Shown here: positions 1 through 35,016 of the stretch, piece by piece
How positions within the stretch are numbered: the stretch's first letter is position 1
Layout: the number at the start of each line of letters is the position of its first letter
Source of the DNA: a virus
Reading direction: 5' to 3' (one strand)
Virus record (IMG/VR): IMGVR_UViG_3300036983_000110
Location: 1 to 35,016 of that record
Length of the DNA stretch: 35,016 bases
Program-made: the position numbers and the translations under genes
Notes under the pieces: model-generated
The model's input: only the letters and a program-made list of their open reading frames with translations
Databases searched by the model: none
What the model was told of the DNA's origin: nothing

Positions 1-617
1 GTCACAGGATCCAACTGGTCACGACCGAACTTACGGATGTCACTGTAGTCACGAGCATTCATGAACATGCGTGCAACGCGGAGGTCATGTTTCTCGATTT
101 CAGCAAAAGCATCTGCAAGAGAGTCTCTGTCAAGAGATCCAGCTGCATTGATGACTGCATTGAACGGAAGACCTGTGTTCGGATTGATCTGAGTAGAAGC
201 AACCTGGAGAGCATTGAAGCCGAGATCGTCTTCGCTCGCCTGGATGTCCTGCTTGGCTTTGTCCTGAGCACGGTCAATCAGGTTGTACCGACGTTCTTTG
301 ATCTGTGTGAATGGGATTTTCGGATTAGAAGCAAGTTCAAACAGGGGAACCAGGATTCTTTTTCCCTTAACGATGGTTTCCGGTGTCTGGCCTTCTTCAC
401 CGATGACGATTGCGGGAACATCTACGTCTCTGTCATAGTACGGGAGGGCACCTTGAGGAAGGGGATCAACGACGGCTGCCCGACGAAATACACCCTCATA
501 GTCAAGACGTTCGCGGAGAGGATTTTGCATTGAAGCAGCAAGTTTCATCTTACCTTGTGGGGTAAGCAAAAGCTGCTCAATAGCTTTCTCTCTATCTGCC
601 GATGTAGTGATCTTCAT
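1..617 (-). CDS. Major capsid protein, N-terminal part (runs off left edge)
   Basis: An open frame reads from an ATG at 617 to the window edge (205 complete codons) and is preceded by AAAGGAG eight bases upstream. The protein starts MKITTSADREKAIEQLLLTP. It contains a stretch with PLPQGALPYYDRDVDVPAI and the segment KGKRILVPLFELASNPKIPF, followed by a helical arm rich in D, E and K (near residues 115-135). This pattern fits phage major capsid subunits of the HK97-fold type, with an N-arm followed by the E-loop and P-domain. Its place after protease, scaffold and decoration genes supports the call. Codon use is unlike most of the window: bases 1-60 hold 31 G or C by hand count, against 15 in bases 14101-14160. 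The C-terminal part lies outside the window, so the family assignment rests on context and partial sequence. Confidence 0.72.
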   Translation of the reverse strand, partial: MKITTSADREKAIEQLLLTPQGKMKLAASMQNPLRERLDYEGVFRRAAVVDPLPQGALPYYDRDVDVPAIVIGEEGQTPETIVKGKRILVPLFELASNPKIPFTQIKERRYNLIDRAQDKAKQDIQASEDDLGFNALQVASTQINPNTGLPFNAVINAAGSLDRDSLADAFAEIEKHDLRVARMFMNARDYSDIRKFGRDQLDPV

Positions 618-687
618 GAAAAAGTCTCCTTTTAACTGTTGCTTAGAAAATTTCTTGAACTGATGTTCTACTTGTTACTCACATGTT

Positions 688-1185
688 TTAGATCAGGAGA
701 TCAAAGCCAAGCCAGGGATCTGTTGCTGTGGGAGCCTTAGAAATGCGAGCAACAGCAACACACGGTTTGGCAGAGAGATCTTCAGCAGTGAGAAGGCCGA
801 AATCACTGACATAGAGAAGTTCGCCAGCAGTATATGTGAGATCAACTGCATCGGCTTCATCTCTTGTTTCATAGAGATCTGTTTCGAAAGATCCCATAGA
901 ACGCATAACAGTGATTTTACCCGAAGCAACAGCTGGAGTGTTTTCGAACGGTGATCCGACAGCGTCGTTCAAGAAGATTCCGACAGGTTTGTAAGTCGAA
1001 GCAATGTCGACTTCGTAGTTGCCGGAATATTCCGCGACCATGCCTGCCAGAGCCCCGTCCGGTGTGTCAGCTGTAATACGGGCCGACGTAGCACCAGCAG
1101 CGCCAAAATTCTGACGAGTAAAGGCGCCAGGAGCCAATGTTGACAGAGAATTTCTGTCACCTGGGAACAGGATGCGAAGTGCCAT
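688..1185 (-). CDS. Probable head decoration or minor capsid protein
   Basis: 165 residues, with start ATG at 1185 after AAGGAG. The sequence is Ala-, Gly- and Thr-rich, has no obvious helices or membrane segment, and looks like a compact beta protein. It lies directly upstream of the capsid gene, the usual place of small decoration or stabilising proteins. Its C-terminal third (LLYVSDFGLLTAEDL, then a strand ending in WLGFDLLI) resembles the end of the protein encoded at 5375-5851 (KLFLDADGILTTTDL, then WLRVILRM), so the two may be distant paralogues. It shares the GC-rich codon use of the capsid gene: bases 1021-1080 hold 37 G or C by hand count. The role is inferred from position and composition; no catalytic motif is visible. 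Confidence 0.55.
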   Translation of the reverse strand: MALRILFPGDRNSLSTLAPGAFTRQNFGAAGATSARITADTPDGALAGMVAEYSGNYEVDIASTYKPVGIFLNDAVGSPFENTPAVASGKITVMRSMGSFETDLYETRDEADAVDLTYTAGELLYVSDFGLLTAEDLSAKPCVAVARISKAPTATDPWLGFDLLI

Positions 1186-1229
1186 GGAATAACTCCTTAC
1201 GTTTAATTGAAAAGTAGCTCTACTAAACT

Positions 1230-1248
1230 AATTGCAGGCCTTGCAATT
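1230..1248 (-). promoter_or_regulatory. Inverted repeat upstream of the decoration gene
   Basis: Seven-base arms AATTGCA and TGCAATT flank a five-base GGCCT loop. It lies in the 147-base gap between the scaffold gene and the decoration gene, 45 bases before the decoration start codon, downstream of the strong terminator in the direction of transcription. It could be an operator or a leader hairpin that protects or regulates the capsid mRNA. No promoter consensus next to it is convincing. Confidence 0.3.
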
Positions 1249-1283
1249 CAGAAACATTAATTGTTATTTAATAAAAGGTTTAG

Positions 1284-1323
1284 AAAAGACTTGAAGAAGT
1301 TGTTGTCCTTCTTCAAGTCTTTT
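1284..1323 (-). terminator. Strong hairpin terminator after scaffold gene
   Basis: A perfect 16-base inverted repeat, AAAAGACTTGAAGAAG at 1284-1299 and its complement at 1308-1323, encloses an eight-base loop. It starts 10 bases after the scaffold stop codon. In the minus direction the stem ends in TTTT and is followed by CTAAACC, so the U-tract is partly in the stem. It probably ends or attenuates transcription from the protease-scaffold operon and separates it from the highly expressed decoration and capsid genes. The stem could also act as an mRNA-stabilising or processing hairpin. Confidence 0.7.
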
Positions 1324-1332
1324 CATTTGAGC

Positions 1333-2853
1333 TTACTTGTCGTCTTTGTCTGCACCTCTCCACATTTTTGAGAGAAGTTCTACTTCAGGATCATTTGAGT
1401 AGTCATTCTGCTCAACGAGAGAAGCATTCTTGTCAATCCCAAAACTTTCACTTTCTTCTACAGCTTGACCTTCTCTTTTAAGGGGCGAGTGCTTTGAAGA
1501 AGTGACTACGTTTCCTGGTTCTTTGTGTGAAGCTTTAGGAGACTCTTCACTGTCATCAGTTTTTTCTTCTGGAGTAGAAGCAGGAGCGTCATCAGCATCT
1601 GCATCATCGCTCTTTTCTTCTTTCTCAACTACTGGAGCAACAGGTGTTTCAGCAGCAAGTTTCTGTTCAATGTCTTCTGCTGTTTCTTCTGCTTTGTCTG
1701 CAAGTTCATCTTGTTTGTCAGCTGCTTCGATGTCACCTGCTAATTCAGCTTTCTCAGCAAGTTTACGATGATTTGCGGCTATGCTTCGATATTTCCTTGC
1801 CATTGAAGAAAGCTTCTCAGTAGACTCATCAGAAGAGCACTTGTCTTCACATGTCTTCTCTTCTACAACTGGAGCTGCAGGAGCATCAGCTTTCTCTTCT
1901 TCTACAACTGGAGCAACTGCAGCTTCTACTTTCTCTTCTACAACTGGAGTTGCTGCAACTTCTTCTTTCTTTTCTTCTACAACAGGAGCATCAGCTTTCT
2001 CTTCTACTTTCTTCTCTTCAACTGGAGCAACTTCAACTTTCTCTTCAGGTGTTGCAGCAGATTTCTTCATTTCTTCTACAATGTGCTGAGCATGGGCCAT
2101 TTTAGCTTCTGCTTCATCAGCTTTTTTGTCAAGAAAATCAGCTTGCATCTCATCACCGTCTTCTTGAGCTTCAGCAGCTGCTTGACGATTGATTCTTGAG
2201 ATACGAGCTTGACGACGAACTTCTTTCTCTGCATCTTCAATTGCATCGAATTCTTGTTCACCAGCAACTTTTTTCTCAAGACGATCAATCTCATTATCTT
2301 CAAGCTTTACTATCTCAGCAACTTTTGTTTTGATAGTATCATAAGAATCATCAATCAGACCTGCAACAACTAATTGTTTTGCAATTGCTAGACCACGACG
2401 AGCTTTTCTCTCAGTAGTTCTCTCATCACGTTCTTGAGAGAGCTTCTTTTTGAGATTAGCAATAACTTTACGAAGATTATCATTCTCACTTGCAAGTTTC
2501 TCATCTGTAGCTTCTGCTGTCTCTGTAGCTTCAGGAGCTTCAACTGCCTCACCACCTTCATCAGATTTCTCTTCGTTCTTCATGTGAGGAGCTTTTCCAA
2601 CTGCTTGTTGACCAACAGCAGACAAAGATGTCTGTTGTTCTTCTACTGTAGTTGCAACAGACGGCTGCTGACTTCCATCTGTCATTTGAGATGAAGTGCG
2701 ACTTGAAAGCTCCTTGACCAACTCTTCAGCAAACTTTTGAGCTTCAGCTGGTTCAAAAGTTTCTTTAGAAGCTTCAACTACTTTTACTAATTTTGAGCCA
2801 TTAAAAACAGCTACTTTACTACCAGACTTATGAACTTTAGCATTCCAAATCAT
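1333..2853 (-). CDS. Probable scaffold / prohead core protein, acidic and repetitive
   Basis: 506 residues, with start ATG at 2853 behind GAGGAGG. The protein is extremely rich in Glu, Lys, Ala and Val and is predicted by eye to be mostly coiled coil and disordered. Residues about 120-230 form long charged helices. The middle (about 270-340) is a run of near repeats of the type APVVEEKKVEEKADAPVVEE. The C-terminus ends ELLSKMWRGADKDDK. Its location between the prohead protease and the capsid gene, its acidity and its lack of a globular fold match internal scaffolding proteins that are degraded during head maturation. An alternative is a permanent internal virion protein. A terminator follows directly. 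Confidence 0.6.
   Translation of the reverse strand: MIWNAKVHKSGSKVAVFNGSKLVKVVEASKETFEPAEAQKFAEELVKELSSRTSSQMTDGSQQPSVATTVEEQQTSLSAVGQQAVGKAPHMKNEEKSDEGGEAVEAPEATETAEATDEKLASENDNLRKVIANLKKKLSQERDERTTERKARRGLAIAKQLVVAGLIDDSYDTIKTKVAEIVKLEDNEIDRLEKKVAGEQEFDAIEDAEKEVRRQARISRINRQAAAEAQEDGDEMQADFLDKKADEAEAKMAHAQHIVEEMKKSAATPEEKVEVAPVEEKKVEEKADAPVVEEKKEEVAATPVVEEKVEAAVAPVVEEEKADAPAAPVVEEKTCEDKCSSDESTEKLSSMARKYRSIAANHRKLAEKAELAGDIEAADKQDELADKAEETAEDIEQKLAAETPVAPVVEKEEKSDDADADDAPASTPEEKTDDSEESPKASHKEPGNVVTSSKHSPLKREGQAVEESESFGIDKNASLVEQNDYSNDPEVELLSKMWRGADKDDK
1851..2044 (-). repeat. In-frame degenerate tandem repeats in scaffold gene
   Basis: The plus strand shows repeated copies of TTCTCTTCTACAACTGGAGC and close variants (for example near 1860, 1895, 1930, 1970 and 2010), separated by short Ala-coding segments. 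On the coding strand they give repeated A-P-V-V-E-E-K units. The regular spacing suggests expansion by slippage or unequal exchange within a low-complexity linker. They also create long open frames on the plus strand, which are shadows. Confidence 0.6.
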
Positions 2854-2876
2854 CCTAGCCTCCTCATGTTAAGAGA

Positions 2877-3497
2877 TTACATTAAATTAACGAGTTCATT
2901 GCAATTTTGACAAATAACATAGTCAGAATCATATTTAGGGTTTCTGTCATTGTCTACAAGATCATCAATTGTGTAGTTTTCTTCATTAGAGCAATGCGAA
3001 CATTTAACTTTGACAAATGAATTTTCAAGAACAAGAGCATTAATCTCTTTTGCAACTTTTTCTAGACTTTGTTCTTTGATTTTGTTAGCAATCGAAGTAC
3101 CATATCTTGCTGAGTAGAAGAATATTTTGTCTTCTAAACAACCATTCTTGAAAGCTTTTTCATAACTAACAGTTATTTTTGGTTCGCTGTTTCTATACCA
3201 GACCCAACGAGCTTCATTTTCTCTAAAACCACATGTCCATACATCAGATTTTTTTGAATTAATCTCTGATAATTTTAGACGTTTAATTAGTTCTAAAGTT
3301 GCTCTAACGGGATTTGTTGGAAGAGTATCTTTTAAACGTTCTACTATTTTACTTGTTTTAGAATCTACAATTGCTATATTACTATCTAGACGATAAGCTT
3401 TTAAATCTTTTGGTAGATCTAAAACGTCTTTCGCTTGTCGTTCAAGCTTTTTGATACTTTGAGTTCTAAAATTGAAAAAATTAGAAAAAAACAACAT
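2877..3497 (-). CDS. Hypothetical protein with C-terminal zinc ribbon
   Basis: 206 residues, with start ATG at 3497 preceded by AGGTGAT. The N-terminus (MLFFSNFFNFRTQSIKKLE) is basic and aromatic. The middle holds a mixed alpha/beta segment with VWTCGFRENEARWVWYR. The C-terminus has two CxxC pairs, CSHCSNEENY and CQNCNELV, about 30 residues apart, which should bind one zinc ion. It lies between protease and scaffold genes with five bases or so on one side, so it is likely co-expressed with head assembly genes. I do not recognise the family. It may be a minor head protein or an assembly factor. Confidence 0.6.
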   Translation of the reverse strand: MLFFSNFFNFRTQSIKKLERQAKDVLDLPKDLKAYRLDSNIAIVDSKTSKIVERLKDTLPTNPVRATLELIKRLKLSEINSKKSDVWTCGFRENEARWVWYRNSEPKITVSYEKAFKNGCLEDKIFFYSARYGTSIANKIKEQSLEKVAKEINALVLENSFVKVKCSHCSNEENYTIDDLVDNDRNPKYDSDYVICQNCNELVNLM

Positions 3498-3502
3498 ATC
3501 AC

Positions 3503-5281
3503 CTAAATTTTTGTTGAATTAACGTATGCCATTGGCATGTAGAAATCTTCACCAGCTTCTGTTGTGAACAGTCCAAATTCACCATTATCAACAGACATGA
3601 CAAAAGAAACTTTTTCTCCTTTTGTTATGATTGAGTTTCCTTGTTCATCGAACCAATATGTACCTTCATCATTTTCTACTGGTATATCTTGGTTAGCTAT
3701 AAAAATAGATGCTTTCTTTTCAACTTTCTCTAGATCACTTTCAGATTTCCAAATTGTTTTCTTGTCAGTCTTGACTATGTATAAAGGGCCTCTAAATGCA
3801 ATGATCTCTCCTACATCGCCTTTATCTTTCTTAGAAACTATCTTTACTTGATCTTTGACTTTGAATTTTCGTTTTGCGGATGTTTTAAAGAGGGATAACT
3901 CAGCAGCAAAAAAACAACGTGGACATTCTAAAATATTTTCTTTACCTTCATCTATAGAAGCAGCTTTTACTTTCCATAAATCAGACTTGAACCCACATTT
4001 AACGCATTCAAATTCTTCTACTCTTGAAATCTCTTCTTTATTAGCTTGAGTAATAATCTTAAGAACTATGGTGGGATTTTTAAGTTCAAGAATTGGAATA
4101 GAAGTTTCATTTAAGGGTTTAACACCAACAGTTGCTCTATTGTGAGCATCATTTGTACTTATACTTCCATTACCTAAATTCTCTGCATAATTACTATCTG
4201 AAATTGAAAAATCTCTTTGTGATGATGGATTTTGAATAGGATGTAAAGCTTCTTTTTTGCTTCCAAAAACTTTTTCCAAAACTCTATCTAACATTGTAGC
4301 TTCTTTTGGTGATTTATTAACAAAAGAACTAATACTTTCTATTTCTTCTTTTGTTAAGCATTCACTTGCTGTATACGTCTGTGTTGTTGTCTTGATTTCT
4401 ATACTTCCATTTTGTTTGATTGAAATATTTGCTACATCAGAATCTTTTGATGCAGCTTTTAACATCACACAATTATCTTCATACATTGCTTCAATTTTTG
4501 AATTAAGAATGTTAGCTAGAAGATGATTGCTTATTTCAGAAGATGATAGAATTTTTCTAAAAACAGCACCAGCAAAAGCAGGATTAGCTACAAGAGAAAT
4601 ATCAAAAAATGTGTTGTTCTTACAAATTTCAGCTGAACGTCTGCTTTTTCCATCAGCTGTTTTGAATATTCTTCCTTTATTTCCTGCTTTTAGATGTTCG
4701 CAATAAGCATTGGGATCAGATGCTTCATTTCCACAAATGCTACAAACTGTTTTTGCTGTAGTGCAACCCATAGAAACAGCATTGATAATACCGTTTTCCA
4801 TGTTAGCAACTAAGTCTTTATGTCTACGATCAACAGAAAAAAGAACATCTATAAGAACTGTATCACCCATATCTCTAGCAATAACATCAACACATTTCCC
4901 TCTTGCATTTTCTAAGCGTTGATCATGTTCTACAAATGTTGTTGCTCTCTTAAATGATTTATAGTCACTTATTAGATCAGTACAAGTCCAAGCATCATTA
5001 TTGTCATTAATAAATTTTTCTGTATCAGATGTGATCCAGTAACCATTTTCTTCTGGTTTTACACCAGCCATTATAGTTGAGTGGATATATAGGAATTTAT
5101 CTGTATCTATTGTAGCAACAACTTGAAAATCAGCTTCTTTGTCGACAGCTTCTTTAGTTGAACTATCTTTAGTCTCAACAAGCATTGCTTTTGCTTGTTT
5201 TTTGATTTCTCCCCAGTTCTTTACATCTTTTAGAATCTCAACTTTTGCTGTCTTTAGCATGCCGACTTTCATAAAAGACAT
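3503..5281 (-). CDS. Prohead protease with added zinc-ribbon and KOW-like C-terminal domains
   Basis: 592 residues. Residues about 50-245 look like a prohead maturation protease of the T4 gp21/HK97 gp4 type. Candidate catalytic residues are His119 in TTFVEHDQR and Ser170 in NAVSMGCT, and the domain closes with FFDISLVANPAFAGAVFRK. A Cys cluster (C173, C180, C183, C194, with H196) follows the Ser at once and probably binds zinc. The C-terminal half is unusual: a CVKCG...CPRC ribbon, then a segment FKVKDQVKIVSKKDKGDVGE that resembles a KOW/SH3-like fold. It should cleave scaffold and other head proteins. Start ATG at 5281 has GGGAGGG eight bases upstream, partly able to pair with CTCC next to it. 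It heads a transcription unit with a candidate promoter at 5341-5363. Confidence 0.72.
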   Translation of the reverse strand: MSFMKVGMLKTAKVEILKDVKNWGEIKKQAKAMLVETKDSSTKEAVDKEADFQVVATIDTDKFLYIHSTIMAGVKPEENGYWITSDTEKFINDNNDAWTCTDLISDYKSFKRATTFVEHDQRLENARGKCVDVIARDMGDTVLIDVLFSVDRRHKDLVANMENGIINAVSMGCTTAKTVCSICGNEASDPNAYCEHLKAGNKGRIFKTADGKSRRSAEICKNNTFFDISLVANPAFAGAVFRKILSSSEISNHLLANILNSKIEAMYEDNCVMLKAASKDSDVANISIKQNGSIEIKTTTQTYTASECLTKEEIESISSFVNKSPKEATMLDRVLEKVFGSKKEALHPIQNPSSQRDFSISDSNYAENLGNGSISTNDAHNRATVGVKPLNETSIPILELKNPTIVLKIITQANKEEISRVEEFECVKCGFKSDLWKVKAASIDEGKENILECPRCFFAAELSLFKTSAKRKFKVKDQVKIVSKKDKGDVGEIIAFRGPLYIVKTDKKTIWKSESDLEKVEKKASIFIANQDIPVENDEGTYWFDEQGNSIITKGEKVSFVMSVDNGEFGLFTTEAGEDFYMPMAYVNSTKI

Positions 5282-5340
5282 GAGGAGAACCCTCCCATTA
5301 CTTAAACAACAATCTTAACAAAAATTATTTACACTCTTGC

Positions 5341-5363
5341 ATTATAAAAACTATACAAAACTT
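5341..5363 (-). promoter_or_regulatory. Candidate phage promoter before protease gene
   Basis: On the minus strand the sequence reads AAGTTTTGTATAGTTTT followed by TATAAT. The 13-base core TATAGTTTTTATA is identical to one in the gap at 15130-15142, which also precedes a gene start. TATAAT is a good -10 element; no -35 match is clear. A start about 8 bases downstream would give a leader of roughly 50 bases to the protease ATG. Confidence 0.45.
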
Positions 5364-5374
5364 AATCTATTGAA

Positions 5375-5851
5375 TTACATTCTGAGGATGACTCTTAGCC
5401 AACCATTGTTGTCTGTTGGTAAACCTGCTACAATCCCAACATAAGGGAATCCTAAATCTGTAGTTGTCAAAATTCCATCAGCATCTAAGAACAACTTTTG
5501 GTTGTATGCATAAACATCTGTCGTTGTGTATGCATTTCTATTAAAGTCATAAAGACCATCATCTGTAGCCATTGTTGCTTTGTGTGACTGGCCCCTTATT
5601 GCATTGTTCTCATATTGATAAGGAACAAAAACTTTTTTTCCATCCATATCTAAGTAATGATATGGTTTGCCATCATAATCTTCTAACTTAAACCCTGTCA
5701 ATAAAAGACCAGCAACATTACTAGCTGTTGCTTTCTCAACTGTCATATTGTCTACAAATCTTACCCATTGACCGCCATACCAGCCTGACTGTAACAAATT
5801 AGGGCCAATAGTAACAGGCATTCTCCAGCCTTTGAAATGCATCTTAACCAT
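5375..5851 (-). CDS. Hypothetical virion protein, possible decoration paralogue
   Basis: 158 residues, ATG at 5851 after GGAG. The protein is rich in Gly, Tyr, Asp and Trp (LLQSGWYGGQWVRFVDN) and has no predicted membrane segment. It looks like an all-beta structural protein. Its last 45 residues parallel those of the decoration protein at 688-1185 (see there). It sits between the protease operon and a run of small head-region genes. I take it as a minor capsid or head-fibre protein by position and composition only. Confidence 0.5.
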   Translation of the reverse strand: MVKMHFKGWRMPVTIGPNLLQSGWYGGQWVRFVDNMTVEKATASNVAGLLLTGFKLEDYDGKPYHYLDMDGKKVFVPYQYENNAIRGQSHKATMATDDGLYDFNRNAYTTTDVYAYNQKLFLDADGILTTTDLGFPYVGIVAGLPTDNNGWLRVILRM

Positions 5852-5853
5852 GT

Positions 5854-6168
5854 TTACTCCTGTTGTGACATTTCACTTTCTCTAACAAGTCGTTCATGTA
5901 AAGCAAAAAGGTCTTCTAATGACTCTTGAAATAATTGCATCGACTTCCTTATTTTGTCCTTTATTTCAACTAAATCTTGCTTTTCAATTAAAGTTGATTC
6001 TCTAGATGTCTCGAGTTTATCTAGAAGGTTCAAAACCTTTGAGCCTTTGTTTACCATTACATCATCTAGGTTAATGCTTAGTAACCTAGAAATGTCTTTG
6101 ATTAAACTTGATTGTTTTTGTAGAGTTGATTCTTTGACAACTAATTCTACTATGTCTTTTGTGTTCAC
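5854..6168 (-). CDS. Small helical protein, GTG start
   Basis: 104 residues. Start is GTG at 6168, supported by AAAGGA six bases upstream and by overlap with the TGA of the upstream gene (GTGA). The sequence is almost entirely charged helix: MNTKDIVELVVKE, then DLVEIKDKIRKSMQLFQESL, consistent with a coiled coil. It belongs to the chain of overlapping genes between portal and 5375. Possible roles are a head-completion or scaffold partner; nothing in the sequence decides this. Confidence 0.6.
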   Translation of the reverse strand: MNTKDIVELVVKESTLQKQSSLIKDISRLLSINLDDVMVNKGSKVLNLLDKLETSRESTLIEKQDLVEIKDKIRKSMQLFQESLEDLFALHERLVRESEMSQQE

Positions 6169-6674
6169 TTATATTCCTTTGGTATCAAGAATCTTTTAAA
6201 CAATGGAGTACATGCTGCAACGTGTTTACAAATCAAATTTCTTCTTCTTGGATCTCTTATTTGAGGAGGTTGCCCATTAGAATATTGTCTCTCAGAGTAG
6301 TCTTTTTGTAGAGCATTAAAATCTGATCCATTGTACTTCCATGCATTGCAATTACAAGAAACTTCTACTTGTCTTCCTAACATGCCTACTGTTTTTGGTC
6401 CTTTAAGAAGTCTAAAACGAACATCATAAGGGCCTCTACTCCATTTTTGACGACATCTTACAGTGAACGTCCATCTACCATGAGCAGGATCATTTCTTTT
6501 AGATGTTGCAGTGCATCCTTTAGCATATTTGATTGAACGTTGACTTGTTTGGAAAATAAGCTCAGCAGCTGACATTGCTATTTTTACTGATGGATTTTCT
6601 ATTAACTCAGATACACTTAATATCTTTGTTGATAGAAGCTCATTTGCTAATTTCTTTATGAGTTCTGTGTTCAT
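6165..6674 (-). CDS. SWIM zinc-finger protein
   Basis: 169 residues, start ATG at 6674 overlapping the stop of the upstream gene (TAATG). The first 20 residues, MNTELIKKLANELLSTKILS, are an amphipathic helix of the kind found on several small proteins in this window. The C-terminal half holds a SWIM-type signature: C107-N-C109 in VEVSCNCNAWKY and C149-K-H151 in NLICKHVAAC, a CxC...CxH set with a 39-residue spacer. SWIM domains are known to bind DNA or proteins. The middle is basic (GRWTFTVRCRQKWSRGPYDV). Lying just behind the portal gene, it may be packaged or act in head assembly; that is inference. Confidence 0.65.
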   Translation of the reverse strand: MNTELIKKLANELLSTKILSVSELIENPSVKIAMSAAELIFQTSQRSIKYAKGCTATSKRNDPAHGRWTFTVRCRQKWSRGPYDVRFRLLKGPKTVGMLGRQVEVSCNCNAWKYNGSDFNALQKDYSERQYSNGQPPQIRDPRRRNLICKHVAACTPLFKRFLIPKEYK

Positions 6675-7078
6675 TAGTAGTTTCTTGCTTTACCAGTAAT
6701 TGTTGCTGTTATTCCTGTAGTTTCCCATTCTGGATACGCTTCAAACATGTTCAAAGATGACTTATTGACATCATCATATAGTTTCTTTGATGGAAAAATA
6801 TGAACTGTCCCTGCTTCGTAAACTTTGTTATCAACATAGGGATCTTCAAAAGAAAAAACAACATCAAATTCTAGTTTCCAATGTTGATAAGGACGTTTTG
6901 TTTTTTCATCTTCTCTAAAACTAGAATTTCTTAGTTTTAACTTAACTGAATTAGATTTAGTCGAACTAATAAACTTATTAACTTGTTTTTCAAAACTTAA
7001 TTTATCACTAAACTTCTTTTTTGACACAATTCTCACGCTTTTTGAAATGATGTCATTAGCAACTAATTTAACATTCAT
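6674..7078 (-). CDS. Hypothetical protein downstream of portal
   Basis: 134 residues. Start ATG at 7078 overlaps the portal TGA as ATGA, so translation is probably coupled. The N-terminus MNVKLVANDIISKSVRIVS resembles the helix tag described in the findings. The rest is a mixed alpha/beta sequence with strands around HWKLEFDVVFSFEDP and TTGITATITGKARNY at the very end. No family recognised. Gene order suggests a head protein. Confidence 0.6.
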   Translation of the reverse strand: MNVKLVANDIISKSVRIVSKKKFSDKLSFEKQVNKFISSTKSNSVKLKLRNSSFREDEKTKRPYQHWKLEFDVVFSFEDPYVDNKVYEAGTVHIFPSKKLYDDVNKSSLNMFEAYPEWETTGITATITGKARNY

Positions 7079-9312
7079 TTCAAGAACTCTTCTTTCAAAG
7101 TGCTACGTATAGATTCTTTGATTTCTCTAACATCTTTGTTTGAATTAAGTTTAGCTTCTAAAGAAAATGTTGTTTTAGAAATAGCATCTGAATATAGTTG
7201 TTTTGCTTTTTCTACTTTATCTGTTATCGAAATATCTTCTGTTATTCTAGAAGCAAAAACTTGTGGCAAATATTTTCTAATGATCTGAATTCTATTTTTT
7301 GAATTAGACGTTCCATTTAATGCAAGAATCTCATTTTCTAGATTAAGAGCTGCACGTCTTGCATTTTGACTAAATTTCATCTCCATCATTGAATCAAGCC
7401 AAATATTTTTTGAATTCTCTTCATGAACAATTTGTTCACCTATTTTCTCAGCTTTATCTGAATCAATAAAAGGAATATCAGGAATCTCTACATTATTCTC
7501 TGCAAACAATTTTACTTTTTTTTGATCTGTTCTAATTGGTTTTTGTCTCTTATCTAGATGTATTTCTATCTCTTTATCTTCTCTTTCTTTTTTGTCTCTT
7601 TGTACTTGTCTGTCGTATGCTCTTTCATCTCTCGTCTCAGCTGTTTTCTCTATCTTTTGTGATTTAGAAGCAAACATTTCTGTTGCAGGTTGCTCTATAT
7701 TTATTCCTAATTCTTTTGCCCTTATCTCAGCAATTCCCGGTGCTAATATTCTACCAGCTTCTGTTGAAGCACCATTCATAAGCGAGAAGTAATTAATGTC
7801 TAAAGGTGTACCTTCAAATTCTTTTAATCTTTCTCTAATAGTCTCAGCATCAAGCCCAAAACACTCAAGCCAAGTTTGCATATCAACTTGACCCTGTGTA
7901 ACCATTTGAGCAAGCATTTGTTTATGCTGAGTATCATCAACAAAATTAAGTCTATTCCATTTTATCTTTGGATAAATCCATTTTACTTTCTTTTCTTTCT
8001 TTACTGTACCTTCTTCATACTCAGCCCAGTCATTACGCTTAGCCATTGGAGAAAACAATGACTGTATAACATAACTTTCAATTCGTTCTCTATAAATAGA
8101 GTACTTCTGGTTCATTACTTCTAGAACTGTTTGACCATTAGCATATGAACCTTCACCAAGTAAGAAACTTTTATTAATCATCAAGCCAATCAAAAGTTCT
8201 TCATTAATCCAATTCCACTCTGATTCAAGTTGCATCAACCCAGAACTAGTCCCTATCAAATCCCAATGTAGTTCATAATTTGTTATGATCGCATAATCAG
8301 GATCAGCAAATGCATTATCAACTTGTTCTCTAATCAAATTCAAATCTGCCATACCAGTTGCATCTGCCCAAATTAAATGCTTTGGTGTCAAATGTCTAGC
8401 AGCAATAGCATCTTGAGATTGTCTCAATCTATCTTTGTAAATAAGTGTCTTAAAGTTTCGTTCTATAATTCCAGTACCAACTAAATCATAGTCAGCCATT
8501 TTGTAAGCAATATGAGCTACATGACTTCCATTAATAGGATCTGTATTTAATGGAATTTTTTTCCCAACAGTTACTAACTCAATTACATCCTCAGGAATTG
8601 CTTTATAGAGAATACCAGTTTTAGGATTGTCAGGTCCATTACTTACAATTTTCTTAAGTTGCTCATTAGGTGATAAATCAACTCTCATTATGTCTGTAAA
8701 TTGTAATTTTTCAAGCTCAATATAGTCAGGATCCAAAAGAGTTAACTTAGACCAACAACTTTTCTTTTCACTCCAACGTGCAAACGGAAACACATTACCT
8801 AGTTTATAATACTCAACACCCATTTGTAGAAGCTTATTGAAAAGATCTATGCCCTCTGTAGAACACATCTCTTCATATTCATTTTGAATTTTCTTGTTTT
8901 TTATTCTATCTTTACCATTAGGCAATGTCATACGAATTGATGACATTGGTAACTCAGAGTGAGAATCTATTGCAGTACTAACTAGAGGATCATACTTGTA
9001 AAAATACCTACACCAAGCATTTATTTCTCTATAATCTCTAGGTAGAAGTATTGAGCTTGGTTCAAATTCAGGGTGATAAAAACCAGGCATTGAATTCTTT
9101 ACATTTGAACCACCACCACATACGCTTGCTGTCTTAGACATAGTTCTAGACATTCTGTCCATTACTTTAAGCAAGCGTTTGTCATGCTTCCTTGTTTTCC
9201 CCTGATAAAACTCAGATTGAATAATATTAGAATCTGTGCCAAATTTTAATATGGCACCAGTTTTCTTCATACCACTAGAATCAAGTTCTGATCTAACTTT
9301 TCGTTGTATCAT
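7075..9312 (-). CDS. Portal protein
   Basis: 745 residues. After a basic N-terminus, the segment from about 85 (FYHPEFEPSSILLPRDYREI) through CRYFYKYDPLVSTAIDSHSE is typical of portal proteins, with the aromatic-rich YYKLGNVFPFARWS following. The central part contains RQSQDAIAARHLTPKHLIWA and a long helix SYANGQTVLEVMNQKYSIYR, as in large myophage portals. The C-terminal 200 residues are charged and helical. It forms the dodecameric DNA entry ring at the head vertex. It follows terminase and two small coiled-coil genes, the standard order. The ATG at 9312 has only a weak purine-rich site (AAAGAAAG). A 49-base gap precedes it. Confidence 0.85.
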   Translation of the reverse strand: MIQRKVRSELDSSGMKKTGAILKFGTDSNIIQSEFYQGKTRKHDKRLLKVMDRMSRTMSKTASVCGGGSNVKNSMPGFYHPEFEPSSILLPRDYREINAWCRYFYKYDPLVSTAIDSHSELPMSSIRMTLPNGKDRIKNKKIQNEYEEMCSTEGIDLFNKLLQMGVEYYKLGNVFPFARWSEKKSCWSKLTLLDPDYIELEKLQFTDIMRVDLSPNEQLKKIVSNGPDNPKTGILYKAIPEDVIELVTVGKKIPLNTDPINGSHVAHIAYKMADYDLVGTGIIERNFKTLIYKDRLRQSQDAIAARHLTPKHLIWADATGMADLNLIREQVDNAFADPDYAIITNYELHWDLIGTSSGLMQLESEWNWINEELLIGLMINKSFLLGEGSYANGQTVLEVMNQKYSIYRERIESYVIQSLFSPMAKRNDWAEYEEGTVKKEKKVKWIYPKIKWNRLNFVDDTQHKQMLAQMVTQGQVDMQTWLECFGLDAETIRERLKEFEGTPLDINYFSLMNGASTEAGRILAPGIAEIRAKELGINIEQPATEMFASKSQKIEKTAETRDERAYDRQVQRDKKEREDKEIEIHLDKRQKPIRTDQKKVKLFAENNVEIPDIPFIDSDKAEKIGEQIVHEENSKNIWLDSMMEMKFSQNARRAALNLENEILALNGTSNSKNRIQIIRKYLPQVFASRITEDISITDKVEKAKQLYSDAISKTTFSLEAKLNSNKDVREIKESIRSTLKEEFLK

Positions 9313-9361
9313 ATTTCTTTCTTTGCTTGAAAGAACTCTTTCATATCAAATCTTTAGAAAA

Positions 9362-9925
9362 TTATTCTAAAACATTCCAATCGATAACAGAAGATTCTCT
9401 CCAATGTCTATGTCTAAACCTATAGTCTGAGTTTCTAATAAAATCAAAGATATCTTGCTCAGAAGCACCAATCTCTTTAGATAATTGAGAAGATATTTCT
9501 TGACATGAACTCTGAGGATGTTGTTCCAATCTAGAAATTATAGCATCTTGTTGAGCACTTGTTAACCCTGATATTTTGTTTTTTGACAAAAATCTACGAA
9601 CAGCTCTCTTTATGTATTTTACTTCTCTCGATGCAGATTGATTTATAGAATCATTCAAGTCTGTATCACTAGGCATAGATATGTTATCTAAACGTTTCTT
9701 AAGCAGTTTAACTTCGTTTTCAAGGTCGAAGTTTTTCTGTAGTTCTTCAATTTGTTTCTTGAGATTATCAATCTCAGCTTGAAGCTCGCTTGTATCACCA
9801 GTTTCTGTCAGATCTTGTGCGAGTTCAGGATCTGGTTCTTCTTCAGATGTAGTATCAACAGGCTCATTAGTTCCAGTATCTTCTGCTGCTTCTATTAAAA
9901 AAGCGTCATTCCATGGATATTCCAT
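9362..9925 (-). CDS. Acidic coiled-coil protein between terminase and portal
   Basis: 187 residues, ATG at 9925 with AAAAGGAG upstream. Residues 15-50 are very acidic (TSEEEPDPELAQDLTETGD). Residues 48-80 form a clear heptad coiled coil (LQAEIDNLKKQIEELQKNFD). The C-terminal third is basic and helical (REVKYIKRAVRRFLSKNK; FRHRHWRESSVIDW). The acidic head, coil and basic tail suggest a protein that bridges nucleic acid or terminase and another partner. I do not recognise it. Its N-terminal codons overlap the end of the upstream gene. Confidence 0.55.
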   Translation of the reverse strand: MEYPWNDAFLIEAAEDTGTNEPVDTTSEEEPDPELAQDLTETGDTSELQAEIDNLKKQIEELQKNFDLENEVKLLKKRLDNISMPSDTDLNDSINQSASREVKYIKRAVRRFLSKNKISGLTSAQQDAIISRLEQHPQSSCQEISSQLSKEIGASEQDIFDFIRNSDYRFRHRHWRESSVIDWNVLE

Positions 9926-10184
9926 GTAGTTCTCTCCTTTTAGGCCTACTTGATTGAGTATTTTCTCTAATTGCTAAAAATCTCTTTTGATTGTTTAAGA
10001 AACTAATTTGCTTTTGCATAGCATTAAACAAATCTAATGCTTGCAATGAAAGTCTTTTTAGATTACCAAGATAATAATTTGAAGAAACATCTTGTTCTTT
10101 TACACTTGAAATTTCATCTCTAAGTTCTTGCGAATGATATTTGATTTTGCTAATAGAACTCTGAATGTCTATTATGTTAGTCAT
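9906..10184 (-). CDS. Small helical protein after terminase
   Basis: 92 residues, ATG at 10184 preceded by AAGGAGAG. Two helices are suggested, one around SSISKIKYHSQELRDEI and one around LKRLSLQALDLFNAMQKQ, followed by a basic tail. It overlaps the next gene by 20 bases. The size and coiled nature would suit a small terminase-associated or head-completion protein, but no motif confirms this. Confidence 0.5.
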   Translation of the reverse strand: MTNIIDIQSSISKIKYHSQELRDEISSVKEQDVSSNYYLGNLKRLSLQALDLFNAMQKQISFLNNQKRFLAIRENTQSSRPKRRELHGISME

Positions 10185-10205
10185 ATCTCTCTCCTTAATT
10201 TTTAT

Positions 10206-12083
10206 TCATCTGTATCTACCCATCTTTTTTGCTCTATCTAAATTGCCCACAGTTTTGTGCATCTTAACACGTCTTTTGTAACTCTGAAAATTCTTTGCAC
10301 TTGTTCCTGTAGCAGTAAATGCCTGCACGCCATTAGTTCCAATTATCCCAACACCTGAAAAACCTGCTTCACAACTTGAAGCTATATATGCAGCATTTGC
10401 TAGAACGTCACACAAGTCATCTGTAGTTACTTCACCTTGTGTAGGTGCTTCAACTAGAAATTGTTTTTTTCCTACTCTTTTTTCTTGCAAATTCTTAAGT
10501 TCTTTAAGACCTAACTCATGATGAAACAAATCAAGACGATCATCATAAATAAGATCCCTTAAGTTTTTGAATATTTTTGTGTTGTAGTATCTACTAAATG
10601 GTGTTTTGATAGCATTTACACCTGCTTTTTTGAATTTCACTACAGATGATGTACTATCAAATTGGTCAAAAGCTACTTTAACAACTCTAAAGCGTTGAAA
10701 AAGATGTCCCATATATTCATGAATAATTTCTTCATCAATATATTGTTCACCATTAAATTCAGGATCTTTAAGATTCCAAACTTTCCATCTATCTAAAACA
10801 ATAACAGATTTCTTCTCTTTTTTCTCTTTTCCATCCTCATCGATTTTAATTCTTTCTCTTCTTTCAACATGCACCATAGCAAGTGCATAACCATTTTGAG
10901 AAGAAGAAGGGTCGACTGCTATATAATGTCCACAATTATTATTTGGAGCAAATGTCTCTTCTTGTCTCAAAACACATTCATCTATTTTTTCAGGATACTT
11001 AAAAAACCCTGAAACAACAGAACAAAATTCTGCACCAAATTCAGAGTCAAATGATTCTGGATTTCTCTTTTTTTCACTTTCTAAAAACTCAAAAGTAATT
11101 GTCTCATTCATCTCCCAAGTAGGAAGTCTAAACATTGTCTTGTTTTCATCATGTTCTTCACCTTCTCTACCTATAGCATCAAGATAGAGATCATAAAAAA
11201 TTCCTGATTTAATATATGGTGAAGAAATACAAACAATTTTCCCATCTAAACCAAAAGTTGCAACAGATGGAGTCAAAGCTTCATATATTTGATCACCAGA
11301 TCTGTTTCCTTCATTATCTATAAAATGTGCTATTTCATCTAAAATTCCAACAATTATGCTTCCTCCTCGTATACCACGTGCTGTACAAGGAAGTGCTTGT
11401 ATTTTTAATGAAACATGTGAATCTAATGGTCGACCATGTCTCTTTATCTCATCTGTATAAAGTTTCAAATCATGTTTTGTACGTAAACGAATCTCTGATT
11501 GATTCTTACTATCAACGTATGGTGTAAACCACTTTGAATTTAAGAGCCTATTCTGAGTTGCTTTAGCAAGAATCAATGCTTGATCTGTTGTACTTGCTAC
11601 ATTAATTATTCTTATCTCTTCACCTTGTGGGAGTTTATAATGTTTCTGTGGATCAACTTTAAGTATCAACTTATAAGCTTCATAAGCTGATATTATAGAT
11701 GCTATAAATGTTTTTCCAGACCTTCGACCACAAACAAGAACCAACTCAATTCCCAACTTAGGCAACAAATCTTTTAAATTAGTTCTTTGTTGTTGTATTA
11801 AAAACTCAGCATACTGACATTCTGTGAAGTTTTTTCCTTCTTTATCAAAAGGAAATGACCTAATTTTTATTGTGGGTTCTTTATCATCAAAAGGCAACCC
11901 ATAATAAGACTTGAGAATGAATTTTTCAACTGAATGTAAAGGCTGGTCTAAATAAAAAGGATGCTCGCAAAATTCGATAATATCGACTTCTTTTTCAGAG
12001 TCGTCTATTAAATCTTTTGTCGCTTCTGAGAAAAGCGATTCAAAAGAAAAAACATCCTCTATTTGTTCAGTTACTTGTGGCAT
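10206..12083 (-). CDS. Terminase large subunit (ATPase-nuclease)
   Basis: 625 residues. The ATPase domain has Walker A GRRSGKT (119-125), Walker B IIVGILDE (243-250) and a coupling motif CISSP (285-289). The RNase H-like nuclease domain shows acidic residues in YIAVDPSSS (Asp391), KVAFDQFD (Asp473) and TTDDLCDVLA near the C-terminus. It cuts concatemeric DNA and drives packaging into the prohead through the portal. The ATG at 12083 lies inside the end of the sigma-like gene and has GAGG only at long spacing, so it is probably translated by coupling. No partner small subunit is recognisable; a short gene nearby may fill that role. Confidence 0.92.
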   Translation of the reverse strand: MPQVTEQIEDVFSFESLFSEATKDLIDDSEKEVDIIEFCEHPFYLDQPLHSVEKFILKSYYGLPFDDKEPTIKIRSFPFDKEGKNFTECQYAEFLIQQQRTNLKDLLPKLGIELVLVCGRRSGKTFIASIISAYEAYKLILKVDPQKHYKLPQGEEIRIINVASTTDQALILAKATQNRLLNSKWFTPYVDSKNQSEIRLRTKHDLKLYTDEIKRHGRPLDSHVSLKIQALPCTARGIRGGSIIVGILDEIAHFIDNEGNRSGDQIYEALTPSVATFGLDGKIVCISSPYIKSGIFYDLYLDAIGREGEEHDENKTMFRLPTWEMNETITFEFLESEKKRNPESFDSEFGAEFCSVVSGFFKYPEKIDECVLRQEETFAPNNNCGHYIAVDPSSSQNGYALAMVHVERRERIKIDEDGKEKKEKKSVIVLDRWKVWNLKDPEFNGEQYIDEEIIHEYMGHLFQRFRVVKVAFDQFDSTSSVVKFKKAGVNAIKTPFSRYYNTKIFKNLRDLIYDDRLDLFHHELGLKELKNLQEKRVGKKQFLVEAPTQGEVTTDDLCDVLANAAYIASSCEAGFSGVGIIGTNGVQAFTATGTSAKNFQSYKRRVKMHKTVGNLDRAKKMGRYR

Positions 12084-13138
12084 TTGCTTGCAACAACCTC
12101 AAATATTAAATCTTCTGTTGTTCTATACTTAGCAATTGCCATTTTTACAAGCACCTTAGACATACTCTCTATCCAAAGTTTCTTGAGTATAGGACTCTTT
12201 TCTAAAGCTCTCCTACCCTCAGAAATCCAATCTCTAGTCTTTCTTTTAATTTGCTCGAGTGTTTCTTTACCTTTTCCTTCATAATCTTGTTTGAAAACTT
12301 TCTCAGCAACTTCATCACTTTTTAGTTCCTCAGCTTCTGGATTATCTATTCTATAGTACATCATCAAAACTTTCTTAACTTTGTCAAGATCTTTATCAAT
12401 TCTTTTTCTAGACTCAGCATTAAAATCATTTGTTGTTAGATTTTGAATCTCTTTCTTCAATGTTCTAACAAGTTCTTTGTCATGCAAAACTTCATCAGGT
12501 AAGGGCTCGTCACTATGAAGAGTATCTTGCAACATCAAAGCACTATCTTCATCTTCACCACCTGAAACTTCTTGGTACATACTCTTTATAGTTCCCTGAC
12601 CAAAAAGCTTTAGAATTTCAAGCGTTTGCTCTTCAGTTGTCTTAAGAATTTCTGAGAATTTCTCGACGTCATCAGTCTCATTTTCAATATCGTTCAAATC
12701 AACCTTGTTGAAATCAGGCATTCTTTTGTATTTTTTGTGAAAGTCTCTTAATGCATTTTTGAATCTATACTTGTATTTTTCTATATCAGATATAATGTTG
12801 CCTTTTCCAAGAAGATCTCTTATAGATTGACGATTGATTTTTGTGCTAAATGCTCGAGCAATATAAGCAACGATTTCACCAGCACTTTTAGGTGTAAGTT
12901 CAGTTAGAACTTTGAAGAAACTAGTCTCAACATGATGTCTAACATCATCACGTTCTTCTTTGTTTTCTGCTTCTCCAATAACTGCCTTTATTTTATTTCC
13001 TATAAGACCACCAAATGTATCTCTTAAATCTAAAAATGCATCATTCTTATCTTTTCTACTAGAAGATGAATCTTGAAGTTTCTTAACAGCATTGACAAGA
13101 TCATCACCTTCTAATTTTTTTGATTTAAGAAAAAACAT
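12071..13138 (-). CDS. Divergent sigma-70-family-like protein
   Basis: 355 residues, ATG at 13138 with AAGGAG six bases upstream. Residues 38-110 read like sigma region 2: a helix with DLRDTFGGLIGNKI, then DDVRHHVETSFFKVLTEL and an aromatic-basic helix AYIARAFSTKINRQSIRD. Residues 121-145 (RFKNALRDFHKKYKRMPDF) resemble the region 3 start. Residues 200-235 have the acidic linker typical before region 4: LMLQDTLHSDEPLPDEVL. The end (245-345) is helical and basic, with KKVLMMYYRID and IKRKTRDWISEGRRALEKSP. I infer a phage sigma factor that redirects host RNA polymerase to late genes. It overlaps terminase by 13 bases. A plain helical assembly protein remains possible. Confidence 0.55.
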   Translation of the reverse strand: MFFLKSKKLEGDDLVNAVKKLQDSSSSRKDKNDAFLDLRDTFGGLIGNKIKAVIGEAENKEERDDVRHHVETSFFKVLTELTPKSAGEIVAYIARAFSTKINRQSIRDLLGKGNIISDIEKYKYRFKNALRDFHKKYKRMPDFNKVDLNDIENETDDVEKFSEILKTTEEQTLEILKLFGQGTIKSMYQEVSGGEDEDSALMLQDTLHSDEPLPDEVLHDKELVRTLKKEIQNLTTNDFNAESRKRIDKDLDKVKKVLMMYYRIDNPEAEELKSDEVAEKVFKQDYEGKGKETLEQIKRKTRDWISEGRRALEKSPILKKLWIESMSKVLVKMAIAKYRTTEDLIFEVVASKCHK

Positions 13139-13139
13139 G

Positions 13140-13391
13140 CTATTCTCCTTTTTGTTGTTGCTTCCTTTTTTCTCTTCTTTTATCTAAATACCCTCTTCTT
13201 TTCTCAGCATCTTCACCAACTATACAATCAAGAAGTCTATGTTCACTCCCTTTCACAACACCTGAAAAATGAGACACAAGTCTTTTTGTTGTCCCATCAC
13301 ATTCAGAACATTTTGGATTAGGAGAATTGATTGACAAAATTTCTTCAAACTCATAGTCACATTTTTCACACTGAAATTCATAGATTGGCAT
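13140..13391 (-). CDS. FmdB-type zinc ribbon protein (first copy)
   Basis: 83 residues from ATG at 13391, which has AAGG eight bases upstream; a longer TTG start at 13397 is less likely. It begins MPIYEFQCEKCDYEFEEI, the standard opening of FmdB-like zinc ribbons, with the second Cys pair in PKCSECDGTTKRLVS. The tail is strongly basic (RRGYLDKRREKRKQQQKGE) and may bind nucleic acid. Small FmdB-like proteins are common in phages near structural genes, function unknown. It ends one base before the sigma-like gene. Confidence 0.75.
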   Translation of the reverse strand: MPIYEFQCEKCDYEFEEILSINSPNPKCSECDGTTKRLVSHFSGVVKGSEHRLLDCIVGEDAEKRRGYLDKRREKRKQQQKGE

Positions 13392-13418
13392 AAACAATAC
13401 CTTAATTTGTGTTTAATT

Positions 13419-13589
13419 TTAAACATAAACTCGAATCTTATTTCTGTCCTTATATCTCTTCTTCAAGCACTCAATACAAACTATCTCACCATATATTGCT
13501 TCAATAACTTCTCTAGATTTTTTATCAACAATCTCAACTTTTATTCTAGCATAATCTTCTTTTTGCATGTTGCAATTCACACAATACAT
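13419..13589 (-). CDS. Small zinc-ribbon protein
   Basis: 56 residues, from ATG at 13589 with GGAGA five bases upstream. It starts MYCVNCNMQKEDYARIKVEI and has a second CxxC in IVCIECLKKRY, followed by a basic end. The two CxxC pairs should hold one zinc. It is one of three consecutive small zinc proteins upstream of the sigma-like gene. A plus-strand frame over the same bases has no ribosome binding site and is a shadow. Confidence 0.75.
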   Translation of the reverse strand: MYCVNCNMQKEDYARIKVEIVDKKSREVIEAIYGEIVCIECLKKRYKDRNKIRVYV

Positions 13590-13602
13590 TTTAATCTCCG
13601 AT

Positions 13603-13884
13603 TTAATTTGTTAAATCTTTCATTTTTGTAACACCCTCACCAGATTTCTCACGTTCAGACATGACATGTTTCAACTTTGTATTTTTCTTTGTCATATCAT
13701 CTTTCATCCTAAAATTCTGGCTAGGCCAATCTGAACCCTTTAAAACAAAATTTCCACTTGATGAAAAAATCTTTTCACAAGATTTACCACAAACTTTACA
13801 ATTTATGCTAGGAACAGCTGACATACTATGGAATTCTTCTTGTATTGACTCACACCCAGAACATTTGTACTCGTACGTTGGCAT
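13603..13884 (-). CDS. FmdB-type zinc ribbon protein (second copy)
   Basis: 93 residues, ATG at 13884 after GGAGA. Its MPTYEYKCSGCESIQEEF opening and CKVCGKSCEKIF pair place it in the FmdB-like ribbons, as for the gene at 13140-13391, but the two differ after the ribbon. The rest holds VLKGSDWPSQNFRMKDDM and a basic-acidic tail, a tail pattern often seen in these proteins. The two copies probably arose by duplication or separate gain. It starts immediately after the receiver-STAS gene ends. Confidence 0.75.
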   Translation of the reverse strand: MPTYEYKCSGCESIQEEFHSMSAVPSINCKVCGKSCEKIFSSSGNFVLKGSDWPSQNFRMKDDMTKKNTKLKHVMSEREKSGEGVTKMKDLTN

Positions 13885-13885
13885 C

Positions 13886-14662
13886 TTAAATCTCCTTTAA
13901 TTTTTTTTTGACATCATCAAAACTATCTATGATTGGAATGATGTTGTCTAATTTACAAAGCTTCAAAACTGAAATGATATGTGAATCGTTTTGTTTGTTC
14001 CAATAAACTACTTTACCTTTTTTAGATTTTACATCTTTCCACAAATTAGCTAAAATCCCAAGGTGTCTACTTGTAACTCTATTAGAAGAAAAATAAGCAG
14101 CTACTCTATAATTTACATGCTTTAAATTTGCTAAAATTTCATTTCTCTCAAATTCTGCTATCAGATCTCTAATCTCAAGTATAGCAATATTATCTTGTAT
14201 CTCAAAATAGTAACTACTTTTAATGATTTTCTTCAAAAATTCTTGATTTTCTTTTTGTTTTGTTTTCAAAAAATCAGATCTTATTGATAGCTTTTGCATA
14301 CTATCTAATGTCTTCTCTTCTATATCAACAAGATTTTTTATTCTGATTTTTGTTTCAAAATACTTAAGTTTTTCGCTAATCTGGTCAAGACCTTCATTAT
14401 CTAAAACAATAGCAATATGTTCATCATCAAAATCTAAATTTCCATTATTTATAAGACCTATCTCAAGTTTATATCCTGAAATCTTATGAACTAAATCTTT
14501 AGTTATGAATTTGTTGTCTATCAAAACAAGATCAAAACTTTGTATATTGTTTAAAAACATATCTGTATCTTGATAATAACACAACTCAAAATTATCATTA
14601 TCAATTTTCTGTTGTATCTTAACAACAATATTGTTGTCATCTTCTATAACAGCTATTTTCAT
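13886..14662 (-). CDS. Receiver-like plus STAS-like fusion protein
   Basis: 258 residues from ATG at 14662, which overlaps the upstream stop as ATGA; a longer in-frame start is rejected because it enters that gene. Residues 1-100 look like a response-regulator receiver: MKIAVIEDDNNIV with the acidic pair Asp8-Asp9, and LVLIDNKF with Asp49 as candidate phospho-acceptor. The usual Lys near strand 5 is not obvious. A helical linker (101-150) follows. Residues 151-258 match a STAS fold: strand-helix order with FSSNRVTSRHLGILANL where the anti-anti-sigma phospho-Ser loop falls (Ser198), then KGKVVYWN and LCKLDNIIPIIDSFDDV. STAS proteins classically bind anti-sigma factors. The gene lies in the operon of the sigma-like gene, so a role in transcription switching is inferred. 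Confidence 0.6.
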   Translation of the reverse strand: MKIAVIEDDNNIVVKIQQKIDNDNFELCYYQDTDMFLNNIQSFDLVLIDNKFITKDLVHKISGYKLEIGLINNGNLDFDDEHIAIVLDNEGLDQISEKLKYFETKIRIKNLVDIEEKTLDSMQKLSIRSDFLKTKQKENQEFLKKIIKSSYYFEIQDNIAILEIRDLIAEFERNEILANLKHVNYRVAAYFSSNRVTSRHLGILANLWKDVKSKKGKVVYWNKQNDSHIISVLKLCKLDNIIPIIDSFDDVKKKLKEI

Positions 14663-15099
14663 GGTTTTTTGTCTATGACAAATGTGATAATAGGCCATAT
14701 AGTAGACATAACTAAAAACAAGACGCCTACAATCCACTTGATCAAACTTACAGAAGTAAAAATTTGCTTTTGAAACATCTTTGATTCATTTATGTCATCA
14801 ACTCTCTTCTTTCTCTCTTCATCAAACTCAAACTTAATTTTGTTTTGAAAATCATTCAATGAAATAACTATTTCTTTTTGTTTATCTTCTAATGCTCTAA
14901 ACCTTCTATCATTCTCTTCTCTTCTTACTACAGTCATCTCTAAATGTGTATTTAGATCTGCTTTTACAGTAGAAATAGCCTTAGACTCTATCTCAATCTT
15001 GTCAAATATTTCCTTAAGGTCATTAAGGATCAATGACTGATTTTTAATAGAATCTTGAAGCTGTTGCTCTACGCGTATTAGTGTCTCTCGTTCATCCAT
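14659..15099 (-). CDS. Coiled-coil protein with C-terminal membrane anchor
   Basis: 146 residues, ATG at 15099 with GGGAG eleven bases upstream. Residues 1-110 form a long coiled coil (IRVEQQLQDSIKNQSLILND and after). Residues about 118-142 are one hydrophobic segment, SLIKWIVGVLFLVMSTIWPI, followed by a short basic end. The layout resembles XhlA-type or other phage membrane coiled-coil proteins, so a lysis or membrane-anchoring role is possible. Its stop overlaps the receiver-STAS start, which suggests joint function, perhaps holding the regulator at the membrane. Confidence 0.6.
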   Translation of the reverse strand: MDERETLIRVEQQLQDSIKNQSLILNDLKEIFDKIEIESKAISTVKADLNTHLEMTVVRREENDRRFRALEDKQKEIVISLNDFQNKIKFEFDEERKKRVDDINESKMFQKQIFTSVSLIKWIVGVLFLVMSTIWPIITFVIDKKP

Positions 15100-15125
15100 A
15101 ATAGACTATACTCCCTACTACATTC

Positions 15126-15153
15126 CAAGTATAAAAACTATAGAAAAAACACT
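15126..15153 (-). promoter_or_regulatory. Candidate phage promoter
   Basis: On the minus strand it reads AGTGTTTTTTCTATAG then TTTTTATACTTGG. It shares the 13-base core TATAGTTTTTATA with 5343-5355. It also shares the AGTGTTT upstream element with 26032-26061 and 28190-28221. It lies in the 81-base gap before the membrane coiled-coil gene and would drive the regulator, zinc-ribbon, sigma-like and terminase genes. Confidence 0.5.
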
Positions 15154-15180
15154 AAGAGTTACTCGAGCAATCAGGTAGGA

Positions 15181-16113
15181 TTACTTGCAGTTCAATGCTG
15201 TAACCAAAAAATCAACAGACTTTTGCGTGATTCCACGTGATGTATTCTCGCTATTTCCAGCAACATTCAAAACTTTTATAGAATAACACTTCAACCAGCT
15301 TTTAAACTCTACAATCTTCTGTTCTAAATCATCTAAAGAAAGATCAACATCAAAATATGGTCTATCATACTGAGTAATTGCTTTAAGCGTACAAATTTCA
15401 CCTGCAGAGTTAAAATCTGTTGCTAATCTAATTGTTCCATCTGACTCTTTTACATTCTGATATGTTCTAGGTGGGTAATAACTCGACTTATGCTCTTTCA
15501 AATTATACAAACTTGAAAACTCAGGTCTTGATCCTTCTTGCGTCTTAAAACCATTAGGGATCCACCCACCAGTCTCTAAACCAAGTCTCTTTGCAGCAAT
15601 CAATCCAGCTTGATCAGCTCCTGTTTGACCACCAGAAATAACTTTTTCAAGCTTAATGTTATACCAATCTACTATAGAAGGTACGCTTTTTGTTTCTCTG
15701 GCAAAATCAAGTTTAACCACTAAATCAGGTCTATGAGTTCTAACCATCTTCCCAATCAACACTGAATGACAAAAAAACGTACCAAAGTTCTTCAATTGTT
15801 CTTTTGATGTAGAACTATGTGGACACCAACAACAAATAATGTGTTGCTCATCTTTCTTTAGTTGCTCTAACCATTTTTCTATTTCATCCCATCTTGAAGC
15901 ATAACCTTCTCGTAATGCATCTACATATTTGTCAACAGAACCATCAAAGTTTCTTAGTCTCAAACGATTTCCATTTATGTCTCTTGGGAACAAAAATTCT
16001 AAATCTCTATATGTACACCACTCAGGTTTCCAGCATGCAACACCAAACTTGGTGTCTATTTCAAACTTTCTAGCACCATAAAAAGATGTTATTAGCACGT
16101 TAAATTCAAGCAT
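15181..16113 (-). CDS. DUF488-like and YpsA-type SLOG domain fusion
   Basis: 310 residues. Residues 1-140 resemble DUF488: VLITSFYGARKF at the start, a helical middle with WDEIEKWLEQLKKD, then IICCWCPHSSTS and FGTFFCHSVLIGKMV with the conserved Cys and CH. Residues 150-305 match the circularly permuted YpsA SLOG family (once called molybdenum carrier): KVISGGQTGADQAGLIAAKR, GWIPNGFKTQEG, TYQNVKESDGTIRLA and KVLNVAGNSENTSRGI. SLOG proteins are Rossmann-like and bind nucleotide-derived ligands; DUF488 chemistry is unknown. The fusion may sense or process a nucleotide signal. The start at 16113 has only a weak purine site. It lies alone between a terminator and the next promoter. Confidence 0.75.
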   Translation of the reverse strand: MLEFNVLITSFYGARKFEIDTKFGVACWKPEWCTYRDLEFLFPRDINGNRLRLRNFDGSVDKYVDALREGYASRWDEIEKWLEQLKKDEQHIICCWCPHSSTSKEQLKNFGTFFCHSVLIGKMVRTHRPDLVVKLDFARETKSVPSIVDWYNIKLEKVISGGQTGADQAGLIAAKRLGLETGGWIPNGFKTQEGSRPEFSSLYNLKEHKSSYYPPRTYQNVKESDGTIRLATDFNSAGEICTLKAITQYDRPYFDVDLSLDDLEQKIVEFKSWLKCYSIKVLNVAGNSENTSRGITQKSVDFLVTALNCK

Positions 16114-16147
16114 GTAGTTTTTTTAATATCTTTTCATAATAAAAGAC

Positions 16148-16175
16148 AAAAAAAATGCCTGAATCAATGCAGGCA
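16148..16175 (-). terminator. Rho-independent terminator
   Basis: TGCCTG (16156-16161) and CAGGCA (16170-16175) pair around an eight-base loop. In the minus direction the stem is followed by eight T residues. It closes the transcription unit that ends with the gene at 16197-16445, 22 bases after its stop. Confidence 0.75.
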
Positions 16176-16196
16176 AAACAAAACCTTTTTAGAACA

Positions 16197-16445
16197 TCAC
16201 CACAAATCTTCACTTAAAATTATTTTTGGGCACACTTTATCGTTCTTAAGTTGACCATTTTCGAACGCATGATAAGCTGCTTCTTGTCTATTGTAAAATT
16301 TGCCAGATTCATCAACAAAACCTTGTATGCCATTTTTCATAAAACCAAAAGGTCTACTTTTGTCACATATTATATGATTATGCCTCTCTCCTTTTGCACC
16401 AACATACACCACACCATCTTTTTTAATTGCAGCTAAAGTAATCAT
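16197..16445 (-). CDS. Small conserved phage-type protein
   Basis: 82 residues; the ATG overlaps the upstream TGA as ATGA. It contains GAKGERHNHIICDK, FMKNGIQGFVDESGKFYNRQ and AAYHAFENGQL, which together match a small protein seen in many phages in which an RHxxII motif is followed by a GxFxxRxEA motif. Its function is not known. It ends a transcription unit. Confidence 0.6.
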   Translation of the reverse strand: MITLAAIKKDGVVYVGAKGERHNHIICDKSRPFGFMKNGIQGFVDESGKFYNRQEAAYHAFENGQLKNDKVCPKIILSEDLW

Positions 16446-17668
16446 AACATATGTTTATGAATTTGAACAACTCTTTCTTGTTTTAAAGCATCTTCTTTTG
16501 TAGGATGTCGTCCTAACAACCGTTCACCCTTAGAATCAAAAAGACACCAAATCTGTTCAGACTTAGGACGATCATCAGTTAAGTTCTTCTTTGGACATCT
16601 TTTTATGACAGCTTCTTTAATGAAGATAATGTTTTCTAGTTTTTCTTTTTCTTCACTAGAAAGAAGTAACTTCAAAACTTCTATTGGGTTTTTAAATCCA
16701 TACTTTTCTAAGTACTTGAAAACAATGTTGTTGAACTCCCAATTTTTACTAAACTCATAGCCTAATAAATCTAAGTTCTCATTCTCAAATCTTACTTTTC
16801 TAATACTCTTTATATTCTCTTGTATCTGTTTCAAATCATTTATGTTTGTCTTTACAATTTCTTTTTGCTCAGATATATCTTTACTTGCTTCTTCAAGCCT
16901 AATCAAATCACAAATATTCACTTTTGTTTTCAATATGTATGGAATTATCGACACAATAATTTGAAGTGCTTTTGACCTTGGACCTGCAAACTCATCATCA
17001 GGTTCAAAAAATTCATCTACAAGTTCTGGCGACTTTACCCACTTATTTGTCAATAAATCATAAACAAAATCAGATTCTAACCTTCTGCCTTTTTCTGTTA
17101 CAAAATATTTTACGAGATGGTCTCCAGCCAACTTTTCACCATTAAGCCTATAAACCTTTTGTCTAACAAATTCGATTAACTCTAGATTACTCGAGATATG
17201 TCTCGTTAAATCTGAGTTGTACTTTCTAAAAACATCACAATCTATTGACACACAAACATCTACATCTGAGCTTGAATTGTATTGATTAGTAACTATTGAA
17301 CCAGTCAACGTTACTTCAACAATCCATTCTTTATGGTTTTTAAAACTAAGAGTTAACAAATTAAACAATGGTGACAAAATCTTACTTCTAACATCAGATT
17401 TTATTGTTGGAATTTGTTTAGAATCCCAAATAAGAGAACACAATGTATTTTTGGGATAATCAATAACAGATGATTGCTTTTTATTTTTTAGTTTTTTTCT
17501 TAGTCTAATCTCAAGCATCATCGGAAGTTTTATGTGTTTGTCTTTCTCGAGCAAACTTATAGCATTTTGTTCTAAAGCATCTAATCCATCAACACCATAA
17601 TCCCTTCGCTCTTGCAAAGGTTTTGGCATAAAATCTCTTAAAATGGATTCATAAGAAGATGATTTCAT
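16442..17668 (-). CDS. Nucleotidyltransferase-like protein with C-terminal phage tail domain
   Basis: 408 residues. The motif LTGSIVTNQYNSSSDVDVCV (about 122-141) is the GS...DxD signature of the pol-beta-like nucleotidyltransferase fold. A third acid may lie in RRLESDFVYDL. The reaction and substrate cannot be told from sequence; relatives transfer NMP to RNA, protein or small molecules. Residues 375-405 (SEQIWCLFDSKGERLLGRHP, then KEDALKQERVVQIHKH) form a short domain that recurs at the ends of phage proteins. The ATG at 17668 has no strong ribosome site and is three bases past the upstream stop, so translation is probably coupled. It could be a virion-delivered modifier of host molecules. 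Confidence 0.6.
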   Translation of the reverse strand: MKSSSYESILRDFMPKPLQERRDYGVDGLDALEQNAISLLEKDKHIKLPMMLEIRLRKKLKNKKQSSVIDYPKNTLCSLIWDSKQIPTIKSDVRSKILSPLFNLLTLSFKNHKEWIVEVTLTGSIVTNQYNSSSDVDVCVSIDCDVFRKYNSDLTRHISSNLELIEFVRQKVYRLNGEKLAGDHLVKYFVTEKGRRLESDFVYDLLTNKWVKSPELVDEFFEPDDEFAGPRSKALQIIVSIIPYILKTKVNICDLIRLEEASKDISEQKEIVKTNINDLKQIQENIKSIRKVRFENENLDLLGYEFSKNWEFNNIVFKYLEKYGFKNPIEVLKLLLSSEEKEKLENIIFIKEAVIKRCPKKNLTDDRPKSEQIWCLFDSKGERLLGRHPTKEDALKQERVVQIHKHML

Positions 17669-17671
17669 TGA

Positions 17672-18178
17672 TTAAGCATCTTGTTCGTACTGTAATCTAA
17701 TCTTTTCTTGTTGTTCTTTAGGAAGCTTATCATAACTTGTCTTTTCATTAGTCTCAAGATTAACAAACTTTTTACCTGACAACCATTCTTCAAAAGACTC
17801 ACGAACTAATTTAACTTCATACGTTCCCCATTCCCAAACACCTTCACTAGTCTCTTTAAGACCATACTTATGATTTTTTTCATCTTCTATCTCACCTGAC
17901 TCAATCATTTTCTCTAGTTCATCAGCACTTGTAGTTCTTCCTGCCTTTGTATCATCTTCTATTCTCTTAATCCATTTTTTCAAATCTTTTGCTTTATCAG
18001 AAGCTTTACTGTATGTCTCTTGTTCAACTATGTATTGAGCTGTTGCTTCTTCAGGTGAATCACCATAATACACACCACCATCACCTGGAGTTGCTCCCAT
18101 AATTGTATATTGATTTTTTGCTGCAATCTTCTCAAGATTCAACCCTAAAAACTCACTCTCACCATTTCTTCTAATCAT
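17672..18178 (-). CDS. Hypothetical protein
   Basis: 168 residues, ATG at 18178 after AAAGGA. It contains GATPGDGGVYYGDSPEEATA, a helical region with DKAKDLKKWIKRIEDD, a motif GVWEWGTYEVKLVRESFEEW and a C-terminal segment with a TNEKTSYDKLP turn. The alternation of acidic helices and short strands suggests a soluble protein. No family recognised. It is in the operon between cupin and nucleotidyltransferase-like genes. Confidence 0.55.
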   Translation of the reverse strand: MIRRNGESEFLGLNLEKIAAKNQYTIMGATPGDGGVYYGDSPEEATAQYIVEQETYSKASDKAKDLKKWIKRIEDDTKAGRTTSADELEKMIESGEIEDEKNHKYGLKETSEGVWEWGTYEVKLVRESFEEWLSGKKFVNLETNEKTSYDKLPKEQQEKIRLQYEQDA

Positions 18179-18188
18179 TTTTTATCCT

Positions 18189-18653
18189 TTACTCAGTAGT
18201 TTTATTGTCAAAATGTTCTTTGTCTTTTAATGCTATCTCTTTAGTCTTGTGCACAGTTTTGTCTTTGTGATGTGGCGGCGAGTAGATAGAATATAACTTC
18301 AAATCTTCATCACCATCATTAACTACATTATGCTTTGCACCAGCAGGAATCACAATAGCAAAGCCATCTGAAACTTTATGCTCAACATCATTAATAATAA
18401 CTTTACCAGAACCTGCATCTATTCTAAAAAACTGGTCAACATCATGAACTTCAATCCCAATATCTTGTTTAGGCTTTATAGACATCAAAACTAATTGAGA
18501 ATGTTCACCCGTATACAAAACTTTTCTAAAGTTACTATTATTTACTGTTTCTTTTTCAATATTAACTACATATCCTTTTAGTTTAGAATCAACTGGTGGT
18601 TCTTTTTCACTCAATATTTGTTTTGCTATTTGTTGAATTTTATCAGAAGTCAT
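18189..18653 (-). CDS. Cupin-domain protein
   Basis: 154 residues, ATG at 18653 preceded by GGAG and overlapping the upstream stop. Residues 1-18 (MTSDKIQQIAKQILSEKE) are an example of the recurrent N-terminal tag. Residues about 50-125 form a cupin barrel: IGIEVHDVDQFFRIDAGSG gives motif 1 (one His only, with Asp and Gln at other metal positions), and VIPAGAKHNVVN gives motif 2. It resembles small mannose-6-phosphate-isomerase-like cupins that bind a metal or sugar. Substrate unknown. The C-terminus is His- and Lys-rich. Confidence 0.75.
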   Translation of the reverse strand: MTSDKIQQIAKQILSEKEPPVDSKLKGYVVNIEKETVNNSNFRKVLYTGEHSQLVLMSIKPKQDIGIEVHDVDQFFRIDAGSGKVIINDVEHKVSDGFAIVIPAGAKHNVVNDGDEDLKLYSIYSPPHHKDKTVHKTKEIALKDKEHFDNKTTE

Positions 18654-19261
18654 TCTTTAAACTCCTTAACACTTACATTAAAATCATTACTTTTGCTATC
18701 TTGTTGTCTCGCAAACAACCCTCTTAATAGATTTTCCCAATTTGTTGTATTCTTACTTACTGTAATATCAGAAGAATCAACATTATTTAGTCTAACAGTA
18801 TCATGAACATTGTTATGAGAAATCACTATTGTCTTTTGATATGGTATTTTTGTTTTTAAAGAATCATTAATTATGTACAAAGTATCATTAGCTTTTATCT
18901 CTACTTGTTCAAGATTTTTAACAAAGACATTAACGCTAACAGAGTCAACAGGTTGTTGAGCATAAACATCTGTAGAGACAATAGACAAAAACATACTTAA
19001 AGTTTGAGCACTTGTTGACCCTATTTTCACTAAACCACCTAACAATTGAGGAGCAGAAACTCCACTAACAAATGCTGTTCTAAAACTTTCAGCACCTGCA
19101 ATGAAAAACCCAACAATACCTATTACTCCAGCTACTAACATTCCACCAAAAAAATATAAATCTGGTAACTCTTTAGTCTTAAACATGCTTGAAAGCTCTG
19201 TTAGAGGAAGAATTATCCCTCCTACAAAAGCACATGAAATCAAAAAAACTTTCTGTTTCAT
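18650..19261 (-). CDS. Membrane protein with two N-terminal membrane segments
   Basis: 203 residues, ATG at 19261 after GAGG. Hydrophobic segments fall near residues 4-22 (VFLISCAFVGGIILPLTEL) and 36-56 (FFGGMLVAGVIGIVGFFIAG), with a weaker one around 85-97. The remainder (100-203) is polar, Asn/Asp/Val-rich and beta-like, and would project into the periplasm or remain in the cytoplasm. It lies just after the holin candidate and tagged protein genes, so a part in lysis or an envelope function is possible. Confidence 0.55.
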   Translation of the reverse strand: MKQKVFLISCAFVGGIILPLTELSSMFKTKELPDLYFFGGMLVAGVIGIVGFFIAGAESFRTAFVSGVSAPQLLGGLVKIGSTSAQTLSMFLSIVSTDVYAQQPVDSVSVNVFVKNLEQVEIKANDTLYIINDSLKTKIPYQKTIVISHNNVHDTVRLNNVDSSDITVSKNTTNWENLLRGLFARQQDSKSNDFNVSVKEFKE

Positions 19262-19264
19262 AGG

Positions 19265-19582
19265 TTACCTCACAGGTCTTACTAACCTTGTAGGTCTACC
19301 AACACTTCTCTTGACTTCTAACTTGACATTAGATAGTGATTTTCTCTTCAAAACATTATTTAAAGAAGTTTCAAAATCGACCACATTAGTTACATCAGAA
19401 TTTATTGTAATAGGAATCTGAAACTGTATCTTATCTGTTGTGATATCAGAAAATCCATTTACAGTTCCTAAAACTTTCTCTAAATTTCTTACACTATTTC
19501 TATCGAGTTGCAATGTTAGAACATGTTTTTGAGATACTGCTTGTTTGACAATCAAGTCAGCTATCTTTTTTATCTGCTGCAT
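19265..19582 (-). CDS. Small tagged protein
   Basis: 105 residues, ATG at 19582 after AAGGGA, overlapping the end of the holin candidate gene. The N-terminus MQQIKKIADLIVKQAVSQK carries the recurrent amphipathic tag. The body has paired strands (VLTLQLDRNSVRNLEKVLG; DKIQFQIPITINSD) and ends in a basic tail VKRSVGRPTRLVRPVR that may contact DNA. No family recognised. Confidence 0.6.
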   Translation of the reverse strand: MQQIKKIADLIVKQAVSQKHVLTLQLDRNSVRNLEKVLGTVNGFSDITTDKIQFQIPITINSDVTNVVDFETSLNNVLKRKSLSNVKLEVKRSVGRPTRLVRPVR

Positions 19583-19892
19583 CTATTGTCCCTTGAGTTT
19601 CAATTTCTTTTGTTTGTGCTGAATTATCAACAACAACTTCTTTTTCAACAACGTTTTCAATGACTTCTTCTTTAGCTTCTTCATTTGAAGCTGCTCTAGA
19701 TTTTATAGCAGCATGACCAAGTCCTACTGCAGATAAAATCAAACCTACAATAGTAACTGTTTTTGATACAGCACCTGGAGCATTTACAGGCCAAATCACT
19801 CCCATACAAGGAACTACTATTGACCAATAAATTAATGCAATTGTTCTTTTTCGCCCGTCTAACCAATTCCAAAAACTTCTTAAATATTTCAT
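19557..19892 (-). CDS. Holin candidate
   Basis: 111 residues from ATG at 19892, which has a perfect AAAGGAG five bases upstream; an upstream TTG-type extension is not needed. After a basic start (MKYLRSFWNWLDGRKRT) come two membrane segments, ALIYWSIVVPCMGVIWP and VTIVGLILSAVGLGHAAI. An acidic tail (EEAKEEVIENVVEKEVVV) follows. Small size, two membrane segments and a charged tail close to endolysin and lipoprotein genes fit a holin. An alternative is another envelope protein of the lysis cassette. Confidence 0.55.
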   Translation of the reverse strand: MKYLRSFWNWLDGRKRTIALIYWSIVVPCMGVIWPVNAPGAVSKTVTIVGLILSAVGLGHAAIKSRAASNEEAKEEVIENVVEKEVVVDNSAQTKEIETQGTIDAADKKDS

Positions 19893-19905
19893 AGAAACTC
19901 CTTTA

Positions 19906-20082
19906 TTAAAAGATAAAGTCTCTATAATAGACTTTGTAAACTGTTCCATGAATTTTAAGAGTATCTACTTTAACGACTCTATTTTTCAACCTGAATATCA
20001 CAAGCTCATTGTTTGAATGTATATATGTAATTTGAGTACAAGACAACAAACAAATAACCAACAAACATATTATGATTCTCAT
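19906..20082 (-). CDS. Small lipoprotein, outer-membrane spanin candidate
   Basis: 58 residues. The ATG at 20082 overlaps the endolysin stop as TAATG. It begins MRIIICLLVICLLSCTQ: a hydrophobic signal with a lipobox LLSC, so Cys15 would be lipidated after signal peptidase II cleavage. The mature part is about 44 residues, with a basic middle (RLKNRVVKVDTLKIHG) and aromatic end. Rz1-like o-spanins are short lipoproteins next to endolysins and fuse inner and outer membranes at lysis. No inner-membrane spanin partner is evident; the gene at 14659 or 18650 might serve. Confidence 0.6.
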   Translation of the reverse strand: MRIIICLLVICLLSCTQITYIHSNNELVIFRLKNRVVKVDTLKIHGTVYKVYYRDFIF

Positions 20083-20558
20083 TATGCTAACTCAAAATGA
20101 GGATAGTCAGGACTTTTAAACCTACCTCCCCATTTCAAACCTACGCTCTCTCCTATTTTTCCTGCCTCAAGATAATCAGGTTCGCTATTTTTGTTAACAT
20201 TTACTTTAACATCCCAAGTAGCTTTCCCATCTTTTAAAATAGCTATATCAAATGCTCTTGATTTATCATTATTAGGATCACCATCTTCAAGATCAATAAT
20301 ATGTTTTGATGAAAGTGTCCAAGTAACTTTATATTTATTCTCAGCTTCTGTAATGGCAGGAAGACCAGCCATTGTTCTCATAATATTGACTTCCATCAAA
20401 CTTTGTCTACCCTGAGCATATAATGCTTGCTGCTCTTTTACAGATCTAGCTGTACAAGTAACTAAAAATGGAATCTTTGCAATATCCATTTTTACCTTGA
20501 ACTTAGAAAAGAAAAATTGCATATCAGAAGTCAAATCTTCAATTTTTCTAGATGCCAT
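20082..20558 (-). CDS. Endolysin, M15-type peptidase
   Basis: 158 residues, ATG at 20558 after AAAGGA. It matches small phage L-alanyl-D-glutamate or D-Ala carboxypeptidase (M15/VanY-like) enzymes. Evidence is FLVTCTARSVKEQQALYAQG near the start, a zinc site SSKHIID with a later SRAFDIAI, and KWGGRFKSPDYPHFEL at the end, which supplies the last His. The His-to-Asp segment carries an insert (LEDGDPNND) seen in some relatives. It should cut peptidoglycan stem peptides. No signal peptide is seen, so export needs a holin. The lipoprotein gene follows with overlap. Confidence 0.85.
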   Translation of the reverse strand: MASRKIEDLTSDMQFFFSKFKVKMDIAKIPFLVTCTARSVKEQQALYAQGRQSLMEVNIMRTMAGLPAITEAENKYKVTWTLSSKHIIDLEDGDPNNDKSRAFDIAILKDGKATWDVKVNVNKNSEPDYLEAGKIGESVGLKWGGRFKSPDYPHFELA

Positions 20559-20570
20559 AAGAATATTCCT

Positions 20571-20810
20571 TTAAAAAATCAATTTTTTTGTTTTAGTAAG
20601 GAATTCTATCATAATATCTAGTTGTTCGTTCAACTTCAAAATACTATCTTCTGGAATGTCCTCTAACAAATCAGAAACAGTAACTAAAAATTCTTTAGTT
20701 TTATTTAGCTTTTTCCTTGTATCAATAATGCTCAAACCACTTGTTTTATCCAACAACTCATCAGAAATCTTTTTAATGCTTTTTGACATATCCACAAAAA
20801 GTCCTTTCAT
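20571..20810 (-). CDS. Small helical protein after AAA+ ATPase
   Basis: 79 residues from ATG at 20810, overlapping the ATPase stop by one base (TGATG) with GGAG seven bases upstream. It contains MSKSIKKISDELLDKTSG, then two helices (SIIDTRKKLNKTKEFLVTV; ILKLNEQLDIMIEFLTKTK). It looks like a short helical bundle. Coupled translation suggests a partner or regulator of the ATPase; not recognised. Confidence 0.6.
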   Translation of the reverse strand: MKGLFVDMSKSIKKISDELLDKTSGLSIIDTRKKLNKTKEFLVTVSDLLEDIPEDSILKLNEQLDIMIEFLTKTKKLIF

Positions 20811-22276
20811 CAAATAGCTCCTGCATTTGCACTATATTGTTTTTTTAACTCACTAAGCAAACCCTTCACAGCTTCTTTAACAGGAGCATTTTCTTCGAAA
20901 TAATCTAAAAGATGTTTATCTAATCTTATGTTCTCATCATTAATATCTTTTCTAACAGCTTCATCATCAATTCCCAAATGCTTCTTAAACCCAGCACCCA
21001 TACCATATAAAATGCCTTTTACAACATCATCTTCATATTTTTTCATCTCAACATCACTTGTTGCTATTTTTATGATCTTACTTGCAGTTTTTTGTATTTT
21101 GCTCTCTTGTTTAGATGATACTTTAACAGCACCCATCTTTATCAAATATGTTTGAATAGCTGCTTTGATTTGTATTGTTGATTGACCAGGGAAGAAATTC
21201 TCTCTAATGATCTCACATGCTTCTTTCATACAATCTACTGTTTGTCTACCATCATTAGCAGCAAGTATCTTAGCTGTATTCACTGTCTCTACAACATGCG
21301 AACCTGTAAAATCTTTTGACAAATCAATAACTTCACTTGTAACATCCTTACCAAGATGCTTGAAGTACATAACTTTCAAATTATCTGCACTAGGCAAACC
21401 AAGCTCTATCCTTCTATCAAATCTGCAAGGTCTTGATGATAGAGCAGAATCTAACATCTCTATTTTATTAGTAGAAGCAATAACAACTAATGGTTCTCCA
21501 AACTTTCTCATACCATCTAAATTTGTAAGCAAATCACCCAATTGATTTGATCCAATGTGAAGATCTCTATTACCACTTATAAAATCTATATCTTCAAAAG
21601 CTAAAACTGTAGGTCCCAAATATGCTAAAAACTCAAATATCTTACTTACAGCCATATATCTAAATGACTCAGCTGTCACATAAATTCTACTCACACCTTT
21701 TTTATCTAACTCATTAAATATCGCTTTGACTACAGAAGTCTTTCCTGTTCCTGGAGGACCATACATAACAATACCACGTTTATTCACACCAGACATAGCA
21801 AACTTTTGATTACCAAGAAAGTCAGATGTATTAAGCCTAATATCTTTTTTTGCTTTTTCTGTCAAAACAACATCATCCCAAGAAACTCTAGGAACATCCT
21901 TAAAAAACATACTTTCTTTCTCAGCATACAAACACTTACCACGAAATTGATTTTTCTTTACCATGTCTGTTTCAAATCTATCAATCCATTGTTTGGCATC
22001 ATCTCTTGTTTGAGCATAACAATTGACTATAAAACTTCCATACTGGACAAATGCTGTAATGATCTTATTGTCATAAACAGCTGTAACATTCTCAACAGCT
22101 GGTGTAGTCTCATATACATCAACTTGTAAATCATCGATTGCTGGTTTTTTACCAAAATCTAATGCAGTAGCAATTTTAGGAGTTTGCTCTCTTAGTAAAT
22201 TCGTCAAAGTATATTTTGCAATAGGAACCAACAAACCATCATAGCTTCTCGAAACTGGTGTTAATCCATGTATCAT
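20810..22276 (-). CDS. AAA+ ATPase
   Basis: 488 residues. The ATG at 22276 (MIHGLTPVSRSY) is chosen because AGGAG lies six bases before it; the ATG two codons upstream abuts that site. Walker A is GPPGTGKT (173-180), Walker B VLAFEDID (224-231), sensor 1 Asn in VIASTNK (270), and an arginine finger in SRPCRFDRRIEL. The N-domain (1-130) is not recognised. Residues 380-488 are helical and charged. The ATPase core resembles the classic AAA clade (Cdc48/FtsH/BCS1 type), so it probably remodels a protein or complex. Related ATPases are frequent in large phages, with unknown substrates. Confidence 0.85.
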   Translation of the reverse strand: MIHGLTPVSRSYDGLLVPIAKYTLTNLLREQTPKIATALDFGKKPAIDDLQVDVYETTPAVENVTAVYDNKIITAFVQYGSFIVNCYAQTRDDAKQWIDRFETDMVKKNQFRGKCLYAEKESMFFKDVPRVSWDDVVLTEKAKKDIRLNTSDFLGNQKFAMSGVNKRGIVMYGPPGTGKTSVVKAIFNELDKKGVSRIYVTAESFRYMAVSKIFEFLAYLGPTVLAFEDIDFISGNRDLHIGSNQLGDLLTNLDGMRKFGEPLVVIASTNKIEMLDSALSSRPCRFDRRIELGLPSADNLKVMYFKHLGKDVTSEVIDLSKDFTGSHVVETVNTAKILAANDGRQTVDCMKEACEIIRENFFPGQSTIQIKAAIQTYLIKMGAVKVSSKQESKIQKTASKIIKIATSDVEMKKYEDDVVKGILYGMGAGFKKHLGIDDEAVRKDINDENIRLDKHLLDYFEENAPVKEAVKGLLSELKKQYSANAGAI

Positions 22277-22289
22277 TTTCATCTCCTAG

Positions 22290-22571
22290 TTAGTCATTTA
22301 TTATCAACAATTTGTACCCATCTTTGTTACTGTACCAATACCCAAGAATATCTTCATGAGTTTGGTCATAATCAATCTTAGATGGTACAAACTCTAAAAT
22401 TCCATTAGTTTTGGGATTTCTCAATTTAACAATTTTTGACACACTCTTTATATCTTTACTTGACATTTCAAAAGAAAATGTCTTTGTTTTTGCATCATAA
22501 TCACGAGGTTCAACATCAATTGTATGCTCAAAAGCTGCAAGTATAGTATTTACTACTTGATTTATTTTCAT
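22290..22571 (-). CDS. Small tagged protein
   Basis: 93 residues, ATG at 22571 with GAGG, overlapping the upstream stop as TAATG. The start MKINQVVNTILAAFE is a clear case of the recurrent tag and is very close to that of the next gene upstream. The remainder, with DYDAKTKTFSFEMSSKDIK and GYWYSNKDGYKLLIIND, looks like a small beta-rich domain. No family recognised. Confidence 0.65.
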   Translation of the reverse strand: MKINQVVNTILAAFEHTIDVEPRDYDAKTKTFSFEMSSKDIKSVSKIVKLRNPKTNGILEFVPSKIDYDQTHEDILGYWYSNKDGYKLLIIND

Positions 22572-22810
22572 TACTTTTCCTCATCATAGAAAAACTCAAA
22601 ATTATAAATCCATCCATCTGTTGTTATATGTGAACCTTCAGTTCTAGATTTTAATTTTTTTTCATCAAAAAACATTCCCATACCATGTCTAACAAAATAG
22701 TTAATTTCTTCAATTTGTTCTTGTGTCATATCTTCAGATGTAAAAGTAATTACTCCTTTTGCTTTTGGCCGCTTTGCAAGTATTGTATTTGCTACTTCTT
22801 TGATTTTCAT
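22571..22810 (-). CDS. Small tagged protein
   Basis: 79 residues, ATG at 22810 after AAAGG. It begins MKIKEVANTILAKRPKAKGV, sharing MKI..V.NTILA with the downstream gene; the bodies differ. The middle is a helix-strand region (EEINYFVRHGMGMFFDEKK) and the C-terminus is aromatic and acidic. Not recognised. Confidence 0.65.
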   Translation of the reverse strand: MKIKEVANTILAKRPKAKGVITFTSEDMTQEQIEEINYFVRHGMGMFFDEKKLKSRTEGSHITTDGWIYNFEFFYDEEK

Positions 22811-22839
22811 TTCTTGCCTTTCATTATCATTAACAACTT

Positions 22840-23550
22840 TTAGATATCTAAACCATGACGAATATGAATATTGAACTCAATCTTATCACCTTTAGGTCTT
22901 AATGAAATACTTGTAGTAGCAAATGCTTGTCCAGCACCTCTTGAATAACTAGAAGACAGATCTTTTTCTATGCTTTTCAAATCATCTTTTCCAAAAAATC
23001 TGTCAACCCATTCTTGTGCTACATAACCAGAAACATTCAAATGTTGAGCTTCTCCCTCATTATCTGTACTTGAAATTTCACCCTTAAGATCAGTAAAATA
23101 CTTTTCAAGATCACCAAGATTAGGAGAGAATGTTTCTTGGACTATATCTTTAACTTCGTTCAACGTTAAGTCTTTATTAGTATCTGAGTCTAATTTTTCT
23201 TCTTTCATTGGTTTTTTCTTCAAATTAACTACATGAAACTTCTCAATAGGAAATGCTTTTGCTCTTCTCAACACATCCATAGCTTTTCTTGCATCTGAAA
23301 CACTTGATCTCAACTCAACTTCAACCAAATCTTTTGCAGCTAAATCAGGAAACTCATCTTCTTCTATATCAAACACCTTAAGTTCAACTTTAAGCTTACT
23401 CAAAAATCTCTTCAACTCATCTAACCTTACTGCTTCCATACCCCAAGCACCCAAATCCTTAGGATACTTCATTGAACTATCTTTTTCAAGTTCAGAATGC
23501 AAACACTGTGCAAGTTTAAAAGTTGTTAGTGCTAACTCATTGATTTTCAT
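22840..23550 (-). CDS. Tagged protein of unknown function
   Basis: 236 residues, ATG at 23550 after GGGAG. The N-terminal MKINELALTTFKLAQ is the recurrent tag. Residues 30-115 form a charged mixed fold (LKVELKVFDIEEDEFPDLAA), residues 118-140 are acidic, and the end is a beta region (ATTSISLRPKGDKIEFNIHI). It is the first gene after a terminator, so a promoter should lie in 23551-23635. No family recognised. Confidence 0.6.
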   Translation of the reverse strand: MKINELALTTFKLAQCLHSELEKDSSMKYPKDLGAWGMEAVRLDELKRFLSKLKVELKVFDIEEDEFPDLAAKDLVEVELRSSVSDARKAMDVLRRAKAFPIEKFHVVNLKKKPMKEEKLDSDTNKDLTLNEVKDIVQETFSPNLGDLEKYFTDLKGEISSTDNEGEAQHLNVSGYVAQEWVDRFFGKDDLKSIEKDLSSSYSRGAGQAFATTSISLRPKGDKIEFNIHIRHGLDI

Positions 23551-23635
23551 TTCAATTCTCCCTTAATTCAACACACCCATTTTATGCTCTCGATCTTGTG
23601 ATTACTACTTGATAAAAGCAGTAGAAAATAACAGA

Positions 23636-23672
23636 AAACAAAAAAGGCCCAGATCTTATCCAGATCTAAGCC
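23636..23672 (-). terminator. Rho-independent terminator after the reductase operon
   Basis: On the minus strand GGCTTAGATCT and AGATCTGGGCC pair around a five-base loop: nine Watson-Crick pairs and two G-U pairs. A run TTTTTTGTTTT follows. It begins 17 bases after the stop of the gene at 23690-24076 and separates that operon from the next unit. Confidence 0.8.
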
Positions 23673-23689
23673 ACAATACGAAAAAATCT

Positions 23690-24076
23690 TTAACGAGACT
23701 TCGAGAACTCTCTTACAATTCTTTCTAAATCATACTTTTTCTTCAACTTATATTTATGAGCTTCTTCATCATACTCCAAAAATGGTCTTGCAGGCTTTCT
23801 ATGCTCTTCAACAAATCTTTTTATAAACTCTTCATCAGACTTATCCAAATCTTTATCATTTATCTCTTTAACCTGATTAGAAATATCTGGACCATTCTCT
23901 ATTTTCCCAAAATTAGGTAGTTCTATAGTAGGATTCTCATCACTTATCAAGTCATCAAAAAATTCTTTTCTCTCTTTAGGCTCTAGAAACTCAAAATACA
24001 AATCAGCAGAACCCTTGTCCTTTACATCTATATGCGGCATTGCTTTTCTATTCTTCATAAAACAAGACTTTTCCAT
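23690..24076 (-). CDS. Small acidic protein after ribonucleotide reductase
   Basis: 128 residues from ATG at 24076; the ribosome site is weak and an ATG at 24058 (MKNRKAMPHIDV) is an alternative. The sequence is charged and helical: ADLYFEFLEPKERKEFFDDL, DKSDEEFIKRFVEEHRKPA and YKLKKKYDLERIVREFSKSR. It may be a small reductase-associated or unrelated protein. The terminator follows immediately. Confidence 0.55.
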   Translation of the reverse strand: MEKSCFMKNRKAMPHIDVKDKGSADLYFEFLEPKERKEFFDDLISDENPTIELPNFGKIENGPDISNQVKEINDKDLDKSDEEFIKRFVEEHRKPARPFLEYDEEAHKYKLKKKYDLERIVREFSKSR

Positions 24077-24093
24077 AAAAACTTTAGAAAAAT

Positions 24094-24753
24094 CTATTTT
24101 TTCTCTACTATTTTAAGTTCGCAGGAATCATTACTACAAAATTTCTCTATGTCTACAACTTCATTCTTTATTTTCTCAAACTTAATTGGCTTTAACTTCT
24201 TAGACATTGTTTTATATGTCTCTTCATCTATAGTCTCATAAGGCATCTGTTTATAAGCGCCCTTCTCTTTCCTTGGTAAAAACGATATTCCCTTCATCTG
24301 GTATTGAAAATAATCAAGAAGATGTTTTATTTGATGTCCTTCTTTCTCAGGATCAAAAGTAATAGTACAACTTACTTGATTGTCAGCCCAATACTTTTGC
24401 ATAAAAGCAGCTAAAGTTGCTTGTTCCCACATAGAAAGTTCTTTTACAGTTCTAATACCTTCACCAACATCTACAGGAATCTCTACAACAACAGTATTCT
24501 CAGGATCTTCACTTGCTGGTTCAACAACATAATTTGACTTTCTCAATGGTTCTACCAACTCGCTATGTTTAGAAAGTCTCATTCTACGAATATAAAACCT
24601 AGACTCAGGATGATGAATTCCGGGCGTAGCACCTGCTAAAAGACTTACAGAATTGTGAGAAACTATACCATTTTCTAATTGGTAAGTATGTGTATTCTCT
24701 ACTTCAATGTCAACCGTAAAAGCAACACTCTTTTTTTTACTTTTCAATTTCAT
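24094..24753 (-). CDS. nrdJ: Ribonucleotide reductase class II, C-terminal half with C-intein
   Basis: 219 residues. ATG at 24753, with GAGG seven bases upstream, lies inside the end of the endonuclease gene. Residues 1-34 are a C-intein: block F VDIEVENTHTYQLENG and block G IVSHN, with the required His-Asn end. Ser35 is the +1 extein residue. Residues 35-219 continue the reductase: SVSLLAGATPGIHHPESRFY is the loop that follows KPSG in these enzymes. The last segment FCSNDSCELK supplies the C-x4-C pair (Cys206, Cys211) that recharges the active site. Joined with the N-half it gives a reductase of 665 residues, close to monomeric B12-dependent enzymes. Neither half alone should be active. Confidence 0.9.
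   Translation of the reverse strand: MKLKSKKKSVAFTVDIEVENTHTYQLENGIVSHNSVSLLAGATPGIHHPESRFYIRRMRLSKHSELVEPLRKSNYVVEPASEDPENTVVVEIPVDVGEGIRTVKELSMWEQATLAAFMQKYWADNQVSCTITFDPEKEGHQIKHLLDYFQYQMKGISFLPRKEKGAYKQMPYETIDEETYKTMSKKLKPIKFEKIKNEVVDIEKFCSNDSCELKIVEKK
24652..24753 (-). other. Split intein, C-terminal fragment
   Basis: 34 residues encoded at the start of the second reductase gene. Conserved blocks F and G, the penultimate His33, the terminal Asn34 and the +1 Ser are all present, so it should be active in trans-splicing with the N-fragment at 26065-26391. Confidence 0.88.
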
Positions 24754-26008
24754 ATATCAACCTCTTTACTTTAGATTTAGCATTTTCTTTATCTTGTAGC
24801 CATTCACTCTCCCAAACAACATGATACAAAAACCCTCTTTTCAAAAAAAATGACTTTTTTAATTCATCTTTTTCTCTTAATTCTTTAATTGTAACATTTT
24901 TTTCAGGATGAATAGAATTTTCATCTGGAAAAAGCGAATTATGACAATGCCAAAAGTCTCCAAAATATTCTATAATTGCTTTAATTCTTTCGTTTATCAA
25001 AACAATATCTGGATAAATTACTTTTTGATTTATCATTTTTATTTCTTCTTTATTCAAAAAAAGAGCCCATCGTTCTTTATAACCATAAGTTTTACATTTT
25101 GAAACTGTATTTCTAACAAAACCTTCAAGTTCTAACTGTCCATGAGAATTTGATGTATTACATATCCAGTTTTTTGTTATCTTAAGTACAAACTGTTCAA
25201 ATATTTCTCTTCCTTCAATTTCTCCATAAAGTTTTATAAAAAAATTGATATCTCTTTTTTGACTATCACTTAAACTCTGTTTAGCTAGTTCTAAATTATT
25301 ATCACATTTTTTTAACCAATAATTTAACCCAAATACACCATTTAACCCTTTTCGTTCTGATAAGTCATGATATCTTGCTTTACCTTCTTCAAGACCGTAT
25401 TGTCGTATATACTTTTCTTCAGATATAAGAGAATTTTCTTTATGAATTTTTTTTATTTTTATTATTTCATCATCTGTTTTGCCAACACTTCTTAAAGACT
25501 TTTCTGATACTGAAAGTCTACTATTCTTCTCTAAATATTTCTTTTCACCATCTTCTGCCCCATATTTATCAACATAATATTGTTTTGTACCTCTTGACTT
25601 TACTTTTATGTTGTGTTCTATCCATTTCTTTTCACCTTCTTCTTTTCCATAAATTATAATATATTTTTCTAATTGAGGACCTCTATTAATCATTAATGGT
25701 TCATATTCCAAATATTTTTTTGTTCCTTCTTTATCGCCAAACATTTTTACAAATCTTGCATGAGTAATGCTTAAATAACTCTTTTTTGTCTTTGTTTTTC
25801 TTGACTTTAAAGCTCTTAAATGTTCTTCCCATTTTTTGTTTCCTTCTTCACATCCCAATAACACACAATACTTTTGTAAAGTACATGCTGCAGATAATTT
25901 CTTTAAAGACACATACTCAAACCATCTTCTAGTTCCTTCTTCTTTTCCAAATCTTTCAATAAGTTTTTTATGAACATTATCAAAAATCTCTTTTTTCTTT
26001 CTCTCCAT
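24737..26008 (-). CDS. Free-standing homing endonuclease between split intein halves
   Basis: 423 residues from ATG at 26008 (AAAGG upstream; a GTG nine bases earlier is less likely). Residues 15-275 hold seven modules of the form (Y/F)G-x-EEG-x-KKW-x-E; the first Gly falls at 21, 52, 91, 121, 150, 205 and 262. The C-terminal nuclease (about 330-403) has YPDIVLINERIKAIIEYFGD followed by FWHCHN and, later, FLYHVVWESEW, the pattern of Vsr/EDxHD-fold endonucleases (a PD-(D/E)xK relative). The enzyme is known in this setting to cleave intein-less alleles and spread its own gene. It overlaps the C-half start by 17 bases and has its own promoter-like sequence. Confidence 0.85.
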   Translation of the reverse strand: MERKKKEIFDNVHKKLIERFGKEEGTRRWFEYVSLKKLSAACTLQKYCVLLGCEEGNKKWEEHLRALKSRKTKTKKSYLSITHARFVKMFGDKEGTKKYLEYEPLMINRGPQLEKYIIIYGKEEGEKKWIEHNIKVKSRGTKQYYVDKYGAEDGEKKYLEKNSRLSVSEKSLRSVGKTDDEIIKIKKIHKENSLISEEKYIRQYGLEEGKARYHDLSERKGLNGVFGLNYWLKKCDNNLELAKQSLSDSQKRDINFFIKLYGEIEGREIFEQFVLKITKNWICNTSNSHGQLELEGFVRNTVSKCKTYGYKERWALFLNKEEIKMINQKVIYPDIVLINERIKAIIEYFGDFWHCHNSLFPDENSIHPEKNVTIKELREKDELKKSFFLKRGFLYHVVWESEWLQDKENAKSKVKRLIYEIEK

Positions 26009-26031
26009 AAAACCCACCTTTCTTATGTGTT

Positions 26032-26061
26032 GGTTTTATAGAGCGAAATTCAATAAACACT
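26032..26061 (-). promoter_or_regulatory. Candidate promoter for the endonuclease gene
   Basis: In the 53-base gap between the reductase N-half and the endonuclease, the minus strand reads AGTGTTTATTGAATTTCGC then TCTATAAAACC. It matches the site at 28190-28221 in its AGTGTTT element, its TTCGC and its TATA(A/G)AAC element. It would place endonuclease and reductase C-half under their own start site. Confidence 0.5.
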
Positions 26062-27831
26062 TTATAAAATTTCAAACTCATCATCAAACGTAATATCTTT
26101 TGCACATTTCCATTCTCCAGTTTTCATCAAAAACTTGTGTTCAGGAGTGCATTCCAAAAAAGAATTGTCTTCTAAAGTAAAACTTATTGTTTCTTCTATT
26201 CCATTGACAAACAATTTTGAAATTTTCTGTCTATTCTTGTCTTTATCAAAAACATAAATATCTTTTTTTACATCATGCCACTCTCTATACTCATTCTGTT
26301 TTTCAGATAAATCAATTCCATTTTCAAGAAATATGTCATAAAAACTCAAATTACCTTTATCTGTTTTTATGACAGTGTTTGGAATTTGACATCCTGAAGG
26401 TTTGCAACTTGTGGTCTTAATACTGCGTGGGATTGCTAACCAATCTGAATAGACTTGATCCCAACTTTGTATTTCATCATATCCTTTTTGGCACCATTCT
26501 TTTAATTGATGAATACCATTTTTTGCTATAAATTGAGCCACACCACTCATTGAACAACCTATTCTTCTATTTCTAAGTAAAACTCTATTAGTCTCTGGCC
26601 AATGTGTCTTACCTAACGTTACTGTTTTTGCATAAAGATACGCAAATTTAAGTGTTCTTAGATAATCTTCTAATGAGTCATTTCTTGCTGGAAATGTTTC
26701 AACAAGACAACATAACTCTTTATCACACAAACTTTGTTCGCAACAGGGGTTTGTGCCTTCTGCACGATGGTCTTTGTTATCTGGTCCATTATTCATCCTT
26801 GAATAAGCTTTAATATTTTCTAACCAAACATATCCAGGTTCACCATTGATATTTGTTCTCTGTGCTGCATCTGAATAATCCATACCTAGTTCAGCAAAAA
26901 TAGAATTATTAGAAGCCCAACCAAATTCTTCTCTATATGAATTTTTCTTGTAATTTTTAAGTTCAATATATTCTTCATCATAAGGATCACCAAAAACAAT
27001 TGTTGCACTTCGTCTAATATTTCCTGACACGACACATCGCCCAATAAGATTCATAATATCAACTATAGTTCTTACAGAAATAGGTTGTCCTATTTCTTTA
27101 TCAAGAATTTTTGACAATCTTTTGTGCAAATCAATCAATGGTGCAGAACCACTGCTTATTCCTCCAAAACCCTTAATTGGCTCACCTTCTTTTCTAATCA
27201 AAGAATAATCAAATTCTATTGATGCTGTACCATGAAAATAACTTTCAAGAAGTAATCTCAATGACTCTACCCAACCTTCTCTAGAATCTGGTATAACAAA
27301 TATTTCTTGTTTTCTATTTTCATTAGGCCCTTTTATGTGAATAGTCCCTGCTCCAAGCGTATCAAAACCTACACCAACCCCTAACATAGAAGCATCCATC
27401 AAAAAAGTAAATGGTCCAGAAGGATCTTCTTTTATGTTCTTAGTACTAGTGAAGCCGCAATTATTGAGCGCGGCGAAGAGACATTTAACTTCAACAATTG
27501 CACTTCCCATTGCCCAAAGTCCACGACCAGGAGGAAGAAACTTCATGTAAAACATTCTCTCATACATTTCTTGAGCAGACTTTTGAGCCTGCCATGCATT
27601 CCATCCAAGTGAGTGTTGTTCTACCCACTTCTTTTGCATATTATACGTTCCATTAATTACTCTCTCAATAGTCTCAAACCATTCTTCATTAGTTCCATCA
27701 GATTTGATTCTTGAATATGTCCTTCGAAAGACAAGATCCCCTAAACCGTTGAAACCGAAAGGAGGCTTGATTTTTCTATATTTTTCAACAAAATTTTCTG
27801 ACAATTTAAACGAGCCACAAGAAGAAGTCAT
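26062..27831 (-). CDS. nrdJ: Ribonucleotide reductase class II, N-terminal half with N-intein
   Basis: 589 residues, ATG at 27831 after AAGGAG. Residues 1-480 are the N-terminal two thirds of a monomeric adenosylcobalamin-dependent reductase: PPGRGLWAMGSAI, the redox Cys in NNCGFTS (125), the catalytic loop GTNPCCEQSL with Cys363 and Glu365, and the conserved GCSMSGVAQF. No separate small subunit or radical activase gene is in the window, in line with class II. Residue 480 ends the KPSG loop. Cys481 starts a 109-residue N-intein and the gene then stops. The product makes dNTPs from ribonucleotides after trans-splicing with the half at 24094-24753. Two small genes precede it. Confidence 0.92.
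   Translation of the reverse strand: MTSSCGSFKLSENFVEKYRKIKPPFGFNGLGDLVFRRTYSRIKSDGTNEEWFETIERVINGTYNMQKKWVEQHSLGWNAWQAQKSAQEMYERMFYMKFLPPGRGLWAMGSAIVEVKCLFAALNNCGFTSTKNIKEDPSGPFTFLMDASMLGVGVGFDTLGAGTIHIKGPNENRKQEIFVIPDSREGWVESLRLLLESYFHGTASIEFDYSLIRKEGEPIKGFGGISSGSAPLIDLHKRLSKILDKEIGQPISVRTIVDIMNLIGRCVVSGNIRRSATIVFGDPYDEEYIELKNYKKNSYREEFGWASNNSIFAELGMDYSDAAQRTNINGEPGYVWLENIKAYSRMNNGPDNKDHRAEGTNPCCEQSLCDKELCCLVETFPARNDSLEDYLRTLKFAYLYAKTVTLGKTHWPETNRVLLRNRRIGCSMSGVAQFIAKNGIHQLKEWCQKGYDEIQSWDQVYSDWLAIPRSIKTTSCKPSGCQIPNTVIKTDKGNLSFYDIFLENGIDLSEKQNEYREWHDVKKDIYVFDKDKNRQKISKLFVNGIEETISFTLEDNSFLECTPEHKFLMKTGEWKCAKDITFDDEFEIL
26065..26391 (-). other. Split intein, N-terminal fragment
   Basis: 109 residues with Cys1 in block A (CQIPNTVIKT) and the block B TxxH in ECTPEHKFLMKTGEWK. 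It is inserted exactly after KPSG, a reductase active-site loop that is a typical intein site. It ends DEFEIL, followed by the stop codon. Confidence 0.9.
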
Positions 27832-27840
27832 AGATTCTCC

Positions 27841-28044
27841 TTATACATGTTCTAATTCATTTATGTGAGCAGTTAACAAATCAATAACAAAAAGTAAAGC
27901 AGACTTTTCGTGAGGAGTAAATTTGAATCTATCTATTTTTTCTGAATCCAGCATGTTCTGCACTAATAACAAAACTGAGCTAAAATCTTCTTTTTTTGAA
28001 GATATTTCTTGTTTTTGAGCCAATCTATTCCCCTTCTTGAACAT
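27841..28044 (-). CDS. Small helical protein
   Basis: 67 residues from ATG at 28044; a GTG at 28071 is an alternative start. It overlaps the end of the zinc-ribbon gene. The sequence MFKKGNRLAQKQEISSKKED is followed by two helices (VLLLVQNMLDSEKIDRF; SALLFVIDLLTAHINELEHV). It ends nine bases before the reductase start. Function unknown. Confidence 0.55.
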   Translation of the reverse strand: MFKKGNRLAQKQEISSKKEDFSSVLLLVQNMLDSEKIDRFKFTPHEKSALLFVIDLLTAHINELEHV

Positions 28045-28171
28045 TAAATTTCTCAGATTTTTCAAAACCACATCTTAAACAAGTGAAGACCTTCATTATG
28101 TTGTGAAGGTCTTCAAATGATATTACTTCTTCTTTAATTTCTTCCGAGCGACATTTCTCACATAGTTTCAT
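28025..28171 (-). CDS. Small zinc-ribbon protein
   Basis: 48 residues, ATG at 28171 with AAAGGAG upstream. CEKC at the start and CLRC near residue 31 give a single treble-clef-like zinc site; the rest is charged. It is the first gene after a candidate promoter and leads the reductase operon. It may regulate the operon or bind nucleic acid, but this cannot be shown. Confidence 0.7.
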   Translation of the reverse strand: MKLCEKCRSEEIKEEVISFEDLHNIMKVFTCLRCGFEKSEKFNVQEGE

Positions 28172-28189
28172 AATAATCTCCTTTAATCT

Positions 28190-28221
28190 GTTTCTATACA
28201 GGCGAATGTGATAAAAACACT
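28190..28221 (-). promoter_or_regulatory. Candidate promoter for the reductase operon
   Basis: The minus strand reads AGTGTTTTTATCACATTCGC then CTGTATAGAAAC, which strongly parallels the site at 26032-26061. It lies 19 bases before the zinc-ribbon start codon. Confidence 0.5.
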
Positions 28222-28288
28222 AAAAAAACAAGTCTATTAGTAAATCTTCTAGAAGTAAAAAGTAGCAGAAGTTAAGGCAGGTTAAACT

Positions 28289-28474
28289 CTAAAACTCTTC
28301 TTCTTTTAGTATTTTTGCTGGACGACCTCGTTTTTTAGCAAGTCCTTCTTCTGTTAGCGAAAGCTCGCTCAAACTCAAAGTAGGCTTATAGTGATAAAAC
28401 TTATCAAGATCTCGTAATCCATTTTGATAGATCTTGTCAAGTCTTTGTTGTACGACATCTGGTTTTTTTAACAT
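28289..28474 (-). CDS. Small hypothetical protein
   Basis: 61 residues, ATG at 28474 after GGGAG. MLKKPDVVQQRLDKIYQNGL is helical, then SLSELSLTEEGLAKKRGRPA carries an AT-hook-like KKRGRPAK at residues 52-59. That motif suggests it binds AT-rich DNA. It lies in the operon with the phosphoesterase. About 115 bases follow before the next gene and hold the candidate promoter at 28190-28221. Confidence 0.6.
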   Translation of the reverse strand: MLKKPDVVQQRLDKIYQNGLRDLDKFYHYKPTLSLSELSLTEEGLAKKRGRPAKILKEEEF

Positions 28475-28490
28475 GTTATCTCCCTATTTC

Positions 28491-29087
28491 TTAGTCAACT
28501 ACTTCACCGGTAGGATCATTATCATCAATCTTTTTAACTTCTTGAAACTCATTTTCATCATAACCTTTTAGTCTCTTTAGCAAATTAGAATTATTTGGGT
28601 TGTTTTTCATAATCTCACTAAGTCTCTCAAAACTAACAGGTGTGAAGTTATTTGTATCAACACCAACATCATAAGACTTACCTGTGTTAGTAAAAGTCCC
28701 ATGTGAATGGCCATAACAATGCCAAGCATTAAAATGCGACTTATGCCAAACTGCTAAAGCAAAATGACACAAAACAATTGAGACATTCTCTATCTTAACA
28801 TAGAGCAAATCATGTACGCTCTCAAACAAATTCCAATTACCCTTCAATCTTTTGTAATCGTGATTCCCTCGAATGAGAACGATTTTGCCCTTCAACCTTT
28901 TTCTATATAGACCTGGTTCTCTAAAGGCAAAATCTCCTAGATGATAGACGGTATCTCGTTCATCCACACAGGCATTCCAACGAGAAATAATTGTCTCATC
29001 CATTTCTTCTATAGTTTGAAACGGGCGTTGACAATACCTCAAAATATTAGTGTGTGAAAAATGAGTATCTGAAGTAAAAAAAACCAT
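28491..29087 (-). CDS. Calcineurin-like metallophosphoesterase
   Basis: 198 residues, ATG at 29087 after AGGAAAG. All family motifs are visible: D-x-H in TSDTHFSH, GD in YHLGDFAF, GNHD in LIRGNHDYKR, a His in VLCHFALAVW, and GHSHG in WHCYGHSHGTF. These coordinate two metal ions. The substrate is not evident; phage relatives act on nucleotides, nucleic acids or RNA 5' ends. The C-terminal 40 residues are a charged extension (NPNNSNLLKRLKGYDEN). It follows the zinc protein gene by two bases. Confidence 0.85.
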   Translation of the reverse strand: MVFFTSDTHFSHTNILRYCQRPFQTIEEMDETIISRWNACVDERDTVYHLGDFAFREPGLYRKRLKGKIVLIRGNHDYKRLKGNWNLFESVHDLLYVKIENVSIVLCHFALAVWHKSHFNAWHCYGHSHGTFTNTGKSYDVGVDTNNFTPVSFERLSEIMKNNPNNSNLLKRLKGYDENEFQEVKKIDDNDPTGEVVD

Positions 29088-29089
29088 AT

Positions 29090-30010
29090 CTACTTTCCTA
29101 TGCTTGGCTTATAAAACAACTTGATTAATGTGAATGACAACCTGCTCCACCATCTTTTATCCCAAGTTTGGACTCTATCTTTCAACTCTTTGAAATCATG
29201 TCCCTTATCAGAGCAACGAATGAAAGATGTAAGTGAATAGATTAGCATATGAAGACCAGATTGATATAGAACAAATCCTGAATGCCCATCACTCACATAC
29301 AATCGAAACTTGAAAGTCGTAAACAACCGATTTTTCTCTCCATTCTCATTAGCTCTTGAATGATACACGATTCTCAAAAGAAACCATTTGTTTTCAATAA
29401 TTGTTATCTTGTGCTCTTTTTCTGCTTCATACTTTCTATGCCAAGTTCTGAAGGGGTATTTATTGTCATCAATATAGTTAAAAGTAGATTTCCAATCCAA
29501 ATGTCCAAAAGGTCCTTCACCATCACTTAACCAAACTAACTTCTTTTGATGAGCCAAGCATAAAACATTGATACATCTAAAACTATCTTTTTTTGAAATA
29601 TAATCTGATGGTGAAGCATGTTCAACTAAAGTCTCAAATCTTGCTTGATGTGAATATACTAAGCGAGACTTGCATATAGGGCATCCAATGTCAACTTTTG
29701 AACGTTCCGCTTCCAAGTACTCTTTTGTTGGTGCTATTTTGTTTGGTAGTGCTTGGATAAATGTTTCCACCTTGTCCATTGACCATCCACATTTTAGTGC
29801 TTCTACCTTAATTGTTAAACCAATGTTTTTAACCAATAATGGGATGTACTCATTTTCCATCTGTGCAATCAAGCCCAGATCTTGTTCACTAGGGTTATCA
29901 GCATCTTTTAAAGCGTAATAAGCCTTCATTGCTTTATCTTCATGCAGTTTAAGATAAGCAATTCTAAACATCTGAAAATTGTCTCTTTGTTCTTTTGTTT
30001 CTTTTTTCAT
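29090..30010 (-). CDS. Hypothetical protein with zinc-binding Cys pairs
   Basis: 306 residues. ATG at 30010 follows the upstream TAA by one base, with no good ribosome site, so translation is coupled. The N-terminal 100 residues are helical. CPICKSRLVYSH and later FRCINVLCLAHQ provide two Cys pairs. The second half is aromatic and basic (KYPFRTWHRKYEAEKEHKI; WDKRWWSRLSFTLIKLF). Not recognised; it may be a nucleic-acid-associated protein. Confidence 0.6.
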   Translation of the reverse strand: MKKETKEQRDNFQMFRIAYLKLHEDKAMKAYYALKDADNPSEQDLGLIAQMENEYIPLLVKNIGLTIKVEALKCGWSMDKVETFIQALPNKIAPTKEYLEAERSKVDIGCPICKSRLVYSHQARFETLVEHASPSDYISKKDSFRCINVLCLAHQKKLVWLSDGEGPFGHLDWKSTFNYIDDNKYPFRTWHRKYEAEKEHKITIIENKWFLLRIVYHSRANENGEKNRLFTTFKFRLYVSDGHSGFVLYQSGLHMLIYSLTSFIRCSDKGHDFKELKDRVQTWDKRWWSRLSFTLIKLFYKPSIGK

Positions 30011-30011
30011 T

Positions 30012-30176
30012 TTAGTAATTTGGTTTAACTAGTTTGAGCTTCAAATCTTTGTTGTTTTTTATGAAAATCTTACAAGCAAACTTAGAAACATCAGAGAATT
30101 TTTCTTTTTTTCCCTCTTTGACTCTCCACTTATAAATAGCGCTTCTACTTCTACCACCTCTTATATCTGATGGCAT
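30012..30176 (-). CDS. Small basic protein
   Basis: 54 residues, too short for a standard length cut but with an excellent GGGAGG five bases before the ATG at 30176. It begins MPSDIRGGRSRSAIYKWRVK and is very basic throughout, with Lys and Arg in clusters and no acidic face. It could bind nucleic acid or an acidic partner. It lies between the helicase C-fragment and the zinc protein in an apparently single operon. Confidence 0.65.
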   Translation of the reverse strand: MPSDIRGGRSRSAIYKWRVKEGKKEKFSDVSKFACKIFIKNNKDLKLKLVKPNY

Positions 30177-30191
30177 GTTAACCTCCCATGT

Positions 30192-31190
30192 TTATAGATT
30201 ATTCATATAAACAATTTTTTCGTACAAATCGTCTCCCAAAACATCTTTTGCTACTGCTGCTTTTCTTTTGAAATCTATGATAGTTTTTATGCCTTCATTG
30301 AACAAACTTTTCACTCTAACTCCACCAATACCCTTAAGAGTACACAATTCTGTTTGCTCTTCAGTAACTTCATATTGAATTCTCATTTGAAGCTTTTTGA
30401 AAAAATCACTTTTATTCCAATGAGAATACATCTTATCTATCATATCTAAAGCTGTGCATGTTCTCTCTATATCAAACTTAACTGTTCGTTTTTGATACTC
30501 ATGTATTTCTTCTGAGAACGTCAAACAAGCATGAAACAAAACACCTATAGAAGCACATGCATCTGTTATCACTAAACCTCTATTAGAACAAGAAGTCACA
30601 AATGCTTTAATTGTATTCTGCATATCTCTTCCTGCAAAATTATCTTGATTGTCAGGAATGTTAGATAGTGCCCAACTTATAGAATGATCATCTAATCTGT
30701 TGTCATTGAATATTCTACTAAAATTGAAGTACCATCCAGAAATTGTATATGGGCTATAGTAAAGATATGAAGCTACTCTACCAAGTTTTGTAATTTTGTA
30801 CCTATTACCTTGTTTCTCAAGTATTTTGTATTTTTCAAGTTTTGTTAGAAGTGCTTCAGCATCAACTCTGTCAAGGAAGTTGTTTTGAAATGCTGCAAGA
30901 CTTCTATTATACCAACTCATCAAAGTTTCAACATCATAGACTTCACCTTCTGAAATCTCAGAAACTATGTGAAAAGCTAGAACATTAGGATCGTTCATTG
31001 TAGAAGAAATAGGAGGTATGTTTTGGCACCAAGATTTGTACCTAGTAAGTTTCGACTGAGGAAGAAGAACATGAGCGTCACCCTTTGGATCAAGCCCAAC
31101 TCTTCCACTTCGTCCACACATCTGTTTAATGTCAAGAGGTTCAACTTCAGACATTCCTCTGTGAACACCAACTATAATTACATTACGCAT
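30192..31190 (-). CDS. Ski2-like helicase, C-terminal fragment
   Basis: 332 residues from ATG at 31190. That start has GGAG nine bases upstream and overlaps the endonuclease end by eight bases. The open frame continues upstream but only across endonuclease codons. It begins MRNVIIVGVHRG, which directly continues motif V of the N-fragment, and has motif VI QMCGRSGRVG at 23-32. A winged-helix and ratchet region follows (LLTKLEKYKILEKQGNRYKI near 110), then a helix-hairpin-helix LKGIGGVRVKSLFNEGIK near 285. Together with the N-fragment it forms a nearly complete Hel308/Ski2-like helicase. Alone it lacks the ATP-binding domain. Confidence 0.88.
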   Translation of the reverse strand: MRNVIIVGVHRGMSEVEPLDIKQMCGRSGRVGLDPKGDAHVLLPQSKLTRYKSWCQNIPPISSTMNDPNVLAFHIVSEISEGEVYDVETLMSWYNRSLAAFQNNFLDRVDAEALLTKLEKYKILEKQGNRYKITKLGRVASYLYYSPYTISGWYFNFSRIFNDNRLDDHSISWALSNIPDNQDNFAGRDMQNTIKAFVTSCSNRGLVITDACASIGVLFHACLTFSEEIHEYQKRTVKFDIERTCTALDMIDKMYSHWNKSDFFKKLQMRIQYEVTEEQTELCTLKGIGGVRVKSLFNEGIKTIIDFKRKAAVAKDVLGDDLYEKIVYMNNL

Positions 31191-32115
31191 TTTCTTCAAC
31201 TCCATACAAAAAATCATGAAATTCTTTTGAATGAATTTTATCTGCACCAAAAATTTCAATTGCATCACGAAACCAAAGTTCATCAATAATATATGAAGTT
31301 ATTTCATCTGCACATTTTTTTCTGTCTTTAATTATAGCATTTTCCCAAAAACGGAACAATTTGATATTATTTTGTTCGCAATAACAATCAAGTTCCATAT
31401 CTTTTACTAATCCGTAAGGATAGTTATGCCAATAATTTCCATCTACTTCTACAAAAATATTGAAAGATCTAAACTTTAAAACACCATCTATTCTTCTTTC
31501 TTTTTCAAGTTGGAGATGATATTGTCTTGTTATCTTTATTAAATAACAAAGTTTTTCAAAACAATTTTCTACAAAATCTAAAAAACTCGTTTCTATCTTT
31601 GAAGAACGATGTGGATTATTCACCCAAGATTTTTCAGATTTAACAGATGCTTTACCAGCTTGTCTCGCCCATTCAGATATTTGTTCTTTTGAATAATTTT
31701 CATTCATTATTTGTCTTATATGCTTTGTTTTTGCTTTTATAATAGGATCTTTTAGTCTTTCTAAATGTGAGTTTTTAATTTTATTTTTTGATTCTTCTGA
31801 ATACTTTTTGTTTTTTTGTTTTTCGAGTGTTTTATTAGAAATTGTTGGAAATCCTGGGAACATTATTTTGTATTGCTTAGAAGAAACATTATGTTTCTTT
31901 AAGTGTCTATCACTTAATTGTTTATGATATGTAAAACATAATTGACACTGAACAGAGATGTCTTTATTTGCTTTAAGTTCTTCTTGTCTAATTTTTTCAT
32001 TAATTTCATATGTTGAAATTTTGAAGTGCTGTAATTGTTTTCTATGTATGTTAATTTCACGCATTGTTTTAAAATGAGTGTCACAAATTTCACAATATCT
32101 ATGTTTAACATTCAT
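31183..32115 (-). CDS. Homing endonuclease inserted in the helicase gene
   Basis: 310 residues from ATG at 32115, which overlaps the helicase N-fragment stop as ATGA; GGGGA lies six bases upstream. Two N-terminal zinc fingers: C8, C11, H24, H30 and C57, C60, H71, H75 (the second in a CxxC...HLKKH form seen with MucR-like fingers). A NUMOD-like stretch SEESKNKIKNSHLERLKDP follows. The nuclease core has ERRIDGVLKF (Asp210) and FNIFVEVDGNYWHNYP with E223, D225 and H230, then IKLFRFWENAIIKD; this is the EDxHD/Vsr-like fold. It probably cleaves helicase alleles that lack the insert. The whole insertion is coding, leaving no space for an intron or intein. Confidence 0.85.
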   Translation of the reverse strand: MNVKHRYCEICDTHFKTMREINIHRKQLQHFKISTYEINEKIRQEELKANKDISVQCQLCFTYHKQLSDRHLKKHNVSSKQYKIMFPGFPTISNKTLEKQKNKKYSEESKNKIKNSHLERLKDPIIKAKTKHIRQIMNENYSKEQISEWARQAGKASVKSEKSWVNNPHRSSKIETSFLDFVENCFEKLCYLIKITRQYHLQLEKERRIDGVLKFRSFNIFVEVDGNYWHNYPYGLVKDMELDCYCEQNNIKLFRFWENAIIKDRKKCADEITSYIIDELWFRDAIEIFGADKIHSKEFHDFLYGVEENA

Positions 32116-33770
32116 ATATTTATTCCCCAAGCTAATGTTGAAGTAGATATAAGAATTTTGATTTCCTTAGACTTAGTTCTTTTTTCTACATTTACTCTTG
32201 TTTTTAAATCTAAATCACCATAATGATAATCAATTTCATTTGGTTTTATGCCTTTATTTAAAAACATATCATATATAATTTTTCCTGTTTTTTTTGAATG
32301 CACAAAAACTAAAACTTGTTGATTTAAAGCATATTTTTGCAACCCTAATTCAATTGTTTTTTTGATCTTGTTTTGTTCCACAGTTTGATAATTACCATAA
32401 TCATCATAAGGCTCATAATAAATATCAAGTCGAATAGGTCTATAATCAGAATTTATTAATTCTGATTTTTTATTATTAAGACTAGAAAGCCATCTAGCAA
32501 GCTCATCAACATTACTCATAGTAGCAGAAAGAAAAACAATTCTACACAACGGGTTTTGCCTTGTAAAACGCATTATTGCTGATTCCAATTTATCACCCCT
32601 GTCTCGCACACATAGAAGGTGTGATTCATCACAGACTACAACACCACAATCATTTAACCAGAAATTTTTTTCAATGAGCATTCTTCGAGTCCTCGAGTCA
32701 AGCATCTCAGTTGTCATTATGATAACATTTGCTTTATTCAGCTCTTCTACTCTTGCATCTGTTAGAGCATAATCTCCAGTAACTATACTTATGTTAAGTT
32801 TGCTCCAGTCATGAGAAGAGTCTGTCCAATCCTCATATTTCTCTTGAGAAACAGCTTTCAAAGGAGAAAGAAAAATAGCTTTCTTACCTTGTGAAATAGA
32901 ATGCGCCATGAACATCTCAGCTACTGTTGTTTTTCCAGCAGAAGTAGCTGCAGCAACTACACAATTAACATCTTTGTCATAGTACTTAAATACTTCAGAT
33001 TGAACAGGATTGAAATGTTCAAATTTGAACTTCAAATATGGGAATTGAGACGTAGGAACTAGATCTATTTCTTTAGCAGGTTTGACTTCTTCTTTTTGAG
33101 GTTCAAATATTGGTGTGTTTGATAGAAGAGGTTCTTCTTCAAAATGTTCTTCTTCAACACCTTTTCCATAGATTTCTACTTCTTCTACTTGTCGTGTGCC
33201 CTTACAACCAGTTTTGAAAAAGTTTGAACATCCGTAAAAATCACCTCTTCTCCCAGACCGTTTAGACATTGGTGCATCACAATCGGGACATCTAACAATT
33301 CCTTCTATAGTTTTACTAGAAGGTTCGCTTTTTACTCTAGTGACACCTGATAAGTCCATTGATGTTTTACACAGGGGGTAAGCAAGGCATCCGTAGAATT
33401 GGCCCTTAGGGCCGTCTCTTAACACCATTACACTTCCACATGATTTACACAACTTTAAGTTTTTGACTTCTTCTTTGAGAACATCTAGTTTTTCTTTGAG
33501 TCTTTCTTTCCAATTAGACATTCGATGAGTTCTTTTTGCTTTGTCTATTGGTTTGTTGCTCGTACTATCTATAAGTACACAACGAATAGCATCTTCACCT
33601 AGATTTCTAGAAACACCTGAAAGCTCTATTGAAGAATAGATTTTTATGTTTACTTTGGGACTGCTAGTAGGTATTTCATAAATAACTTCTTTTGAAGAAG
33701 GATCGTCAACTACAGTGAATACTCCCAAAAAAGACTCAAAATCGTTTCTAGATATCATCGAATATGGCAT
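32112..33770 (-). CDS. Ski2-like helicase, N-terminal fragment with two zinc ribbons
   Basis: 552 residues, ATG at 33770 after AAAGG. Two topoisomerase-type zinc ribbons come first: CKSCG...YGCLAYPLC (108-134) and CPDCDAP...YGCSNFFKTGC (161-189). The RecA1 domain follows: FEHFNPVQSEVF (Q motif), AATSAGKTT (Walker A, about 274-282), LSPLKAVSQE, CDESHLL (motif II, DESH) and LSATMSN (motif III). RecA2 runs to LISTSTLAWGINI (motif V), where the gene stops after residue 552. This is precisely where family members continue with PxR and the GVHRG strand found in the C-fragment. Likely an ATP-driven 3'-5' helicase in replication or repair. Confidence 0.88.
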   Translation of the reverse strand: MPYSMISRNDFESFLGVFTVVDDPSSKEVIYEIPTSSPKVNIKIYSSIELSGVSRNLGEDAIRCVLIDSTSNKPIDKAKRTHRMSNWKERLKEKLDVLKEEVKNLKLCKSCGSVMVLRDGPKGQFYGCLAYPLCKTSMDLSGVTRVKSEPSSKTIEGIVRCPDCDAPMSKRSGRRGDFYGCSNFFKTGCKGTRQVEEVEIYGKGVEEEHFEEEPLLSNTPIFEPQKEEVKPAKEIDLVPTSQFPYLKFKFEHFNPVQSEVFKYYDKDVNCVVAAATSAGKTTVAEMFMAHSISQGKKAIFLSPLKAVSQEKYEDWTDSSHDWSKLNISIVTGDYALTDARVEELNKANVIIMTTEMLDSRTRRMLIEKNFWLNDCGVVVCDESHLLCVRDRGDKLESAIMRFTRQNPLCRIVFLSATMSNVDELARWLSSLNNKKSELINSDYRPIRLDIYYEPYDDYGNYQTVEQNKIKKTIELGLQKYALNQQVLVFVHSKKTGKIIYDMFLNKGIKPNEIDYHYGDLDLKTRVNVEKRTKSKEIKILISTSTLAWGINI

Positions 33771-33798
33771 TGTTTTCCTTTTTCTGTTTTAATCTATA

Positions 33799-33833
33799 AT
33801 TATATCATTATGTAGAAATTGTTTTGCCAAAAC
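33799..33833 (-). promoter_or_regulatory. Candidate promoter/operator before the helicase operon
   Basis: On the minus strand a -10-like GATATAATTATAG (TATAAT at 33804-33799) lies 29 bases before the helicase ATG. Upstream is a perfect palindrome GTTTT-GGC-AAAAC (33821-33833), which could be an operator or a -35 region. Spacing to a standard -35 is not ideal. Confidence 0.35.
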
Positions 33834-33867
33834 AAAAGTGGCCCTTAGACAAATTAGCCTAAGAGCC
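33829..33867 (-). terminator. Rho-independent terminator after virion protein gene
   Basis: On the minus strand GGCTCTTAG and CTAAGGGCC pair (nine base pairs, one G-U) around a ten-base loop, followed by ACTTTTGTTTT. It lies 26 bases after the stop of the gene at 33893 and overlaps the operator-like palindrome of the next unit. Confidence 0.8.
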
Positions 33868-33892
33868 AACAAAACATTCACTAGTGCTTATC

Positions 33893-35016
33893 TTAATTGT
33901 TTATCTCGAGAATACTTGAGACATCAAAAGCATCAAGTTCTACAGTATCATTAACACAAACAAACTCAATCTTGTCTATTGTCATACTTCTATAATACTC
34001 AACTTTTACTGTTCCAGAAATTACAGGTGAAAAAGTAAGTCTACCAGTTGAGTAGTCTAACGCATATCCACTAGATTGTAAAACATTGTCGACATATACT
34101 AATTCACTCCCAGATTCTATAGGAAACTTACTCAACTGATATGAAGACCCATATACAAAAACATTGACAGGATCATCTATGATTTTATGTATTGTCAACA
34201 CACCTGTTAAATAATTCAAAGCATATTGTCTCTGATGTATGACAATGTCATCTTCATCAATATCATCACGTAACAAAATTTCACTTCCAACATATACTCT
34301 TTCACTATTAACTACAATAGGAAAAGATGACAATGTACATTGATGGCTTGTGAAAACTGGAGACAAATCTGTTTTCTTATCATCTTCATAAACATCTTCA
34401 ACGAAATTAAGAAGAGAAGAATATCTTGTGATCTTTTGATTATCACAATATGTTAATAGACTTCCATCAAGAGCTTCTGTTAAGCCTTGAATGAATTTTG
34501 AAACTTTATTACTATCACCAATGTTCACATAAGAAGAATTAACTCTACAAATTCTTCCTGCATCTTCTAATGTGTTCTGTGCAATATAAACATCACCATT
34601 AGAATGTTTTACAAGCCCAGTAATTACTGCATTTGAAATTCCAGTTATTGTTTGGTTTACTGCTTGACCAGTATGTGTATAATTTGCTTGAATTATGTCT
34701 GTGTTGCCATTCCAATCTTCAGAAACTCCAACAGTCAATTTAAGAGAACCAGTATTAATATCAAGCACATAATCAACTGTATCTATCATTTGATATTTAT
34801 ATCGAATGTAGATTTTATCTGTTGATATAACTGGTTTTTGAAGTGTAATGAACCCTAAAGTTTGGTTAATTATGTAGTCATTTGGATCATCTAGAGCAAT
34901 ATCATAATCAAGTTCTACTTCATTTTTGTAGACGGTGAAATCTACATCAGGTATTCCTAGAACTGGAAAATGTAAAGTTTGAAAAGTAGAAGTAGATAAT
35001 TGAGTTGGTGTATCAT
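33893..35016 (-). CDS. Repetitive virion protein, C-terminal part (runs off right edge)
   Basis: The frame is open from the right edge to a stop at 33893 (374 complete codons); the internal ATG at 34789 is not the start. The protein contains about four related units with a strand-turn-strand pattern: an element like VYKNEVELDYD or VYVDNVLQ, then YALDYSTGRLTFSP, then VKVEYYRS. Copies lie near the right edge, around 34760, near 34190-34290 and near 34000-34080. The short beta repeats suit a tail fibre, baseplate or neck protein with stacked beta domains. There are few charged helices. Its size cannot be known from this window. Confidence 0.6.
   Translation of the reverse strand, partial: DTPTQLSTSTFQTLHFPVLGIPDVDFTVYKNEVELDYDIALDDPNDYIINQTLGFITLQKPVISTDKIYIRYKYQMIDTVDYVLDINTGSLKLTVGVSEDWNGNTDIIQANYTHTGQAVNQTITGISNAVITGLVKHSNGDVYIAQNTLEDAGRICRVNSSYVNIGDSNKVSKFIQGLTEALDGSLLTYCDNQKITRYSSLLNFVEDVYEDDKKTDLSPVFTSHQCTLSSFPIVVNSERVYVGSEILLRDDIDEDDIVIHQRQYALNYLTGVLTIHKIIDDPVNVFVYGSSYQLSKFPIESGSELVYVDNVLQSSGYALDYSTGRLTFSPVISGTVKVEYYRSMTIDKIEFVCVNDTVELDAFDVSSILEINN

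What the first reader, a model, noticed from the sequence alone, without database searches (positions are those of the whole stretch)
24094..27831. Ribonucleotide reductase made from two genes by a split intein, with an endonuclease gene between the halves
The sequence shows a reductase gene that stops 109 residues after an intein Cys1, a separate endonuclease gene, and then a gene starting with a 34-residue C-intein that ends His-Asn before +1 Ser. All key splicing residues are present and the exteins join at KPSG/SVS. This arrangement is known as fractured genes, described from environmental sequences; a complete example inside a phage operon is rarer. Trans-splicing is inferred from conserved residues.
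Basis: partly seen in the sequence, partly recalled or inferred. Interest (0 to 1): 0.85.

Follow-up and report, generated by a model that had tools for sequence, protein, structure and literature searches.

The report
Split-intein ribonucleotide reductase around an endonuclease
A virus DNA-building enzyme is encoded as two separate genes, each carrying half of a self-splicing protein element, with a DNA-cutting gene lodged between them; the arrangement is real and is probably stitched back together as protein, but it is one more example of a 'fractured gene' design that turned out to be common in phages.

Summary
On the minus strand lie an N-half (480 residues of a monomeric class II, B12-dependent ribonucleotide reductase plus a 109-residue N-intein), a free-standing 423-residue Vsr-like endonuclease gene, and a C-half (34-residue C-intein plus 185 reductase residues). 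The reductase cysteines and the class 1 intein residues are present, and 161 of 167 positions invariant in relatives are kept. The 1.74-kb insert has the lowest GC of any stretch that long in the contig. Best explanation: a mobile split-intein/homing-endonuclease element removed by protein trans-splicing. That is the published 'fractured gene' arrangement, and it is not rare: of 86 loci encoding a related endonuclease, 67 show an N-intein half upstream and a C-intein half downstream (polymerase, helicase or reductase genes), including cultured phages. Seven distinct reductases are fractured at this same loop; their inteins form one clade that also holds an unsplit NrdA intein of Campylobacter phages. 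The finding is a new member of a known kind. Trans-splicing and homing are inferred, not shown.

The parts
26392..27831 (-). N-extein: residues 1-480 of a monomeric class II (adenosylcobalamin-dependent) ribonucleotide reductase, ending KPSG
   Evidence: TIGR02505 RTPR 6.4e-72; 1l1l 1.4e-58; uninterrupted relatives
26065..26391 (-). N-intein, 109 aa, Cys1, block B TPEH; stop codon at 26062-26064
   Evidence: TIGR01445 2.2e-4, just under its cut-off, and PF14890 3e-4; end-to-end alignment with a cis intein
24737..26008 (-). Free-standing endonuclease gene, 423 aa: seven (F/Y/L)GxxxG helical repeats, then a Vsr-like nuclease domain at residues 288-423
24652..24753 (-). C-intein, 34 aa, MKLKSKKKSVAFTVDIEVENTHTYQLENGIVSHN
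   Evidence: TIGR01443 1.9e-5, above its cut-off
24097..24651 (-). C-extein, 185 aa, starting SVSLL, with the C-terminal CSNDSC cysteine pair; stop codon at 24094-24096
   Evidence: TIGR02505 2e-27; 1l1l 3.2e-22

Best explanation
A mobile element (split intein plus homing endonuclease) has entered a highly conserved loop of a phage B12-dependent ribonucleotide reductase gene. Shown by sequence: the gene is broken at KPSG/S into two separately started reading frames; each carries one half of a class 1 intein; the endonuclease is a separate gene in the gap. Inferred: the N-intein (109 aa) and C-intein (34 aa) bind each other, Cys1 attacks the Gly-Cys bond, the N-extein is transferred to Ser+1, the terminal Asn cyclises, and a 665-residue reductase is released (protein trans-splicing). 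Also inferred: the endonuclease cuts uninterrupted copies of the gene in co-infecting relatives, so that repair copies the insert into them (homing).
For: Exact seam in 33 distinct uninterrupted relatives, -1 Gly in all and +1 Thr (30) or Ser (3). Intein profile hits at both ends. The joined halves align end to end with a continuous phage intein, with Cys1, block B His, block F Asp/His and the terminal His-Asn conserved. 161 of 167 invariant reductase positions kept, C-half included. Insert GC 27.1% against a mean of 32.8%, lower than every other window of that size. Endonuclease with a Vsr-like fold and relatives in the same layout in 67 of 86 loci. The intein of a phage gene with the same layout and a related endonuclease, Aes123 PolB1, splices in trans (PMC11923092).
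Against: No direct evidence of splicing, expression or DNA cutting. Naturally split inteins often splice poorly (PMC11923092). Some phage reductases split by an endonuclease gene work without splicing (Aeh1).
Confidence: 0.87

Rival explanations
1. Genes in pieces: the two halves assemble without splicing into an active reductase, as NrdA-a and NrdA-b of Aeromonas phage Aeh1 do around the inserted mobE endonuclease gene, and the intein halves are only tails.
For: Proven for Aeh1 NrdA, and split gp43 of phage 25 co-purifies with activity (PMC2988022). A helicase gene in this same window is split by another endonuclease gene with no intein at the break.
Against: All key intein residues are kept on both sides, although nothing but splicing is known to need them. 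The break lies between KPSG and S in the most conserved stretch of the protein, and unspliced tails of 109 and 34 residues would sit there.
Confidence: 0.08
2. A decaying relic: the reductase is broken and no longer functional, and the intein halves are remnants.
For: The window lost a few positions invariant in relatives (E369C, S370D, G520N).
Against: Open frames with starts and ribosome-binding-like sites; 121 of 126 and 40 of 41 invariant positions kept; C-side to N-side identity ratio 0.93, within the range of uninterrupted relatives; catalytic and shuttle cysteines kept.
Confidence: 0.03
3. An assembly or frameshift error that breaks up an ordinary continuous intein with an inserted endonuclease domain.
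For: The window is a virus record assembled from metagenome data, and no raw reads were seen.
Against: Three frames end in proper stops and restart at codons with Shine-Dalgarno-like sequences. Six other distinct fractured reductases and 39 fractured polymerase or helicase genes have the same three-gene layout.
Confidence: 0.02

Closest known systems
Fractured genes (Dassa et al. 2009, doi 10.1093/nar/gkp095; the paper is not held, known here through citing papers and from memory)
   Same: Host gene split in two, each half fused to half of an intein, with a free-standing endonuclease gene between; [quoted passage not shown]
   Different: No difference in kind found; this one is in a monomeric class II reductase at KPSG/S. 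Whether that exact site was among the published cases could not be checked.
Aeromonas phage Aes123 split DNA polymerase (PolB1 intein)
   Same: Same three-gene order with a related Vsr-type endonuclease (26% identity); cultured phage; its intein splices in trans (PMC11923092)
   Different: Different host gene and intein clade; cysteine-less intein
NrdA intein of Campylobacter phages (F355, PC14, NCTC12673)
   Same: Same intein clade, 36% identity over the whole length, homologous site
   Different: Continuous cis intein with no endonuclease inside it, in a class I reductase
Aeh1 nrdA interrupted by mobE
   Same: Reductase gene split by an endonuclease gene
   Different: No intein, HNH endonuclease, function without ligation (PMC2988022)

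Membership tests
Fractured gene | Host gene split into two separately started frames, each with half of an intein | tested here: met
Fractured gene | Free-standing endonuclease gene between the halves | tested here: met
   24737-26008 (-)
Fractured gene | Halves joined by trans-splicing | not testable with these tools
   needs expression and mass spectrometry
Class 1 split intein | Cys1, block B TxxH, block F Asp and His, terminal His-Asn, +1 Ser/Thr/Cys | tested here: met
Monomeric class II reductase (RTPR) | Sequence match to the family over both halves | tested here: met
   TIGR02505 6.4e-72 and 2e-27, each half below the full-length cut-off of 340 bits because the protein is in two pieces; 1l1l
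Monomeric class II reductase (RTPR) | Active-site and C-terminal shuttle cysteines | tested here: met
   LNNC at 122, NPCCEQSLCDKELC at 361 (N-half); CSNDSC at 652 (C-half); matched by eye to the Lactobacillus enzyme, residue roles from general knowledge
EDxHD (I-Bth0305I-type) homing endonuclease | Vsr-like nuclease fold | tested here: met
   E. coli Vsr Z 10.4 and 3hrl Z 10.7 over residues 288-423; weak profile hits to Vsr and to 3r3p at E 0.016
EDxHD (I-Bth0305I-type) homing endonuclease | Conserved E, D, H, D catalytic residues | tested here: inconclusive
   Asp334 and His354 invariant, Asp381 nearly so, but the first Glu of the motif was not assigned
EDxHD (I-Bth0305I-type) homing endonuclease | Cuts the uninterrupted allele | not testable with these tools
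   needs purified enzyme
Genes in pieces without splicing (Aeh1 nrdA) | No intein sequences at the break | tested here: not met
   intact intein halves at both ends

The most novel reading that the evidence does not exclude
One intein lineage is specialised on a single conserved reductase loop and has crossed between reductase subfamilies (monomeric class II, NrdJ-type class II, class I NrdA). It occurs both as a cis intein and as a fractured, endonuclease-armed form, so that split and unsplit states of one intein lineage can be compared directly.
Probability: 0.5. Interest if true: 0.42.

Novelty: new member of a known kind. Interest (0 to 1): 0.3.

Why it matters
It adds an untested natural split intein in the usual long-N/short-C format, with an exact natural boundary, to a set used as protein-joining tools. 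It also shows that fractured genes are widespread in uncultured phages and that one reductase loop is hit again and again. It does not change how such elements are understood.

Tried and rejected
A nucleotide search of annotated phages found nothing, so that collection holds no close relative. A scan of viral contigs with the endonuclease alone gave no relative; the four-sequence alignment was needed. A single-sequence fold of the endonuclease was useless (pLDDT 42.5); the aligned one worked. Foldseek gave no match below 1e-3 for the whole model; the second look found the Vsr fold. The helical repeat part has no reported match, which is no evidence that it is new. An intron reading of the reductase break was rejected because nearly all of the insert is coding and both intein halves carry the splicing residues. 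A frameshifted cis intein was rejected (proper starts and stops, same layout in relatives). The original fractured-genes paper was not in the library, so its list of sites could not be compared.

Full report
Observation. The window is a 35,016-base virus record. On its minus strand are three consecutive genes: 26062-27831 (589 aa), 24737-26008 (423 aa from the better-supported ATG) and 24094-24753 (219 aa, its start overlapping the end of the endonuclease gene by 17 nt). Each start has a plausible ribosome-binding site upstream. The first protein ends in 109 intein residues beginning at Cys481; the third begins with 34 intein residues ending Ser-His-Asn before Ser+1. The flanking reductase parts are 480 and 185 residues, 665 in all.

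What the host protein is. Both halves match the adenosylcobalamin-dependent ribonucleoside-triphosphate reductase model TIGR02505 (6e-72 and 2e-27), and the Lactobacillus enzyme 1l1l is the only solved relative found by sequence. The active-site cysteines fall in the N-half and the C-terminal cysteine pair in the C-half, so neither half alone could be a complete enzyme (inference from the known roles of these residues in the Lactobacillus enzyme).

The seam. Scans of viral contigs gave more than 40 loci with relatives, mostly 55-74% identical, whose hits to the two exteins abut exactly. In 33 distinct proteins without an insertion the residues are KPSG followed by Thr (30) or Ser (3), both usable +1 nucleophiles. 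The window protein keeps 121 of 126 N-side and 40 of 41 C-side positions invariant in those relatives, and its C-side divergence is in line with theirs, so the C-half shows no sign of decay.

The insert. The 1,740 bases between the exteins have 27.1% GC against a mean of 32.8% elsewhere, lower than every other window of that size in the contig. The drop is at the borders: exteins 35.1% and 34.2%, intein halves 27.2% and 28.4%, endonuclease 26.7%. Joined, the two intein halves align end to end with the continuous NrdA intein of Campylobacter phages (36% by tblastn; key residues shared), so nothing is missing from the splicing fold. A break giving about 100 and 40 residues is the commonest natural split site, where cis inteins carry their endonuclease domain (PMC11923092).

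The endonuclease. Pfam and NCBIfam give only weak, sub-threshold hits, among them restriction-like and Vsr families. An alignment of 32 relatives has invariant Asp334, Glu347, Gly350 and His354 and nearly invariant Asp381 and Glu400. The model built from it (mean pLDDT 79.8) matches E. coli Vsr at Z 10.4 and 3hrl at Z 10.7 over residues 288-423, in agreement with weak sequence-profile hits to Vsr and to 3r3p, which from memory is I-Bth0305I. Ahead of the nuclease are seven (F/Y/L)GxxxG repeats in a helical region, presumably for DNA binding.

How common it is. With that family as bait, 86 loci encoding a related endonuclease were examined, mostly viral contigs, with some annotated phage records and the window itself. 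In 67 a simple pattern test found an N-intein half upstream and a C-intein half downstream. After removing near-duplicates, 46 distinct fractured genes remain: 28 labelled polB, 11 labelled gp41-type helicase and 7 reductase (labels assigned by junction motif). Cultured phages are included: Aes123 polB is annotated as split in its record, and the KP13-7 genes are annotated as hypothetical proteins. The Aes123 intein splices in trans (PMC11923092).

The reductase lineage. The seven fractured reductases break at KP(S/A/E)G or APTG. Profile alignment places the window's KPSG/S against the APTG/T of an NrdJ-type reductase, and that APTG/T against the APTA/T of a Campylobacter phage NrdA. The RTPR-NrdJ alignment is of moderate confidence (probability 61%), and RTPR-NrdA did not align directly. 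Their inteins form one clade with support 100/99, apart from the polB and gp41 inteins; the nearest to the window is L061 at 47% identity. Whether this reflects transfer between subfamilies or old shared descent was not tested.

Mechanism and rivals. Trans-splicing followed by endonuclease-driven homing explains every part. The main rival is non-covalent assembly, shown for Aeh1 NrdA (PMC2988022), where the break has no intein halves. Decay and assembly error are disfavoured by intact frames, retained constraint and recurrence of the layout. Splicing, reductase activity and DNA cutting are inferred.

Novelty. The arrangement is published as fractured genes (Dassa et al. 2009, cited in PMC7090010, PMC10448857 and PMC3653736; [quoted passage not shown] This is a new member of that kind.

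Noticed in passing
window 30192-33770 (-): A second broken gene: a DEAD-box helicase stops inside its motif V region (LAWGINI*, 32112), another Vsr-like endonuclease gene follows (31183-32115), and the helicase resumes at MRNVIIVG (31190). Start and stop codons overlap, there is no intein sequence, and an uncultured phage (L142) has the helicase in one piece with the two matches 6 nt apart. It resembles the Aeh1 nrdA/mobE arrangement, in the same virus as the intein-borne break.
   Followed up: partly
window 24740-26008 (-), residues 14-275 of the endonuclease: Seven (F/Y/L)GxxxG helical repeats before the nuclease domain, with roughly two to seven in relatives by pattern and no significant Pfam family; possibly a modular DNA-binding array.
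   Followed up: partly
L022 2571-3595; L011 6804-7993: Uninterrupted-site relatives of this reductase carry continuous inteins at two other positions: at NPC/C (L022, near window residue 363) and near residue 272-274 (L011), each with what looks like an inserted endonuclease domain.
   Followed up: no
L037 1581-3551 (also L036, L038): A split-intein gp41-type helicase just upstream of the intact reductase; no ORF of 100 aa or more lies in the roughly 190-nt gap between the halves.
   Followed up: no
L061 2213-5887; L062 1967-5704: These fractured reductases also carry further intein sequences within their N-halves, so one gene hosts several inteins.
   Followed up: no
L055 (OP617745.1, Klebsiella phage KP13-7): Its DNA polymerase looks like a fractured gene with an endonuclease between the halves, but all three genes are annotated as hypothetical proteins.
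   Followed up: partly
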